From Radicibacter daui (GTDB taxonomy: Bacteria; Pseudomonadota; Alphaproteobacteria; Radicibacterales; Radicibacteraceae), in contig CP131056.1 in assembly GCA_030657355.1 (NCBI GenBank), forward strand, positions 2,996,501 to 3,060,500: a stretch of 64,000 nucleotides of DNA, written 5' to 3'. The notes below the pieces were generated by a model that worked only from the letters and a program-made list of their open reading frames with translations, was not told the origin of the DNA and did no database searches. Shown in pieces: positions 1-64,000 of this stretch (positions within the stretch are counted from its first letter, which is position 1; the number at the start of each line of letters is the position of its first letter). The position numbers were made by a program, and so were the translations under genes.

Positions 1-24
1 CGAGGCCGCCTGACAGATCGACAC

Positions 25-59
25 AAACAAAAAACGGGCGGCCCTAGAGAGCCGCCCGT
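25..59 (-). terminator. Rho-independent terminator of katG
   Basis: A 9-bp perfect stem (ACGGGCGGC at 34-42 with GCCGCCCGT at 51-59) encloses an 8-base loop. Read on the minus strand it is followed by a T-rich run (complement of the A run at 25-33). It lies just past the katG stop codon. Confidence 0.8.
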
Positions 60-83
60 CTCTTTTCATCCGTCCGCTCTCGA

Positions 84-2396
<2,313 letters not shown>

Positions 2397-2571
2397 TCAG
2401 GAAGCGACCACGCGGCCACATTTCGTCCAAGCCATGGGCCTTGCGGTGTTGCGCAGCATCTCCGGCCACCCGCGAGGGGGGCAAAGGCAACCGGCGCTGC
2501 ACTTCTTCACCGCGAGGAGAAGGCTATCAAAGCCGCATGATTAGATTAAGTTGTGTTTTCTGATTGTATCG

Positions 2572-2586
2572 ATAAGCTCCGATTAT
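2572..2586. promoter_or_regulatory. candidate OxyR dyad over the oxyR start codon
   Basis: In the 287-bp katG/oxyR intergenic region there is an inverted repeat ATAA-N7-TTAT (2572-2575 and 2583-2586) whose right arm overlaps the oxyR ATG at 2585. It has the T-N11-A form of LysR-family sites. The same register is seen at the second oxyR (45784-45820). The other half of a tandem OxyR site, expected at 2550-2564, is poorly matched. The flanking stretch 2538-2590 is AT-rich compared with its surroundings and probably carries both promoters. Confidence 0.4.
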
Positions 2587-3508
2587 GATCAATCTGACCC
2601 TAAAGCAGATGCGCTATGTCGAGGCGCTGGCGCAGCATGGCCATTTCGGCCGGGCGGCAGATGCCTGCGCCATCTCGCAGCCCGCGCTTTCCATGCAGGT
2701 CAAGGAACTGGAAGAAGCGCTGGGCACCGAGCTTTTCGAGCGCGGGCCGCGCCAGGTGCGCCTTACCAGCTTCGGGGAAGAATTCGTCGAGCGGGCGCGC
2801 GAGATCCTGCGCTCTGTCGACGCACTCGGCGATCTGGCGCGCGCCTCCCGCGACCGGCTGGTGGGGCGCCTTCGCATCGGCATCATCCCCACGGTCGCGC
2901 CCTATCTGCTGCCCACTATCGTCGGCAACCTCACCCGCGTGAACGGCGCGCTCGACATCCATGTGCGCGAGACGCTGACACCCCGCCTGATCCAGGAATT
3001 GCAGGAAGGCCGGCTGGATACAGCCATCGTCGCCCTGCCCGTCTCCGAACCCGCGCTGACGGAAGTCGCCCTCTTTACCGAAAACTTCGTGCTGGTCCGC
3101 CCGGGAGAAGAAGAGGGCAAACCGGTGCCGGCGCCGGAAAAGCTACGCGAGATGCGCCTTTTGCTGCTGGAGGAAGGCCACTGCTTTCGCGATCAGGCGC
3201 TGGCCTTCTGCAACATGCAGTCAGCCGCCCCGCGCGAGATCCTTGATGGCAGCTCGCTCTCCACACTGGTGCAAATGGTGGGCGCCGGCCTTGGCATCAC
3301 CCTCATCCCGGAAATGGCCCTCGGGGTTGAAACCCGCTCGGCCGCCGTTTCAATTGCCCGGTTCGGCGAGCCGCAGCCCTCACGCACCATCGGCATGATC
3401 TGGCGCAGCTCAAGCCCGCTCTCCAAGCAGCTGATGCAGATTGCCGAAATGGTAAAGCTGTCGGCCGAAAGTCTGAGTGCCGGCCGCCTGGCGGCTGCCG
3501 GAGCCTGA
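2585..3508 (+). CDS. oxyR: hydrogen-peroxide regulator OxyR (copy 1)
   Basis: LysR-family activator, 307 aa. The N-terminal winged HTH (residues 1-60, LTLKQMRYVEALAQHGHFGR) is followed by the substrate/redox domain. The OxyR redox motif is intact: GHCFRDQALAFC holds Cys200 and Cys209, matching the Cys199/Cys208 disulfide pair of E. coli OxyR in spacing and context. It is divergent from katG, which it very probably activates after oxidation by peroxide. A second OxyR at 45819 has the same cysteines. A dyad over its start codon suggests autorepression. Confidence 0.93.
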   Translation: MINLTLKQMRYVEALAQHGHFGRAADACAISQPALSMQVKELEEALGTELFERGPRQVRLTSFGEEFVERAREILRSVDALGDLARASRDRLVGRLRIGIIPTVAPYLLPTIVGNLTRVNGALDIHVRETLTPRLIQELQEGRLDTAIVALPVSEPALTEVALFTENFVLVRPGEEEGKPVPAPEKLREMRLLLLEEGHCFRDQALAFCNMQSAAPREILDGSSLSTLVQMVGAGLGITLIPEMALGVETRSAAVSIARFGEPQPSRTIGMIWRSSSPLSKQLMQIAEMVKLSAESLSAGRLAAAGA

Positions 3509-3620
3509 AAAGCCGGGATCGATTTCGCCGCCTCTTCCCTTATTCCAAAGGGGCCATTGCTAAATGCGAGGTGCCCCTCCTTCAGGAAAGCAGGCGTAAA
3601 AGCGGGGTCGGGCAGCAACA

Positions 3621-4304
3621 ATGAGGCTGATGAGCTGGAATATCCATGGCGGCATCGGCCCCGACGCCGTGTTCGACATCGACCGTATCGCCGCCCTTAT
3701 CGAACGCCACGCCCCCGATATCGTCGCCCTGCAGGAAGTGGACACGCGCGAGCGCGGGCCGCAGGCCATCGCCCGGCTGCACCGCATCTATGACCCCACC
3801 ACCGGCCATCATGCCGAGGCGCATACCATGACCGGCAAGGAGGGTGCGTTCGGTACCGTGGTCTTCAGCCGCTGGCCGCTTTCCGGTACGGTCAAACACG
3901 ATATCAGCCATGGTACCCGGGAGCCGCGCATCGCGCTGGAGACAACGGTCGAAACGCCGTCCGGGCCGCTGCACCTCATCGCCGTCCATCTCGGCCTTGC
4001 GCTCGCCGAACGCAGCCGGCAGGCCGCGCATATCCGGGATATCCTTCAGGGCCGCTCCGGCCAGGCCACCGTCGCCCTTGGCGATTTCAACGAATGGCTG
4101 CCCTTCGGCGCGGTGCAACGGGTCATGGGCCGCCTGCTGCCGGTGCAGGTGCGCCTCGCTACCTTCCCCGCCGGGATGCCGTTCCTCAGCCTCGACCGCA
4201 TCTATTGCGCCCGCGGGCTGGACATCACCGCCCGCTGGACCGATGGCGAGGCCCGGCACTGTTCCGACCACCTGCCGGTCATTGCCGATATCCGCCCCGG
4301 CTGA
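3621..4304 (+). CDS. endonuclease/exonuclease/phosphatase (EEP) family protein
   Basis: 227-aa metal-dependent hydrolase of the EEP superfamily (nuclease, sphingomyelinase and phosphatase fold). Family motifs appear in order: MSWNIHGG near the N-terminus (metal-binding Asn), LQEVDTRERG (metal-binding Glu), GDFNEW (catalytic Asp/Asn) and CSDHLPVIADI (catalytic His). No signal peptide or membrane segment is evident, so it should be cytoplasmic. The substrate cannot be read from sequence; small stand-alone members include DNA-repair-like nucleases and lipid or nucleotide phosphatases. It follows oxyR by 112 bp on the same strand but need not share its role. Confidence 0.8.
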   Translation: MRLMSWNIHGGIGPDAVFDIDRIAALIERHAPDIVALQEVDTRERGPQAIARLHRIYDPTTGHHAEAHTMTGKEGAFGTVVFSRWPLSGTVKHDISHGTREPRIALETTVETPSGPLHLIAVHLGLALAERSRQAAHIRDILQGRSGQATVALGDFNEWLPFGAVQRVMGRLLPVQVRLATFPAGMPFLSLDRIYCARGLDITARWTDGEARHCSDHLPVIADIRPG

Positions 4305-4338
4305 GGGATATCGGCCATGACCAAAGACAGTGGCAGCG

Positions 4339-5169
4339 TCAGTCGAGGAAGAAATCCGGCACCAGCGGTGCGCCCGGCGTGACCGCATAACCGGAAAGAT
4401 CGGTGACGCCGGCCTTTGCCAGCACCTCGTCATCGATGAGGAACTGGCCGGTCAGCTCACGGCTCGGGCGGGTCAGCACCCAGTGGGCGGCATCGGCCAG
4501 AATATCCGGCGTGCGGCAATTCTCCGGCGCCACCCCGCCGGGCGCCACCGCGGCCAGCATGCGCAGCGCCGCCGTATCGATAGCGGTGCGCGGCCACAGG
4601 GCGTTGACGGCAACGCCCTTCTCCCGGAACTCCTCCGCCATGCCCAGCACGCACATGCTCATGCCATACTTGGCCATGGTGTAGGCGACATGGTCCTTAA
4701 ACCAGCGCGGATTCATGTTGAGCGGCGGCGACAGGGTCAGGATATGCGGGTTTTCCGCCTTTAAAAGGTGCGGCAGGCAGGCCTGCGAGCAGGCGAAGGT
4801 GCCACGTACATTGACGGAGAACATGAGATCGAAACGCCGCATCGGCGTCTCAAGCGTGCCGGTCAGATTGATGGCGGAAGCGTTGTTGATGAGAATATCG
4901 ATGCCGCCGAAGGCCTCCACCGTCTGCGCCACAGCAGCGGCGATCTGGCCCTCTTCGCGGATATCGACCATCAGCGCCAGCGCCTTGCCGCCGGCTGCCT
5001 CGATCTCCGCCGCCACCGAATGGATGGTGCCAGGAAGGCGCGGATTTTCCTCCGCCGTCTTGGCGGCAATGGCGATATTGGCGCCGTCGCGGGCGGCGCG
5101 CAGGGCAATTGCCCGGCCGATGCCGCGGCTTGCGCCGGTGATGAAGAGGGTGCGTCCCTTGAGGCTCAT
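4339..5169 (-). CDS. SDR family oxidoreductase (HSDL2-like)
   Basis: 276-aa short-chain dehydrogenase/reductase. It shows the nucleotide-binding glycine motif TGASRGIGRA at residues 11-20, NNAS at about 91-94, a catalytic-Ser region TLSPPL and an intact YTMAK (YxxxK). The wording of the central region (PRWFKDHVAYTMAKYGMS) resembles hydroxysteroid dehydrogenase-like 2 proteins, but the sterol-carrier domain of the animal proteins is absent. GGGAGA stands before the ATG. It lies 82 bp downstream of a crotonase gene on the same strand, so the two may form a short acyl-CoA or lipid-modifying unit. The exact substrate is unknown. Confidence 0.85.
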   Translation of the reverse strand: MSLKGRTLFITGASRGIGRAIALRAARDGANIAIAAKTAEENPRLPGTIHSVAAEIEAAGGKALALMVDIREEGQIAAAVAQTVEAFGGIDILINNASAINLTGTLETPMRRFDLMFSVNVRGTFACSQACLPHLLKAENPHILTLSPPLNMNPRWFKDHVAYTMAKYGMSMCVLGMAEEFREKGVAVNALWPRTAIDTAALRMLAAVAPGGVAPENCRTPDILADAAHWVLTRPSRELTGQFLIDDEVLAKAGVTDLSGYAVTPGAPLVPDFFLD

Positions 5170-5251
5170 ATCGTCTCCCTGATCCCGCCTCTGCGCCCGG
5201 CCCGGGCCACTGGCGGGTTTGTCTGTTTATTCTGCGTCCGCTTTCCGGCGA

Positions 5252-6049
5252 TCAGCCGAAAACGGGTTTGCGCTTGGCAAGAAAGGCGGCAACGCCTTCG
5301 GCAAAATCAGCCTCGCCGGCGAGGGCCACGAAGGAACCGGCCTCGGCATCCAGCTGTGCCGCCAGCCCGTTTTCAGCGCTTTGCGCCATCAGGGCCTTGA
5401 GGCGGCGCTGCGCCCCGGCCGGCCCGGCGGCGATCCGCATGGCAAGACCGTGCGCCTCATCCACCAGCCGGTCCGCCGGCACTACCCGGTTGACGAGCCC
5501 GATGGAAAGCGCCGTTGCCGCATCGAAGCGGTCCGCCAGCAGCAAAAGCTCCATGGCCCGGCGATGGCCGACAAGCCGCGGCAACAGCCAGCTCATGCCG
5601 CCATCGGGCGTCAGGCCAATCTGCCGGTAGGCCGTGGTCAGCACCGTGCCTTCGGCCGCCAGCGCCAGATCCGCCCCGGCCATCAGGCTGACGCCAAAGC
5701 CGGCGACGGCGCCGTGAAGCGCGGCCACCACCGGCACCGGCAGGCGGGCAAAAGCGAGGGCGAAATCCTGCGCTGCCTTGAGAAATCCCGTAAAGCGCTC
5801 GTCGCGCTCCTCCGCCGGCAGGTTGAGAGCAGCGGCAAAACTCGCGATATCGCCGCCCGCCATAAAGGCATCCCCTGCCCCGCGCAGCACCACAGCCCGC
5901 ACGGCATTGTCGGCGGTTATCTCAGCCACCGCCGCCTGCAGGCCTGCCAGCATCGTCTGGTCAAGCGCGTTGAGCCGGGCGGGGCGATTGAGCACGATCT
6001 CGGTAACGGCACCCAGCCGCTCGATGAGAACCGGCTTGCTGTCGCTCAT
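5252..6049 (-). CDS. enoyl-CoA hydratase/isomerase family protein
   Basis: 265-aa crotonase-fold protein acting on acyl-CoA thioesters. Visible features are NRPARLNALD near the N-terminus, the oxyanion-hole segment GAGDAFMAGGDI and the AVAGFGVSLMAGADL helix. The second catalytic position reads TPDGGMSWLLPRLVG, where classical hydratases have Glu. The Asp form, followed by SWLLPRLVG, is typical of isomerase-type members such as PaaG, so isomerisation is as likely as hydration. GGAGG precedes the ATG. It probably starts a two-gene unit with the SDR downstream. Confidence 0.85.
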   Translation of the reverse strand: MSDSKPVLIERLGAVTEIVLNRPARLNALDQTMLAGLQAAVAEITADNAVRAVVLRGAGDAFMAGGDIASFAAALNLPAEERDERFTGFLKAAQDFALAFARLPVPVVAALHGAVAGFGVSLMAGADLALAAEGTVLTTAYRQIGLTPDGGMSWLLPRLVGHRRAMELLLLADRFDAATALSIGLVNRVVPADRLVDEAHGLAMRIAAGPAGAQRRLKALMAQSAENGLAAQLDAEAGSFVALAGEADFAEGVAAFLAKRKPVFG

Positions 6050-6168
6050 GGGTTTTGTTCCTCCCGGTGTTTTCAGCGGTCCATTCAGCGTTCCACCCCG
6101 TCAGAATTTGGCAGGAGAGAAAACAGATAGACTTCTAAGTATTCTGATAACACGGGGAAGCAACACTC

Positions 6169-6197
6169 CGCCAGCCCGCTGATAGAACGGGCTGGCG
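6169..6197 (-). terminator. hairpin after the M16 peptidase pair
   Basis: A perfect 10-bp stem CGCCAGCCCG / CGGGCTGGCG encloses a 9-base loop 17 bp beyond the M16 stop codon. The following minus-strand sequence (GAGTGTTGCTTCC) is only mildly T-rich, so this is a weak intrinsic terminator or an mRNA 3'-end stabiliser. Confidence 0.5.
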
Positions 6198-6213
6198 GCG
6201 CGGTGATCTGAGG

Positions 6214-7563
6214 TCAGTTAAACGCCGCCTGAGGCTCCACCTTCTCGGCATCATCCAGCCCCTGGGGGGCGCCGGCGGCGACGATGACGAGGGATTTTTC
6301 GTCCAGCAGGCGCTTGGCCACGCGTCGGGCATCCGCCAGTGTTACCGCCGAGATGATCTGCTGGCGCTTGTCCATGTAATTAATGCCGAGATCATAGATC
6401 TGCATCGAGACAAGAAAACTGGACATGGCCCCGCTGGTGGCGACCTTCAGCGGAAAATTGCCGCTGAGATAGGTCTTGGCGTCATCCAGCTCGGCCTCGG
6501 TCGGGCCCTTGTCTGCCATCTCCTGCCACACCTGTTTCAGCAGCTTGACCGCCTCCCCCGCCCCGGCATTTACCACCTGCGAGCCGCCGGAGATGATGCC
6601 GCTGTCGGCATAGGGCACCAGCCCGGTGCCAATGCCGTAGGTGAGGCCCCGCTTCTCGCGGATTTCGCTCGTCAGCCGGGAGGTAAAACCGCCGCCGCCA
6701 AGGATGCGGTTAACCAGCGTGGCGGTGATGAAATCCGGATCGGCGCGGGTGATGCCCGGCTGGCCGAAGACGAGCGTCGTCTGCTTCTCGTCCATCTCGG
6801 CCACCTTGAGGCTGCCCTGCCCGTGGAAAACCGGCGCCGGCACCCTTGGAAGCGTGCTCTTTTCCGGCAGATCGCCAAAGAGCCGGTCGAGCATCGGCCC
6901 GAGTTCAGCCGCGGTAATATCCCCGGTCACACCCACCACCAGCCGGTCGCGCGTCAGCGCCGCGCGCATCCAGCCGCGCAGATCGTCCGGTGTCAGTGCG
7001 GTGAGGCTGGCCTCCGTGCCTTCCAGCGGGCGGGCATAGGGATGATCGCCATAAACGGTGCGCTCCCAAAGCCGCCCGGCCACCTCGCCGGGGTCGGTCA
7101 CCTCGTCGCGGATACCGGAGAGCACCTGCTGCTTGATGCGGGCCACCGGCTCTGCATCAAAGCGCGGGCTGGTGAGCGCCATATGGACAAGCTCGATGGC
7201 ACGGTCGCGGTGCGCCGTCAGCGTCTTGAAGCCGACGGTGAAATAATCCTCCGCCGCATCGGCGGAAAAACGCACCGCCGCATCTTCCAGCGCATCCTGG
7301 AAGGCCTCGCTCGAAAGATCGCCGGCGCCCTCGTCCATCAGGCCGGAAAGCAGCCAGGAAAGCCCCTCCTTGCCTTCCGGATCGGTTGCCGCGCCGCCGC
7401 GCCAGGCAACAGAGACGGCCATCAGCGGCTGGCTGTGATCTTCCACCAGCCAGGCGGTCAGCCCGCCCGGGCTCTTGACCTGCTGCACCTCGGTAGCCCA
7501 GGCGGCCGGCGCCAGAAGCAGCAGGGCGCAGGCAAACAGCAGACTTTGCGCAAGGCGGCTCAT
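6214..7563 (-). CDS. M16 family peptidase-like protein lacking the zinc motif
   Basis: 449-aa periplasmic-type protein with an N-terminal signal peptide (hydrophobic residues 6-22, cleavage after AWA). It has the pitrilysin/M16 fold, but the position of the HxxEH zinc site reads WLLSGLMDEG, so it should be catalytically inactive. In paired bacterial M16 proteins such a subunit partners an active one. Its start overlaps the stop of the active M16 gene by ATGA (7560-7563), implying translational coupling and a heterodimer. Later conserved M16 features (GLTYGIGTG) are present. Confidence 0.88.
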   Translation of the reverse strand: MSRLAQSLLFACALLLLAPAAWATEVQQVKSPGGLTAWLVEDHSQPLMAVSVAWRGGAATDPEGKEGLSWLLSGLMDEGAGDLSSEAFQDALEDAAVRFSADAAEDYFTVGFKTLTAHRDRAIELVHMALTSPRFDAEPVARIKQQVLSGIRDEVTDPGEVAGRLWERTVYGDHPYARPLEGTEASLTALTPDDLRGWMRAALTRDRLVVGVTGDITAAELGPMLDRLFGDLPEKSTLPRVPAPVFHGQGSLKVAEMDEKQTTLVFGQPGITRADPDFITATLVNRILGGGGFTSRLTSEIREKRGLTYGIGTGLVPYADSGIISGGSQVVNAGAGEAVKLLKQVWQEMADKGPTEAELDDAKTYLSGNFPLKVATSGAMSSFLVSMQIYDLGINYMDKRQQIISAVTLADARRVAKRLLDEKSLVIVAAGAPQGLDDAEKVEPQAAFN

Positions 7564-9032
7564 CGCAGGCTCTCCTCGGGCGAAATATCCCCCGCTGTGG
7601 GCATCACCGGCGCAGCGCCGGGTTTGGGGGCCAGAATGGCGGTCACGGAATGGTTCTTGTCTAGGACGGCGCGCGCCGCCTCATTCACCTCAGCGGCGGT
7701 AACGGCGGCAATATCGGCCGGCCAGTTCTCCACCTCGTCGATGGTGCCGCCGCTTGCCAGCGTCTCGCCAAACAGCTGGGCCGGGCCCTGTACGCTGTCA
7801 GCCGCATAGACAGACTGGTCGATGAGGTGCCGTTTGGCTCGCTCCACCTCCTCGTCGCTCACCCCGTCCTTCAGCAATTTGTCGAGTTCGCCATCGAGGG
7901 CCTTTTCGGCATCGGCAATGTCCTTGTCCGGCGCCGCGACGACATAGACGCCAAGCGTACCGAGATCGAGCCGTGTTTCGCTGTAATAGAAGCCGGCGGA
8001 GTTGGCGATGTGCTGGTCGATTACCAGCGCGCGGTAGAGGCGCCCGGTGCCGCCGCCCATGATCTCGGAGAGCACCTGGAGCGGTGCATCATACCTGACC
8101 CCGTCCTTGATCCAGGCCGGCGAGGTTGTGTGGCTCGGCGCCAGATAGGTGCGCGACAGCGAGGTGAGCGTCACGCGCGGATCCTCGCGCTCCACCCGGC
8201 GCGGGGCCTCGACCACCGGCTCGGCAAGGCGCTTTCGCTCCGGCACATCGCGGCGCGGGATGGGGCCATAATATTTGCCGGCCAGCGTGCGCACCTGATC
8301 CGGCGTCACATCGCCATAAACCACAAGGATGGCGTTATTGGGCGCGTACCAGCGCTGATAGAAGGCGCGCGCATCGGCAACGCTCAAACCGGCCACCTCC
8401 TCCGGCCAGCCGATGGTGGGCGTGCCATAGGGGTGATGGAGAAAGAGCGTGCCGTTCGCCACCTCGCGCAGCAATGCGCCGGGGCTGGCATCGATGCGCT
8501 GGCGGCGCTCGTTCAGCACCACCTTCAGCTCCGGCACCGCCTCCTCGTCCGGAATGGCGAGGTTTTGCATGCGGTCGGCTTCCAGCCGCATGACCAGCGC
8601 CAGCCGGTCGGCGGAAACATTCTGGTAGAAGGCGGTATAGTCTTCGGTGGTGAATGCATTTTCATCCCCGCCATTGCGGGCGACGATGGCGGAGAACTCG
8701 CCGGACTTCACATCCTTCGTGCCCTTGAACATCAGGTGCTCAAGGTAATGGGCAAGACCGCTCTTGCCGACAGGATCGTCCGCGGCGCCCACCTTGTACC
8801 AGACCATGTGGCTGACGACCGGCGCACGGTGGTTCTCGATCACCACGACCTGAAGGCCGTTATCGAGCGTAAAGCTGGTGGGATGGAAAAGGCCGGCGAC
8901 AACGGCGGGCGCAGTCGTCGCCGCAAGCGCGGGGCCTGCCCCCAGCGCCGGGGGCAAGGTTGACGCTCCGGCTGCCAGTGCCAGCGTCAGCGCATAAAGG
9001 CTGCTCCTCAAACGGGGCCGGCCAGCTCGCAT
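7560..9032 (-). CDS. M16 family zinc metallopeptidase (active subunit)
   Basis: 490-aa secreted or periplasmic zinc peptidase. It shows the inverted zinc motif HYLEH inside SGLAHYLEHLMFKGT, with the distal zinc-ligand region carrying Glu residues in MRLEADRM. An N-terminal signal-like hydrophobic segment follows MRAGRPRLRSS. The ATG at 9032 is chosen over an upstream in-frame ATG because the extra 107 residues are low-complexity and unlike the family, and GGAAG lies upstream of 9032. It is the first gene of a coupled pair with the non-catalytic M16 subunit, like processing-peptidase pairs found in many proteobacteria. Confidence 0.92.
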   Translation of the reverse strand: MRAGRPRLRSSLYALTLALAAGASTLPPALGAGPALAATTAPAVVAGLFHPTSFTLDNGLQVVVIENHRAPVVSHMVWYKVGAADDPVGKSGLAHYLEHLMFKGTKDVKSGEFSAIVARNGGDENAFTTEDYTAFYQNVSADRLALVMRLEADRMQNLAIPDEEAVPELKVVLNERRQRIDASPGALLREVANGTLFLHHPYGTPTIGWPEEVAGLSVADARAFYQRWYAPNNAILVVYGDVTPDQVRTLAGKYYGPIPRRDVPERKRLAEPVVEAPRRVEREDPRVTLTSLSRTYLAPSHTTSPAWIKDGVRYDAPLQVLSEIMGGGTGRLYRALVIDQHIANSAGFYYSETRLDLGTLGVYVVAAPDKDIADAEKALDGELDKLLKDGVSDEEVERAKRHLIDQSVYAADSVQGPAQLFGETLASGGTIDEVENWPADIAAVTAAEVNEAARAVLDKNHSVTAILAPKPGAAPVMPTAGDISPEESLR

Positions 9033-9221
9033 CCTGCTCTTCCTTTTTTCACAAAATCCCGACGGGGCCTGAAGGCGATGTGGCCGTTCTTTGGGGCGAT
9101 GGCAAGGCAGAAAGCCGTCGCACCCGGGCTGTTGCTGATCACAATAGAGTGACGCTTGCCTTGGCCCGCGCCGGCAGCCACTCTCCCGCGCCGTGAAGGA
9201 AGAAGGAATGGACCCGCGACA

Positions 9222-9800
9222 ATGATCTGGCTGCTGCGCCATGGCGAGACGGAGTGGAATATCGAAGGGCGTTATCAGGGCGCCCTCGACAGCGCGCTGA
9301 CCGCCACCGGGCGCGCGCAGGCAGAGGCTATGGGGGTCTGCCTTGCCCGCCACCTAGCCGGCTCCGCCATCCTGCCGGAACGCGCGCTCATGAGCCCGCT
9401 GGGGCGCACCCGGGCCACGGCCGGGCACATCGCCCGCTTTCTGCCCCCCACCCTCAGCTTTGCCGAAGACCCCGCCCTGCGCGAGGTCAGCGGCGGCTCG
9501 TGGGACGGGCTGACCCAGGGGGAGATCGAAGCTGAATTTCCTGGCGTTCTCGCGGGCAGCGGCCCTTATGACTGGTTTTTCCGCACCCCCGATGGCGAGG
9601 GGCTGGAAGCCGCCCTCGCCCGCGCCGAGGCGTGGCTTTCAGCTGTCACGGCGCCAACGCTTGCCCTTTCCCACGGCCTCTTCGGGCGCCTGATCCGCGG
9701 GCTCTATCTCGGCCTTTCCCGGCAGGAAATGCTGGAACTGCCGATGCCGCAGGACGGGTTTTATCTGCTGGCGGACGGCAAGGCCGAGTTCATAGGCTGA
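9222..9800 (+). CDS. histidine phosphatase family protein
   Basis: 192-aa phosphoglycerate-mutase-like phosphatase. The catalytic motif LLRHGETEWN (RHG, phospho-His acceptor) begins at residue 4 and the second catalytic His lies in ALSHGLFGR. The central Glu-rich loop (LREVSGGSWDGL) matches cofactor-independent phosphatases of this fold. The ATG at 9222 places the RHG motif at the usual N-terminal distance; AAGGA lies about 15-20 bases upstream. It converges on malQ, leaving only 7 bp between stops. The substrate is unknown; the branch includes sugar-phosphate and alpha-ribazole phosphatases. Confidence 0.85.
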   Translation: MIWLLRHGETEWNIEGRYQGALDSALTATGRAQAEAMGVCLARHLAGSAILPERALMSPLGRTRATAGHIARFLPPTLSFAEDPALREVSGGSWDGLTQGEIEAEFPGVLAGSGPYDWFFRTPDGEGLEAALARAEAWLSAVTAPTLALSHGLFGRLIRGLYLGLSRQEMLELPMPQDGFYLLADGKAEFIG

Positions 9801-9807
9801 GCAAGGC

Positions 9808-12003
9808 TCAGCCGCCCACACCCTCCCGGATCGCGGCCGCCAGTGCCTTTACATCTTCGCGGACGAAGATGTCACTGACGGGAACAGCAAGGCGCTGACG
9901 CCAGTTCGGGTGCTGGTCGATGGTGCCGGGCAGGTTCACCTGCTCCACTTCACCCAGCGCATCCTCGATCTGCGCCACCACCATGCGGCACGGCGTCATG
10001 GCGATGAAGCGGTGCAGTGCAAGGCGCAGTGCCAGTGTCGCCTCCTTCGCCAGCGCCGCCTCGCGGTCCCCTTCGGCCAGCGCGCCGGAGGCCACCAGCG
10101 CATCGACAAGGCGGCGTTTGTCATCCGCCCGCATCTCATGCTCACGCGCAGCCTGCCCTTCATCCTTGAAGAGGTTGAGGCGCTCGCGCCAGTCGATGTC
10201 ATTGCCGCTCCAGAAGCCGGCAAGCGAGGGCAGATCGTGGGTCGAGATGCAAGCCATGGCCTGAACCGGCCAGTCCTTCGGCGCGAAGAAGCCGCCATCG
10301 CCATCATAATTGCGCTCGAACCACTGCACCCGGTAGCTGAGTACTCCGGCGGCCTGCAGCGCGGGGCTGAAGCCTTCCGGCACGGTGCCCAGATCCTCGG
10401 CAATCACCACGCAGTTCTGGCGGCGGCTTTCCAGCGCCACGATGCGCAGCAGGTCGGCGAAGGGGTAATGTACATAGGCGCCTTCCGCCGGGGTCATGCC
10501 GTCCGGCACCCAGTAAAGGCGGAAAAGCCACATGGCATGGTCGATCCGCACGGCGCCGGCATGGCGCATGTTGGCGCGCACGGCCGCGATGAACGGCTCA
10601 TAGGCGCTATCAACGAGGCCCACCGGATTGAAGGGCTTGAGCCCCCAGTTCTGGCCCTTGGGGCTGAAGATGTCGGGCGGCGCGCCAACGGCTGCGCCGC
10701 GCACCAGCCGGTCTCCCCCGGACCAGGCCTCGGCGCCTGCCGGGTTCACCGCCACGGCGATGTCGCGGTAAAGGCCAAGCGGCATCCCCGCGCCCCGCGC
10801 CCGTGTCGCCACCTCGCCCAGCTGGATATCGGCAAGCCATTGCAACCAGGCGAAGAAGCGGATGCGGTCCTCATGGGCGGCTGCGAAGGCGGCAACGTCG
10901 CCGCCTGCAGCGCTCTGCAGACCCTCCGGCCAGTCCCACCAGCAAAAGGCGCCGCCCTTTATCCGGTAAAGCTCCTCATGCAGCGCATCGAACAGGCACT
11001 GGGTGCGCAGCGCCTCGCCCATCTCGGCCACAAAGGCCTCGAAGGCCGCGGTCCGGCTTTCCGCCGTGCCGGTCTCCGCTTCCTCAAAATGCCGGAACAG
11101 CAGCTCCAGCACCTCGCGCTTCAACTGGCCGACCGCGCCGTAATCCACCACCTCGGCGGCTCGGGCAACCTTCAGCCGGTCCTTGAAAGCCTTGCTGGCC
11201 ACCAGCTTCTGCGCCGGCTTGCAGGCGGCAAATTCAGGCAGTTTTTCCGGGTTGATATAGGCAACGTTGAGGAAGGCGCGGCTGGAGGGGTCGTAGGGGC
11301 TGATATGGCGCGGCTCGTTGGCGTAAAGCGCGTGCAGCGGGTTAACGCCCACCGTCTGTGCGCCGAGCGAGGCCGCCCCTTCGCAGAACGCCGCCAGATC
11401 GCTGAAATCGCCCATGCCCCAATTGTCATCCGAGCGCAGGGAATAGACCTGGGTGGTAAAACCCCAGGCCCGGCCACCCGGCACCGCTTCTTCCACCGTC
11501 AGGCAGGAAGGCGGGCAGACGATGATACGGCTTGCCGCCGTGCCGCCATCCGGCAGGCTCAGCACCAGTTGGTGATACCCAAGCGGCAATTCTCCGGGCA
11601 AGCCAAGGGCGCGGCGCTCGATGGTCTGGCCTTCCACCTCGCCGGCGTCGATCCAGTCGAGATGGGAGAATTCGGCGGTGCCGCTTTCCTCATGCCCGTC
11701 CTCGCGCTTCAGGCTCCAGCCGACAAGGCCGCTGCCGGCCGGCAGGGCCAGCGGGGCGCGTTTGTCATGCTGGTTCTGGTCGAAGACATGCACCGGCGAG
11801 AGGGTGCGCTGCCAGGGCCGCTTTTCCCAATGGGCCAGCGCCTCGGCAGCGGCGCCCGCGGTGCTGACATCAAAGCCCATGGCCGTCAGCAGCGCCGCCT
11901 TGGTGTGACTTGCCACCTCCACGCGGTCGCCCCAGGCATCGAAATAGAAAGGCTGGATGCCGGCAAGATCCGCCAGACGGTCGATCAGGTCCGTTTCGCT
12001 CAT
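9808..12003 (-). CDS. malQ: 4-alpha-glucanotransferase MalQ
   Basis: 731-aa GH77 amylomaltase that moves glucan chains between maltodextrins, releasing glucose. It has the long bacterial-type N-terminal domain (residues 1-150) before the catalytic barrel. Catalytic motifs are RIDHAMWLFRLYWVP (nucleophile Asp), AEDLGTVPEGF (acid/base Glu) and STHDLPSLAGFW (third carboxylate Asp). An ATG five codons upstream (12018) is an equally possible start; 12003 has GGGGAG at better spacing. It is the last gene of treS-glgB-glgX-malQ, separated from glgX by 158 bp that contain a LacI-type operator-like palindrome, so it may have its own promoter. Confidence 0.95.
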   Translation of the reverse strand: MSETDLIDRLADLAGIQPFYFDAWGDRVEVASHTKAALLTAMGFDVSTAGAAAEALAHWEKRPWQRTLSPVHVFDQNQHDKRAPLALPAGSGLVGWSLKREDGHEESGTAEFSHLDWIDAGEVEGQTIERRALGLPGELPLGYHQLVLSLPDGGTAASRIIVCPPSCLTVEEAVPGGRAWGFTTQVYSLRSDDNWGMGDFSDLAAFCEGAASLGAQTVGVNPLHALYANEPRHISPYDPSSRAFLNVAYINPEKLPEFAACKPAQKLVASKAFKDRLKVARAAEVVDYGAVGQLKREVLELLFRHFEEAETGTAESRTAAFEAFVAEMGEALRTQCLFDALHEELYRIKGGAFCWWDWPEGLQSAAGGDVAAFAAAHEDRIRFFAWLQWLADIQLGEVATRARGAGMPLGLYRDIAVAVNPAGAEAWSGGDRLVRGAAVGAPPDIFSPKGQNWGLKPFNPVGLVDSAYEPFIAAVRANMRHAGAVRIDHAMWLFRLYWVPDGMTPAEGAYVHYPFADLLRIVALESRRQNCVVIAEDLGTVPEGFSPALQAAGVLSYRVQWFERNYDGDGGFFAPKDWPVQAMACISTHDLPSLAGFWSGNDIDWRERLNLFKDEGQAAREHEMRADDKRRLVDALVASGALAEGDREAALAKEATLALRLALHRFIAMTPCRMVVAQIEDALGEVEQVNLPGTIDQHPNWRQRLAVPVSDIFVREDVKALAAAIREGVGG

Positions 12004-12066
12004 CCCGGCTCTCCCCATTTGTTTGGTCCTGCCCTTAAACCTGCAAGGCTTCGGCCCGACTTCAAG

Positions 12067-12080
12067 TGATAGCGCTTACA
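12067..12080. promoter_or_regulatory. LacI-type operator-like palindrome before malQ
   Basis: TGATAGCGCTTACA lies 64 bp upstream of the malQ ATG. It has the central CG-containing palindrome (AGCGCT) typical of LacI/GalR-family operators. It matches the site in front of treS (19070-19083) at 11 of 14 positions. No LacI-family gene is in the window, so the regulator would act in trans. Confidence 0.5.
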
Positions 12081-12161
12081 GGAAACCATTTGAAGGCCGG
12101 CATTTAAAGGCCTGCCAGCCCCCAAAACGGGCCTGCCACCATAAATTTTGGGGCAGGATGC

Positions 12162-14333
12162 TCAGCGCCGGCCGGGCACGAAGTCAAAAATGGCGGCGCT
12201 GCGAGCAATGACGGTAAAGCTGCCGCCCGGCTCGATCTTCGGGTCGCCTTCCACATCCGGCTCGGCGGTGTTGGCAAGGCAGCGCCAGCGACCGCTGGCA
12301 CCATCCGCCGGCTGGGGCAGCTGGTAGACCATCTCCTCAACATGAGCGTTGAGGATGACATAGAGATGGCGCCCGCTTTCCTCCCGGCCCTGCTCGTCGC
12401 GGTCACGGGCGCTGCGGCCATTGATGAGGAAAGCAACGGAGCGCGCATAACCCACCTGCCAGTCCGCCTCCGTCATCTCGGTAGCGTCGGGCGTAAACCA
12501 GGCAAGGTCGCGCATGCCGTTGACGGGTTCGACATCGCCGGTGATCCAGTGGCTGCGGCGCAGACCGGCATAACGGTGGCGCAGGCCGATGAGCCGGCGC
12601 GTGAAATCCGCCTGCTCCTCTCCTTCCTCGCCGGCAGCACCTTCCGGCGCTTCCCAGTCCAGCCAGCTCAATTCGTTATCCTGGCAATAAGCGTTGTTGT
12701 TGCCGGACTGGCTGTTGGCGAATTCGTCACCGGCCAGCAGCATGGGCACGCCCTGGCTTACCATCAGCGTCAGCAGCAGGTTGCGGCGCTGGCGGGCGCG
12801 CAGTTCACGGATTTCCGGATCGTCCGTCGGCCCTTCAACCCCGTGATTGTAGCTGCAATTGTTGCTGTGGCCGTCGCGATTATCCTCGCCGTTGGCCTCG
12901 TTATGCTTGTCGTTATAGGCAACGACATCGGCGATGGTGAAACCATCATGCGCCGATATGAAATTGATGCTGGACCAGGGCCGCCGGCCGCTGTGGCGGA
13001 ACTGCAGGCCGGAGCCGGTCAGGTGACCGGCAAGCTCCGGCAACTTGCCGGCATCCCCCCGCCAGTAGCTGCGCACGGTATCGCGGTACTTGTCGTTCCA
13101 TTCCGACCAGCCCGGCGGGAAGCCGCCGACCTGATAGCCGCCCGGCCCGATATCCCAGGGCTCGGCAATCAGCTTTATCCGGTTCAGCACCGGGTCCTGC
13201 CGCACGGCATCGAAGAAGCCGCTGCCTTGATCGAAGCCGTAACTCTCACGCCCGAGGGTCGAGGCAAGGTCGAAGCGGAAGCCGTCGACATGCACCTCCT
13301 CCACCCAGTAGCGCAGGCTGTCGAGCACCATCTGCACCACGCGGGGATGGCTGAGGTTTAGCGTGTTTCCGCAGCCGGTATCGTTGATGTAGAAGCGCTT
13401 GTCCTCCGGCAGCAGCCGGTAATAGGAGGCGTTGTCGATGCCGCGAAAACTCAGCGTCGGCCCCATATGGTTGCCTTCGCCAGTGTGGTTGTAGACGACA
13501 TCCAGCACCACCTCGATGCCCGCATCGTGGAAGCGCTTGACCATGGTCTTCAGCTCGGAAAGCGTGCCGGAGGCGAGGTAACGCGGCTCGGGCGCAAAGA
13601 AGCTGATGCTCTGGTAGCCCCAGTAGTTAGAAAGCCCCTTCTCGACCAGAAAACTGTCGCTGAGATAGGCGTGGATGGGCAGCAGCTCGATGGTGGTAAC
13701 GCCCAGCGAACGCACATAATCCACCACGCGCGGCAGGCTCATGCCGGTAAAGGTGCCGCGCTGGCGCGCCGGCACCTGCGGGTGGCGCATGGTAAAGCCG
13801 CGCACATGCGCCTCGTAGACGACGGTGCGCGACATCGGCACATGCGGCGCCCGGTCGCCGGCCCAGGTAAAGGCGCGGTCCACCACCACGCTCTTGGGCA
13901 TGAGGCGGGCATTGTCGCGCCGGTCGAAGGAGAGATCCTCGCGCGTCGATCCCACGCGGTAGCCGTAATGGCTGTCCGACCATTTGAGCGGGCCGAAGAT
14001 GCGCTTGGCATAAGGGTCGATCAGCAGCTTGTGGTGATTGAAGCGGTGGCCGGCCGCCGGATCGTAAGGCCCATAGACGCGGTAGCCATAAAGCTGGCCG
14101 GGCGTGACCTCCGGCAGGTAGCCGTGCCAGACCTGATCGGTGCATTCCGGCAGCACATAACGGTGGGTCTCACGGTAGCCGGAGGCATCAAAAAGGCAGA
14201 GCTCCACCTTCTCGGCATTGGCGGAAAACAGGGCGAAATTGACACCGTCGCCGTCCCAGCTGGGCCCCAGCGGATAGGGCCGTCCCGGAAGCATGCCATG
14301 CTGCGTCGCCGCGCCCGATCCCGCTTTTGCCAA
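12162..14333 (-). CDS. glgX: glycogen debranching enzyme GlgX
   Basis: 723-aa isoamylase-type GH13 enzyme that hydrolyses alpha-1,6 branches of glycogen. An N-terminal CBM48-like domain (PYPLGPSWDGDGVNFALFS) is followed by the barrel. Motifs are VDGFRFDLAS (nucleophile), LIAEPWDIGPGGYQ (acid/base) and SAHDGFT (transition-state Asp). The start is taken as TTG at 14333: AAGGAG lies 8 bases upstream, it is 2 bases after the glgB stop, and the upstream in-frame sequence only overlaps glgB. The next ATG (14294) is an alternative. It is tightly coupled to glgB. Confidence 0.95.
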   Translation of the reverse strand: MAKAGSGAATQHGMLPGRPYPLGPSWDGDGVNFALFSANAEKVELCLFDASGYRETHRYVLPECTDQVWHGYLPEVTPGQLYGYRVYGPYDPAAGHRFNHHKLLIDPYAKRIFGPLKWSDSHYGYRVGSTREDLSFDRRDNARLMPKSVVVDRAFTWAGDRAPHVPMSRTVVYEAHVRGFTMRHPQVPARQRGTFTGMSLPRVVDYVRSLGVTTIELLPIHAYLSDSFLVEKGLSNYWGYQSISFFAPEPRYLASGTLSELKTMVKRFHDAGIEVVLDVVYNHTGEGNHMGPTLSFRGIDNASYYRLLPEDKRFYINDTGCGNTLNLSHPRVVQMVLDSLRYWVEEVHVDGFRFDLASTLGRESYGFDQGSGFFDAVRQDPVLNRIKLIAEPWDIGPGGYQVGGFPPGWSEWNDKYRDTVRSYWRGDAGKLPELAGHLTGSGLQFRHSGRRPWSSINFISAHDGFTIADVVAYNDKHNEANGEDNRDGHSNNCSYNHGVEGPTDDPEIRELRARQRRNLLLTLMVSQGVPMLLAGDEFANSQSGNNNAYCQDNELSWLDWEAPEGAAGEEGEEQADFTRRLIGLRHRYAGLRRSHWITGDVEPVNGMRDLAWFTPDATEMTEADWQVGYARSVAFLINGRSARDRDEQGREESGRHLYVILNAHVEEMVYQLPQPADGASGRWRCLANTAEPDVEGDPKIEPGGSFTVIARSAAIFDFVPGRR

Positions 14334-14335
14334 TC

Positions 14336-16618
14336 CTAGCTCTCCTTGACCAGAATGAGTGTTGCCAGCGGCGGCAGCGACAGGATCAGTGACTGCGCGC
14401 GACCGTGCGAGGCAACGGGTTCGGCAACCGTAACGCCGGGATTGCCGATATTGCTCCCGCAATAAACCGCCGCATCGCTGTTGAAGACTTCCCGCCAGCC
14501 GCCGGAAAGCGGCACGCCGACACGGTATTTGGGCCGCGGCACCGGCGTAAAGTTGCTGACAACCAGCACCTCCCCGGCCGCGGAACTGCCGCGCCGCACC
14601 CAGGCATAGACCGAGTTTTCCTGGTCATTGCCCTCGATCCATTCAAAACCGGCGCCGTCGCAATCATGCTCATGGAGCGCCGGCAAGGTGCGGTAGAGAT
14701 GGTTCAGATCGCGCACGGCGCGCTGCACGCCGGCATGCCAGTCGATCGCCAGCAGTTCCCACTCCAGCGCGGCATCATGGTTCCACTCGCGCCCCTGGGC
14801 AAACTCGCCGCCCATGAAAAGCAGCTTCTTGCCCGGATGGGTCCACATGAAGGCGTAATAAGCGCGCAGATTGGCGAACTTTTGCCAGGCATCGCCCGGC
14901 ATCTTGTCCAGCAGAGAGCCCTTGCCATGCACCACCTCGTCATGGCTCAGCGGCAGGATGAAATTTTCGGAAAAGGCGTAGATGAGGCCGAAGGTCATCT
15001 CGTTATGGTGCCAGCGGCGATGCACCGGCGCCTTGGACATGAAGCTGAGCGTGTCATGCATCCAGCCCATGTTCCATTTGTAGCCAAAGCCCAGCCCGCC
15101 GAGATAGGTCGGGCGGGAGACGCCGGGCCAGGCCGTCGATTCCTCGGCCACCGACATGGCGCCGGGCGCCTGCGCATAAACCAGCTCGTTCATGCGCTTG
15201 AGGAAATCGATGGCTTCGAGATTTTCCCGCCCGCCAAAGCGGTTGGGCACCCACTCGCCTTCCTTTCTCGAATAATCGAGATAGAGCATGGAGGCGACGG
15301 CATCGACCCGCAGCCCGTCGAGATGGAACTGCTCCATCCAGAACAGCGCCGAGGCCAGCAGGAAGTTACGCACCTCCGAGCGGCCGTAATTATAGATCAG
15401 GGTGTTCCAGTCCTGATGGAAGCCCTGCCGCGGATCGGCATGTTCGTAAAGATGGGTGCCATCGAACTGGGCAAGGCCATGCGCATCGGTGGGGAAATGC
15501 CCCGGCACCCAGTCCAGCAGCACGCCGATACCGGCCCGGTGGCAGGCATCGACGAAGAAGGCGAAATCCTCCGGCGTGCCGAAACGGCTGGTGGCGGCAA
15601 ACAGCCCGATGGTCTGGTACCCCCAGGAGCCATCGAAGGGAAACTCGGTGACCGGCATCAGCTCGATATGGGTAAAGCCCATCTCGACGGCATAACTCAC
15701 CAGTTCATCCGCCAGTTCGCGGTAGGTGAGGAAGCGCCCGCCCTCCTCCGCCTTGCGGCGCCAGGAGCCCAGATGCACCTCGTAGATCGAGACCGGCGCA
15801 TTGAGCGCGGCGCGCCTTTCGCGCCCGGCCAGCCATTCGGCGTCGCTCCACTCATAGGCCGGCAGGCCATGGACAAGAGAGGCGGTGGCCGGTGGATGTT
15901 CGGCGCGGAAGGCATAGGGGTCCGCCTTCAGCGGCATGAGCCGCCCGTCAGCGGCAATGATCTCGTATTTGTAGGCCGTGCCGCGGCCGACGCCGGGGAT
16001 GAAGATTTCCCAGATGCCGACACCGGGATGCAGGCGCATGACATGGCGCCGCCCGTCCCAGGCATTAAAATCGCCCACCACGCTGACGCGGGCGGCATTG
16101 GGCGCCCAGACGGCAAAACGCGTGCCGGCAATGCCGCCAACATCGACCGGATGCGCACCCATCTTTTCATAGCTGCGCAGATGCGTGCCTTCGCCCAGCA
16201 GATGCAGGTCCAACTCGCCCAGCAGCGCGCCGAAACGGTAGGGGTCTTCCACCTCCTCCCGGTAACCGCCGGGGAAGGTCAGGCGCAGCCGGTAGGGGGT
16301 TGCCGGGTCAAACCCGTCGATGCGGCCGGAAAAGAGCCCGTCGACAAAAAGCGGGGCCAGCGCTGCGAGCACGGCGCCACTTTCCGGAACCACCACCTCG
16401 ATCTTTTCGGCGCCATGGCGCAGGGCGCGCACCACAACCGCGCCGTCGTCCAGCCGGTGGGGACCAAGCAGGGAAAACGGGTCGCGGTGAAGGCCGGCAG
16501 CCAGCGCCCCGGCAGCCTCGAAGGAAAGGCCATCCACGTCCGGCGGCCGGCGCGGGGCGCGGGGCTTTGCCGGCGTGGCGGCGGGTTTCTTTTCCGGGGT
16601 CTTCTTCCTCGCGGCCAT
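14336..16618 (-). CDS. glgB: 1,4-alpha-glucan branching enzyme GlgB
   Basis: 760-aa GH13 enzyme that makes alpha-1,6 branches in glycogen. Order: a Lys/Pro/Ala-rich N-tail (residues 1-27), an N-terminal domain plus CBM48 ([21 protein letters not shown]), the catalytic barrel and a C-terminal all-beta domain. Catalytic motifs are [17 protein letters not shown] (nucleophile Asp), [10 protein letters not shown] (acid/base Glu) and [14 protein letters not shown] (Asp). It sits between treS (143 bp upstream) and glgX (2 bp downstream). No glgA or glgC lies nearby, so glycogen synthesis itself must be encoded elsewhere or occur by another route. Confidence 0.96.
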
Positions 16619-16761
16619 GTCACCATCCCTGCTTGGGGCACGTCAGCCAGAGGGCCCGGCCCCGTTTTTATCGCCTGTCCCCGCCAGCATGGCGAAAGCC
16701 GCCGCCCGCGCCAAGGGCCGGCAGGGAAAAAGCATGCCCAACACCCTGAATTTTAAAGAAC

Positions 16762-18942
16762 TCAATGCCGCATGCGCATGTAACGCACGCTTTCGCCGCG
16801 CGCATCGGTCAGCGTGGCGGCATCCGGCTCGAGGCGCAGCTGGCGCCCGCCCTCCACAGCAATATCCATTTCATAAAGTGCGGCAAGCGGCACTTCGTTG
16901 CCGGGCTCCACCACGCCGGCATCCATCAGCCCGCCAATGCGGTTGACGCGCCGGACCCGGCACAGCATCTGCGGCAGGCGCCACCAGCCAACGGTGCCGA
17001 CCGCATCCTCCCAGCTGAGCGTCAGCGGGATATAGAGATGCTCCAGCACCCGGCCATGGGCGACAAGGTCCGCCAGCACGGCCAGCGCCGGCTCACCCTC
17101 GACCTCCAGCGGCTCTACCAGCTTCGGCTCCAGCGTCTCGTCCGGGGAGAGATGCATGTAGTGGCGGATCGAGCGCAGCAGGATGGAGTAATCGCCGGAG
17201 GGGCCGGAAAGCCCGTCCCATGCCTCGCGCAGCACAATGGTTTCAAAGGGCGGTGCCAGCGCGGTGGGGCCGACGGCCCAGCCGCGCACCTCCTGCGGCC
17301 GGCAAAGCCGCAGCCAGTAAAAGCCGAAAGGCGGCAGGGTGAAGCGATAGGGGGCCTCGCTCACCGCCGGCAGGGCGGCACGGCCAAAAAGCTCGACCGG
17401 CACGCGGCCGGCAAAATCGCGCAAATCCACATCCACGACCTGCATCTGCTCCGAGACATTGCAGACGCACAGGATGATCTCGCCCTCTTCGCGCAGCTGG
17501 CGGGTATAGACCAGCACCTGCTGGTTTTCCGGCAGGATGAAGCCCAGCACCCCACGCCCGAGCGCCCGGTGGCGCTTGCGTTCGGCAATCAGGCGCCGCA
17601 CCCAGCTGAGCCGGCTGGAGGGATCACGGTCCTGCGCCTCGACATTGACCGCATCATAGCCATAGACCGGGTCGTTGATGGCCGGCAGGAAAAGCTGCGC
17701 CGGATCGCAGCGCGAAAAGCCGCCATTGCGGTCGGGCGACCACTGCATGGCGGTGCGCACGCCATGCCGGTCTTCCAGCAGGATATTGTCGCCCATGCCG
17801 ATCTCGTCGCCGTAATAAAGCACCGGCGTGCCCGGCATGGACATCAGCATGGAGAACATCAGCTCTATGCGCCGGCGGTCATTCTGCATCAGCGGCGCAA
17901 GGCGCCGGCGGATGCCCAGATTGATGCGGGCACGCGGATTGGCGGCGTAATAGTCCCACATGAAGGTACGCTCGGCCGGCGTCACCATCTCCAGCGTCAG
18001 CTCGTCGTGATTGCGCAGGAAAATCGCCCACTGGCAGTTTTCCGGGATCGGCGCCGTCTGGCTCAGGATGTCGATGACCGGGTGGCGGTCCTGCCGGGCC
18101 AGCGCCATGTAAAGGCGCGGCATCAGCGGGAAGTGGAAGGCCATGTGGCATTCATCGCCATTGCCGAAATAGACCTGCGTATCTTCCGGCCACATGTTGG
18201 CTTCGGCCAGCAGGGCGCGGTCGGGATAACGCTGGTCCATGGCGGCGCGGATGCGCTTCACCACATCATGGGTTTCGGGGTTGTTTTCGTTGGTGGTGCC
18301 GTCACGCTCGACCAGATAGGGAATGGCGTCGAGCCGCAGCCCGTCGACCCCCATGTCCAGCCAGTAATACATGACCTCCAGCACCTCCGACATCACCAGC
18401 GGATTGTCGAAGTTGAGGTCGGGCTGGTGGCTGTAGAAGCGGTGCCAGTAATAGCGGCCCGCCACCGGATCCCACGTCCAGTTCGATTTTTCGAAATCGA
18501 CGAAGATGATGCGGGTTTCCGGCCATTTGGCATCGGTGTCCGACCAGACATAAAAATCGCGCTCGGGCGAGCCGTGCGGCGCGATGCGGGCGCGCTGGAA
18601 CCAGGGATGCTGGTCGGAGGTGTGGTTGATGACGAGTTCCGTCACCACACGCAGATCGCGGGCATGCGCTGCTTCCACGAACTCGCGGAAATCCTCCAGC
18701 GTGCCGTAGTCGGGATTGACGCCGTGATAATCGGCAATGTCATAGCCGTCATCGCGCAGCGGCGACGGATAGAACGGCATGACCCACAGCGCCGTGACCC
18801 CAAGGTCTTTCAGATAATCCAGCCGGCTGGTCAGCCCCTTGAAATCCCCGATCCCGTCATTGTTGGAATCGCAAAAGGACTTCACATGGATTTGATAGAA
18901 GACGGCATCCTTGAACCACAGGGGATCGTCGCGTGTGATCAT
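16762..18942 (-). CDS. treS: trehalose synthase TreS (maltose glucosylmutase) with C-terminal extension
   Basis: 726-aa GH13 enzyme interconverting maltose and trehalose. Motifs: FYQIHVKSFCDSNNDGIGDF, GVDGLRLDAIPYL (nucleophile), LAEANMWPEDTQVYFG (acid/base) and FLRNHDELTLEMV. The TreS part ends near residue 550. The last ~175 residues (from about GPTALAPPFETIV) contain wording like the N-cap of maltokinase (YIPLTLSWEDA, then LPQMLCRVRRVNRIGGLMDA), as in TreS-maltokinase fusions, but no kinase domain follows. The ATG at 18942 has AGGA upstream; an ATG 22 codons earlier is less likely. First gene of the glucan cluster; an operator-like palindrome lies 128 bp upstream. Confidence 0.93.
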   Translation of the reverse strand: MITRDDPLWFKDAVFYQIHVKSFCDSNNDGIGDFKGLTSRLDYLKDLGVTALWVMPFYPSPLRDDGYDIADYHGVNPDYGTLEDFREFVEAAHARDLRVVTELVINHTSDQHPWFQRARIAPHGSPERDFYVWSDTDAKWPETRIIFVDFEKSNWTWDPVAGRYYWHRFYSHQPDLNFDNPLVMSEVLEVMYYWLDMGVDGLRLDAIPYLVERDGTTNENNPETHDVVKRIRAAMDQRYPDRALLAEANMWPEDTQVYFGNGDECHMAFHFPLMPRLYMALARQDRHPVIDILSQTAPIPENCQWAIFLRNHDELTLEMVTPAERTFMWDYYAANPRARINLGIRRRLAPLMQNDRRRIELMFSMLMSMPGTPVLYYGDEIGMGDNILLEDRHGVRTAMQWSPDRNGGFSRCDPAQLFLPAINDPVYGYDAVNVEAQDRDPSSRLSWVRRLIAERKRHRALGRGVLGFILPENQQVLVYTRQLREEGEIILCVCNVSEQMQVVDVDLRDFAGRVPVELFGRAALPAVSEAPYRFTLPPFGFYWLRLCRPQEVRGWAVGPTALAPPFETIVLREAWDGLSGPSGDYSILLRSIRHYMHLSPDETLEPKLVEPLEVEGEPALAVLADLVAHGRVLEHLYIPLTLSWEDAVGTVGWWRLPQMLCRVRRVNRIGGLMDAGVVEPGNEVPLAALYEMDIAVEGGRQLRLEPDAATLTDARGESVRYMRMRH

Positions 18943-19069
18943 ATGGGTCGCTTCCTGCCCTGAAATCTCGGCTCCGGGTCGTGCCCGGTTGTCGGCGGGA
19001 AAGGGCAAGCCCTCTCCTGCCCGCTTATGCGCTTTTTTCCCACAATCCGGATGTTATGGATAGCAGGAT

Positions 19070-19083
19070 TGTAAGCGCTTAGA
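19070..19083. promoter_or_regulatory. LacI-type operator-like palindrome before treS
   Basis: TGTAAGCGCTTAGA contains the perfect 10-bp palindrome TAAGCGCTTA (19072-19081), the classic LacI/GalR-family operator core. It lies upstream of treS, the first gene of the alpha-glucan cluster, and matches the site before malQ. Confidence 0.55.
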
Positions 19084-19123
19084 GCGTCACTTCGCCGCGC
19101 ATTTCCAGGGCCCGGCCGGCTCT

Positions 19124-19762
19124 TCAGCCGAGTGCTGCCCGGGCTAGGAAAAACACCGCAAAGCCACCCATAAGCAGGGCCGAAGCCCGCTCGACAATCC
19201 GGCGCACCCTTATCGAAATACCGTGGCGAAGCCGGCTGACAAGGGTGGTAAGGAAAACCCACCACAGGAACGAGCCGCAAAAAACCCCGACTACCAGCGT
19301 GATCGCGCCTTCTCCGGCCACGCCGGCACCGAGAAAAAGCCCGGCAAAGACGGCAAGCGTCATCGGATTGGTGATGGTCAGCGCATAGCCGGAGAGCGCG
19401 TAACCCGCGACATCCCGGGCCCGGATCGCCTCGGCCGCCGCCTGCTCTGCCGGCTCCGCCCGCCAGGAGCGCCAGGCGAGCCAGGCGAGGAAAAGCGCGC
19501 CGGCAACCGCTGGCCAGCGACCGAGCGCCGCAAGGGCCGCAGAGGCGGCAGAGAAGGCGAGCGCAGCGGCAATGCCATAGGTCGCATCGGCGGCCGCCAC
19601 CCCGAAGCCGGTGGCAAGGCCCGCCGGCTGGCGGCCGGCCAGTGTGCGGCGGATGACGAGTAGCCCGATCGGCCCCACCGGCGCAGCGATGGCAAGGCCG
19701 AACAGCAGCCCGCGGCCGAGAACCATGGCGTGGCTGGCCATGCCCGAAAAAGCTTCGATCAT
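19124..19762 (-). CDS. LysE/RhtB-family amino-acid exporter
   Basis: 212-aa inner-membrane protein with about six hydrophobic segments. The N-terminal signature GLLFGLAIAAPVGPIGLLVIRR (residues 18-39) with the paired prolines is characteristic of LysE/RhtB exporters. A central TITNPMTLAVFAGLF segment carries the conserved Asn-Pro. The substrate cannot be assigned. It lies downstream of ilvE on the same strand but is separated by a strong intrinsic terminator, so it is probably transcribed independently or by readthrough. Confidence 0.85.
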   Translation of the reverse strand: MIEAFSGMASHAMVLGRGLLFGLAIAAPVGPIGLLVIRRTLAGRQPAGLATGFGVAAADATYGIAAALAFSAASAALAALGRWPAVAGALFLAWLAWRSWRAEPAEQAAAEAIRARDVAGYALSGYALTITNPMTLAVFAGLFLGAGVAGEGAITLVVGVFCGSFLWWVFLTTLVSRLRHGISIRVRRIVERASALLMGGFAVFFLARAALG

Positions 19763-19931
19763 TTCACCCGAACTCCCGCCAGAAACACCTCGGAAAAGGC
19801 GCGCCGAATACGGACGAAATCATGCCGTGAGCGGGCCGGGCGCGATAAGGGGCAACCGAAAGTTCTGCGAGGATTTTACGAGAGATCAGAAGGCTGCAGG
19901 GCGCGATTAGTTTTGAAACAACAGCCCAAAC

Positions 19932-19966
19932 AAAAACCCCGCCTGCGATCCGCAAGCGGGGTTTTT
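19932..19966 (-). terminator. strong intrinsic terminator after ilvE
   Basis: AAAAACCCCGC...GCGGGGTTTTT forms a GC stem flanked by A and T runs, extended inward by TGCG/CGCA with one mismatch and a 3-base loop. It lies 29 bp past the ilvE stop. The symmetrical A/T runs would allow termination in both directions. Confidence 0.85.
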
Positions 19967-19994
19967 CTGGTTTCAGGACAAACCCTGAAGTCGA

Positions 19995-21095
19995 TCAGAA
20001 CAACCGGTCGAGCCAGTTGTGCGGATCGGCAGCGCGGCCGAACTGGATGTCGGTAAGCGCGGCCTTGAGGCGCATGGTGGTCTGCCCGGCGCCGCCGCTG
20101 CCGATGGTGAAACCGTACTTGCGGCCCTTGACCTGGCCGATGGGGGTCACGACGGCGGCAGTGCCGCAGGCAAAGGATTCAACCACGCGGCCGCTCTTGG
20201 CATCGGCCTGCCACTGGTCGATGGAATAGGGCTCCTCGCGCACGGTAAGGCCCATATCCTTCATCAGCTTGATCAGGCTGTCGCGGGTGATGCCCGGCAG
20301 GATGGTGCCGGTGGTGGTCGGCGGGGTTTGCAGCGAACCATCGTCAAAGACGAAGAAAATGTTCATGCCGCCCAGTTCCTCGATCCAGCGCCGCTCGACG
20401 GCATCGAGGAAAACAACCTGGTCGCAGCCCTCGCGCTGGGCTTCGGCCTGCGCGGCAAGGCTGGCGGCATAGTTGCCGCCGCATTTGGCAAAGCCGGTGC
20501 CGCCCGGAGCAGCGCGGGTAAAGCTTTCCGAGGTCCAGAGCGTCACGGCCGGCGCGCCGGCCTTGAAGTAGGAGCCGACCGGCGAGGCAATGACGCAGAA
20601 GAGATAGTCGCTGGCCGGGCGGGTGCCGAGCGCGGATTCGGTGCCGATCATGAACGGGCGCAGATAAAGCGAGGCCCCCTCAGCCGACGGGATCCACTCG
20701 CGGTCCGCGCGCACCAGGGCGCGGCAGGATTCCACGAACAGCTCTTCCGGCAGGTTCGGCATCGCCATGCGCTCGGCCGACTTCTGGAAGCGGCGGGCAT
20801 TGGCTTCGGGGCGGAACAGCGTGGCGCCGCCATCGGGCAGCTTGTAGGCCTTGAGGCCCTCGAAGATTTCCGGCGCGTAATGCAGCACCATGGTCGCCGG
20901 ATCGAGCTGGAGCGGCTTGCGCGCCTCCAGCTTCCAGTCATGCCAGCCAGTGCCTTCGGTGTAGCGCAGCGTGATCATGTGATCGGTGAAGAAACGCCCG
21001 AAGCCCGGATTTTCCATCTGGGCCGCCCTTTCGGCGGCGGAAACGGGGGCCGGGTTCTTCTGGATATCCAGGCGAAGGTCGCCAGTAGTGCTCAT
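19995..21095 (-). CDS. ilvE: branched-chain amino acid aminotransferase IlvE
   Basis: 366-aa PLP enzyme (fold type IV) for the last step of Leu, Ile and Val synthesis. The length matches the long BCAT type II branch. The PLP Lys is in GFAKCGGNYAASL; other family segments are EIFEGLKAY, YLRPFMIGTE and FACGTAAVVTPIG (phosphate-binding region). AGGAGG lies 10 bases before the ATG, an unusually strong ribosome site. It is monocistronic: a strong terminator follows and a 423-bp gap separates it from the divergent chemoreceptor gene. Confidence 0.95.
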   Translation of the reverse strand: MSTTGDLRLDIQKNPAPVSAAERAAQMENPGFGRFFTDHMITLRYTEGTGWHDWKLEARKPLQLDPATMVLHYAPEIFEGLKAYKLPDGGATLFRPEANARRFQKSAERMAMPNLPEELFVESCRALVRADREWIPSAEGASLYLRPFMIGTESALGTRPASDYLFCVIASPVGSYFKAGAPAVTLWTSESFTRAAPGGTGFAKCGGNYAASLAAQAEAQREGCDQVVFLDAVERRWIEELGGMNIFFVFDDGSLQTPPTTTGTILPGITRDSLIKLMKDMGLTVREEPYSIDQWQADAKSGRVVESFACGTAAVVTPIGQVKGRKYGFTIGSGGAGQTTMRLKAALTDIQFGRAADPHNWLDRLF

Positions 21096-21518
21096 TCTAA
21101 CGTCGCCTCCTAAGGTCGCCGCGGTATCGCCCGCGCTTCTTTCTGTCAGGACGGTTTATCCCAAAGCGCGTGGCATTTGGTTGCGTTTGTGCCCCAAAAA
21201 GCTTGGCTGTCATATCCAAATCTGGGTCAGGGAGTGTTGCTTCGTTCGCAATAGTGGCCGGAGCCACCGAACGGCCGGCAAGCCGGGAGTGCACGCCGGC
21301 GCAGCGCACAAATCATCCGGCAACTTATTACTTGGATGCATACAATCCAGCCGCAAACAAACCGCCCGACCTATGCTTTTGGATGGGTCAGATACGTACA
21401 AATATGTCCGTTCGCTTTCCCCGCCAGCAACAAAACGAAAGTATTATGGCGCAAGAACAGAGCTTGAAGCTCGTCTTGCCGCCGCCTCCCGCGGCACCCG
21501 GGAACAAGGAACGCCCCC
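21096..21518. other. 423-bp divergent intergenic region, ilvE / chemoreceptor
   Basis: No convincing gene was found. It should hold the promoters of ilvE (leftward) and the chemoreceptor (rightward). An open frame beginning ATGGCGCAAGAACAG at 21446 runs into the chemoreceptor gene out of frame and looks like chance. The segment 21310-21450 is less GC-rich than its surroundings. No flagellar-sigma (sigma-28) promoter match was recognised upstream of the receptor. Confidence 0.5.
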
Positions 21519-23201
21519 ATGGCCCTGCTCAGCCGTTTTCGCGTCTCCACGAAGATCTACATGCTGGTTGTAGCCTCTTTCGTGGGCATCGCCGCCCTCA
21601 CCTTCTATGCCGGCTGGTCGCAAAACCAGAGCATCCACGCCGACCGCATCCGCGAACTGCGCTCGGTAACCGAGATGCTCTATTCCCGCGCCAAGGCCAT
21701 CGACGCGATGGACCTGACGCAGGAGCAGAAATTTGCCCGCTTTGGCGAAGAAATGACGCCGGCCCGTTATCGTGGCAGCGAGTATTTCTTCGCCCTCAAC
21801 ACCAAGGGGGTGATGGTCGCCCACGGTGCCAACCCCAAGCTGGTTGGCCAGGACATGTGGAACTTCAAGGACAATAACGGCTTCCAGCTGTTCCAGGAGA
21901 TTGCCAAGGCTGCCCTCGCCCATCCCGACGGTGCCACCATCTCCTATCTGTGGCCCAAGCCCGGCAGCGACGTGCCGGTCAACAAGGACAGCTTCCTGCT
22001 CTACTACAAACCGTGGGACCTCATTATCGGCACCGGCGTCTATACCGACGACCTCGCGGCCGATCTACGTGCCCATTATATGAAGCTGGGTGGCGGCGTT
22101 GCCGTGATCGTTCTTCTGCTGCTCGCCCTCAGCATCGCCGTCTCCCGCAACATCACTGTACCGCTGCCCCGCGTGGCCTCCGCCGTCAACAGGTTGTCGC
22201 AGGGCGATCTGGAAGTGGAGATCGGCGAGCGCGAGCGGGGTGACGAGATTGGCATCATGGCGCGCGCCATTGCCGTCTTCCGTGAAAAGCTGCGCGAGAA
22301 CGAAACGCTACGCCGCAAGCAGGCCGCGACCGAAGACGATGCCGCGGCAGCACGCCGGCAGGCACTGCTTGATCTGGCCAACCAGTTTGAAAGCACCGTC
22401 GGCGCCGTGGTCGATGGCCTTTCCTCCGCTTCCGTCCAGCTGCAGAGCAGCGCCCAGGCGATGGAAAACCAGGCCCGCGAGGCCTCCAGCCAGACCAGCG
22501 CGGCCAACCGGGCCGTCGAGCAGGCCTCGACCAATGTGGCGGCCGTGGCCGGCGCGTCGGAGGAAATGTCGAGCACCATCCGCGAGATCGGCCATCAGGT
22601 AACCGAAAGCTCCAACGTCGCCCGCGCGGCCGTTGACGAGGTAGAAACGACGAGCCGCACCGTCGAACAGCTTGCTACCGCCGCGCAGGAAATCGGCAGC
22701 GTCATCGACCTTATCAACAGCATTGCCGAGCAGACCAACCTGCTCGCCCTCAACGCCACCATCGAGGCCGCACGGGCCGGCGAGGCCGGCAAGGGTTTCG
22801 CCGTGGTGGCGCAGGAAGTCAAAAGCCTTGCTACCCAGACCGGCCGGGCCACGGAGCAGATTTCGGCACAGATCAAATCCATGCAGGAAAACACCGCCGG
22901 CACGGTGACGGCGATGAGCTCCGTCAGCACCACCATCGCCCGTGTAAACGAGATCGCAGCCACCATTGCAGCGGCAGTGGAAGAACAGAGCGCCGCGATG
23001 GGCGAGATCTCCAGCAACGCCGCGCAGGCTGCCTCCGGTGCTTCGGAAGTGGCGGACGGCATCTCGCGCGTTCAAAGCGCCTCCAGCGAAGTCGGCACGG
23101 TTGCCGGCTCGGTCAAGACGGCGTCGGACGTGCTGGCCGGTCAGGCGGAAAAACTGCGGGCGGAGGTCAAAGGTTTCCTCTCCCGTATCCGCGCCGGCTG
23201 A
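21519..23201 (+). CDS. methyl-accepting chemotaxis protein with periplasmic Cache domain
   Basis: 560-aa chemoreceptor. TM1 is at about residues 13-32 and a single Cache (sCache_2-like) sensor at about 35-185 ([20 protein letters not shown], then [17 protein letters not shown]). TM2 is at about 190-209, HAMP at 210-262 and the signalling coiled-coil at about 300-555, with hairpin tip [19 protein letters not shown]. The C-terminus lacks an NWETF-type CheR tether. AAGGA precedes the ATG. sCache domains commonly bind small organic acids, but the ligand here is unknown. It is followed by a terminator and converges on four tandem periplasmic binding-like genes; no other chemotaxis gene is nearby. 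Confidence 0.93.
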
Positions 23202-23211
23202 CGAACAGGGT

Positions 23212-23250
23212 GGGGCGGCATAGAGGGCCAGGCCCGGCCGCCCCCTTTTT
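23212..23250 (+). terminator. intrinsic terminator after the chemoreceptor
   Basis: The 8-bp stem GGGGCGGC / GCCGCCCC (23212-23219, 23237-23244), with an inner GGGCC/GGCCC, is followed by CTTTTT. It lies between the convergent stops of the chemoreceptor and the first binding-protein gene. Confidence 0.7.
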
Positions 23251-23255
23251 CGGGA

Positions 23256-24164
23256 TCAGTTGTTAAAGTCCGGCGCGTTTTCAAACACATAGCCGGTCGG
23301 TCCAATCCAGCGAGAAAAGGCTTCCACAACCTCGGCCGGCAAAGGCTGGCTATCCAGCAGGGCATCGACCGCAGCGATCAGCTTTTCGCCCACCTGCCCC
23401 CGCGAACAGGCCGTACGGACATCACGATAGATGGGGTCACCTGCGGCCGGGGCGCTCAGCAGGTCAAGATCGAGATTCTGGCTGGCCGCCAGATAACGCA
23501 CCTCGAACGGATAGCCGAACATGTAGGTCAGCCGGCCCAGCGCCATCATGCGGACCGCGCTTTCGCTGCTATCGACAGTGTAGAGCGTTTCGCCCGGCAC
23601 CCGTGCGGCAATCATGCCATTGATCGCGGTGGAATAGACACGCTGGTCCACAAACCCGCCGGCCAATCTGCGGTCATTGCCAAGCGCCACCAGATCCAGC
23701 CGCTGGTCCGCGCTCATATAGGGTGCAAAACGCGCGGCATCCTGCCGGCGGTACAGCACACGGCCGGTCTCCAGCCGCCATCGGTGGCGGGAGAAGACAA
23801 GCACCTTCTGCCGCTCGGCCGTATAGAGAAGCGACACGGCGCAGACGCCGTCCCTCTTCGCGGCATCGATCATCACCCGTTGCAGGCTGGCATCGCGCTC
23901 CTGCTGATTGAAGCCTTGCAGGGACTGCATGAAGTAGCGCAGCAGGGTATCGCCGGTTCCCTGGCCGGCATCCGGCCCGGTGCGGATATGGGATGGCGGC
24001 AGGTCAAGCAGGTACCAGTCGACCTGCCGCAGGCCGGCCTGCGGTTGTTGCTGAGCATCGGCCCGCACCGCCAGGGCGCCAAACAGAACCGGCAGCACCA
24101 GCAGCGCCAGGAAGGGGCGGGACCCGCACAGCCGCTTCAACAATCCGGTCGCCACAGGCAGCAT
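23256..24164 (-). CDS. periplasmic solute-binding-like protein, tandem paralogue 1
   Basis: 302-aa exported protein with a signal peptide (hydrophobic 16-35, cleavage near ADA at 37) and then a family-3-like periplasmic binding fold. Shared with the three upstream neighbours are WY (50-51), GPDxGxG, Cys108 in DGVC, TAER, RWRLET, the run ESAVRMMALGR followed by YMFGYPFEVRY, Cys253 in TACSRG, and a C-terminal RW. From memory it resembles the uncharacterised TIGR02285-type proteins; no function is known for them. This copy is the most diverged around the first motif (DLPPSHIRTG). Start ATG with GAGGTGG upstream. No transport permease or ATPase is adjacent. Confidence 0.8.
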   Translation of the reverse strand: MLPVATGLLKRLCGSRPFLALLVLPVLFGALAVRADAQQQPQAGLRQVDWYLLDLPPSHIRTGPDAGQGTGDTLLRYFMQSLQGFNQQERDASLQRVMIDAAKRDGVCAVSLLYTAERQKVLVFSRHRWRLETGRVLYRRQDAARFAPYMSADQRLDLVALGNDRRLAGGFVDQRVYSTAINGMIAARVPGETLYTVDSSESAVRMMALGRLTYMFGYPFEVRYLAASQNLDLDLLSAPAAGDPIYRDVRTACSRGQVGEKLIAAVDALLDSQPLPAEVVEAFSRWIGPTGYVFENAPDFNN

Positions 24165-24237
24165 GCTGACCCCACCTCAAGCGGTTTTTCAACATCCGCC
24201 AGTATGCAGCGGGTGACAAAAAACAGCCAGATGGACG

Positions 24238-25158
24238 TCAGTTGGTTACCGCCGGCGCCACCGTAAACAGGCGCGGCTCCGTTTCCACCTCCACCGCTCC
24301 GCGCCAGCGGCGGCTGGCCTCGCCGATCTCGTCGGTGGTGGGCTGGCGATCCAGCAGGGCATCGATGGCGGAGATCACTCTCGTACTGACCGGCCCCTTG
24401 GAACAGGCAATGCCGCCATCGACATAAAGCGGATCGCCCACCGCCGCGACCGATGCCAGCTTCAGTGCTTCGCGCTGGGTGTCGTTGAAGTAACGCAGCT
24501 CATAGCCATAGCCGAAGGTGTAATCCGCCCGGCCCAGCTCCAGCATGCGAAAGGCGCTTTCGGACGAGTTGACCTGCAGCAAGCGGTCCTGCCGACCGGA
24601 CTGCTCGCGCACATAGCGGTCGATGGCGCCGGTATAGCTGCGCTTGGCGACAAAAACTCCGGTCAACTCCGCGTCATTGAGCATGGCGGCCAGATCGATG
24701 CGGCCATCCGCCGTCATGAAGCGGGCATAAAGGTCCTGACGGTCCGGGCGCAGCATCACGCGGCTGGTCTCCAGCCGCCAGAAATGCTGGGCATAGATCA
24801 GCGCCGCTTCCCGTTCCGGCGTGCGCAGCATGGTGATGGAACACACGCCGTCCTTGACCGCCATGTCAGCCATCAATCGCGAGGGAGAGGCCACGACCTT
24901 TCTGTTCTGGAATTCGTCCAGCCCGGCCATGAATTGCCTGAGCCGGGCATCCGCCGTTCCCTTGCCGGTGTCGGGCCCGCTCAGGATGTAGATCGGCGGA
25001 AAGTCGAACACGTACCAGTCTACCGCCGGCCGCTCCTCCGCGCGGCCTGCTGCGGAAAGCAGCACACAACACGCGCCAAGAAGGACCGCCGTTGCGGCCC
25101 GCGAAAGGCGGCAGCGCACATCAGACCCGATCAAAAACAAGGGTTTGGACCGTGTCAA
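24238..25158 (-). CDS. periplasmic solute-binding-like protein, tandem paralogue 2
   Basis: 306-aa exported paralogue. The hydrophobic signal segment (residues 22-38) contains two adjacent Cys but no convincing lipobox. Family landmarks are WYVFDFPP (48-55), GPDTGKGTAD, Cys106, TPER, FWRLET, SSESAFRMLELGR, YTFGYGYELRY and Cys252 in IACSKG. The start is uncertain: a TTG at 25158 has GAGGGG only 3 bases upstream, and a GTG at 25119 would give a tidier signal peptide. It is 73 bp from paralogue 1 and 122 bp from paralogue 3. Confidence 0.78.
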   Translation of the reverse strand: MTRSKPLFLIGSDVRCRLSRAATAVLLGACCVLLSAAGRAEERPAVDWYVFDFPPIYILSGPDTGKGTADARLRQFMAGLDEFQNRKVVASPSRLMADMAVKDGVCSITMLRTPEREAALIYAQHFWRLETSRVMLRPDRQDLYARFMTADGRIDLAAMLNDAELTGVFVAKRSYTGAIDRYVREQSGRQDRLLQVNSSESAFRMLELGRADYTFGYGYELRYFNDTQREALKLASVAAVGDPLYVDGGIACSKGPVSTRVISAIDALLDRQPTTDEIGEASRRWRGAVEVETEPRLFTVAPAVTN

Positions 25159-25280
25159 AGTCCCCTCAGGGGCAAGAGCCGGAGATGAATGGCAATTCTC
25201 TCAAATTGCGGCGAATTCCGCCAGATGACCTTTTGGTTACCGTCATTGCCGCCCGATGGCCCGCCGGACAGCACCTGCCG

Positions 25281-26153
25281 TCAGGACCGCTCGCCCACCA
25301 TGGCAAGCGGTCCGGTCTCCAGTTCCAGCTCGTCTTCATGCGTCCAGCGGTGGCTGGCCCGCTGCACATCTGCCGGTAGCGGCTCCTCCAGGAGGGCATC
25401 CAGCGCTTGCAGCACCTGCTCGCCCAGCGCCCCGCGCGAGCAGGCAAAGAACCCGTGCTGCCAGGCGGCATCCCCCAGTGCTGGCGCGCTTGCCACCGCG
25501 ACACCCTTTTTCTCCAGCGCGTAGCGCAGTTCGAAGGAATAGCCGAAGGCATAATCGAGCCGGCCAAGCTCCATCATCTTGAGCGCACTTTCCTGCGAGG
25601 AAAGCGCAGTCACCACCGCGGACCGGCTGACGGCAGCCAACGCTGTATCGATGGCCGGAGTGTAGCTGCGGCCAGCGACATAACCGCCGGAAAGGCCGGC
25701 ATCACTCAGCAGCGACACGGTATCCATGCGGCCATCCGGCCGGATGTGACGCCTCAGCGACGCGCGCTCCGCATCCATGAACACCACCCGGGCCAGCGCA
25801 ACGCGCCAGGCATGATGGCTGAAGATCAGCTGCTTCATCCGCTCAGGCGTCGCCAGCACGGTGGGCGCGCAGATATCGTGATAATGCGCACTGTCCTGCT
25901 CCAGCCGCAAAAAGGTGGCCGGCAGGAGGCGATGGTCAAACTGCGGCATACGGCCGATCAGATAATGAAGCACCACATCGGCGCTGCCGGTGCCGACATC
26001 AGGTCCGTCGAGGATGGAGAGCGGAGCAAAGTCCGGCATATACCAGCGCACGACAGGCCGATCCCCAGCCCGCGCCGGCTGAATGCCGGCAAGGCCGGCC
26101 AGCACGATCCACACAGCGGGAACAAAGCCAAAAATTATAGTAAAAACCCGCAC
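25281..26153 (-). CDS. periplasmic solute-binding-like protein, tandem paralogue 3
   Basis: 290-aa exported paralogue starting at GTG with GGAG 5 bases upstream. The signal peptide is residues 1-29 (cleavage after ARA). Landmarks are WYMPDFAP, GPDVGTGSAD, Cys95 (HDIC), TPER, AWRVALARVV, SSQESALKMMELGR, YAFGYSFELRY and Cys238 in FFACSRG. It is the most diverged of the four around the middle but keeps every shared landmark. A 188-bp partly AT-rich gap separates it from paralogue 4, so it may have its own promoter. Confidence 0.78.
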   Translation of the reverse strand: MRVFTIIFGFVPAVWIVLAGLAGIQPARAGDRPVVRWYMPDFAPLSILDGPDVGTGSADVVLHYLIGRMPQFDHRLLPATFLRLEQDSAHYHDICAPTVLATPERMKQLIFSHHAWRVALARVVFMDAERASLRRHIRPDGRMDTVSLLSDAGLSGGYVAGRSYTPAIDTALAAVSRSAVVTALSSQESALKMMELGRLDYAFGYSFELRYALEKKGVAVASAPALGDAAWQHGFFACSRGALGEQVLQALDALLEEPLPADVQRASHRWTHEDELELETGPLAMVGERS

Positions 26154-26341
26154 AAATACTCCAGGAACCTGTTTAATCGCGAAAGCAAATTACTATCTTA
26201 GGCATCAACAGCTGCTTCAATTTTAAAAAAAGCAATGCTCCGGTGCGTGAACAGCATGGCAGCATCGCCGAAATATCGACTGAACCGTCCGGGCCGGCAG
26301 AAGAATGACAGGTTAGTCAGAAATAAGAGCGCGTTACTCTG

Positions 26342-27268
26342 CTACTGCTGCCCCGGCCCTCGCGAGAGCACAAGCGACAGCTCTTCGGGCCGCGTCCAGC
26401 GATAGCTTGCCTGCAGCGTCGAGGGCGGTGGCGGGGCGGCATCCAGCACGTCGTCCAGTGCCGCCAGCAGCGCTTCGCCAACCGCCTCCTTCGAGCAGGC
26501 GATATGCGCCTCCACCACTTCGGGATCGCCGGCCGCGCCGGCGCTTGCCAGCGGCATCCCATTGCCGCGGCGATGCAGCAGGTAGCGCAGCTCGAACGGA
26601 TAGCCGAAGGTGTAGTCGACACGGCCAAGTGCGAGCATCTCCACCGCCCCTTCCGAGCCGGTCACCGCCCAGCCGCCCCGGCGCTGCTTGAGCAAAGCAA
26701 TGGCAGCATCGATGGCCGGGGTATAGGAGCGACGGTCGATATAACCGCCCTGCAACGTCTCGTCCCGGGCCAGCCCTGCCACATCGATCTGTCCATCCGC
26801 TGCGCGGTAGAGGTTGATCGAGGGGGCAAGCCCTTCCGGATAAATCACCCGGGTGGGCTGCACGCGCCAGAAATGGCGGCTGAAGGCCATGAATTTGGCG
26901 CGTTCCGCATTGGGAATGACACTGGTCGTGCAGGCCCCCTGCTCACGGGCGATATCCGTCATCATGCGCGAGATGCTGGCCGTCACGATGCGGTGGCGGA
27001 ACTGCGGCAGCACGCTGATGAAATAGCTGAGCCAGACATCGCCATTGCCGGTACCGGTATCCGGCCCGGAGAGGATGAAGACCGGCGGAAAATCGAAGAT
27101 GTACCAGCTGATCTGCGGCGCGGAGGGCCGCCGTTGCTGCGCCCCGGCCGGAATTGCCAGCAGCGCCGCTGCGAGACCCGCAAGACAGAAGCCGAGGACA
27201 GATCGCCGCAAGCGCTTCCCCGCGCCGCCGGCCTTGCTCCTGTGCTTCCGCCGCAGCGACAACCGCAT
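26342..27268 (-). CDS. periplasmic solute-binding-like protein, tandem paralogue 4
   Basis: 308-aa exported paralogue with a basic N-terminus (MRLSLRRKHRSK) and hydrophobic segment 23-40, cleavage after AGA. Landmarks are WYIFDFPP, GPDTGTGNGD, Cys113 (QGAC), NAER, FWRVQPTRVI, GSEGAVEMLALGR, YTFGYPFELRY and Cys258 in HIACSK. The ATG at 27268 is used because GGGAGG lies just upstream; an in-frame ATG 82 codons earlier would remove the signal peptide from the terminus. It is the first gene of the four-gene array and divergent from an Lrp-type regulator 284 bp away. Confidence 0.8.
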   Translation of the reverse strand: MRLSLRRKHRSKAGGAGKRLRRSVLGFCLAGLAAALLAIPAGAQQRRPSAPQISWYIFDFPPVFILSGPDTGTGNGDVWLSYFISVLPQFRHRIVTASISRMMTDIAREQGACTTSVIPNAERAKFMAFSRHFWRVQPTRVIYPEGLAPSINLYRAADGQIDVAGLARDETLQGGYIDRRSYTPAIDAAIALLKQRRGGWAVTGSEGAVEMLALGRVDYTFGYPFELRYLLHRRGNGMPLASAGAAGDPEVVEAHIACSKEAVGEALLAALDDVLDAAPPPPSTLQASYRWTRPEELSLVLSRGPGQQ

Positions 27269-27552
27269 CGGCGCCTCCCTTTTCTGCCGGCTGCAGACGG
27301 GAGCGCCGCCCACGTCTTTCGAATGACGTATAAGATATTGCGAAATAACACCGCGTCCAGGCAAGCATCCTCCGGTATGACCCGGCAGGCGGCAACAAAA
27401 GAAAGGCCCTCCATGGATATAACGCAGCCCCACCGGCAGTGCTTGCCGCCCCGCTGGCAGAGTTGCACCATGGCGGCGCCCGATCAGGATTTCTTCCCCC
27501 TGCTCGTCCCCCACCCGCCGCTTCGTGAAAAGGCAGGAGCCCGACCCCGGCC

Positions 27553-28011
27553 GTGACCCAGAAACTGCAGCTAGACCCGATCAGCCTTGCCCTTCTGGAG
27601 GCGCTGGAAAACGACGCCCGGCTGACCTATGCGGAGCTTGGCCGCCTTGTCGGCCTGTCGGCCCCGGCCGCCGCCGAGCGGGTACGCCGGCTCGAGGATC
27701 TCGGCATCGTGACCGGATACAGGGCGGTGGTGGACCGCGGGCGCATCGGCTACCCGCTGACGGCCTTCGTGCGGCTGCGTACGCCGAGCGAGCTCTACCC
27801 CAAGGTGCGCAAGGCGCTGGAGGCACGGGACGAGGTGCTGGAGTGCCACCACATCACCGGCGAGGACAGCATGCTGATCAAGCTCGCCTGCCGGTCGATC
27901 CAGCATCTGGACGAAGTGCTGAACGTCATCAACAATTTCGGCTCGACGGCGAGTTCGGTGGTGCTTTCCACCTTCATCGAGCGCAACGGCGCCCCGCCCC
28001 CCGTCCTTTGA
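27553..28011 (+). CDS. Lrp/AsnC family transcriptional regulator
   Basis: 152-aa regulator with an N-terminal HTH (DPISLALLEALENDARLTYA, then ELGRLVGLSAPAAAERVRRL) and a C-terminal RAM ligand-binding domain (ECHHITGEDSMLIKLACRS). Start is GTG at 27553; AGGAG lies 14-17 bases upstream, rather far, so the exact start is unsure. It stands between the divergent binding-protein array and the co-directional nucleoside genes, and could regulate either; such regulators usually sense amino acids. Confidence 0.88.
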   Translation: MTQKLQLDPISLALLEALENDARLTYAELGRLVGLSAPAAAERVRRLEDLGIVTGYRAVVDRGRIGYPLTAFVRLRTPSELYPKVRKALEARDEVLECHHITGEDSMLIKLACRSIQHLDEVLNVINNFGSTASSVVLSTFIERNGAPPPVL

Positions 28012-28217
28012 GGTTCCATCCGGCAGCCCGTGCGGGAAGCCGGTTTCCGGAATTTGTTTGACCATCTGGTCGAAGAGTCGCATGGAAAGCACCGCGGCAC
28101 TGACACGCCGCGCAATAAATGGCAGGCTGTAACGCCCCTTTTTGCAGCATTCGCACGAGCGAGAAGCCCAAGACAGAGGCATTTACCCGCACTGCCAAGC
28201 AAAGCGGCAAAGAACTG

Positions 28218-28247
28218 TTGTTGACGCTCCGGGAAGCTGTCTATCTT
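28218..28247 (+). promoter_or_regulatory. possible promoter of the nucleoside operon
   Basis: In the 276-bp gap before the BMP-type gene, TTGTTGACG (28218-28226) stands upstream of TATCTT (28242-28247). TTGTTG gives an 18-bp spacer and TTGACG 15. This is the best sigma-70-like pair seen; no other gene or clear structure was noted in the gap. Confidence 0.3.
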
Positions 28248-28287
28248 CTTCGCCGATAACCTCGAACACGGGAGCATTGAACAAGTC

Positions 28288-29268
28288 ATGAAGAAGCTGC
28301 TTGCTGTTCTCTCCGCCACCACCGCTCTGGCGGCTGGCGCGGCGAGCGCCGCTGACGTCAGCCCGGCGATTATTTTCGACATGGGTGGCAAGTTCGATAA
28401 GTCCTTCAACGAATCCGCCTACAACGGCGCCGAGAAGTTTGCCAAGGACAGCGGCGTCAAGTACCGCGAGTTCGAGATCACCAACGAAGCCCAGCGTGAA
28501 CAGGCCCTGCGCAACATGGCCCGCCGCGGCTCCAATGTGATTGCGGCTGCCGGCTTCGCCCAGGAAGAGGCGATGCGCACCGTCGCCAAGGAATTCCCGG
28601 ATGTGAAGTTCTGCATCGTCGACTCCGCTATCGAAGATGTGCCGAACATCCGCTCCTACACCTTCAAGGAAGAGGAAGGTTCCTTCCTCGTCGGCATGAT
28701 CGCCGCGCTCAAGTCGCAGACCGGCAAGGTCGGCTTCGTTGGCGGCATGGACATCCCGCTCATCCGTAACTTCGGTCACGGCTACGAGCAGGGCGTGAAG
28801 TACGTCGCCTCCGGCGATGAAGTCTTCATGAACATGACCGGCACCACCCCCGCTGCCTGGACCGACCCGACCAAGGGCGCCGAACTTGCCAAGTCGCAGT
28901 TCGACCGCGGTGCGGACGTTGTCTACGCCGCAGCCGGCGCCACCGGCCTTGGCGTGCTGCAGGCTGCCGCCGATGCCGGCAAGTTCTCCATCGGCGTCGA
29001 CAGCAACCAGAACTGGATCCATCCGGGTTCCGTGCTGACCTCCATGGTCAAGCGCGTCGATGTGGCGGTCTATGACTGCTACAATTCGGCCAAGGACGGC
29101 TCCTGGAAGGGCGGCCATGAAGTGCTGTCGCTCGCCAACAGCGGCGTCGACTTTGCGATGGACGACAACAACAAGCCGCTCATCTCCGACGAGATGCTGG
29201 CCAAGGTGAATGACGCCAAGGCCAAGATCATTGCCGGTACGCTCAAGGTCGAGCCGTACACGCCCTGA
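28288..29268 (+). CDS. BMP family (nucleoside) ABC transporter substrate-binding protein
   Basis: 326-aa periplasmic binding protein with signal peptide (residues 1-21, cleavage after ASA). It has the BMP/PnrA-type pattern: IFDMGGKFDKSFNESAYNGA at the N-terminus, GFAQEEAM, EEEGSFLVGMIAA and GVDSNQNWIHPGSVLTSM. BMP proteins bind purine and related nucleosides, and the following genes for nucleoside transport and phosphorolysis support that. There is no lipobox Cys, unlike Gram-positive relatives. It is followed by a strong hairpin that probably protects this abundant mRNA segment. Confidence 0.92.
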   Translation: MKKLLAVLSATTALAAGAASAADVSPAIIFDMGGKFDKSFNESAYNGAEKFAKDSGVKYREFEITNEAQREQALRNMARRGSNVIAAAGFAQEEAMRTVAKEFPDVKFCIVDSAIEDVPNIRSYTFKEEEGSFLVGMIAALKSQTGKVGFVGGMDIPLIRNFGHGYEQGVKYVASGDEVFMNMTGTTPAAWTDPTKGAELAKSQFDRGADVVYAAAGATGLGVLQAAADAGKFSIGVDSNQNWIHPGSVLTSMVKRVDVAVYDCYNSAKDGSWKGGHEVLSLANSGVDFAMDDNNKPLISDEMLAKVNDAKAKIIAGTLKVEPYTP

Positions 29269-29282
29269 TCTCCCTACCGGTT

Positions 29283-29313
29283 CCGGCCCCTTTCACCCCG
29301 TGGAAGGGGCCGG
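29283..29313 (+). other. intercistronic hairpin after the binding-protein gene
   Basis: A perfect 10-bp stem CCGGCCCCTT / AAGGGGCCGG has an 11-base loop, 15 bp past the binding-protein stop. It is not followed by a T run. This placement is typical of structures that stabilise the binding-protein message or partly block readthrough to the ATPase gene. Confidence 0.6.
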
Positions 29314-29405
29314 TCCCTTGCTGCCCCGATCAGTGCTGGCGCAACGCGGCCGCTGGCGACAAGCCGCAGGCGCGGTGCCGCTGACCGAAGGAAATTCTCA
29401 AGCGC

Positions 29406-30983
29406 ATGACTTCGGCCCCGAACAAGCCCGCCTCGAAAGCTGCTGCCCTGCCCGCCCTTGAGCTGCGCAAGGTCAACAAGTGGTTCGGCACCAACCATGC
29501 CAACCGCGACATCGACCTTGCCGTCCAGCCGGGCACCATTCACGGCATCATCGGCGAAAACGGCGCCGGCAAATCGACGATCATGTCGATCGTTTACGGC
29601 TTCTATTCCGCCGACAGCGGCGAGGTGCTGGTGAACGGCACGCCCGTGACCATCACCAGCCCGAAGGACGCGCTGGCCGCCGGCATCGGCATGGTGCACC
29701 AGCACTTCAAGCTGGTGGACAATTTCACCGTGCTGGAAAACGTCATCCTCGGCGTTGAAGGCGGCATGAAGCTCGCCGCCGGCATGGCCAGGGCCCGCGC
29801 CGAGCTGGAGCGGCTGGAGCGCGAATATGGCCTTGAGGTCAGCCCCGACAGCGTCGTGGAAGATCTGCCGGTCGGCATCCAGCAGCGCGTGGAAATCCTG
29901 AAGGCGCTCTATCGCGGCGCCGACACCCTTATTCTCGACGAACCCACCGGCGTGCTGACGCCGCAGGAAGTGGATGAACTCTTCCGCATCCTGCGCCAGC
30001 TGCGTGAGCAGGGCAAAACCATCATCATCATCACCCACAAGCTCGGCGAAGTGATGGCGCTGACCGACCGTGTGTCGGTGATGCGCCGCGGCGAGATGGT
30101 GGCCCACCGCCAGACCGCCGAGACCAGCAAGGAAGAGCTGGCCGAGCTGATGGTCGGTCGCAAGGTGCTGCTGCGCGTGGCCAAGGGCCCGGCCAACCCG
30201 GGCGCCACGGTGCTGAAGATTGACGGCCTTAACGTCATCGACGGCCAGGGCGTACGCCGGGTCAAGGACGTGTCGCTCGATGTGCGCGCCGGCGAGATCG
30301 TCGGCATCGCCGGCGTCTCCGGCAACGGCCAGTCAGAGCTCTTGCAGGCACTTTCCGGCATCATGAAGCCTGCCTCCGGCCAGATCCTCTACAAGGGCGA
30401 GGATATCGCCGGCGACCCGGCGAAGCTCAATGCCCGCGCGCTGCGCAAGGCCGGTGTCGGCCATGTGCCGGAAGACCGCCAGCGCGAGGGGCTGGTGATG
30501 AGCTTCCTAGCCGCAGAAAGCGCCATCCTCGGTTATCACGACCTGCCGGCCTATAACCGCGGCATCCTGATGGACCGCGATGCCATCATCGCCGAGACGC
30601 AGCGCTATATCGAAAAATACGATGTCCGGCCGACGAGCCCGACCTACAAGAGCTCCAACTTCTCCGGCGGCAACCAGCAGAAGCTGGTGCTGGCCCGCGA
30701 GATCGAGAACGACCCAGACCTGCTGCTGATCGGCCAGCCGACGCGCGGTGTCGATATCGGCGCCATCGAGTTCATCCACTCCCGCCTCATCGAGATGCGC
30801 GATGCCGGCAAGGCCATCCTTGTCGTCTCGACCGAACTCGACGAGGTGATGTCGCTCTCCGACCGTATCGTGGTGATGTTTGACGGCCATGTGGTGGGCG
30901 AGCTGCCCGCCAGTGAGGCCGACGAGCGCATTCTCGGCCTGATGATGGCCGGTATCGACCCGAAGAAGAACCAGGCAGCCTGA
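29406..30983 (+). CDS. nucleoside ABC transporter ATP-binding protein (two NBDs)
   Basis: 525-aa fused double ATPase of the sugar/nucleoside (RbsA-like) type. The first domain has Walker A GENGAGKST, signature region LPVGIQQRVEILKAL and Walker B LILDEPTGVLTPQE. The second has a degenerate Walker A (GVSGNGQSELLQAL), intact signature SGGNQQKLVLAREI and LLIGQPTRGVDIGA in place of a canonical Walker B. One catalytically weak site is usual in this family. It powers the two permeases encoded next. Confidence 0.93.
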   Translation: MTSAPNKPASKAAALPALELRKVNKWFGTNHANRDIDLAVQPGTIHGIIGENGAGKSTIMSIVYGFYSADSGEVLVNGTPVTITSPKDALAAGIGMVHQHFKLVDNFTVLENVILGVEGGMKLAAGMARARAELERLEREYGLEVSPDSVVEDLPVGIQQRVEILKALYRGADTLILDEPTGVLTPQEVDELFRILRQLREQGKTIIIITHKLGEVMALTDRVSVMRRGEMVAHRQTAETSKEELAELMVGRKVLLRVAKGPANPGATVLKIDGLNVIDGQGVRRVKDVSLDVRAGEIVGIAGVSGNGQSELLQALSGIMKPASGQILYKGEDIAGDPAKLNARALRKAGVGHVPEDRQREGLVMSFLAAESAILGYHDLPAYNRGILMDRDAIIAETQRYIEKYDVRPTSPTYKSSNFSGGNQQKLVLAREIENDPDLLLIGQPTRGVDIGAIEFIHSRLIEMRDAGKAILVVSTELDEVMSLSDRIVVMFDGHVVGELPASEADERILGLMMAGIDPKKNQAA

Positions 30984-30989
30984 AGCCCG

Positions 30990-31015
30990 CCGCCCCTCCC
31001 CTTAAAGAGGGGCGG
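30990..31015 (+). other. intercistronic hairpin between ATPase and permease genes
   Basis: A 9-bp stem CCGCCCCTC / GAGGGGCGG with an 8-base loop lies 7 bp after the ATPase stop, followed by AAATCTTATT. It may be a weak attenuator or a message stabiliser. Confidence 0.5.
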
Positions 31016-31060
31016 AAATCTTATTCGACCCTATCCAGAGAACAAGAAAAGCAAGCACCG

Positions 31061-32200
31061 ATGGCGTCCCCCGCAAGCAGTAAACCCGGTGAGATACCCG
31101 GCTGGATCTACAATGTGATCCTGCCGATCCTGAACCTGCTGGCCGCGCTGGTGGTCTCGGGCATCCTCATCCTGCTTATCGGCGAAAACCCGATCAATGC
31201 CTTGTGGGTACTGATCCAGGGCGCCTTCGGTTATGCCGACAACATCGGCTACACGCTTTATTACGCAACCAGCCTCATCTTCGTCGGCCTCGGCTTTGCC
31301 GTGGCGGCGCATGGCGGCAAGTTCAATATCGGCGGCGAGGGCCAGGGTTATATCGGCGGTCTCGGCATCGGCCTTGCCTGCCTTTACATGGGCAGCACGC
31401 CGTGGCCGATCGTGATGCTGGTCGCCATCGTCGGCGGCGCGGTCTGCGGCGGCGTGTGGGGTCTGGTGCCGGGGTATCTGGCCGCCAAACGCGGCGCGCA
31501 CACCGTCATCACCACCATCATGTTCAATTTCATCGCCTCGGCGCTGATGACCTACCTGCTGGTGGACGTGCTGATCCGCCCCGGCCAGCAGAACCCGGAA
31601 TCCGAGACCTTCGCGGTCACGAGCCAGCTGCCGCAGGTGCGCGATATCCTGCTGAATTTCGGCATCAATATTCCGCCAAACCCGCTCAACGTTTCCTTCG
31701 TCATCGCGCTTTTGTGCTGCGTTGCCGTCTACTACTACATCTGGCGCACCCGCTGGGGTTATGAGCTGCGTGCCGTGGGGCAGAACGAGAAGGCGGCCGT
31801 CTATGCCGGCATCTCCCCCACCATGATCACCATCATCTCGATGACGATCTCCGGCGCCCTCTGCGGCCTGATGGGCCTCAATGTGCTGATGGGCGACCAG
31901 CATCGCATCGTGCTCAACTTCACCGCCGGGCTCGGTTTCGTCGGCATCGCGGTGGCACTGATGGGCCGCAACCACCCGTTCGGCATCCTGCTCGCCTCGC
32001 TGCTGTTCGGTGCGCTCTACCAGGGCGGCTCGCAGCTTTCCTTCGATATTCCGGTGCTGAACCGCGACCTCGTCGTGGTCATCCAGGGCCTCGTCATCCT
32101 CTTTACCGGCGCGCTGGAAAACCAGTTCAAACCCTATCTGGAATGGACGTATCGCCGCCTCACCCGGCAAAGCGTCCCCCAAAGCACCAAGGAGGCCTGA
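31061..32200 (+). CDS. nucleoside ABC transporter permease 1
   Basis: 379-aa inner-membrane permease of the BPD_transp_2 (RbsC/YufP-like) family with about nine hydrophobic segments. Recognisable stretches are GFAVAAHGGKFNIGGEGQGY near residue 90 and ELRAVGQNEKAAVYAGI in the cytoplasmic loop that contacts the ATPase. It is the longer of two dissimilar permeases, as in YufP/YufQ and NupB/NupC pairs. The stop is 3 bp from the next permease start. Confidence 0.92.
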   Translation: MASPASSKPGEIPGWIYNVILPILNLLAALVVSGILILLIGENPINALWVLIQGAFGYADNIGYTLYYATSLIFVGLGFAVAAHGGKFNIGGEGQGYIGGLGIGLACLYMGSTPWPIVMLVAIVGGAVCGGVWGLVPGYLAAKRGAHTVITTIMFNFIASALMTYLLVDVLIRPGQQNPESETFAVTSQLPQVRDILLNFGINIPPNPLNVSFVIALLCCVAVYYYIWRTRWGYELRAVGQNEKAAVYAGISPTMITIISMTISGALCGLMGLNVLMGDQHRIVLNFTAGLGFVGIAVALMGRNHPFGILLASLLFGALYQGGSQLSFDIPVLNRDLVVVIQGLVILFTGALENQFKPYLEWTYRRLTRQSVPQSTKEA

Positions 32201-32203
32201 GCG

Positions 32204-33175
32204 ATGGATAATCTCAACGACATCGTCACCATCCTCGCCTCCACCGTGCGCCTCGGCACGCCGCTTATCCTGTGCGCCATCGCCGGCCTGTTCTCAGAGC
32301 GCTCCGGCGTCGTGGATATGGGGCTTGAGGGCAAGATGCTGGGCGGCGCCTTCCTGGCCGCTTCCGTCGCTTACCTGACGGGCAGCCCCTGGCTCGGCCT
32401 GCTGGCCGCCATCGGCTTTTCCATCGCCATTTCGATGCTGCACGGCTATGCCTGCGTCACGCTCAATGGCGACCAGGTGGTGACCGGTGTTGCCATCAAC
32501 ATCATGATCGCCGGCTTCGGTCCGACCTTCGCTTTCTCCTGGTTCAATCTCGGCGGGCGCACCCCCAACCTGTCGGGCGGCCAGCGCTTCAAGGACATTA
32601 CCCTGCCGCTGGCGGATACCCTGAAGGATGTGCCGGTCATCGGCACGATCTATGACGGGCTGATCAGCGGGCACAATATCCTCGTCTATGTCGCCTTTGC
32701 CGTCGTGCCGCTCTCCTGGTGGGTGCTTTACAAGACGCGCTTTGGCCTGCGCCTGCGCGCGGTCGGTGAAAACCCCTCCGCCGTCGACGTGGCCGGCATT
32801 TCCGTGCGCGGCATGCGCTACCAGGCGCTGGTCATCAACGGCGTGCTGTGCGGCATTGCCGGTGCCTACCTCTCCACCGCCCATGGCGCCGGCTTCATCC
32901 GCGACATGAGCGCCGGCAAGGGTTACCTTGCCCTTGCCGCCCTCATCTTCGGCAAGTGGAAGCCGGGCCCGACGCTTGCCGCCTGCCTGCTGTTTGCTTT
33001 TGCCGATGCCGTGCAGGTGCGCATCCAGGGTGTGCCGCTGCCCTTCATCGGCATGGTGCCGAGCTCCTTCGTGCAGATGATCCCCTATGTGCTGACGGTG
33101 CTGGTTCTGGCCGGTTTCGTCGGCAAGTCGGTGGGGCCGAAGGCCGCGGGCATCCCTTACGTCAAGGAGCGCTGA
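32204..33175 (+). CDS. nucleoside ABC transporter permease 2
   Basis: 323-aa partner permease of the BPD_transp_2 family. It opens with the typical ASTVRLGTPLILCAIAGLFS and SGVVDMGLEGKMLGGAF, and carries the ATPase-contact loop LRAVGENPSAVDVAGISV. With permease 1 and the double ATPase it completes a BMP-dependent nucleoside importer. The stop lies 3 bp before the phosphorylase start, so uptake and phosphorolysis are translationally linked. Confidence 0.92.
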   Translation: MDNLNDIVTILASTVRLGTPLILCAIAGLFSERSGVVDMGLEGKMLGGAFLAASVAYLTGSPWLGLLAAIGFSIAISMLHGYACVTLNGDQVVTGVAINIMIAGFGPTFAFSWFNLGGRTPNLSGGQRFKDITLPLADTLKDVPVIGTIYDGLISGHNILVYVAFAVVPLSWWVLYKTRFGLRLRAVGENPSAVDVAGISVRGMRYQALVINGVLCGIAGAYLSTAHGAGFIRDMSAGKGYLALAALIFGKWKPGPTLAACLLFAFADAVQVRIQGVPLPFIGMVPSSFVQMIPYVLTVLVLAGFVGKSVGPKAAGIPYVKER

Positions 33176-33178
33176 GCC

Positions 33179-34033
33179 ATGGCCGGCACCACGGACGATT
33201 TTGCCGGACGCCCGCACGAGGCCGCCAACGCCATCGTTGCCGCGGCCCCCGGCATCACCCCGCGTGTGGCGCTGGTGCTGGGCTCAGGCCTTGGCGGCAT
33301 TGCCGCCGGCATCAAGCCGACCGCGGTGCTGGATTATGGCGACATTCCCGGGTTTCCGGTGCCGAAGGTCGCCGGCCATGCCGGCAAGCTGATCCTCGGC
33401 GAACTGGCCGGCCAGAAGGTCGCCTGCCTGCAGGGGCGTGTGCATTTTTACGAAGGGCACAGCCCCGCCCCGCTCAAGACCATGATCCGCGCCATGAAGC
33501 TCATCGGCTGCGAGATGCTCTACCTCACCTGCGCCGCCGGCAGCCTGCGCCCGGAAATCGGACCCGGCGCGCTGATGCCGATCGGCGATCATCTGAACCT
33601 CATGGGCATGAACCCGCTAGTCGGCCCCAATGAGGATGAATTCGGCCCGCGTTTCCCGCCGATGGCGAATGCCTGGGACAAGGCGCTGCTGGAGCACCAA
33701 CTGGCCGCCGGCAAGGATGTCGGCCTTACCATGACGCCCGGCACCTATGCCGCCTTCATGGGTCCTACTTTCGAGACCCCGGCGGAAGTGCGCATGGCGA
33801 TGACGCTCGGCGCCCATGCCGTGGGCATGTCGACGGTGCCGGAATGCATCGTCGCGCGCCATTGCGGCCTCAAGGTTACCGGCACCGCCGCCATCACCAA
33901 TCTGGGCGAGGGCCTTTCCGACGAAGCACTGAGCCACGAGCAGACGCTGCGCGGCGCGGTGGATGCCGCCGCCGGTCTTGAAAAACTGATCCCGCGTTTC
34001 CTTGCCACCTTGCCGGCCTCCCTGCCGCGCTGA
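33179..34033 (+). CDS. punA: purine-nucleoside phosphorylase
   Basis: 284-aa trimeric-type PNP that splits purine (deoxy)nucleosides with phosphate. Motifs are VLGSGLGG (phosphate-binding), QGRVHFYEGHSP (catalytic His), LTCAAGSL, GPTFETPAEVRM and MSTVPECIVARH, followed by TNLGEGLS. At the base-recognition position the sequence reads TAAITNLGEG, with Asn as in purine-specific members. The symbol punA is used for the trimeric family; the xanthosine-type XapA is the main alternative. It directly follows the permease genes. Confidence 0.9.
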   Translation: MAGTTDDFAGRPHEAANAIVAAAPGITPRVALVLGSGLGGIAAGIKPTAVLDYGDIPGFPVPKVAGHAGKLILGELAGQKVACLQGRVHFYEGHSPAPLKTMIRAMKLIGCEMLYLTCAAGSLRPEIGPGALMPIGDHLNLMGMNPLVGPNEDEFGPRFPPMANAWDKALLEHQLAAGKDVGLTMTPGTYAAFMGPTFETPAEVRMAMTLGAHAVGMSTVPECIVARHCGLKVTGTAAITNLGEGLSDEALSHEQTLRGAVDAAAGLEKLIPRFLATLPASLPR

Positions 34034-34074
34034 CGCGCTGGCTCGCGGCCTTTCTTCCGACTGACGGTCCTATC

Positions 34075-34890
34075 ATGCAGCTCGACCCCGCCCTCGCAGA
34101 AATCCTGAAGAACTCGGCCGCCCTCGCCCGGCCGACGGCAGCCAGCGCCCAGCGCGCGCTGCAACTCATGGATCTCACGAGCCTCAATGACAGCGACACC
34201 GCCGAAAGTGTTGCCGCCTTCTCCCGCAAAGCCACAACACCGGCTGGCAATGTGGCAGCGGTGTGCGTTTATTCCCGCTTCGTGCCGGCGGCCCGGTCGG
34301 TGCTGGACGGCACCGGCGTGCGCATTGCCACCGTCGTCAATTTCCCCGGCGGTTTTTCCACGCCCGATGATGTGGCTGCCGAAACCCGTGCCGCGCTCGA
34401 TGCCGGGGCTGACGAGATCGACGTGGTGGTGCCGGTCAAGGCCGCGCTCGCGGGCGACATGGCCGCCGTTACCGATGTGCTGACGGCCTGCAAGGAAGCC
34501 TGCGGCACCGCGCCGATGAAGGTCATCCTCGAATCCGGCCTCTTCACCGACGCCGCGCTTTTGAAGAAACTGAGCCAGACGGCCTGCGCCGCCGGGGCCG
34601 ATTTCCTCAAGACCTCTACCGGCAAGGTACCCCAGGGCGCCTCGCTGGAGGCGGCTGCCGTCATGCTGTCGGTGATCGCCGACGGCAATCTCGGCGTCGG
34701 CTTCAAGGCATCGGGCGGCGTTGCCAGCAACGAGCAGGCGGCACAGTATCTTGCGCTTGCCGACACGCTGCTGGGTCCGGCCTGGGCCGGCCCTGCCACC
34801 TTCCGTTTCGGTGCCAGCCGCCTGCTGAATGCCCTGCTGGCCGATCTTGGCCAGGGTGGTGGTGGTAGCGGACCTTCTTCGGGTTACTGA
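34075..34890 (+). CDS. deoC: deoxyribose-phosphate aldolase DeoC
   Basis: 271-aa class I aldolase cleaving 2-deoxyribose-5-phosphate to glyceraldehyde-3-phosphate and acetaldehyde. The Schiff-base Lys is in ADFLKTSTGK and the second active-site Lys in GVGFKASGGV. DEIDVVVPVKAAL carries the conserved Asp. The C-terminal low-complexity tail GGGGSGPSSGY is unlike the family core. It continues the deoxynucleoside breakdown begun by the phosphorylases on either side. Confidence 0.94.
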   Translation: MQLDPALAEILKNSAALARPTAASAQRALQLMDLTSLNDSDTAESVAAFSRKATTPAGNVAAVCVYSRFVPAARSVLDGTGVRIATVVNFPGGFSTPDDVAAETRAALDAGADEIDVVVPVKAALAGDMAAVTDVLTACKEACGTAPMKVILESGLFTDAALLKKLSQTACAAGADFLKTSTGKVPQGASLEAAAVMLSVIADGNLGVGFKASGGVASNEQAAQYLALADTLLGPAWAGPATFRFGASRLLNALLADLGQGGGGSGPSSGY

Positions 34891-34993
34891 CCCCGACAAG
34901 CCGGGCGCGGGCGCGACTTCCAGATAAAAGGGCGCGGGGCACCCCTTCCGGCAACGGCAAGAGCCCCGCCCCGCAAGATCGGGAGGAACGGCC

Positions 34994-36328
34994 ATGCTGC
35001 CGCAGGAAATCATCCGCAAGAAGCGCGACGGTTACGCGCTCACCGCCGGGGAAATATCCGGCTTTATCGAGGGTCTCGGGTCCGGCGCCGTCAGCGAGAC
35101 GCAGGTGGCCGCCTTTTGCATGGCCGTGTTCTTCCGCGATATGACCTGGGACGAGCGCGTGGCCCTGACCCGCGCGATGATGAATTCCGGCACCGTGCTG
35201 GACTGGTCCGACCTCCCGGGCCCGGCCATCGACAAGCATTCCACCGGCGGCGTCGGCGACAAGGTAAGCCTCATCCTCGGCCCCATGATCGCGGCCTGCG
35301 GCGGTTTCGTGCCGATGATCTCCGGCCGCGGCCTCGGCCATACCGGCGGCACGCTCGACAAGTTCGACAGTATTCCGGGGTACCAGACGCAGCCGGGGCT
35401 GGACCTTTTCCGCAAGGTGGTGCGGGAGGCAGGCTGCGCCATCATCGGCCAGACGGCAGACCTCGCCCCCGCGGACAAGCGCATCTATGCGGTGCGCGAC
35501 ATCTCGGCGACGGTTGAATCCATCTCCCTCATCACCGCCTCCATCCTCTCCAAGAAACTCGCCGCCGGCCTCGGCGCGCTGATCATGGATGTGAAGTTCG
35601 GCTCCGGCGCCTTCATGAGCACGCTGGAGGATGCCGTCTCGCTCGCCGGCAGCCTCGGACGCGTGGCCAACGGTGCCGGCCTGCCCACCACGGCCCTTAT
35701 CACCGACATGAACGAAGTGCTGGGCCGCACCGCCGGCAACGCGCTGGAGATGCTGGAATCGGTGCAGATGCTGGCAACCGGCAAGGGCGACCAGCGCCTG
35801 CGCGACATTACGGTGGAGCTGAGCGCCGAGGCGCTGGTGCTGGGCGGCGTGCACAAGGATAACGAGGCGGCGCGGGCGGATTGCCTTGCCTCCCTCACCG
35901 ATGGGCGGGCGGCCGAACGCTTCGCCCGGATGGTCTGCGGCCTCGGCGGCCCGGCCGATTTCATGGAAAAGCCGGAGAAGTACCTTGCCGCCGCCCCGGT
36001 AGTGCGGGAAATACAGAGTGTTGAGAGCGGTTTCGTAACCCGGATCGATACCCGCGCCGTCGGCGTGGCGGTCATCGAGCTCGGGGGCGGGCGGCGCAAC
36101 ACCGGCGACGCCATCGATCACTCGGTCGGATTTGCCGGGGTTGCCGGCATCGGCGAAGCAGTTGGCCCCGGCGGCCGGCCGCTGGCGGTGGTGCATGCGG
36201 CCAGCGAAGCGGCAGCCGATGCGGCGGCAGCCAGTATCCGTGCTGCCTTTGCGGTTGGCGCGGAGCCGGCGGCACGGGGGCCGCTGGTGGCACGCCGGCT
36301 CAGCGCCGAAGAGGCGCTGGCCCTGTGA
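34994..36328 (+). CDS. deoA: thymidine phosphorylase DeoA
   Basis: 444-aa pyrimidine-nucleoside phosphorylase giving thymine and deoxyribose-1-phosphate. It shows the family signature [20 protein letters not shown] and the phosphate/nucleoside site [13 protein letters not shown]. The active-site Arg/Ser/Lys cluster is in [20 protein letters not shown]. The length equals that of E. coli DeoA. GGGAGG precedes the ATG. It completes the purine plus pyrimidine salvage pair with the PNP gene. Confidence 0.95.
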
Positions 36329-36420
36329 CATCCGGCGGGGACAACGTGCCGGGGACGACAGAAGAACGAGGCGGGCCCGGCTGAAGGACCCGCCCTTTAC
36401 GGTGGGGGAGGCAGGCAGCC

Positions 36421-37371
36421 ATGGTGGATTACCGGCAAAGCGTGGGCAGGGCAGTCGCTCTGGCGGTGGCATCCTTCGCGCTGTTTTCCCTGCACGACAC
36501 CTTCGTCAAGCTGCTCTCCCACGGGTATCACTCGTTCCAGATCGTCTTCTTCATCCTGCTTTTTGCGCTCATCCCCACCTCGCTGATGATCGCGGTGAGC
36601 AAGGAAGAAGCCTCGCTGCGTCCGCGCCACCCCTGGCTTTTGACGCTGCGCGCGCTGGCGGCCACGCTCGGCACACCCTCCACCTTCTATGCCTTCAACA
36701 AGCTCGGCCTTGCCGAGACCTATTCGCTGCTCTTCACCTCGCCGATGATCGTGACCGTGCTGTCGATCCCCATTCTCGGTGAGCGGGTCGGGATCAAGCG
36801 CAGCCTTGCAGTGGTGCTGGCCATGGTGGGCGTGCTTATCGTGCTGCGGCCGGGTTTCAGCGACCTCAATATCGGCCATGCCTGCGGCCTTTTCTCCGCC
36901 CTCACCTCCGCAACCAGCGCCATCATCATGCGCAAGATCGGGCCGGAAGAGCGCAGCGGCACCATGATCATCTATCCCATGCTGGCCAATATCCTGACCA
37001 TGGGGCTACTGCTGCCCTGGGTCTATGAGCCGATGCCTATCGTCGATCTGGGCCTCACCGCAGCCTGCGGCATGCTGTCCTTCATCGCCCAGTTGCTGCT
37101 GGTCAACGCCTACCGCCGTGCTTCGGCCGTCACCATCGCGCCGATCCAGTACAGCCAGCTGATCTGGGGCGTGCTGGCAAGTGCCCTGCTTTTCAACCAC
37201 TTCCCGGATTTCTGGGTGTTTGTCGGCGCCGGCATCATCGTGCTCTCCGGCCTCATCATCCTGTGGCGGGAGAGTACGAGCGGTGTCTCGCTCTTCCGCC
37301 CGGCGCTGCTCTCGCGCCTCATGCGCCCACAGGCCGGCATCATCACCACGCCGGAACGCAATTCGCGCTAA
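36421..37371 (+). CDS. EamA/DMT family transporter 1
   Basis: 316-aa inner-membrane protein with about ten hydrophobic helices in two EamA halves. The first half contains LGTPSTFYAFNKLGLAETYS and the second QLLLVNAYRRASAVTIAPIQY. GGAGG lies before the ATG. Substrate is unknown; its place within the nucleoside operon suggests a nucleobase, nucleoside or breakdown product. It is paralogous to the next gene, though the two are separated by a terminator-like hairpin. Confidence 0.85.
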   Translation: MVDYRQSVGRAVALAVASFALFSLHDTFVKLLSHGYHSFQIVFFILLFALIPTSLMIAVSKEEASLRPRHPWLLTLRALAATLGTPSTFYAFNKLGLAETYSLLFTSPMIVTVLSIPILGERVGIKRSLAVVLAMVGVLIVLRPGFSDLNIGHACGLFSALTSATSAIIMRKIGPEERSGTMIIYPMLANILTMGLLLPWVYEPMPIVDLGLTAACGMLSFIAQLLLVNAYRRASAVTIAPIQYSQLIWGVLASALLFNHFPDFWVFVGAGIIVLSGLIILWRESTSGVSLFRPALLSRLMRPQAGIITTPERNSR

Positions 37372-37381
37372 CCGCGGTTTC

Positions 37382-37407
37382 CGGTGCCCTGCGGCACCGC
37401 TTTTATT
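37382..37407 (+). terminator. terminator-like hairpin between the two DMT genes
   Basis: The 7-bp stem CGGTGCC / GGCACCG with a 4-base CTGC loop is followed by CTTTTATT. It is a compact intrinsic terminator candidate 10 bp after the first DMT stop, so the second DMT gene and add may be attenuated or have their own promoter. Confidence 0.6.
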
Positions 37408-37421
37408 CAGGCCTTCCCATC

Positions 37422-38399
37422 ATGACCACCTCCGCTCCGGCCGCCGGCCATAACAATCCGCTGCGCGGCATCCTCCTGATGTGCGCCGGCGTCGTTGCCT
37501 TCACCATGCTGGACGCGGTGATGAAGGGTCTGGCCGAATGGTATTCGCCGGCACAGGTCACCTTCCTGCGCTCGGCCGCCGGCCTGCCTTTCGTGCTGGC
37601 CGTCGTGCCGTTCCAGGGCGGCTTCCGCTCGCTGGCGTCTCCGCGCAAGGGCCTTATGCTGGCGCGTGGTGTGCTGGGCAGCATCATGCTGGTGCTGTTC
37701 GTCTTTGCCCTGTCGCGCATGACGCTGGCCGACACCTATGCCATTGCCTATACGGCACCGCTTTTCGTCACCGCCCTCTCGGTGCCGCTGCTCAAGGAGC
37801 GGGTCGGCATCCACCGCTGGGCTGCGGTGATCGTGGGCTTTGCCGGCATTCTGGTGATGGTTGGCCCCAATGGCGGCAGTTCGGGCATCGCGGCGCTTGC
37901 CGCCCTTTTCGCCACCTTGGCCTATGCCCTCAGCGCCATCACCGGCCGCACGCTGAGCCGCACGGAAACCGTGGGCGCGATGAGCGTCTATTACACCCTT
38001 TCGATGGGCGCCATTTCCGGCGTGCTGGCGCTTTTCGACTGGCGCCCGCTGGTGCTGGAAAGCCTGCCGCTGCTGCTGGCCGTCGGTGTGTTCGGCACTT
38101 TCTCGCTGACGCTGGTGACCTCGGCCTATCGCGCTGCGCCCGCCTCCATCGTTTCGCCCTTTGAATATACCAGCCTCTTCTGGACCATCGGGCTCGGTTA
38201 TTATTTCTGGGGCGACCTGCCGCAGCGGGGCTTCTGGTATGGCGCTCCGATTGTGATCGGCGCCGGTCTCTACATCCTCTATCGCGAAACCCGCCTGCAC
38301 CGGCAGGAGAAGCTGGATGACACCATCGCCTGCGACACACCCCTGCCGGGCGCGGTCGCCAGCACCATCGGCGCCGATATCACGGCGCACGACGAGTAA
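37422..38399 (+). CDS. EamA/DMT family transporter 2
   Basis: 325-aa ten-helix DMT transporter, paralogous to the preceding gene (shared wording LADTYAIAYTAPLFVTALSV against LAETYSLLFTSPMIVTVLSI; SAYRAAPASIVSPFEYTSL against NAYRRASAVTIAPIQYSQL). The ATG at 37422 is chosen because the 53 upstream in-frame residues overlap the previous gene's end and lack membrane character. A hydrophilic C-terminal tail of about 40 residues follows the last helix. Substrate unknown. Confidence 0.86.
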   Translation: MTTSAPAAGHNNPLRGILLMCAGVVAFTMLDAVMKGLAEWYSPAQVTFLRSAAGLPFVLAVVPFQGGFRSLASPRKGLMLARGVLGSIMLVLFVFALSRMTLADTYAIAYTAPLFVTALSVPLLKERVGIHRWAAVIVGFAGILVMVGPNGGSSGIAALAALFATLAYALSAITGRTLSRTETVGAMSVYYTLSMGAISGVLALFDWRPLVLESLPLLLAVGVFGTFSLTLVTSAYRAAPASIVSPFEYTSLFWTIGLGYYFWGDLPQRGFWYGAPIVIGAGLYILYRETRLHRQEKLDDTIACDTPLPGAVASTIGADITAHDE

Positions 38400-38435
38400 C
38401 CCTCTCCCGTCTCAACGGCCTGAAAGCATCCCTCC

Positions 38436-39431
38436 ATGCCCCTCTCCGCCGCTCTCAAGGCTCTGCCCAAGGCCGAACTGCACGTCCATCTCGAAGGCAC
38501 TGCCACCCCGGCACTGGTCAAGAAGCTGGCGGCGCGACACAGTGTGAGCCTGCCGGCGGAGATCTTCGCCGATGAGACGACCTATGCCTGGAGCCACTTC
38601 AACCACTTCCTCACCGTCTATGACGCGGCAAGCTCCGTCATCCGCACGCCGGAAGATTATCGCGACGTAACCTGGGACTATCTGCGCCAGTGCCACGAGG
38701 ACGGCGCGATCTATGTCGAGATGTTCTCGAGCCCGGACCATGCCGCGATGAACGGCATGAGCTTCAAGGATCATCTCGACGGCATTTCCGCCGGCATTGC
38801 CGATGCAGAGCGCGATTTCGGTATTGTCGGGCGCATCATCGTTACCTGCGTCTCGCATTTCGGGGCGGAGAAGGCAGTGGAAGTGGCGCGTGAGACCGCG
38901 CGGCATGTCGGCCATCCCCATCTCGTCGGCTTCGGCATGGGCGGCAATGAGGTGGATTTCCGCCGCAGCGACTATGCCCCGGCCTTTACCATCGCCCATG
39001 AGGCGGGCCTGCCCTGCACCGTACATGCGGGCGAGACCGGCGGGCCGGAAGTGGTGCGCAACGCCATCGACAATCTGCCGGTAAAGCGCATCGGCCACGG
39101 CGTGCAGTCGATCTTCGATGCCGATCTTGTAAGGCGCCTTGCCGATGAGCGCATCGTGCTGGAGGTGTGCCCCACCTCCAATGTGCTCATCATCGACAAG
39201 TTTCCGACCTATGCCGACCACCCGTTCCTGAAGCTGCGCGAGGCCGGCGTGATCGTCACCCTCAACAGCGACGACCCGCCCTTCTTCCGCGCCTCCATCG
39301 GCGGGGAATATGCGGTGGCTGAGCGCGAGTTCGGGCTCGATGAACCCGCGCTGCGGGGTATCACCCGCAACGCATTGGAAGCGGCGTTCTGCGACGAGGC
39401 GACGAAGGCACGGTTGCTGGCGAAGCTTTGA
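38436..39431 (+). CDS. add: adenosine deaminase
   Basis: 331-aa zinc deaminase converting adenosine to inosine. Metal and catalytic motifs are all present: PKAELHVHLEGT (HxH), VHAGETGG (His and catalytic Glu), KRIGHGVQ (catalytic His) and LNSDDPPFF (zinc Asp). The inosine formed is a substrate for the purine nucleoside phosphorylase upstream. Adenine deaminases of the same family differ subtly, so adenine deamination is a lesser alternative. It is the last gene of the nucleoside run, followed by a dispersed palindromic repeat. Confidence 0.9.
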   Translation: MPLSAALKALPKAELHVHLEGTATPALVKKLAARHSVSLPAEIFADETTYAWSHFNHFLTVYDAASSVIRTPEDYRDVTWDYLRQCHEDGAIYVEMFSSPDHAAMNGMSFKDHLDGISAGIADAERDFGIVGRIIVTCVSHFGAEKAVEVARETARHVGHPHLVGFGMGGNEVDFRRSDYAPAFTIAHEAGLPCTVHAGETGGPEVVRNAIDNLPVKRIGHGVQSIFDADLVRRLADERIVLEVCPTSNVLIIDKFPTYADHPFLKLREAGVIVTLNSDDPPFFRASIGGEYAVAEREFGLDEPALRGITRNALEAAFCDEATKARLLAKL

Positions 39432-39440
39432 ACCATAAAA

Positions 39441-39582
39441 ACCCTCCCCATTCATGGGGAGGTGGCCCGTGAGGGCCGGTGGGGGTAATGAGCCAATTCC
39501 AGGCGAAGGCCTGCGACCAGCTATTCCTCATTACCCCCATCCGCCGCTTACGCGGCACCTTCCCCGCCCTGGCGGGGAAGGA
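39441..39582. repeat. nested-palindrome intergenic repeat, type B copy 1
   Basis: An outer hairpin (CTCCCCATTCATGGGGAG) leads to GGTGGGGGTAATGAG, a variable ~35-bp centre, the inverted CTCATTACCCCCATCC, CCGC..GCGG and a terminal hairpin CTTCCCC...GGGGAAG. The same architecture recurs at 55151-55288, with related type A copies at 44313 and 54984. It fills the whole 154-bp gap between add and the MBL gene. Confidence 0.8.
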
Positions 39583-39585
39583 TAA

Positions 39586-40551
39586 TCAAGTCGCCGCTAC
39601 ATACCGGTAGGCACCGCCATCCCGCTCCGCCCGGCCAAGGCCCGGCCAGGGCCAGTGGTAACCCAGCATCAGTGTCTTGTCGGTGGCAACGCGATCCAGC
39701 AGGGCCTTGCGGGTGGCGATGGCCTGATCGGGGTCGCCGTCAAAGCCGAACTTCCAGTCCGGATGCGGGAAGAACAGCCAAGGCGCCACGACAGCATCGC
39801 CGGTGATGATGAGCCCGTCACCACCCGCCACCTCGAACGACACATGGCCGGGCGTGTGGCCGGGGGTTGCCAGCACGCGCACGCCGGTGACGATATCATC
39901 GCCCGGCTTCACCCGGACAACCCGCTCGGTTATCGCCTTGTAGTGCAGTTGTGCGCCGGTGATGAAGGGATGCAGTTCCTTCGGCAGCTTGGTAAAAAGA
40001 TCGGGATCGTTCCAGAAATCCCATTCCGCCGCCGCCACATAATAACGGGCGTTTGGGTAGCGCAGGCCCTTCTCCCCGACCGCCGTGCCCCAGAGATGAT
40101 CCGGATGGCCGTGGGTGAAGATGACGGCCGTAATGCTGGCGGGGTCGATACCAGCCGCGCGCAGATTTTCCTCCACCTTGCCGGCATGCGGATCGAACTG
40201 CGAGCCCGAACCGGTATCGAACAGCATCAGCTCGTCGCCCCGGCGCAGCAGGGTTAGGTTGGCGGGAAAATCCATCGTCGCCCCCCCGGCCGTTACTGCC
40301 AGCGCCGGCTGGCGCTCGGCAGCCGGCGTATCGAACGCCAGCAGGTCGGTGGAGAGCACAAGATATCCGTCGCTCACCACGCTCACCTCAAACTCGCCAT
40401 GGGTGAAGCGATGCAGCGGCGCGGCGGCATAAAGCGGACGCGGCAAGGCCGTGGCGGCGGCAAGGCCTACCGTGCCGGCAAGCAGGCTGCGGCGGCCGAG
40501 CGGGGCCGCGAGTGCTCCGCCAGGCTGGCGCAGATCATCAAACTGGGTCAT
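39586..40551 (-). CDS. MBL-fold metallohydrolase with Tat-type signal
   Basis: 321-aa metallo-beta-lactamase-fold hydrolase. The N-terminus carries LGRRSLLAGTVGLAAATALP, a twin-arginine-like export signal (GRRSLLAG). The di-metal motif is HGHPDH, with later ligands in TPGHTPGH and ITGDAVV and a distal His in LGYHWPWPG. The tone of the sequence (VSVVSDGYLVLSTDLLAFD) suits the quorum-quencher or hydrolase branch, but the substrate is unknown. The ATG at 40551 follows GGGAGAG; one five codons earlier is possible. Confidence 0.86.
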   Translation of the reverse strand: MTQFDDLRQPGGALAAPLGRRSLLAGTVGLAAATALPRPLYAAAPLHRFTHGEFEVSVVSDGYLVLSTDLLAFDTPAAERQPALAVTAGGATMDFPANLTLLRRGDELMLFDTGSGSQFDPHAGKVEENLRAAGIDPASITAVIFTHGHPDHLWGTAVGEKGLRYPNARYYVAAAEWDFWNDPDLFTKLPKELHPFITGAQLHYKAITERVVRVKPGDDIVTGVRVLATPGHTPGHVSFEVAGGDGLIITGDAVVAPWLFFPHPDWKFGFDGDPDQAIATRKALLDRVATDKTLMLGYHWPWPGLGRAERDGGAYRYVAAT

Positions 40552-40693
40552 GGCCTTCTCTCCCACCTGGATCGTGCCGAAAGCCCCCGGGGGAAGGGGG
40601 GGCTACCGGTCACCATTACCATCAGGATGGGTGAAAACCCGGTTCCCCGCTTGAATTCTCAGCCGCCGATTTGAACGGTCGAACGCTTGTTGC

Positions 40694-41323
40694 CTAACCG
40701 GCTTCTTCCATGAAGCTGCGCAGCTTGCCCTCGTCGAGCCCACCTGAGGTGGCGATGCCCGCCGATACATCGAGCCCGAAGGGGCGCACCACCGCCAGCG
40801 CCTGGGCGGCATTTTCCGGCGTCAGGCCACCGGAAAGGAAGACCGGGCAATGCGCCTCTTCCACCACCCGGCGAGCGAGTGCGAGGTCCGGCAGGGCAAG
40901 GGCCTGCCTGTCGAGTTCGTGATGAGCACCAGAGATCAGCAGCGCATCCGCAAGCGACGAAAGATTGAGCGCCGCACCAAAGCTCCCGGCCCCGGCCAGC
41001 CGCACCGCCTGGATGATCTTGATGCCCGGCAGGGCTTCGCGCAGTTCGCCCGGATGGCCGTCCGTCAACGGCTCCAGCAGCTGGATGGCGCCGACCCCGG
41101 TTTCCCGCGCCAGTTCAATCACCGGTGCCGCGGCGACCGATTGTGTCACCAGCACCGTCATCACTCCCGGCGGGCAGGAGGCTGCGATGTCGGCGATATC
41201 TTCGGGCGGCAAGGCCTCGCCGGGAACATCGGCAACAAGGCCGATGAGGCTCGCCCCGCGCGCAATTGCCATCCAGGCCTCGACGGTATCGTGGATCTGG
41301 CAAATCTTGATGCGCGGCTTCAT
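40694..41323 (-). CDS. phosphoribosylanthranilate isomerase-like (TrpF-fold) protein, altered active site
   Basis: 209-aa TIM-barrel protein. Family landmarks are KIC at residues 6-8 (catalytic Cys of TrpF, but KICQ rather than KICG), FLSGGLTPENAAQAL and GLDVSAGIATSGGLDEGKL (normally DVSSGVE..PG.KD). The catalytic Asp region (LLLD) reads LLISG, the GGTG loop reads HHELD, and QLHG reads QLLE. It therefore keeps the TrpF skeleton but probably not the normal substrate. No trp gene is near. It is monocistronic, divergent from the haemoglobin gene. The ATG at 41323 is preferred over one 21 codons upstream. Confidence 0.75.
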   Translation of the reverse strand: MKPRIKICQIHDTVEAWMAIARGASLIGLVADVPGEALPPEDIADIAASCPPGVMTVLVTQSVAAAPVIELARETGVGAIQLLEPLTDGHPGELREALPGIKIIQAVRLAGAGSFGAALNLSSLADALLISGAHHELDRQALALPDLALARRVVEEAHCPVFLSGGLTPENAAQALAVVRPFGLDVSAGIATSGGLDEGKLRSFMEEAG

Positions 41324-41482
41324 GGCCCTCTCCCTTCCCCGGCTGGCATGGGACCGCCACCCTATCACCGGCAACCGGCGAGGCAATCAACCGTTGCGGG
41401 GCAGCCCTGCAGGGCTGGGACGGAATGTCATGAGCGAGATCATAGTGCGGTGCAGCGGAAGGCTGTAAAACGCCGGTGTCAC

Positions 41483-41496
41483 TTCTTGATAAAGAA
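41483..41496. promoter_or_regulatory. short dyad upstream of the haemoglobin gene
   Basis: TTCTT-GATA-AAGAA is a perfect 5-bp inverted repeat 60 bp before the truncated haemoglobin start. It does not match an FNR box or an NsrR site well. It is recorded as a possible operator only. Confidence 0.25.
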
Positions 41497-41555
41497 CGAC
41501 CTCCCGCCGGAAAGCGCCCCATGTTCCGCCAGGTCGGCATGAGGAGCCTTTTGCC

Positions 41556-42062
41556 ATGAGCCATGACACCAATATCCCTCTCGGCGAGGCCGGTCAGGGA
41601 GAACATCATCCCGCCGCCAGCCGCACGCGCCAGATGATGCCCAACGGCCGCCTGCGCCCCGATGGCCTCGACGAAGCGCTGATCACCCGCGTCGTGTACG
41701 GCTTTTATGACGCGGTGCGCGAGGACGCGCTGATCGGCCCGGTCTTCGCGGATGTAATCGCCGACAGCGCCTGGCCGGACCATCTCGCCACCATGGTGGA
41801 TTTCTGGTCTTCCGTTCTGCTTGGCACCCGGCGTTATGACGGCCGCCCGATGCCCAAGCACATGGCGCTGCCGCAGCTGGCGGACGAGCATTTTACGCGC
41901 TGGCTCGAACTTTTCGGCCAGACGGTGCATCGCCTGTGCCCGGAAGATGCCGCTGCCCTTTTCATCGACCGCGCCGAACGCATCGCCCAGAGCTTCCGCA
42001 TGAATCTGGCCTATTTCCGGGGCGGCGACCCGATGGCGGTAAAGCCGATGCTAATCAAATAA
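41556..42062 (+). CDS. group III truncated haemoglobin
   Basis: 168-aa globin of the group III truncated type. After a ~35-residue polar N-terminal extension come VYGFYDAVREDALIGPVFADV (B/C helix region), WPDHLATMVDFWSSVLLGTRRYDG (E helix region) and MPKHMALPQLADEHFTRWLELF, which carries the proximal-His region. Group III globins are found in microaerobic or oxidative-stress contexts, with roles in oxygen or NO chemistry. The gene stands alone before the AT-rich patch. Confidence 0.88.
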   Translation: MSHDTNIPLGEAGQGEHHPAASRTRQMMPNGRLRPDGLDEALITRVVYGFYDAVREDALIGPVFADVIADSAWPDHLATMVDFWSSVLLGTRRYDGRPMPKHMALPQLADEHFTRWLELFGQTVHRLCPEDAAALFIDRAERIAQSFRMNLAYFRGGDPMAVKPMLIK

Positions 42063-42093
42063 AGCATAATAATAACGTTAATAATTACACGCT

Positions 42094-42510
42094 TTATTCG
42101 ACATCACCTGACCCTCTACCCAATTGAAAAACAATAGCCATAGATATGTGAATGCCCATCAAAAAACCCACATTATACAAAAAACCGAAATGAAACGTGG
42201 GATCTCCATATACATGGAACTTCAACACGTCATAACTTACACCCAACCCAATACTGTGAAAAAATCCCGCCAAAAACCCAACAATACATGAAAAAGGTGC
42301 CGCCATCCCACTCAGAATGCCAACTATTAACCCAGGATGATCGCTCATTCTCACACCAGTGGAATAACTATCGACGATTTCCTGATATTCAAAAGGAGTG
42401 TTTATGAAAAAAATCTTATAAACTAACAGAAATACTGAATACGCAGCCGATATTGTCAAAAAAAGCTTAAGACAGATCAGAAGCACACGCATTGGGCACC
42501 AAGCATTCAA
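42094..42510 (-). CDS. hypothetical small membrane protein in an AT-rich patch
   Basis: 138-aa protein I do not recognise. It has three hydrophobic segments at about 7-32, 58-85 and 107-131, a polar loop (EYQEIVDSYSTGVRMSDHPG) and a short charged C-tail. The gene and its flanks (about 42063-42590) are strikingly AT-rich with poly-A/T runs, unlike every neighbour, which suggests recent acquisition. No clear ribosome site is seen; an ATG six codons in (42492) is an alternative start. The gene may be real, because the frame stays open through AT-rich DNA and the protein has coherent membrane segments, but it is unproven. Confidence 0.55.
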   Translation of the reverse strand: MNAWCPMRVLLICLKLFLTISAAYSVFLLVYKIFFINTPFEYQEIVDSYSTGVRMSDHPGLIVGILSGMAAPFSCIVGFLAGFFHSIGLGVSYDVLKFHVYGDPTFHFGFLYNVGFLMGIHISMAIVFQLGRGSGDVE

Positions 42511-42582
42511 TGAAAAACCAGAAAAAGTATAAAATTTGAACCTCTTAAAAATGGTTAATCCCCACGCAAAACGATCAGAAAA

Positions 42583-43626
42583 TTATACCTTCCTCTCTAA
42601 GCATGCAGATTCCGCCCGCCCGGTATAACGGCCATAATTCTCCCGCAGGCTGAAACCATGGCGATGATAAAAAGCCATGGCTTCGGCATTGGCATGACGC
42701 GTCTCCAGCCAGAGCTGGCGATACCCGAGTGCCCGGGCATTGGCCTCCAGCGCCGCAAGCACCGCACTGCCGATACCGGCGCGCGGGGTGGCAGCATACA
42801 TGCGCTTGATCTCCCCCACCTCTCCCGACGGAACCCCTGCTGCTTCCAGCGGCAACAGGGCACCACAGCCGGCGGGCGCGTCACCGAGGCGGGCGAGCAG
42901 AAAGGCGCTGCGGGCATCACCCTCCTGCCAGCCGGCAAACCCGGCACGCCCGTCGCTGCCGAAACGGCGGCCAAGCTCGTCTGACAGGGCATCCAGCAGC
43001 GGCGCGGCCGCCGGAAAAGAAGGTGCCGAACGCTCCACGACCAGCCCCGGCGGCAGGGTAAGGCCGGAAAGGTGCTTGTAGAAGATATGCGTCGTCTCCG
43101 GCACGCCCTCAAAAGAAAGCGCATAGGCCGGAATGGAGCCGGAATAGATCCAGCCCAGCCGCCGGTAGAGCCGCTCGGCCACCGCGCCGCCGGTATCCAG
43201 CACCAGCGTGGTGCGACCTTCGCGCAGCGCGCGGGCTTCTGCCGCCTTCATCAGGGCTTCGGCGATGCCGCGGCGCCGGGCGGCAGGATGCACCAGCAGC
43301 TTGGAAATTTCGGCGCGCTGCACCCCGTTGGGCATGCCAGAGGGCACCAACTGTACTGTTCCGGCCAGACGGCCCTGCCAGCGCGCGGCAAACAGGATAC
43401 GCCCGCCAACGGCGAGAGAGCCCTCCAGTCCGCTCCAGAACGCTTCCATTGCCGGATAGTCGTGCGGCAGCACGAAGCCGACACCGGCGCCCAGTTCCAC
43501 GCAGGCGGCCAGCAGCGTGCAGAATTCCGGCACGGCATGTCGCAGCTGGGCAGCGCTCCATTCCTCGATCACGAAATCGGTTTTTTCGGCAGCAGCAGCC
43601 GGGTTGGCAGCGGGGGCGAGCGACAT
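42583..43626 (-). CDS. tandem double-GNAT N-acetyltransferase
   Basis: 347-aa protein with two GNAT acetyltransferase domains. Domain 1 (about 15-185) has the acetyl-CoA motif KLLVHPAARRRGIAEALM. Domain 2 (about 190-345) has IKRMYAATPRAGIGSAVLAAL and ends with the LETRHANAEAMAFYHRHGF motif. The ATG at 43626 is chosen, 8 bp after the XRE-cupin stop, so the two form an operon. The regulator's cupin domain and the acetyltransferase may share a small-molecule ligand or substrate. The substrate is unknown. Confidence 0.85.
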   Translation of the reverse strand: MSLAPAANPAAAAEKTDFVIEEWSAAQLRHAVPEFCTLLAACVELGAGVGFVLPHDYPAMEAFWSGLEGSLAVGGRILFAARWQGRLAGTVQLVPSGMPNGVQRAEISKLLVHPAARRRGIAEALMKAAEARALREGRTTLVLDTGGAVAERLYRRLGWIYSGSIPAYALSFEGVPETTHIFYKHLSGLTLPPGLVVERSAPSFPAAAPLLDALSDELGRRFGSDGRAGFAGWQEGDARSAFLLARLGDAPAGCGALLPLEAAGVPSGEVGEIKRMYAATPRAGIGSAVLAALEANARALGYRQLWLETRHANAEAMAFYHRHGFSLRENYGRYTGRAESACLERKV

Positions 43627-43634
43627 GATGGCTC

Positions 43635-44234
43635 TCAGGTCCTGACGATGAAGATGGCGTAAACCGCACCGCTTTCCGGCGGGCAAAGAAACCGGGTGGG
43701 GCCATAGAGGCGCACGCGCAGGCAGTCACCGGCCGTCAACCGGTGGGCCTTGCCTTCGATGAAGAAGTCGAGCTGGCCCTGCTTCAGCCAGATGTGCTGC
43801 TCCAAACCCGCGACCGGTGGCGCGTCGTAACGGATATCCGCGCCGGGCGGCAGCTCGCCCTCGATCACCTCACCCAGCATGTCCGCGCTCGGTGGCGATA
43901 CCAAGCGGCGGCGATACCCCGTCTCGGGATCGATCCAGACCGATTGCGCGGCAAGAGGCATGAAACGGGCGCCCTGGCTTTCCACCTCCGCAATCAGCCG
44001 TGACATCGGCATGCCATAAGCGGCGCAAAGCTTGCCGAGCAGCATGGCAGTCGGGCTCGTCTCCCCACGCTCAAGGCGCGAGAGCGTGGCCCGGCTGATG
44101 CCGCTTGTCTCGGCCAGTTGATCCAGCGACCAGCCCCGCCCCTCGCGCAGCGCACCAAGACGTGCTGCAAGGCGCGAGCCCAGCGGATCATCGGCTGCGC
44201 CTGAAGTAGCGATATCGGAAGCGTTGTTTCTCAT
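43635..44234 (-). CDS. XRE-family regulator with C-terminal cupin domain
   Basis: 199-aa regulator. The HTH_3 domain (about 20-80: LDQLAETSGISRATLSRLER) is followed by a cupin sensor (about 110-195: HIWLKQGQLDFFIEGKAHRL, then TAGDCLRVRL). Regulators of this form commonly control the enzyme gene next to them; here that is the double GNAT 8 bp downstream. The start codon lies inside a perfect dyad (44227-44244), suggesting autoregulation. There is no evident Shine-Dalgarno sequence before the ATG. Confidence 0.9.
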   Translation of the reverse strand: MRNNASDIATSGAADDPLGSRLAARLGALREGRGWSLDQLAETSGISRATLSRLERGETSPTAMLLGKLCAAYGMPMSRLIAEVESQGARFMPLAAQSVWIDPETGYRRRLVSPPSADMLGEVIEGELPPGADIRYDAPPVAGLEQHIWLKQGQLDFFIEGKAHRLTAGDCLRVRLYGPTRFLCPPESGAVYAIFIVRT

Positions 44235-44244
44235 ATTTGAGAAA
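44227..44244. promoter_or_regulatory. perfect dyad over the XRE-cupin start codon
   Basis: TTTCTCA-TATT-TGAGAAA is a perfect 7-bp inverted repeat overlapping the ATG at 44232-44234. This is a likely operator for autoregulation. A TTGACT (complement of 44267-44272) upstream could be the -35 element. Confidence 0.55.
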
Positions 44245-44276
44245 TTGCGCTCTAATACGAGAATGAGTCAAGAAAC

Positions 44277-44308
44277 AAAAAAGCGGCCGGATTGCACCGG
44301 CCGCTTTT
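44277..44308 (-). terminator. intrinsic terminator of the ahpD transcript
   Basis: The 12-bp stem AAAAGCGGCCGG / CCGGCCGCTTTT has a 6-base loop, followed on the minus strand by a run of six T. It lies beyond the palindromic repeat that follows ahpD. Confidence 0.75.
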
Positions 44309-44312
44309 CATT

Positions 44313-44453
44313 CTTCCCTGCGCGTCAGCGTGGGGAAGGTGGCGAAGCCCGGATGGGGGTGTGGGCGGCCAAACCGGCGCCGATGGAGCCTGTCTTATCC
44401 GCCAACATCCCCCGCTGTCGCTTCGCGACATCTCCCCCATTCCGGGGGAGAAT
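44313..44453 (-). repeat. nested-palindrome intergenic repeat, type A, inverted copy
   Basis: Read on the minus strand it runs CTCCCCCGGAATGGGGGAG, ATGTCGCGAAGCGACAG, GGGGGATGTTGGCGGA, a variable centre, ACACCCCCATCC and a terminal hairpin with CTTCCC and GGGGAAG arms. It matches 54984-55126 over its whole length, in the opposite orientation. It lies between ahpD and its terminator. Confidence 0.8.
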
Positions 44454-44454
44454 G

Positions 44455-44988
44455 TTATTCAGCCAGGAAAGCCTCGGCCTCGATGGCGACCGCCACGGCG
44501 TGGATCACAGAGGCGATGCGCACGGCATCCTGCACGCCTTCCTTGGTGATGCCGCCATTGCGCACGACCTTTTCATGGCTGTCGATGCACAGGCCGCAGC
44601 CATTGACGGCGGAGACGGCGAGCGACCAGAGCTCGAAATCGACCTTGTCGACGCCCGGATTGCCGATGACGTTCATACGCAGGCGCGCCGGCAGCTTGAG
44701 GTAATCCGGCTCGGAGACCAGATGGCCGAAGCGATAATAGATGTTGTTCATGCCCATGATGGCGGCAGAAGCCTTGGCAGCGGCCAGCGCTTCCGGGGAC
44801 AGCTTCGTAGCGGCCTCGGCATGGATCGCCTTCAGCACCGTGGCCTGGCGGGAGGCATAGGCGCTGGCAAGCGCGGTGCCCCAGATCTGCTGCTGGCTCA
44901 GCGTGTTGGACTGCAAGACGCTGCCGATATTGAGCTTCAGGTCCTTGGCATAGTCCGGCAGGGCGGCCTTGAGCGTGTCGATGCTCAT
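44455..44988 (-). CDS. ahpD: alkyl hydroperoxide reductase AhpD (alkylhydroperoxidase)
   Basis: 177-aa CxxC alkylhydroperoxidase. The active motif is [12 protein letters not shown], with the conserved Cys pair and His, and the protein has the full AhpD length. In mycobacteria AhpD reduces AhpC. The ATG at 44988 has GAGGAG just upstream; the 19 in-frame residues before it are unlikely. It lies downstream of ahpC across a 148-bp gap that contains a strong terminator, so its expression is probably partial readthrough. Confidence 0.94.
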
Positions 44989-45054
44989 CGATAACTCCTC
45001 GTCACTTCGCTTGTGGCACTTCACCGGAGGGAGAAGTCGGGGCAAATGCAGGCA

Positions 45055-45101
45055 ATAAAAAGGGCGCGGGCGGCGTTACCGGCACGCCCGCGCCCTTTTT
45101 C
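45055..45101. terminator. bidirectional terminator between ahpC and ahpD
   Basis: The 12-bp stem AGGGCGCGGGCG / CGCCCGCGCCCT (45061-45072, 45085-45096) is flanked by AAAAA on the left and TTTTT on the right. Read leftward it would end the ahpC message 36 bp after its stop, lowering ahpD expression relative to ahpC. Confidence 0.8.
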
Positions 45102-45136
45102 AGGTCTCTTTCCTCAGGGCCGTGAGGCCATCAGGA

Positions 45137-45676
45137 TCAGGCAACCTTGAGGACGTCGTCGCCCTTGTTCCAGTTGCACGGGCACAGCTCGTCGGTCTGG
45201 AAGGCGTCGAGGGTACGCAGGGTTTCCTGCGGGTTACGGCCAACGCTCAGGTCGTTGATGGTGACGTGGCGGATGATGCCTTCCGGGTCGACCACGAAGG
45301 TCGCGCGCAGGGCGACTTCTTCCTGCTTGTCGAGGATGCCGAGAGCACGGGCCAGATCCTTGCGGATGTCGGCCAGCATCGGCGTCTTCAGGCCGTTGAG
45401 GTCGGCATGGTGGGTGCGCCAGGCGTGGTGCACGAACTCGTTGTCGGTGCTGGCGCCGAGCAGAACGGTGTCGCGGTCGGCGAATTCGCCATGCAGGGCG
45501 TCATAGGCCACGATTTCGGTCGGGCAGACGAAGGTGAAATCCTTCGGCCAGAAGAACACGACGGCCCACTTGCCCTTGATGTCGGCGCTGGAGATGTCCT
45601 TGAAAGCGGTCGCCATATCGAGCGAAACGCAGGCCTTCAGATTGAACTCGGGAAACTTGTCGCCAACGGTCAGCAT
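45137..45676 (-). CDS. ahpC: peroxiredoxin AhpC
   Basis: 179-aa typical 2-Cys peroxiredoxin (AhpC/Prx1 type) that reduces peroxides. The peroxidatic Cys is in FWPKDFTFVCPTEI. The resolving Cys region is DELCPCNWNKGDD near the C-terminus, where the CxC pattern is typical of AhpD-linked AhpC. The ATG at 45676 is used rather than a TTG five codons upstream. It is divergent from the second oxyR, with an OxyR-type site between them. Confidence 0.95.
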   Translation of the reverse strand: MLTVGDKFPEFNLKACVSLDMATAFKDISSADIKGKWAVVFFWPKDFTFVCPTEIVAYDALHGEFADRDTVLLGASTDNEFVHHAWRTHHADLNGLKTPMLADIRKDLARALGILDKQEEVALRATFVVDPEGIIRHVTINDLSVGRNPQETLRTLDAFQTDELCPCNWNKGDDVLKVA

Positions 45677-45783
45677 GTTTTCTGCCCCCAAAACTGGAAT
45701 TTCGAAAAGTCGGGAGAAGCGATCCCTCGTTGAGGGTCACTTCGCACATGCGGAAATCTGGGGGCAGCCATTCGATAAATCAA

Positions 45784-45820
45784 ATAGCTTGTTCCAGATT
45801 TTTCAATAGGTTTTTCCTAT
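45784..45820. promoter_or_regulatory. OxyR-type 37-bp tandem operator overlapping the oxyR2 start
   Basis: The stretch reads ATAG-N7-CAGA-N7-ATAG-N7-CTAT, exactly the spacing of the E. coli OxyR consensus (ATAGnTnnnAnCTAT repeated after 7 bp). The right dyad matches 9 of 10 specified bases and the left 6 of 10. The right arm overlaps the oxyR2 ATG at 45819. The site is about 108 bp from the ahpC start, so it could repress oxyR2 and activate ahpC. Confidence 0.65.
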
Positions 45821-46763
45821 GAGCAATATCACGCTGCGCCAGCTTCGTTATCTCGTCGCGCTTGCCGACCACATGCATTTCGGCCGGGCTGCCGAGGCAA
45901 GCCATGTCTCCCAGCCATCCCTCTCCGCCCAGGTGGCGCAGATGGAAGCGGAGCTGGGGGTAAAGCTGGTGGAGCGTTCCAGCCGGCGCGTGCTGCTGAC
46001 CCCTGCCGGGGTGGAAGCCGCCGCCCGCGCCCGCCGCATTTTGCGCGAGGTGCAGGAGCTGGGCGATGCCGTGCTGCGTGACCGTGACCCGCTGGCCGGC
46101 ACCCTGCGTCTTGGCGTCATCCCCACCATCGGCCCCTATGTCATGCCGCGCCTGCTGCCCCGGGTGCGGGAAGCCTACCCGGAGTTGAAGCTCTTCCTGC
46201 GCGAGGATCTGACCGCCAACCTGCTGACGCGCCTGCGCAATGGCGAACTGGATCTTCTAATGCTGGCCCTGCCGGTGGATGAACCGTGGGTGGAAAGCCG
46301 GCCGTTGTTTGAAGACCGCTTCCGTGTCGCGCTGCCTTCCGGCCATCCGCTCGGCCGTTTCAACCGGCTGGAAGAGGCTGACCTCGCCGGCCAGGAAATC
46401 CTGCTGCTGGAAGACGGACACTGTTTCCGCGATCAGGCGCTGGCCATCTGCCATCGCGGCGGTGCCGGCGCGCGCCACCAGTTTGCCGGAACCAGCCTTG
46501 AATCGCTGCGCCAGATGGTGGCGGGCGGCGTCGGCATCACCCTCTTGCCGGAAATTGCCTGCCAGGACCGCACGCCGGGCCTGACGCTGCGCGACTTCGT
46601 GCCGCCCGTGCCTGCCCGCACCGTCGGCCTTGCCTGGCGGCGCGGCGCCCCCGGCATCACCAGCTTCCGGGAACTCGCGGAATTCTTTGCCCGCAACTGG
46701 GTGGATGAAGGTGATCCGGTGGTGATCGAGGATGACGCGGCGCCGGCGGCCATTCGCCCCTAG
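45819..46763 (+). CDS. oxyR: hydrogen-peroxide regulator OxyR (copy 2)
   Basis: 314-aa LysR regulator with N-terminal HTH (LRQLRYLVALADHMHFGRAA) and the OxyR redox motif GHCFRDQALAIC, holding Cys202 and Cys211 at the canonical spacing. It is divergent from ahpC. It differs from copy 1 across most of the effector domain and has a longer acidic C-terminal tail, so it is an old paralogue and not a recent duplicate. Its own start codon lies inside an OxyR-type operator. Confidence 0.92.
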   Translation: MSNITLRQLRYLVALADHMHFGRAAEASHVSQPSLSAQVAQMEAELGVKLVERSSRRVLLTPAGVEAAARARRILREVQELGDAVLRDRDPLAGTLRLGVIPTIGPYVMPRLLPRVREAYPELKLFLREDLTANLLTRLRNGELDLLMLALPVDEPWVESRPLFEDRFRVALPSGHPLGRFNRLEEADLAGQEILLLEDGHCFRDQALAICHRGGAGARHQFAGTSLESLRQMVAGGVGITLLPEIACQDRTPGLTLRDFVPPVPARTVGLAWRRGAPGITSFRELAEFFARNWVDEGDPVVIEDDAAPAAIRP

Positions 46764-46777
46764 ACGGGCGGGCTGGA

Positions 46778-49700
46778 CTAGTAATCCATCTCGAAGGTCA
46801 GGCCTACATTGGCGCCGCTGGTGGCGTTGACGCTCGATTCCGCACTCAGCGTATCGGTCAGTTTGATCTCCACCTTGGCACCGGTGCTATCCTCGGCAAG
46901 GCCCTGCTCCACACCCAGATAGATGCGGTCATTGATGTAGCGCCCGGCATCAAGGCTGAGATCGTCGCCGCCGGAGCCGGAGACGTTCAGCCGGTCGAGC
47001 CCGAAGGTCTGGCGCAGGCTGCCGACGATATCGGTTCCCCCACCAAAACCGGCGAGCGTTGCCGCCGACCGGGCTAGCTGCACGCTCTCATAGCCGTTGA
47101 GGTCCGAAAGCGGCTTGCCGAAGACGAGGCGGGCCAGGATCTCGTCCTGTGAAAGCGTGGGCGAGGAAGAGAGCGTTATGGAGGGCGACGACGGCTTGCC
47201 GGCGACCGTGATGGTGACGGTGGCATCGGTTGCCTTCAGCGAGGCGACCAGATCAAGCGTCGGCTCCAGCGACCCCGGCTCGAAGGTGATGGTGCCGGAG
47301 GTGAAGTTGTAGGTCTGGCCGAACAGATCGAGCGTACCGCGCTGGAGCTTGAAAGCACCGTTCATCTGCGGACTGTCCGCCGTGCCGGTAATGTCGATGC
47401 GCCCGCCAAGCTCTACATCCAGCCCGCGCCCGCGCACGAACACCTTGTTGGGGGCTTCCAGTGCCAGCTTGAGGCGAACGGAGGGGCCGGTATCGACGCT
47501 TGCTCCCGTCTCGTCCACGTCGGGCGGCGTACTGCCCTTGACCCGATACTCCACCACCGTAACCGAAGGCGGCAGCCGCTCCGGAATGCCGATATTGGCA
47601 TTGTCGACCGTAATCGTGCCGGCCAGCACCATGTTGTCGAGCGGGCCGGTCAGCTTCAGGTCGCTGTCGAGGGCGACATCGGCGGTATCGAGCGCGACCG
47701 CCTGCGCCTTCACCGATTTCTGCGTGAGGTTGAAGACCGGGCCGGGGGTGCCGCCAAAGCGGATATCGCCCGCCAGTTCCATCCGCCCGCCCTTGGGAGT
47801 GGCGGCGCTGAATTTTTCGATGGTGAGGGTGTTACCCCGACCGACCAGATGCCCGTTGATGCGGCTGTAGGGCACGCCCGTCACCGGGCTTTCAAACCGG
47901 CCGTTCACCACGTCGGCGGTGCCGCGGATATTCGGGGCACCCAGCGTGCCGTCCACGCTGAGCGCGGCATCGAGCCGCCCGCCCGCCGTGCTGGCCGAAG
48001 CGGCAAGTGCATCGTTGAAGATGGCGAGATCGACACCGGCCTTCAGCGATGCGGTAAGCGCGGCAGAAGGATCGAAGGCCGGCAGGCCGGCGGCGCTGGA
48101 GGGCAAACCGAAACCGGCATCGGCAACAATGGTCTCTGGCGCCCCTTCCGGCCCGAGGGCGGCATGGGTGGCAAGCTGCCCGTCCGCCCAGCGCGCGGTG
48201 AGATTGAGATCAACGCCGGCAAGACCGGCTCCGGCCAACGCCTGCGTGCTGAGGCCCTTGCCGGTCACGGCCAGCGTCGCCTCCGGTGCCTTATGGCTGC
48301 CGGCAAGGGTAAAATCGACATGTGCCTTGCCCTTGACCTGCGGCGTACCCGGCACCAGACCCAGCCAGCGGAAATCCGCCGCATCCCCGACGATATGAGC
48401 CGTAAGGTCGCCGGCCTTCGACTGCGCAGCCTCTGCCGTCAGCACGAGGCCGGGTCCCTTGAGGGTCAGCGGGGTCAGCTCAAGCTGCGGGGCAAGGGTG
48501 AGTGTCGCCGGCTTCTGCAGGCTGACGGTGCGCTTGCGGCTCTCCAGCGTCAGCGAGGCCAGGGTCAGCGACGTTGCATCTCCGGCAAGGCTCGCACTGC
48601 CGCCAGCTTCAAGAGTTGCCTTCTGCGGCTCGTCAAGGCTGGCGGAAAGGTGCCAGTCCGGGCGCATCAGCGCACCGCTGGCCTCTGCCTTTACCTGCGG
48701 CAGATGCGCCGTGCCCGCCGTCAGCCCCTGCGCGACAAGGGCGACATCCAGCGTACCCTTGCCGAAGAGGTCGGCAAGCCGGGCGGTGCCGGTCAGCTTC
48801 TGAAGCGCCAGCTGGTCCGGCCCTGTGGAAAGTGCGGCAAGGTCAAGGTTGGCCGTCGCCGACTGGCGCCCGCCTGGCGCCGCCAGCGTGATCCCCAGCC
48901 GGCCGGAGCCGCCCAGCGGCTGGCGCAGCAGCTTGCCGAGCGCGGCAGCGTTGCTGAGCCGCACCTCAAGCTTGCCGTCAGTCAGTGGCGCCGCCCCGGC
49001 AAGATCGACTGTCGCGGCGCCCGAAGCCGCAAGGCCGGCAAGCGACAGCCTCAGATCAGAAACGGCAAGCCGCCCATCCTCCTGCCGGTGGACGGAGGCT
49101 GACAGGCCGCCATTGCCGAGCGGCTGACCGGCGCTGGCAAGCCCGGTCACCTTGCTGTCGAGCTTCATCTCCGGTGCCGCGAGGCTGCCGCTGGCCGTCA
49201 GCTTCGTCTCCACCGCCCCCGCCAGCGCCAGATCGGCGCCGAGGCGCTTCAGGTCGGGCACCGAAACCGTGACCTCCCCCGTCAGGACATCGTCGCCGAC
49301 ATGGGCATTGCCGGAAGCCTTGAGGCCGGCGGCGGTGAGGGAGAGGTCGCTGACAGTCAGCGGCAGGGTCGGCAGGCCGGCGAACTGGAAGGAAAGCTCC
49401 GCCTTGTCGCCCAGCAGCCCGTCTGCCGCCGGCACGCCAAGCGCGGGCCCGGCCAGCGCGAGATGCACCATGCCAAGCAGCGAGCCGCCGCCATCGCGCG
49501 CGGCATCCAGCGTCAGATGCCCGCTGCCCTTCGGGCCGAGACCCGGCAGAAGCGGGGCAAGCAGCGAAAGATCGGCAAGATCGGCATTGAGAGAGGCATT
49601 GGCAACGCCGGTCGCCAGACGCAGGTCACCGGCAAGCCCGGCGGTGCCGGCGGCGACCTTGAGCTCTGCCTGACGGAGGTCGAGCGCCTGCGCTGCCACG

Positions 49701-50950
49701 TCATAGCGGCCGGCGGCGGTAAGGCTCGCCGCCTCCCCGACCAGCGGGGTGAGCGCCGCATCAACAGGGGAGAGATCCGCCCCTTGCAGCGAGGCCGCCA
49801 GTTGCCATTCCGGCGCCGACAGCGTGCCGCCGGCGGAAAGATCAGCACCGAACTCCTGCCAGCCGAGCGGCACACCGATCGCCTGCCAGCGGGCGGGATC
49901 GGCAAGCGCCAGATGGCCGGTAAAGGCAAGTGCCCCGCCGGCGGAAAGGCTTCCATTGCCGGTTAACGCCGCGGCCGGCGTGGCGAGAGCCAGATCGGAG
50001 AGCGCGATATCCCCGCTGTTATAGGCCCCCTTGAGGTCCAGCGAGACCGGGCCGTCGGCCAGCGGTGCCACGGCGGGCGGCGCCAGCGCTGCCACCCGGC
50101 CGGAGAGGTGGAGATCCGCGGTCAGATTGTCGAGATCGGCGCCGCCGATATGGGCCGCGCCCTCCAGCGTGAGATCGGGTCCGGCAGCAAGGGCAAGGCC
50201 ACCCTGCCAGGCCGTCAGCGGTCCCTCACCGTCGATACGGGCGGAGAGTGCCGGGGTGCCCGGTACGCCCATAAGCCCGGCGATGACGCCGCCGGCGGGC
50301 TCGCTGGCATCCAGATGCGCCTTGAGCGCGCTGGTGTCGGCATCGAAAGTCAGGCTGGCCTTGAGCGCACCACCAACGCCATCCAGCCGGGAAAGGTCGG
50401 CATCCAGCCTCGCGCCTCCGGCGGTGAGGGCTCCGGAGAGCAGGGCGGAAAGCGCCGCCGGATAACCGGCCACGGGAGCGGCCAGATCGAGCCGAGCCAG
50501 CCGAGCCTCATCCAGCGTTACCTCGACCGGCAATTGCGGCCAGTTGAAGGGTTCGGCGGTGCCGTCTTCGGGCTGCGCCGCCGCTGGTTCTCCAGTCGGC
50601 AGCCGGGCGAGGTGCAGCGTGCCCAGATCAAGCTGGCTGATTTCCAGCCGGTGCGAAAACAGCGCCAGCGGATGCCAGGCAATGCGCACCCGGTCGAGCG
50701 TCAGCCAAGGCTCCGGCCCATCGTCGCCAAGCGCGATGCCGGTCAGCGTGAAGTCCCCCGGGCCTTCGCCCTCAAGCCCGCCAATCTTGAGCGTGAAGCC
50801 GGGGCTGGAAGCCAGATCGCCCGCCAGCCGCACCAGCGCCTGCCGGCCCGCCCCTGTCGCCAGTGTGGCGGCCAGCGCACCCGCGACCAACAGCAGCACC
50901 AGCAGAAGGCCAAGCAGCCCTCGCAGCGTATATCGGACAAGCCGCCTCAA
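46778..50950 (-). CDS. tamB: translocation and assembly module protein TamB
   Basis: 1390-aa inner-membrane-anchored AsmA-like protein that spans the periplasm and works with TamA in outer-membrane protein insertion and lipid transport. An N-terminal anchor helix (about residues 8-31) is followed by a very long beta-taco repeat region rich in Leu/Ala/Gly/Asp. A C-terminal DUF490 domain contains RLPPSVTVVEYRVKGS and ends with AESSVNATSGANVGLTFEMDY. The start is a TTG whose TTGA overlaps the tamA stop, so translation is coupled. The length is within the TamB range. Confidence 0.93.
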   Translation of the reverse strand: MRRLVRYTLRGLLGLLLVLLLVAGALAATLATGAGRQALVRLAGDLASSPGFTLKIGGLEGEGPGDFTLTGIALGDDGPEPWLTLDRVRIAWHPLALFSHRLEISQLDLGTLHLARLPTGEPAAAQPEDGTAEPFNWPQLPVEVTLDEARLARLDLAAPVAGYPAALSALLSGALTAGGARLDADLSRLDGVGGALKASLTFDADTSALKAHLDASEPAGGVIAGLMGVPGTPALSARIDGEGPLTAWQGGLALAAGPDLTLEGAAHIGGADLDNLTADLHLSGRVAALAPPAVAPLADGPVSLDLKGAYNSGDIALSDLALATPAAALTGNGSLSAGGALAFTGHLALADPARWQAIGVPLGWQEFGADLSAGGTLSAPEWQLAASLQGADLSPVDAALTPLVGEAASLTAAGRYDVAAQALDLRQAELKVAAGTAGLAGDLRLATGVANASLNADLADLSLLAPLLPGLGPKGSGHLTLDAARDGGGSLLGMVHLALAGPALGVPAADGLLGDKAELSFQFAGLPTLPLTVSDLSLTAAGLKASGNAHVGDDVLTGEVTVSVPDLKRLGADLALAGAVETKLTASGSLAAPEMKLDSKVTGLASAGQPLGNGGLSASVHRQEDGRLAVSDLRLSLAGLAASGAATVDLAGAAPLTDGKLEVRLSNAAALGKLLRQPLGGSGRLGITLAAPGGRQSATANLDLAALSTGPDQLALQKLTGTARLADLFGKGTLDVALVAQGLTAGTAHLPQVKAEASGALMRPDWHLSASLDEPQKATLEAGGSASLAGDATSLTLASLTLESRKRTVSLQKPATLTLAPQLELTPLTLKGPGLVLTAEAAQSKAGDLTAHIVGDAADFRWLGLVPGTPQVKGKAHVDFTLAGSHKAPEATLAVTGKGLSTQALAGAGLAGVDLNLTARWADGQLATHAALGPEGAPETIVADAGFGLPSSAAGLPAFDPSAALTASLKAGVDLAIFNDALAASASTAGGRLDAALSVDGTLGAPNIRGTADVVNGRFESPVTGVPYSRINGHLVGRGNTLTIEKFSAATPKGGRMELAGDIRFGGTPGPVFNLTQKSVKAQAVALDTADVALDSDLKLTGPLDNMVLAGTITVDNANIGIPERLPPSVTVVEYRVKGSTPPDVDETGASVDTGPSVRLKLALEAPNKVFVRGRGLDVELGGRIDITGTADSPQMNGAFKLQRGTLDLFGQTYNFTSGTITFEPGSLEPTLDLVASLKATDATVTITVAGKPSSPSITLSSSPTLSQDEILARLVFGKPLSDLNGYESVQLARSAATLAGFGGGTDIVGSLRQTFGLDRLNVSGSGGDDLSLDAGRYINDRIYLGVEQGLAEDSTGAKVEIKLTDTLSAESSVNATSGANVGLTFEMDY

Positions 50951-52950
50951 AAGGATTGCCCCAGACGGACATAGAACTGGAAGACGGCATCACCGTCGCG
51001 CGGGTTGACCGGGGTGGCGAAATCGGCGCGTACCGGGCCGATGGGCGAATAATAAATGATGCCAATACCGGTACCGACACGGATCTTCTCGGTGGCGAAA
51101 TCAGGCGTCGCCCCCTTCGTCACGATGCCCGCGTCGAGAAAAGGCACCACGCCCCAGTCCTCGCTGAGGCGGAAACGCAGGTCGACACCGGTATAGGCGG
51201 CGGTGCGCCCGCCCGTCGGTGTGTCGCCATCATCGCGCGGCCCCAGACCCTGGGTCGGGAAGCCGCGTACGCTGTCGGCGCCGCCGGCATAAAGGCGCCT
51301 GTCGGCCGGCACATCTTCCGGGTGCACCCCAAGCAGCAACCCGTATCCGGCGCGCCAGCCCAGCACATGCGGGCGCTTTTTGCTGCCGAACGGCCAAAAC
51401 TGGCTGAGCCGGGCATCGATACGCCCGAAGGGCAGCGTCTCGTCTCCGGTTTCGATATAGGGCGTTGCCTCCAGCTTCAGCGTACCGCCTTTCGTCGGGT
51501 TCAGCGCATCGTCCTGATCACTGGTCCTGAAGGCGAAGGGCATGCCGGCCAGCAGGAAGGTCTGTATCGGCGGCGTATAGTCGTCGGTGCGGGTATATTC
51601 GAGAGACAGCCCGGCCGACCCGGTGCTCTTGTCCCCGATCGGACGCTCCAGCGTGGCCTCGTTGGTAAGGGCCGTACGGGTATAGGCCACCGGCTCCTCC
51701 CGCAGCACCTTGGTGTTCAGGGTCAGCGTTTGCAGCGGCTGCAACACATCGGGCCGCGTATAGGTAAGCCCGAGCGACCCGTCGCCGCTGCCGCCGTCAG
51801 CGGCCAGGATGCGGCCGACCTCGGCGTCGAGCCGCAGCTCGTCACCCTCGCCGGTAATGTTGCGATGGCCCCAGAAGGTGTTGGCGCTGAAACCGTCCGA
51901 CGTGCCGTATTTGATGCCCGCGCCGATAAAGTGCGGATCACGGGGCGTCACCTCCACCACAACCGGCAAGGTGCCATCGCTTGCCAGCGTATTGGCGTTG
52001 CGGGCGCGGACGGCGGAGAAGAGATCGAGCTTGCTCAGCTCCGATTCTGTCCGGCTCAGCTGCGCTGGATCGAACTTGTCACCCCGCCCCCAGAACACGC
52101 GGTTACGCACCAGCTGGATATCGGTGTCCCCGAGCCCCTTGACGCTGACATCACCCATGCCCGCCGCCGGCCCGGTATCGACCGTGTAGGTTACGTTCGT
52201 GGTGTGGGTTGCCGGGTCCACCACCACATCCATGTTGCGTACCGCCGGCAGCGGATATCCCAGCTTGCGCAGTGCCCCCGGCAGCCCGTCCCGCGCGGCG
52301 ACGATGGCTGCGCCGGTGGCCGGTGCACCATGGCCAAGCCCGGGCACGCCTTTGGGAAACAGCGTGGCCGGATCGGCCGGCGACCCGGGTGCCGGCTCCA
52401 GCCTGGCAACATCGATGCGGTAAAGCTCTCCGGCGGACGGGGTGATGGTGACAACCCGCCGGCCTTCCTTGTCCTTCTGCGTGGCCGGGGCCGAGATGCT
52501 GACCGTGCCGTCGTAAAAGCCCTCGGAGCGCAGGACGGTGGCGAGCCCGTCCTTCTCGCGCAGGATGCGGCGGGTAAGCCCTACCTCGCTCGCCGGCGGG
52601 GATTTTTGCAGCGAGACAAGGATGGAACTTTCCTTGAGCTTGGCGAGCACCGCTTCCGGCACCTTGGGCGCCGACCATTCCACGCTGTAGGCAACGGCAT
52701 TTTCGCCGGCCGCTGTTTCCGCCGGCTTGCCTTCCACCGGATCGGGCTTGATGGGCTGGGGCTGCACCGGCGCTGCCGATTCCGGTACGGCGGGCTGATC
52801 TGCCGCCAAAACCGGCTGTGCATACCCGGCGGCCATCAGCATGAGGGCGCCCGCAAACCGTACCGCCGACCGGGCGCAGCACCCCTCAGCCGGCAAAAAG
52901 CGCGCAAACCGGCCCTTGCGCAGGGGCCTTTGTGTAAATTTCGTCACCAT
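50947..52950 (-). CDS. tamA: outer-membrane assembly protein TamA (BamA family)
   Basis: 667-aa Omp85 protein. A basic N-terminus and hydrophobic segment (signal, cleavage near VLA) lead into a Pro-rich linker (about 55-80), three POTRA-like domains (about 95-320) and a C-terminal beta-barrel. The conserved barrel motif is VRGFPTQGLGPRD, with FVRLGQSF-like C-terminus (FQFYVRLGQSF) ending in Phe. The ATG at 52950 is favoured; one 15 codons upstream is possible. It overlaps tamB by four bases and is divergent from typA. Confidence 0.92.
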   Translation of the reverse strand: MVTKFTQRPLRKGRFARFLPAEGCCARSAVRFAGALMLMAAGYAQPVLAADQPAVPESAAPVQPQPIKPDPVEGKPAETAAGENAVAYSVEWSAPKVPEAVLAKLKESSILVSLQKSPPASEVGLTRRILREKDGLATVLRSEGFYDGTVSISAPATQKDKEGRRVVTITPSAGELYRIDVARLEPAPGSPADPATLFPKGVPGLGHGAPATGAAIVAARDGLPGALRKLGYPLPAVRNMDVVVDPATHTTNVTYTVDTGPAAGMGDVSVKGLGDTDIQLVRNRVFWGRGDKFDPAQLSRTESELSKLDLFSAVRARNANTLASDGTLPVVVEVTPRDPHFIGAGIKYGTSDGFSANTFWGHRNITGEGDELRLDAEVGRILAADGGSGDGSLGLTYTRPDVLQPLQTLTLNTKVLREEPVAYTRTALTNEATLERPIGDKSTGSAGLSLEYTRTDDYTPPIQTFLLAGMPFAFRTSDQDDALNPTKGGTLKLEATPYIETGDETLPFGRIDARLSQFWPFGSKKRPHVLGWRAGYGLLLGVHPEDVPADRRLYAGGADSVRGFPTQGLGPRDDGDTPTGGRTAAYTGVDLRFRLSEDWGVVPFLDAGIVTKGATPDFATEKIRVGTGIGIIYYSPIGPVRADFATPVNPRDGDAVFQFYVRLGQSF

Positions 52951-53082
52951 TTCCCGCCACAGTTGCCTGCCCGATGTGGCGAAGCAAGGGCGCATGGCCG
53001 CCCTGCGCGGCGCTGCATTGCAAAAATCCGCTTTTCAGAATACACAGCGCACCAATTGCAACTCCCGACACTTCGAGTTTCC

Positions 53083-54897
<1,815 letters not shown>

Positions 54898-54927
54898 TCC
54901 GTCAGGCCCGGCCAGATGACTGACAAG

Positions 54928-54959
54928 ACGCCCTTCCGGAAATCCGGGAGGGCGTTTTT
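54928..54959 (+). terminator. intrinsic terminator of typA
   Basis: ACGCCCTTCCGGA pairs with TCCGGGAGGGCGT (one G-T pair, two-base loop) and is followed by TTTTG. It lies 30 bp after the typA stop. Confidence 0.85.
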
Positions 54960-54983
54960 GTTTGCGTGGGCGCCCGGCAAAAA

Positions 54984-55126
54984 TTCTCCCCCATTCATGG
55001 GGGAGATGTCGCGAGAGCGACAGTGGGGGATGTTGGCGGACGAGACGGGCTCCTTCAGCGCCAGGCCACATCGCACACACCCCCATCCGCCCTGCGGGCA
55101 CCTTCCCCACAAGTGGGGAAGGATAG
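54984..55126 (+). repeat. nested-palindrome intergenic repeat, type A
   Basis: CTCCCCCATTCATGGGGGAG is followed by GTCGCGAGAGCGAC, GGGGGATGTTGGCGGA, a variable centre, ACACCCCCATCCGCC and a terminal hairpin CTTCCCCACAAGTGGGGAAG. It matches the inverted copy at 44313-44453. With the type B copy that follows, it fills most of the 431-bp gap between typA and the first MOSC gene. Confidence 0.8.
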
Positions 55127-55150
55127 TCTTCTGATAATAAAGAGCAAAAT

Positions 55151-55288
55151 CCTCCCCTCCTGGGGAGGTGGGCCGCAGGCCCGGTGGGGGTAATGAGTCA
55201 CCTTCTGGCAAAGGCCTCCGCAGGATCCTGCCTCATTACCCCCATCCGCCGCTTGCGCGGCACCTTCCCCACTCAAGGTGGGGAAGGT
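55151..55288 (+). repeat. nested-palindrome intergenic repeat, type B copy 2
   Basis: CTCCCCTCCTGGGGAG is followed by GGTGGGGGTAATGAG, a ~35-bp centre, CTCATTACCCCCATCC, CCGCTTGCGCGG and CTTCCCCACTCAAGGTGGGGAAG. It is very similar to 39441-39582 outside the centre, and lies 25 bp after a type A copy. Confidence 0.82.
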
Positions 55289-55328
55289 TAGAAAGTCCCC
55301 TGCCCTTAGTTGAAGAAAGCCACGCCCG

Positions 55329-55877
55329 ATGACCATCACGCCTCATGTCGAAGCCGTCAGCCTCAGCGCCGAGCACAATTTCAGCAAGCCCGTGCAGGAA
55401 ACCATCAAGCTTCTGAAGGGCCTTGGTATCGAGGGCGACGCGCATCTGGGCGTGACGGTGCAACATCTCTACGACAAGGGACGCAACCCCGACCAACCCA
55501 ACCTCCGGCAGGTCCATCTTATCCATGGCGAACTGCTGGATACGCTGAAGGAAGACGGGTTTGCCGTGAGCCCGGGAGCGATGGGCGAAAATGTGACCAC
55601 CCGCGGCATCGACCTTCTGGGCCTGCCGCAGGGCGCGCGCCTTACGCTCGGCGAGGATGCCGTGGTGGAGATCACGGGGCTGCGCAATCCGTGCCACCAG
55701 CTGGACAAGCTGCAGAAAGGCCTGATGGGCCGGCTCGTCTTCAAGAATGAAAGCGGCGAGATCGTGCGCCTTTGCGGCGTCATGGGCATCGTACTGGAGG
55801 GCGGCACGGTGGCAGCGGGCGACGGCATCACCGTAGAACTGCCGCCCTTGCCGCACCGCAAGCTGGAGCGGGTCTGA
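55329..55877 (+). CDS. MOSC domain-containing protein, tandem copy 1
   Basis: 182-aa stand-alone MOSC (molybdenum-cofactor sulfurase C-terminal) protein. The conserved Cys is in ITGLRNPCHQLDK; other landmarks are IEGDAHLG, RQVHLIHGEL and GENVTTRGIDLL. Known MOSC proteins act in molybdenum-cofactor-linked sulfur or N-hydroxyl reduction chemistry; the substrate here is unknown. It is followed 83 bp later by a full-length near-duplicate. Confidence 0.88.
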   Translation: MTITPHVEAVSLSAEHNFSKPVQETIKLLKGLGIEGDAHLGVTVQHLYDKGRNPDQPNLRQVHLIHGELLDTLKEDGFAVSPGAMGENVTTRGIDLLGLPQGARLTLGEDAVVEITGLRNPCHQLDKLQKGLMGRLVFKNESGEIVRLCGVMGIVLEGGTVAAGDGITVELPPLPHRKLERV

Positions 55878-55960
55878 TCCCGCTTCCGGACCTTGCCGAC
55901 GGCCCGGAGAACGACCTGTCAAAGTCGAAACGTTTTTTCGCGCGAGGAAAGCGAAGCCCG

Positions 55961-56509
55961 ATGACCACCACGCCCCGTGTCGAAGCGGTCAGCCTCAGCG
56001 CCGACCACAGCTTCAGCAAGCCGCAGCAGGCGAAGATCAAACTTCTCAAGGGCCTTGGCATCGAAGGGGATGCGCATCTTGGCGTGACCGTTCAGCATCT
56101 CTCACGCATCGCGCAGGACCCGACGCAGCCGAACCTGCGGCAGGTGCACCTGATCCATGGCGAGCTGCTGGATGCGCTGAAGGCGGAGGGGTTTGCGGTA
56201 GGCCCCGGCACAATGGGCGAAAACATCACCACGCGCGGCGTCGACCTTCTGGGCCTGCCGCAGGGCGCACGCCTCAAACTGGGCGAGGATGCCGTGGTGG
56301 AGATTACCGGCCTGCGCAACCCCTGCCATCAGCTGGACAAGTACCAGAAGCGCCTGATGGGCCGGCTGGTGTTCAAGGATGAAACCGGCGAGATCGTGCG
56401 CCTCGCCGGCATCATGGGCATTGTGCTCGAAGGCGGCATGGTGGCGCCGGGCGACAGCATCGCCGTAGAGCTGCCGCCGCAGCTGCATCGGAAGCTGGAG
56501 CGGGTCTGA
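55961..56509 (+). CDS. MOSC domain-containing protein, tandem copy 2
   Basis: 182 aa, colinear without gaps with the preceding MOSC protein; by hand about 34 of 182 positions differ. The active Cys (GLRNPCHQLDK) is kept. The main difference is a block near residue 48 (LYDKGRNPD against LSRIAQDPT), which may alter substrate choice. The ATG at 55961 gives the same N-terminus as copy 1; the leaders before both ATGs also look alike (GAA-rich, then GCCCG before ATG), consistent with tandem duplication including the ribosome site. Confidence 0.88.
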   Translation: MTTTPRVEAVSLSADHSFSKPQQAKIKLLKGLGIEGDAHLGVTVQHLSRIAQDPTQPNLRQVHLIHGELLDALKAEGFAVGPGTMGENITTRGVDLLGLPQGARLKLGEDAVVEITGLRNPCHQLDKYQKRLMGRLVFKDETGEIVRLAGIMGIVLEGGMVAPGDSIAVELPPQLHRKLERV

Positions 56510-56539
56510 CCCCGCCCGGGATCAGCCGCCCCGGGGAAG

Positions 56540-57250
56540 TCACCCGGAGATCGAGCGCATCAGCCCGCCATCGACCCGCAGGTTCTGGCCGGTGATGTAG
56601 CTGGCGCCTTCGGAAGCGAGAAAGGCAACCGTCGCCGCCACCTCGGCGCTGGTGCCGTAGCGGCCCATCGGCACGCTCTGGCGCCGCTCCTCGGTGGCCG
56701 GCAGGCTGTCGATCCAGCCGGGCAGCACATTGTTCATGCGCACATTGTCAGCGGCATAGGTGTCGGCAAAGATCTTGGTGTAGGCAGCAAGGCCGGCGCG
56801 GAACACAGCCGAGGTCGGGAACATCGGCGTCGGCTCGCTGACCCAGGCGGTGGAGATGTTGACGATGGCGCCTGCCTTCTGTGCCTGCATGACCGGCGCG
56901 ACCAGCCTGACCGAGCGCACGACATTCATCAGATAGACATCCATGCCGGTGCGCCACTGCTCGTCGGTAATCTCCAGGATCGGCGCCCGCGGGCCATGGC
57001 CGGCGCTGTTGACCAGCACGTCGATGCGGCCCCACTTCGCCATCACCGCATCCACCAGGCGCTTCAGGTCATCGTTGGACTGGTTGGAGCCGGTAACGCC
57101 GATGCCGCCAAGTTCCTTCGCCAGCGCCTCACCCTTGCCGGAAGAAGACAGCACCGCGACCTTGAAGCCATCGGCTGCCAGGCGCCGCGCGCTCTGCGCG
57201 CCCATGCCGCTGCCACCCGCTGTGATGATCGCTACTTTTTCTACTGCCAC
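56540..57250 (-). CDS. atypical SDR family protein lacking the YxxxK motif
   Basis: 236-aa Rossmann-fold SDR. The nucleotide motif AGGSGMGAQ (11-19), NSAG (81-84) and C-terminal LASEGASYITGQNLRVDGG are normal. The catalytic YxxxK position reads SAVFR (Ser147, Arg151), seen from the alignment of RAGLAAYTKIFA with the usual KAGLAAxTK context. The Ser/Thr before it (NISTAW) is kept. It may therefore bind NAD(P) without standard redox catalysis, or use another mechanism. It is divergent from a LysR regulator 128 bp away. Confidence 0.85.
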   Translation of the reverse strand: MAVEKVAIITAGGSGMGAQSARRLAADGFKVAVLSSSGKGEALAKELGGIGVTGSNQSNDDLKRLVDAVMAKWGRIDVLVNSAGHGPRAPILEITDEQWRTGMDVYLMNVVRSVRLVAPVMQAQKAGAIVNISTAWVSEPTPMFPTSAVFRAGLAAYTKIFADTYAADNVRMNNVLPGWIDSLPATEERRQSVPMGRYGTSAEVAATVAFLASEGASYITGQNLRVDGGLMRSISG

Positions 57251-57378
57251 TTTCCGCTCCCTGCTTTCGGATTACATTACCGGCCCGCGCATTGCGGACT
57301 GCATGGCTAAAGGAATACCATTCCGGCCGATGGTCCACGAAGCAATTGCGCTTTCCTCTGGCAGTAGAAAATCTATCG

Positions 57379-58308
57379 ATGACGGATGCCCCGGCCGGCC
57401 GGCTGCCTTCTCTCAACGCCCTGCGGATGTTCGAGGTCGCGGCGCGGCACCTCAGTTTCCGCGCCGCTGCCGATGAGCTGGGGCTGACACAGGGCGCCGT
57501 TGCGCAGCAGATCAGGGGACTGGAGGCGGAGCTGGGCCTCCGGCTTTTTGACCGGCTGCCGCGTACCCTTGCACTGACAGGAGAGGGCCGGGTCTATGTG
57601 GCCGACGTGCGGCGGGCGCTCGCCATCATTGCCGGGGCGACACAGCAGCTGCGGCCGCAGCCGCTCAGCCTGACCCTCAGCATGACGCCGAGTTTTGCTT
57701 CCAAATGGCTGATCCCGCGCCTGCCGGACTTCACCGCCCGCTACCCGGATCTCGACCTGCATCTGCAGGCAACCGAGCGCCTGTCGAGCTTTCAGGCGGA
57801 CGGGGTGGACCTTGCCGTGCGGTATGGCCGGCCACCCTTTGGCCAGGGGCTCGCGGTTGACCTGCTGTTCGAGCAGGAAATCATCGCCGTTTGCAGCCCG
57901 CGCCTGCTGCAGGGCATTGCCCCGCCCAGGCACGCTGCCGACCTTGCCGGCTTTACCCTGCTGCACGACACCAACAATTTCTGGCCGGAATTCATCGAGC
58001 GCCATCTGGGCGGCGCTGCGGAAACCAGTTTTCGAGGCATCAGCTTCAGCCAGACCGTCCATGCGCTGGAGGCCGCCATGGCAGGACAGGGCATTGCGCT
58101 GGCAAACCGTTTCTTCGTTCGCCGCGATATCGAGGAAGGCCGGCTGCGGCGCCTTCACGACGGCACGCTGCGCACCCGGGCCGACTTTTTCCTCGTGCGC
58201 CCGCGCTACCGCAAATCCGAAGCGGTGGACCGTGTCGCCGCCTGGATGCTGGAGGAAGTGGCAAAGGACATTGCCGCCGGGCTTCCACCCGGCCCCACCG
58301 GTTCCTGA
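57379..58308 (+). CDS. LysR-family transcriptional regulator (GcvA-like)
   Basis: 309-aa LysR regulator with N-terminal HTH (LNALRMFEVAARHLSFRAAA, then DELGLTQGAVAQQIRGLE) and effector domain (TPSFASKWLIPRLPDFTARY). The wording is of the GcvA-like branch. The ATG at 57379 places the HTH at the usual distance, although no good ribosome site precedes it; a TTG at 57292 is an alternative. It is divergent from the atypical SDR gene, which it probably regulates. Confidence 0.88.
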   Translation: MTDAPAGRLPSLNALRMFEVAARHLSFRAAADELGLTQGAVAQQIRGLEAELGLRLFDRLPRTLALTGEGRVYVADVRRALAIIAGATQQLRPQPLSLTLSMTPSFASKWLIPRLPDFTARYPDLDLHLQATERLSSFQADGVDLAVRYGRPPFGQGLAVDLLFEQEIIAVCSPRLLQGIAPPRHAADLAGFTLLHDTNNFWPEFIERHLGGAAETSFRGISFSQTVHALEAAMAGQGIALANRFFVRRDIEEGRLRRLHDGTLRTRADFFLVRPRYRKSEAVDRVAAWMLEEVAKDIAAGLPPGPTGS

Positions 58309-58320
58309 CGCAACCAGGCC

Positions 58321-59535
58321 CTAGCCTTCCCCCTGCCCAGCCGCCCCCGGCGGCGCCATCTCGATGCGGAGCAGCAGCAGGGCCGCGACGAGGCAGAGGA
58401 GGCTCGCCCCTGCGGTCAGCAGCGTGATGAGCAGGCCGGTGGACAGCATGCCGGCTACGCCTGCCACGATCAGGCCGGCCAGCGGCTGGGACAGGTTGTT
58501 GAGCAGCACGATGAGGCCCGTGGTCTTGCCGAAATCGCCCGAGGGGATGATCTGCTGGCGCAGGCTGCGGATAAAGACGCTGAACATCTTGTCAAAACCG
58601 ATGACCAGCACGAAGCCGACGGCATAGAGGGGAAGGCCCGGCGCAAGGCCGGAAAGAAAACCGCCAAGGCAGGTGAAGAGCGTGGCGATGATGCCAAGCG
58701 TGCGCAGCGAAAGGCCGCCATGCGCCGTCCACAGGAGCGTCAGCACGGTGGCGATGGCGCCGGCCGCCTGCACCAGGGCATAGGCGTGGCCGCTCGCACC
58801 ATGCACGCCGGTAACCATCGCGGCCGACGTGGCAAGCGTGACGCCAAGGATGAGGTTGGCGGCACCGGTCAACAGGATCAGCTCGCGCAGGCGCGGCAGG
58901 GTCAGGATATGGCGGGCGGCAACAAGCAGCGGGGCAAAAAACCGCCCGCTTGCCGCCTGCGGGGCGTGAAGCTGCGGCCTCGCCAGCCGTTCCCAGAGCA
59001 GGACAAGACCATCGGCGGCCAGAAACAGGATAGCAGCCGCCACCACGCCGCCTTCGGCAGGCCACCAGCCAAGCAGCAGGGAAGCGAAAAGCGGGCCGAG
59101 GATGGTGCCCACCTGATCGGCAATCTGGGTATAGGAGAGCGCCTTGCGATAGCGCTCACCGCTGAAAAGCTGCGGCAGCACCACCTCGCGCGCCATCACC
59201 CCCTGCGTGGTCAGTACGCCGCTGACGGCGGAAAGCGCGATCAGCCAGCCAACCCCGCCGAGGGTGACAAAACCGGCAATGCCGGCAAGGCAGCTAACCG
59301 CCCGCAGGGCCTGGCTGAGCCGCAAGAGGCGTAGCGGATCGAACCGGTCGCACAACACGCCGCAGACGGGAAAGGCAACGAAGCGGGGAAGCGTTTCGAA
59401 AAAGAAGGCGATACCGGACCAGCCGACGCTGCCGGTGGTCTGGAAGATGACCAGCGGCACCAGGAACAGCAGGATCTGATCGGCAAAGCGGGTCAGGAAC
59501 AGCGACCCGTAAAAGCTCATATTGGCAATCCGCAT
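58321..59535 (-). CDS. MFS transporter
   Basis: 404-aa major facilitator protein with about twelve hydrophobic helices (SLFLTRFADQILLFLVPLVI at the start). The loop between TM2 and TM3 reads PVCGVLCDRFDPLRLLRLSQ, the family A-like motif. It resembles EntS-type exporters in layout. The ATG at 59535 has AAAGGCG upstream; one five codons later is possible. It converges on the LysR gene with 12 bp between stops and is divergent from guanine deaminase. Substrate unknown. Confidence 0.85.
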   Translation of the reverse strand: MRIANMSFYGSLFLTRFADQILLFLVPLVIFQTTGSVGWSGIAFFFETLPRFVAFPVCGVLCDRFDPLRLLRLSQALRAVSCLAGIAGFVTLGGVGWLIALSAVSGVLTTQGVMAREVVLPQLFSGERYRKALSYTQIADQVGTILGPLFASLLLGWWPAEGGVVAAAILFLAADGLVLLWERLARPQLHAPQAASGRFFAPLLVAARHILTLPRLRELILLTGAANLILGVTLATSAAMVTGVHGASGHAYALVQAAGAIATVLTLLWTAHGGLSLRTLGIIATLFTCLGGFLSGLAPGLPLYAVGFVLVIGFDKMFSVFIRSLRQQIIPSGDFGKTTGLIVLLNNLSQPLAGLIVAGVAGMLSTGLLITLLTAGASLLCLVAALLLLRIEMAPPGAAGQGEG

Positions 59536-59690
59536 GATGCGCACGCCTTTTCCCTCGCGCTGTGGCCCTCGCCTGTGGCCTCTCGCGCTATGCGTAGCCA
59601 AAGCCAGCGCGCAGTGCATTGAATTTATTCCGTCCCGGCACCGCGCCCGGTATCTTCGCCAGCAACTTCGCGGCCCCAAGGACAATCCCG

Positions 59691-61067
59691 ATGATCAAAG
59701 ACAGCCCCGCCCTTGTGCTGATTGGCACCGCCTTCCACACGCCGACCCCGGCAGCGCTGGAAGTGCTGGAGGATCATGCCTTCGTGCTGGACGGCAGCGG
59801 CGCCCTTTCCCGGGTTCTGCCGCCGGGCCATCCGGACCGGCCGGCGCTGGTGGAAGCCGCGCGCGTCGCCGGACGGCTGAAGGAACTGGGCACGGGCGAC
59901 TATCTGGTCCCCGGCCTCGTTGACCTGCATGTCCATGCGCCGCAATGGCCGCAACTGGGCAAGGCGCTGGATGCCCCGCTCGAGGTCTGGTTGCAGAAAT
60001 ATACCTTCCCGCTCGAGGCGCGGTATGCCGATCCGGACTTTGCCCGGGCGGTCTATGATGACCTTGTGGCGACCCTGCTCGCCCTTGGCACCACCACAGT
60101 GCTCTATTTCGGCTCGGTGGATGTCGAGCCGAACCTCATCCTTGCCGAGGCCTGCCTGCGCCATGGCCAGCGCGCACTCATCGGCAAGGTGGCCATGGAT
60201 CATCCGGAAACCTGCCCGGACTTCTATCGTGACCACAGCGCCGAAACCGCCCTTGCCGGCACGCGTGACTTCATCGCCCGCCTGCGCGAAATGGCGGCAA
60301 ATACCAAGGACAATCCGCTGGTGCTGCCGGTGGTGACGCCGCGCTTCATCCCCTCCTGCACCGATGAGCTGCTGCACGGCCTTGGCGCTCTTGCCGAGGA
60401 ACTGGATTGCCATGTTCAGACCCACTGCTCGGAAAGCGACTGGGAGGTGGGGCATGTGCACGAGCGGCTCGGCGCGAGCGATTGCGAGGCGCTTGACCGT
60501 TTTGGCCTGCTGACCGACCGCACGGTGCTGGCCCACTCCACTTTCGTGACGGATGGCGACCTCACCCTCATGAAGGCAAAAGGCGCGGCGGCCGCGCATT
60601 GCCCGATGTCCAACGCCTATTTCGCCAACGCGGTGTTCCCCATGCGCAAGGCGATGGAAAAGGGCGTCGAGGTCGGGCTCGGCACCGACATTTCCGGCGG
60701 CTTCAGCGCCTCCTTGTTCGATGCCGCCCGCCATGCCCTGATGGCCTCGCGCGATGCCTACAACGGTACCGATCCGGCCCTGCCGCAAGAGGAGCGCGGC
60801 ACGGGCGAAAAGCCGCTTTCCACCATCGAGACCTTCTGGCTGGCAACGGCCGGCGGCGGCAAGGCGCTGTCGCTCCCCATCGGCCAGTTTGCCGAGGGTT
60901 ATCGCTTCGATGCGCTCATCGTGCGCGCCGGCGCTCCCGGCAGTGCCTTCCGCACATGGCCGGGCAGCGATACACCCGGCGAGATTTTTGAAAAGCTGGT
61001 GCTGACGGCAGATCGCACCGCGATTGCCGAAGTCTGGGTGGATGGCAGACGGCGGCTTGCCGCCTGA
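59691..61067 (+). CDS. guaD: guanine deaminase
   Basis: 458-aa amidohydrolase converting guanine to xanthine and ammonia. Motifs: PGLVDLHVHAPQWPQLG (metal HxH), QTHCSESDWEV, LAHSTFVTDGD and GTDISGGFS (metal Asp). APQW in the first motif is diagnostic of guanine deaminases. AAGGA precedes the ATG at 59691. It complements the purine phosphorylase and adenosine deaminase of the nucleoside operon, although it lies 20 kb away and apart from xanthine dehydrogenase genes. Confidence 0.93.
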   Translation: MIKDSPALVLIGTAFHTPTPAALEVLEDHAFVLDGSGALSRVLPPGHPDRPALVEAARVAGRLKELGTGDYLVPGLVDLHVHAPQWPQLGKALDAPLEVWLQKYTFPLEARYADPDFARAVYDDLVATLLALGTTTVLYFGSVDVEPNLILAEACLRHGQRALIGKVAMDHPETCPDFYRDHSAETALAGTRDFIARLREMAANTKDNPLVLPVVTPRFIPSCTDELLHGLGALAEELDCHVQTHCSESDWEVGHVHERLGASDCEALDRFGLLTDRTVLAHSTFVTDGDLTLMKAKGAAAAHCPMSNAYFANAVFPMRKAMEKGVEVGLGTDISGGFSASLFDAARHALMASRDAYNGTDPALPQEERGTGEKPLSTIETFWLATAGGGKALSLPIGQFAEGYRFDALIVRAGAPGSAFRTWPGSDTPGEIFEKLVLTADRTAIAEVWVDGRRRLAA

Positions 61068-61084
61068 ACCTTACCCTATCCACC

Positions 61085-62083
61085 TCACCCCATCCGCCGG
61101 AGCCCCGTTGGCGGCCCTTCATTGAGGCGCCCCCAGGCCCGGCGAAACTGGCGGGCGGAGGAAAAGCCGGCCCGCTCGGCAATGCCTTCCATATCAAGCT
61201 GCGAGCCCATAACCAGTTCGCGGGCAAGGGCAATGCGCAGGCGGTTGACGTAGTCCGTCACGCTCATGCCGGTCTGGTCGTTGAAAAGGCGCGAGAGGGT
61301 GCGCGGGCTGGTGGCGGCAATCCCGGCGACCGCGTCCACCGACCAGTCCCGGGCGGGATCGGCGGCAATCGCATCCTGCGCCCGGTGGATGACCGGGTGA
61401 AGGTGATTGCGCCCTTCCAGCCATGGCGAGAGCTGCGGGTCCGCCCCGCCGCGCCGCAGATAGATGACGAGATAACGCGCCACCGCCAGCGCAACGCCAT
61501 GGCCGATTTCCCGCGCCACGATGGCCAGCATAAGATCGATGCCGGCGGTTATGCCGGCACTCGTCAGCCGCTCACCATCCTCGACATAAAGCCGGTTGTC
61601 GCGCACGCGGGCTGCCGGTGCTGCGCCCCGCAACTCTTCCACCGAGCCGTGATGGGTCGTGCATTCATAACCATCGAGAAGCCCCGCCCGCGCCGCCAGC
61701 AGCGCGCCGGAGCAGATCGTCACCAGCCGCATCCCGGAGCGGATGGTTCGCGCCAGCCAGTCGACGATAGCCGCTTCCTGCGGCGCGTCCGCCGCCCTGA
61801 CATCACCCACCGTTCCCAGCGGCTGGTCGGCGGAGCCCGACACCACAACCATCGCCCCGTCGGGAAGCCGATCCGGCAACGGCCTGATGCCGGCAAGCTC
61901 CAGCCCGATCGAGGTCGAAACGCCGGAGGCCGGACCGACATAGGTGACGTCGAAGCGCAAGGCCGTTTGCTCCAAATTGGCCCAGCGCAACACCTCCATC
62001 GGCCCGGCAACGTCGAGCAGCAGCGTTCGTGGCGGCACCACCACGAAGACGGGGATCACTTTCTGCTGCGTCAGCTCACTCAT
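61085..62083 (-). CDS. GlxA-type transcriptional regulator (DJ-1/PfpI plus AraC HTH)
   Basis: 332-aa regulator. The N-terminal DJ-1/PfpI-like domain (about 1-190) includes LLLDVAGPMEVLRWAN and the nucleophile-elbow-like VTICSGALLAARAG. The C-terminal AraC HTH (about 225-325) includes DAVAGIAATSPRTLSRLFND and GIAERAGFSSARQFRRAW. Such proteins regulate amine, betaine or nitrogen catabolism. Its ATG overlaps the stop of the upstream isochorismatase-like gene (ATGA), so the two are co-translated. Confidence 0.9.
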   Translation of the reverse strand: MSELTQQKVIPVFVVVPPRTLLLDVAGPMEVLRWANLEQTALRFDVTYVGPASGVSTSIGLELAGIRPLPDRLPDGAMVVVSGSADQPLGTVGDVRAADAPQEAAIVDWLARTIRSGMRLVTICSGALLAARAGLLDGYECTTHHGSVEELRGAAPAARVRDNRLYVEDGERLTSAGITAGIDLMLAIVAREIGHGVALAVARYLVIYLRRGGADPQLSPWLEGRNHLHPVIHRAQDAIAADPARDWSVDAVAGIAATSPRTLSRLFNDQTGMSVTDYVNRLRIALARELVMGSQLDMEGIAERAGFSSARQFRRAWGRLNEGPPTGLRRMG

Positions 62084-62643
62084 GCCGCCTCGCGCTGCCC
62101 TTCTCCGGCAAGAGCCTCTTCCACCGTGGCGATGCGGGCAAAGCGACCGGCAAGTACCAGCTCGGTGCGGGCACGGATCTCCGCGGGGCTCCACACGCGG
62201 CCCGAAACATCGGTCATCGGGAAGGTCAACGTAGCTTCACCGACATAATCGACAAGGTACCCGAGGTCACTGGCGTGGCGAGTGGTCGTCTCGCAGCACT
62301 GCTCGGTGCGGATGCCGGAGATGATGACGCGGCGGATGCCGTTCTGCGTCAACCAGACATCAAGCCCGCTGCCGACAAGCGCGCTGTGGCGACGTTTGTA
62401 GAACACGGCGTCCGCCGCGAGTTTCAGCGGTTGAAGCGGCACGACAAAGCCTGACCCCAGCGAAAACACGCCCGTCTCCTCGACATGGAAGATCTGGACA
62501 ATCGGGATGCCCGCCGCACGGGCACCATCGATCAGGGCCTGCTGGCGCTCGATATAGCCCGGCAGCGGCGTTTCCTCGAAATAGGGCCGGTGACGAAAGG
62601 ATTCCTGGGCATCGATTACGATAAGGGCGGTATCAGCGGACAT
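62080..62643 (-). CDS. isochorismatase-family cysteine hydrolase
   Basis: 187-aa hydrolase of the isochorismatase/nicotinamidase fold. The catalytic triad is visible: Asp in LIVIDAQESF (residue 11), Lys in VFYKRRHSAL, and Cys in SGIRTEQCCETTTRHA. The metal-ligand pattern of nicotinamidases is not evident, so an amide or other small-molecule hydrolase is more likely. GGAG precedes the ATG. It is coupled to a GlxA-type regulator, which may respond to its substrate. Confidence 0.88.
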   Translation of the reverse strand: MSADTALIVIDAQESFRHRPYFEETPLPGYIERQQALIDGARAAGIPIVQIFHVEETGVFSLGSGFVVPLQPLKLAADAVFYKRRHSALVGSGLDVWLTQNGIRRVIISGIRTEQCCETTTRHASDLGYLVDYVGEATLTFPMTDVSGRVWSPAEIRARTELVLAGRFARIATVEEALAGEGQREAA

Positions 62644-62752
62644 TTCAGGTCACTCCGTATGAAGGATACGGACACCATGATACTAGCGTTATCTTGTGCC
62701 GAAATGCACGCGCCGGACAGATAGCGGACACTTCACGCCAAAATCATCTCAA

Positions 62753-62782
62753 CCCTTCCCCCCGCTGGTGCGCAGGGAAGGG
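62753..62782. repeat. isolated terminal hairpin of the palindromic repeat family
   Basis: CCCTTCCC...GGGAAGGG is a hairpin whose minus-strand sequence (CCTTCCCTGCGCACCAGCG) is very close to the terminal hairpin of the repeat at 44313-44339. It appears to be a fragment of that family in the 174-bp gap before the SulP gene end. It may also serve as the SulP 3' hairpin. Confidence 0.45.
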
Positions 62783-62817
62783 AAAAACGTTCTGGCCGAC
62801 CCGCAGTGGCTGCCCGG

Positions 62818-64000
62818 TCAGGACTTCGGCGGGCATTCAGTAAAGATGCATGTCTTGCAGCCGGCACAGATATCGGGGTCAAGCTGGCCCGGTACGATCG
62901 CCGCAATCGCGTCATGCCGGTGGCTGTAGATATTCTCGTCCTTCAAAGCCTCAACCACCCCGTACTGCTTCATCTTGTCCAGGAGCGGGGTGTAGCGCGA
63001 GGTCAGGTGCAATCGCCCTCCCCTTGCGCGGCGGCGACGGCTTTCCTCGATCAACAGCTCCGCTCCGGCAAGGTCGAGCTGCCCGATGCCGGTAAGCTTG
63101 AGCAAAAGATGCTTCTGTCCAGGCCGCTCGCGCTCGATCCGCCGGAGGGTCTGGCGTAGCTTTTCGACGACGCCGAAATAGAGTGGCCCGTTGAGCCGGG
63201 CGAACAGCAGCTGCGGACATTCCGGGCTGCCGTGGCGCACATTATGAAAGGAATGGTTGGGGCGGTTTTGGTCGGGAACCGTCAGCTCAAGCTCGGCATT
63301 GATCGATTCATTGAGGAAAAGGGCGAGACTGAGAAAGACCCCCGCAAAAACCGAAAACTCCAGCCCGACAGCGAGTGCCGCGACGAAGGTGACAAGAAAG
63401 GTAAGGGCTTCGCGCCGCGATTGCCGCGCCAATCGATAAAACGCGACGAAATCGATCTGGCGCCAGGCGATCAGGATGATGACGGCCGCCATTGCCGGAA
63501 TGGGCAGGGCACTGAACAGGGGCGCGGCCAGAAACAGGATCGCGATCAATGCCAGTGAGGCAAAGACCGCAGCCAACGGCGTACGGGCACCGGCCTCGTG
63601 GTTGACAGCCGTGCGCGTGAGCGAGCCTGCACCCGCATAGGCAGAGAAGAACGGCCCAATCAGGTTCGAAAGCCCCTGCCCGATGATTTCCCGGTTGCCA
63701 TCAAGATTCTCGTCCCGCCGGTGGGCATAGAGCCGCGCCACGGTGACCGACTGGATCAACCCCACAATGGCAATGGCGAGGGCCGGCTGGGCAAAGGACA
63801 TAACGCTGCCTCCCGACACGTCGGGGATCGCAGGCGTCGGGAAAATCGACGGGATCGCCCCGACTGTGCGGGTTCCGAGCCCGAAGCCCCAATTTACCGC
63901 GCCTCCGACGCAGAGGGCCATGAGATAGGCCGGCAGTCCGGGCGCACAAAACCGTATGATCAGCGCCGCTGCGAAGGTCACTGCCGCGACAATAACCGTC
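62818..64000 (-). CDS. SulP-family anion transporter with STAS domain (5' end outside window)
   Basis: Partial gene, open through the right window edge; the visible part is about 394 residues. It carries the C-terminal half of the SulP membrane domain (SYSFAQPALAIA-type helix region MSFAQPALAIAIVGLIQSVT, NLIGPFFSAYAGAGSLTRTA) and a cytoplasmic STAS domain (HLLLKLTGIGQLDLAGAELL). After STAS there is a short tail with CAGCKTCIFTEC, four Cys in a tight cluster. The substrate could be sulfate, bicarbonate or a dicarboxylate. Confidence 0.9.
   Translation of the reverse strand, partial: TVIVAAVTFAAALIIRFCAPGLPAYLMALCVGGAVNWGFGLGTRTVGAIPSIFPTPAIPDVSGGSVMSFAQPALAIAIVGLIQSVTVARLYAHRRDENLDGNREIIGQGLSNLIGPFFSAYAGAGSLTRTAVNHEAGARTPLAAVFASLALIAILFLAAPLFSALPIPAMAAVIILIAWRQIDFVAFYRLARQSRREALTFLVTFVAALAVGLEFSVFAGVFLSLALFLNESINAELELTVPDQNRPNHSFHNVRHGSPECPQLLFARLNGPLYFGVVEKLRQTLRRIERERPGQKHLLLKLTGIGQLDLAGAELLIEESRRRRARGGRLHLTSRYTPLLDKMKQYGVVEALKDENIYSHRHDAIAAIVPGQLDPDICAGCKTCIFTECPPKS

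Follow-up and report, generated by a model that had tools for sequence, protein, structure and literature searches.

Organization of the Locus

The window analyzed here is a 64,000-nucleotide stretch of the Radicibacter daui genome, in which the gene for a methyl-accepting chemotaxis protein converges on four consecutive genes for exported, binding-like proteins, hereafter the array (Table 1). ORF coordinates, strands and domains agree on this point with the original prediction, which had described a Cache-domain chemoreceptor facing four paralogues of 290-308 a.a. According to the ORF listing, the stop codons of the chemoreceptor and the array lie 54 bp apart, and the array genes are separated by gaps of 73, 122, and 188 bp. 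A terminator scan identified no site within the 54-bp convergent gap, and a promoter scan found nothing.

The ORF listing of the window contains no transporter gene adjoining the array. By inspection, the gene next upstream of the array encodes an Lrp/AsnC-type regulator, beyond which lie a distinct BMP-type nucleoside transporter and salvage genes, while metabolic genes are located on the opposite side of the locus; the description of the neighbors as members of other systems, with no transporter partner alongside, is therefore accurate. The Lrp/AsnC-type protein is a possible regulator of the array, or else of other genes. The nucleoside transporter region (window 28288-36328; by inspection) encodes a BMP-type ABC transporter with its own binding protein, followed by salvage-like genes that resemble purine phosphorylase, deoxyribose-phosphate aldolase or deaminase-type, and thymidine phosphorylase genes, and is apparently an uptake-and-salvage cluster.

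Table 1. Coding features of the chemoreceptor-array locus, in window coordinates.
Feature	Position	Strand	Remarks
Methyl-accepting chemotaxis protein	21519..23201	+	560 aa; sCache_2 + HAMP + MCPsignal
Array protein 1, exported, binding-like	23256..24164	-	302 aa; TIGR02285 score below cut-off
Array protein 2, exported, binding-like	24238..25158	-	306 aa; TIGR02285 family
Array protein 3, exported, binding-like	25281..26153	-	290 aa; TIGR02285 family
Array protein 4, exported, binding-like, first gene of the array	26342..27268	-	308 aa; TIGR02285; modelled
Lrp/AsnC-type regulator, divergent from the array	27553..28011	+	annotated by inspection

Family, Descent, and Fold of the Array Proteins

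TIGR02285 is an NCBIfam subfamily without an assigned function, and the literature search retrieved no source that names it. Array proteins 1-4 score 106, 147.1, 143.6, and 161.4 bits against its profile, which places proteins 2, 3, and 4 above the curated cut-off (143.3 bits) and protein 1 below it, although protein 1 falls in the same clade as the other three. The likeness to TIGR02285 that was proposed from the sequence is thus confirmed by profile matches, with three of the four proteins over the cut-off. None of the four matched a Pfam family, including SBP_bac_3 (PF00497), for which no match was obtained at E ≤ 1. In a full-length alignment the other three proteins are 37-43% identical to array protein 1, and a pair of cysteines, the arginine of an "ER" motif, and glycine and aromatic positions are invariant across all four. 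The Cys pair, the ER motif, and a GR-DY-GY motif are common to the array proteins and the TIGR02285 family. All four proteins have Sec-like N-termini (signal peptides judged by eye), so that they appear, as predicted, to be exported paralogues with shared landmarks.

The R. daui genome (5.06 Mb) has no TIGR02285 genes beyond the four of the array. A phylogeny of 106 members of the family unites their products in a single clade with 100/100 support, and the terminal branches measure 0.7-1.0 changes per column; the array is therefore an old, lineage-specific tandem expansion, not four acquisitions. No such array turned up in 58 relatives that were searched, and the synteny test is limited by a genome sample in which the source genome is the sole representative of its genus, family, and order. 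Array protein A1 returned no relatives in a scan of named genomes and no match in a sequence search of the PDB.

Array protein 4, the only one of the four whose structure was modelled (AlphaFold2, 12-sequence alignment), has a mean pLDDT of 85.9, with most core blocks above 90. In a Foldseek comparison with the PDB, the top match of this model is the VFT2 domain of the sensor kinase BvgS (E-value 3.9e-10), closely followed by amino-acid binding proteins, GluR ligand cores, and Borrelia Hk1 sensors; in all, more than 1,200 PDB chains match at E ≤ 0.001. Based on the model, a two-lobed type II periplasmic-binding fold is firmly predicted for array protein 4. The binding-like character proposed from the sequence is supported by the predicted fold; the likeness to SBP_bac_3 proteins is one of structure only. 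BvgS VFT2 and transporter binding proteins score alike against the model, so that a role in sensing cannot be distinguished from one in transport by fold similarity.

Genomic Neighborhoods of the TIGR02285 Family

TIGR02285 has a sporadic distribution: it is present in 21 of the 385 genomes examined from the class and in 38 of the 398 from the phylum. One bacterial family within the phylum carries it in 107 of 148 genomes, with up to 11, mostly dispersed, copies per genome; this large expansion is unexplained. The neighborhoods of 97 further TIGR02285 loci were read, 96 of which are distinct (L120 is the same as L136). Tandem pairs are present at seven of these loci, and three or four genes in a row at none, so that among the 98 loci four-in-tandem TIGR02285 genes are found in the window only, single genes or pairs being usual elsewhere.

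Next to TIGR02285 genes, histidine kinases are overrepresented, occupying 13 of 191 adjacent slots vs. 5 of 434 slots at a distance of 4-6 genes (Fisher 2.7e-4). When kinases were counted separately with Pfam, on a subset that overlaps with these loci, the values were 10/113 adjacent vs. 2/100 (p 0.028). The linkage of the family to sensors is nevertheless partial, since about four-fifths of the loci have no sensor next door; a linked kinase or cyclase sensor is seen for part of the family and is absent from the array locus.

The CHASE5 Connection

Several of the sensors beside TIGR02285 genes carry CHASE5, a periplasmic domain of ~108 residues. Ten CHASE5-like proteins are encoded among the 1,311 genes of the TIGR02285 loci, nine of them one gene and one of them two genes away from the TIGR02285 gene. 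The domain is found in 9 of 191 adjacent slots vs. 0 of 611 slots at 3-6 genes (p 2e-6), a comparison made with a profile seeded from TIGR02285 neighbors and for which the Pfam model PF17149 gives the same direction. L096, whose TIGR02285 gene overlaps a CHASE5-GGDEF gene, belongs to the group that joins the array clade in the tree (89/86, not starred). Two of the ten CHASE5-like proteins follow tandem TIGR02285 pairs, at loci that are co-directional cousins of the window arrangement: L169 (7165-10633) contains a tandem TIGR02285 pair and one GGDEF protein with 4-nt overlaps, and L170 (641-4731) contains a tandem pair and one CHASE5 hybrid kinase. In both, the pair and its sensor apparently form one operon.

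The association was also examined in the reverse direction, using 20 loci (L172-L191) picked by CHASE5 score alone. An exported family-3-like protein directly adjoins at least 13 of these 20, a count in which the calls at L181, L185, and L188 rest on our own profile only. Two of the adjoining proteins are TIGR02285 proper, and most of the others are weak or clear SBP_bac_3 matches. At L179 and the related L178, the protein beside CHASE5 is ABC_sub_bind-like. With an exported binding-like gene adjoining no fewer than 13 of 20 CHASE5 loci, CHASE5 may well be a domain on which binding proteins encoded by separate genes dock. Across L172-L191, L169, L170, L096, L111, and L112, most CHASE5 kinases and cyclases have an exported binding-type protein encoded beside them. 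TIGR02285 and CHASE5 also co-occur (17 genomes share both; Fisher 2.4e-6), a statistic that is confounded by phylogeny and was set aside.

The R. daui genome encodes one CHASE5-like hybrid histidine kinase with borderline scores (28.6 / 24.8 bits). Its gene (G000:C1:17599-19869, equivalent to L192:3599-5869) is located ~3 Mb from the array and has no binding protein beside it; the kinase is thus an unlinked candidate for the receptor that the array serves.

Proposed Function of the Array

The explanation that we favor, at somewhat better than even confidence, is that the products of the TIGR02285 array capture ligands on behalf of transmembrane sensors, as subunits of these and not of transporters. 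In the periplasm, a small molecule would be enclosed by one of the paralogues, which, once loaded, would bind to the periplasmic domain of a membrane sensor and activate it. The four paralogues could thereby provide several alternative inputs to one sensor. The linkage across the family to histidine kinases and CHASE5 sensors argues for sensing rather than import, in line with the original prediction. A more tentative extension is that CHASE5 serves generally as the docking site of secreted, separately encoded binding proteins, with TIGR02285 among its partner families, and that the array is a multi-ligand module loading one receptor with alternative signals, this receptor being either the chemoreceptor next to it or the CHASE5-like kinase located elsewhere. 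The linkage between TIGR02285 and the CHASE5-type kinases and cyclases offers a concrete, testable function for both, as a secreted binding protein and its docking domain. On that reading, the array, with its four genes, would surpass every other input set in the survey.

The Adjacent Chemoreceptor

The chemoreceptor next to the array matches sCache_2 with 101.5 bits (Pfam). The best PDB matches of its Cache domain are 4k08 and 5g4y, presumably the domains of Adeh_3718 and PscD. The former is described as pyruvate-binding (PMC12415202), and PscD as acetate-bound (PMC9600550). In 4EXO, short carboxylates are held by Y96, F98, H109, F148, W150, and K161 (PMC12415202); the corresponding pocket of the window receptor consists of Y89, F91, H102, Y143, W145, and K156, so that all six direct-binding positions are kept. 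Because these residues are retained, the chemoreceptor is predicted to be a direct sensor of short carboxylates. The R. daui genome contains 43 chemoreceptor matches. A chemoreceptor signaling-domain match at G000:C1:2432722-2433072 has an in-frame TGA and an open frame of 134 a.a., and is probably a pseudogene.

The original prediction had this receptor as the partner of the array, such that the four paralogues would feed it and it would take several ligands through them. Stimulation of chemoreceptors by binding proteins is an established mechanism (PMC9602780), the array and the receptor gene are directly adjacent, and tandem binding proteins with one sensor recur at L169 and L170. However, conserved synteny had been set beforehand as the test of this pairing, and the arrangement is not conserved: a chemoreceptor is the next gene at only one of the 97 other TIGR02285 loci (L109), where its sensor domain is NIT and not Cache, and chemoreceptors are not enriched in adjacent slots (1/191 vs. 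1/434 at 4-6 genes; p 0.52). With 43 chemoreceptors in the genome, the chance that a given locus adjoins one is ~1.8%. The convergent genes cannot share one transcript, and the complete carboxylate pocket, as read against PMC12415202, argues for a ligand of the receptor's own. Moreover, binding proteins and their chemoreceptors are gene neighbors in only 3 of 11 known couples, so that adjacency is neither needed nor strong evidence, and it has misled before, in the cases of AgtS and AruS (PMC11113362). We therefore do not favor the pairing: the chemoreceptor probably has its own ligand, and its service as the receptor of the array is doubtful.

Uptake and Other Functions

It is unlikely, though the array proteins share in the model the fold of family-3 binding proteins from amino-acid transporters, that the paralogues are orphan uptake proteins delivering ligands to an ABC transporter encoded elsewhere. 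Binding proteins that serve unlinked transporters exist, and the array could likewise serve a distant one. A permease/ATPase pair consistently linked to the family elsewhere would have spoken for uptake and against the original prediction, but none adjoins the array, and no such consistent linkage was found at the other TIGR02285 loci. By the Pfam count, which is used for transporters because our own pattern overlooked one ABC ATPase or more (L040), ABC_tran is present in 3 of 113 immediate neighbors across the family; at L040, the genes after the ATPase encode a binding protein and permeases of its own. Furthermore, the array proteins lack an SBP_bac_3 match, while the genome has 24 other SBP_bac_3 stretches. 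It is less probable still that the array proteins are enzymes or carriers reusing the binding fold for another job, for although an ancestral cyclohexadienyl dehydratase and fragments of the lytic transglycosylase MltF are among the Foldseek matches, the array proteins have no fused catalytic domain (Pfam), and their family is linked to sensors and CHASE5.

Comparison with Known Systems

The window receptor shares its conserved pocket residues with the sCache_2 chemoreceptors PscD, Adeh_3718, CtpM, and McpV. Those receptors bind acetate, pyruvate, propionate, or malate themselves, whereas the window receptor faces a binding-protein array. The VFT domains of BvgS, the top fold match, exemplify a sensory use of the type II periplasmic-binding fold; in BvgS they are fused to the kinase, while the array proteins are separate and secreted. 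A closer parallel in gene organization is NspS-MbaA, which combines an exported binding-type protein with a GGDEF/EAL membrane sensor (PMC8079147), and in which nspS is immediately upstream of mbaA, as are the TIGR02285 genes at L169 and L096 relative to their sensors. NspS binds polyamines and has an established receptor, whereas the array lies beside a chemoreceptor. The mode of action proposed for the array is the same as that of the binding-protein-activated kinases and chemoreceptors (PMC9602780, PMC11113362). Binding proteins and their kinases are gene neighbors in 10 of 11 characterized cases (PMC11113362), and kinase partners as gene neighbors are thus a feature of the characterized couples and of part of the TIGR02285 family alike.

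Follow-up and report, generated by a model that had tools for sequence, protein, structure and literature searches.

An AT-rich island with a single long orphan reading frame between convergent haemoglobin and GNAT genes of Radicibacter daui

The island, its borders and its flanking genes

We analysed a window of 64,000 nucleotides from the alphaproteobacterium Radicibacter daui (the whole stretch from 2,996,501 to 3,060,500 of contig CP131056.1, forward strand), in which a truncated haemoglobin gene and a GNAT acetyltransferase gene converge on a short AT-rich island with an orphan reading frame (Table 1); a gene for an XRE-type regulator is a neighbour at this locus. Over its 520 bases the island has a G+C content of 37.1%, against 64.7% for the 64-kb window, and in 300-base windows it is the only place in that window where G+C falls below 50%. 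A sequence-only reading of this DNA had described an AT-rich stretch in GC-rich surroundings between the two genes, which these values bear out, with poly-A/T runs at its edges, where we find A/T-rich sequence but no real homopolymer runs. The composition of the island differs from that of its host in the way looked for in horizontally acquired DNA, and a foreign origin is likely.

Table 1. Coordinates of the features at the island, numbered from the first base of the window
Feature	Position	Strand	Remarks
Truncated haemoglobin gene	41556-42062	plus	left flank; Pfam Bac_globin at 20.2 bits (cut-off 21); last codons AT-rich
Imperfect palindrome	42055-42101	minus	spans both stop codons, orphan and haemoglobin
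AT-rich intergenic island	42063-42582	.	between two convergent genes; fitted borders 42040-42611
Orphan ORF	42094-42510	minus	138 aa from the TTG at 42510; three hydrophobic segments; no relative detected
Open-frame extension	42511-42582	minus	24 codons preceding the TTG, none of them ATG, GTG or TTG; reaches the GNAT stop codon in frame
GNAT acetyltransferase gene	42583-43686	minus	right flank; probably two GNAT domains

The composition borders come from a two-composition likelihood fit (ranges within 2 log units, 42033-42054 and 42587-42673), and the AT-rich zone so delimited extends over a few terminal codons of each flanking gene. In the GNAT gene these codons are AT-rich and yet encode conserved residues, and the C-terminus of the protein aligns with that of a distant relative in genome G050 to the second-last residue; judged by this alignment, the end of the GNAT gene is native. 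Comparing the C-terminal tail of the haemoglobin with its 67 relatives gave a longer tail in 50, an equal one in 2 and a shorter one in 15, a hint that the haemoglobin gene may have had its end replaced by the island, the tail being too variable for proof. The AT-rich zone reaches into both flanking genes and the GNAT end is conserved although AT-rich, features that a sharp insertion does not explain. At 67 loci with a related haemoglobin gene (39 of them titled Devosia), tblastn at E 1e-3 detects neither the GNAT gene nor the XRE-type regulator nor the orphan in the flanks searched, some of which are short. At 14 loci that have a related GNAT domain (tblastn, flanks of at most 1.5 kb), the search returned no haemoglobin gene and no orphan.

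As to the earlier statement that no transposase, tRNA or repeat flanks the island, the window holds no tRNA, and comparing 42020-42100 with 42540-42640 gave no exact direct repeat longer than 6 bases; the imperfect palindrome at the haemoglobin and orphan stop codons had been overlooked. No Rfam match reached the gathering score. An exact 8-base repeat inside the two flanking genes, at 41987 and 42709, is taken as chance, and inverted repeats spanning the island match imperfectly (for example, 19 nt at 74% and 14 nt at 79%). Judged by its frames, edge repeats and copy number, the island does not look like an insertion sequence, a MITE or an integron cassette, there being no other long frame in it, no exact direct repeat longer than 6 bases at its edges and no extra copy.

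Folded as minus-strand RNA, the palindrome reaches -16.2 kcal/mol, a value as good as which was seen in none of 200 shuffles (z -3.6); as plus-strand RNA it reaches -5.9 kcal/mol, with 10 of 200 shuffles as good. The exact spaced pattern of its arms occurs once in the genome. Its likeliest role is that of a 3′-end hairpin of minus-strand transcripts. We also considered an ordinary intrinsic terminator at this site; no U-tract follows the palindrome, and a terminator scan finds none in the island.

The orphan reading frame and its predicted product

The minus-strand frame is open for 162 codons, beginning directly after the GNAT stop codon; its first usual start codon, the TTG, lies 72 bases downstream of the GNAT gene on the same strand, and its first ATG, at 42489, would yield a product of 131 aa. 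The sequence-only reading had singled out the 138-residue frame as the only credible gene of the island; open stretches in the other five frames have at most 87 codons. About 9.6 stop codons are expected in 162 codons at the base composition of the island, and an open stretch of at least 162 codons in any of the six frames arose in 5 of 5000 dinucleotide-preserving shuffles of the island, a test done post hoc on a frame already seen. This length beyond chance is the main evidence that the orphan is coding.

The other signs of coding capacity that we considered are weak. Codon periodicity is not significant, the information of base by codon position being matched by 187 of 2000 shuffles, and the amino-acid composition does not differ significantly from a random translation of the same bases (433 of 2000). 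No Shine-Dalgarno-like motif was found at the usual distance from the TTG or the ATG, the hexamer AAGAGG being located 30 bases before the TTG, and no sigma-70-like promoter was found between 41500 and 43800, in a host that may use other promoters. As a separate observation, the GNAT gene and the orphan are in frame with each other and only the GNAT TAA separates them as a stop codon (42511-42585), such that its readthrough would yield a GNAT-membrane fusion.

The predicted protein shows hydropathy peaks at residues 5-23, 61-79 and 110-128. These are the three segments on which the earlier call of a membrane protein had been made; the peaks are present, but their number is no more than a T-rich composition gives. 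The sense strand is 41.7% T, three or more hydrophobic segments appear in 428 of 2000 composition-matched shuffles, and an overall hydrophobicity at or above that of the orphan appears in 737 of 2000. As T-rich codons encode hydrophobic residues and the shuffles match the protein, its three-helix look is no independent sign of function; the shuffles reveal no hydrophobic helices beyond the expectation from composition, and the family searches no homology to a membrane family. Hence, a membrane protein is a plausible prediction for the orphan product, and one that does no better than the composition of a T-rich strand predicts. A single-sequence AlphaFold2 model has a mean pLDDT of 57, and a Foldseek search with it gave no PDB match with E below 0.001 (best E 2.5), results that carry little information with a model of such low confidence. 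An internal repeat in the protein, suggested by 30-base repeats in the DNA, was rejected, being matched by 129 of 500 global and 137 of 500 local shuffles.

Searches for relatives and other AT-rich islands of the genome

The orphan has no family match in Pfam, PHROGs, NCBIfam or PADLOC, in keeping with the earlier remark that it belongs to no recognised family, and no relative among PDB sequences. Likewise, no relative was retrieved by tblastn from 72,556 plasmids or from 50,697 phages, nor by a pattern-plus-tblastn search of viral contigs and 84,980 species genomes, which reaches close relatives only. The search for phage relatives that the sequence-only reading had proposed came back empty throughout (PHROGs 0, phage records 0, viral contigs 0), and with PADLOC also at 0 the protein shows no match to a phage or anti-phage defence family. 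At the DNA level, blastn of the island against E. coli genomes gave no match, and its own genome holds no second copy, the other matches there being 15-18 bases long with E 2.5 or worse.

Whole-genome scans with the orphan covered three overlapping sets (58 relatives, 385 class genomes and 398 phylum genomes), each of which includes its own genome. Weak matches appeared in 5 genomes besides itself among the relatives (E up to 1), in 4 of the 384 other class genomes (E up to 0.02) and in 6 of the 397 other phylum genomes (E up to 0.02), one genome (G110) having a match in both the phylum and the class scans. At the same threshold the reversed orphan protein matched 10 of the 385 class genomes, that is, more than the orphan itself, and we therefore rejected the class-scan matches; this control belongs to the class set, the phylum scan having been run without one. 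Among the single-sequence matches of the phylum scan the lowest E was 1e-4. Six of the weak matches (L022, L023, L024, L158, L159 and L160) were translated, leaving out L016-L020, L025 and those in G495 and G580, and were rejected as looking like unrelated proteins, antisense or broken frames. Going by our reading of the sequences, one resembles a large membrane protein, one an ABC transporter and one the start region of a primase; of the other three, one looks antisense to a biotin-synthase-like gene, one contains stops, and one is a frame of 112 aa that lacks clear hydrophobic segments. In the collections searched, where the order is represented by one genome, that of the window itself, the orphan has no detectable homologue in other species, which makes it an ORFan in this sense.

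To place the island among others of its genome, we sampled 56 spaced 20-kb stretches, amounting to 1.12 Mb or about 22% of the 5.06 Mb, with a G+C content of 63.1%; of these, 0.80 Mb come from the 4.26-Mb contig C1 and 0.32 Mb from the 0.80-Mb contig C2, which is over-represented. Fourteen segments fell below 45% G+C in 500-base windows, two of which (L105 and L143) were dropped, as they contain masked N to which we ascribe the low value. Five of the remaining 12 (7 on C1, 5 on C2) are at 37% G+C or less (3 on C1, 2 on C2), and most of the others are milder; only about three chromosomal islands in 0.8 Mb are thus as AT-rich as the one under study. The island is one of a class in its own genome, and with AT-rich islands not rare there, no special entry route needs to be invoked for it.

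Among the contents of these segments are short AT-rich genes for which no Pfam family passes its cut-off, together with a GSCFA/methyltransferase pair. An AT-rich island on C2 (L141:11689-14253, at about 111.7-114.3 kb) codes for a PADLOC-matched pair of the type III-A retron models, a reverse transcriptase (E 1.7e-120) and a PRTase (E 5e-80). A parallel to the locus in form is L134:1932-2294 (minus strand), an isolated short gene of 41% G+C coding for 120 aa, which like the orphan is an AT-rich gene among GC-rich ones with hydrophobic segments, here judged by eye. Unlike the orphan, it has a relative, on the 4.6-kb mobilizable Klebsiella plasmid NZ_CP055165.1 (33% identity, E 1e-12), and the two proteins are not homologous (best blastp E 5.5). 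For another short AT-rich gene (L119:4238-4759) we found no plasmid relative.

Origin of the island and role of the orphan

We compared the orphan with the AT-rich ORFans of bacterial genomes treated by van Passel, Marri and Ochman (2008; PMC2275313). There, E. coli ORFans are described as more A+T-rich than other acquired genes and as characteristically short, the study uses presence and absence across strains, and work is cited that assigns phages a lesser role in carrying ORFans. Short AT-rich ORFans are already well described. The orphan resembles them in being short, AT-rich, single among native genes and without homologues found; the comparison across strains made there contrasts with the one genome of the order in the set searched for our locus.

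On balance, we lean towards regarding the orphan as an AT-rich ORFan of acquired origin that is probably translated, at a low level and from behind the GNAT gene, into a membrane-inserted product. AT-rich, probably foreign DNA would have lodged where two native genes converge and brought with it one short ORFan, which would be a real gene now or have been one recently. Its position on the same strand closely downstream of the GNAT gene, with no promoter of its own found, suggests that it may be transcribed as the distal gene behind GNAT; such transcripts might end at the palindromic hairpin or be protected by it. Translation from the TTG or the ATG would be weak, neither having a clear Shine-Dalgarno site, and the product may reside in the inner membrane with three helices. 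As for its class, a small accessory protein that acts on membranes and descends from a mobile element would be likeliest. Descent from a phage is disfavoured by the lack of any phage or viral relative, as well as by the lesser role of phages in carrying ORFans cited in PMC2275313. If a working gene, the orphan adds another lineage-specific membrane protein to those known from the ORFan pool.

The main rival to an acquired gene, unlikely in our estimate although it merits serious attention, is a non-functional remnant, with AT-rich DNA left over from a mobile element in which a long frame survived by chance. Such a remnant accords with the insignificant codon periodicity, the missing promoter and Shine-Dalgarno site, the lack of relatives, and a hydrophobicity and segment count that shuffles reproduce; it sits poorly with the rarity of a 162-codon frame in shuffled islands, when the other five frames fall so far short of that length. 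More useful is a point of method: long frames in T-rich foreign DNA will often mimic multi-helix membrane proteins through composition alone; hence, calls of an orphan membrane protein in AT-rich islands need a composition-matched null.

A further reading, to which we give little credence, is that of a proto-gene, whereby a T-rich non-coding stretch recently opened into a frame and yields a membrane peptide through the hydrophobic residues that T-rich DNA encodes. It follows the “TM-first” model of gene birth proposed for yeast; Vakirlis et al. 2020 (PMC7005711) report that thymine-rich intergenic regions have widespread transmembrane potential. In Bacillus, taxon-restricted genes have been traced to non-coding sequence (PMC10003748). 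The orphan shares with the thymine-rich emerging frames of PMC7005711 a T-rich sense strand and hydrophobic segments predicted by composition alone, and the missing translation signals would suit an immature gene. It differs from them in being bacterial, in its composition foreign to the host, in having no known ancestral non-coding state and in its 162 codons, which are far above the 25-75 codons of the ORFs in one analysis of PMC7005711. Moreover, with the genome at about 63% G+C, 520 bases of native intergenic DNA at 37% would be unexpected, and we found no non-coding counterpart in an outgroup. More doubtful still is the variant in which T-rich foreign DNA in a GC-rich host gave an early bacterial membrane proto-gene, a counterpart of “TM-first” with a composition-made membrane peptide, perhaps aided by transcription and by an in-frame position behind the GNAT gene.

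Finally, a native fast-evolving gene of an isolated order, with relatives in unsampled genomes and an AT-richness owed to local bias, would suit an order with one genome in the set searched and an AT-rich zone touching the ends of both flanking genes, but is highly improbable given a composition far from that of the genome sample and no trace in the 384 other class genomes beyond control-level matches.

Elsewhere in the window we noted several gene arrangements in their own right. Four consecutive paralogues on the minus strand (23256-27514) match NCBIfam TIGR02285, three above and one below the curated cut-off, and we read this tandem array as a periplasmic-binding-like family. Two LysR regulators (2585-3508 and 45819-46763) have OxyR as their best NCBIfam model, both below the cut-off; one is divergent from a KatG-like gene (84-2342) and the other from AhpC/AhpD-like genes (44455-45691), these names being read from sequence. 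Lastly, two very similar MOSC-domain-like genes stand in tandem at 55329-55877 and about 55960-56509, the former matching a MoaC/MOSC model below its cut-off and the latter judged by eye.
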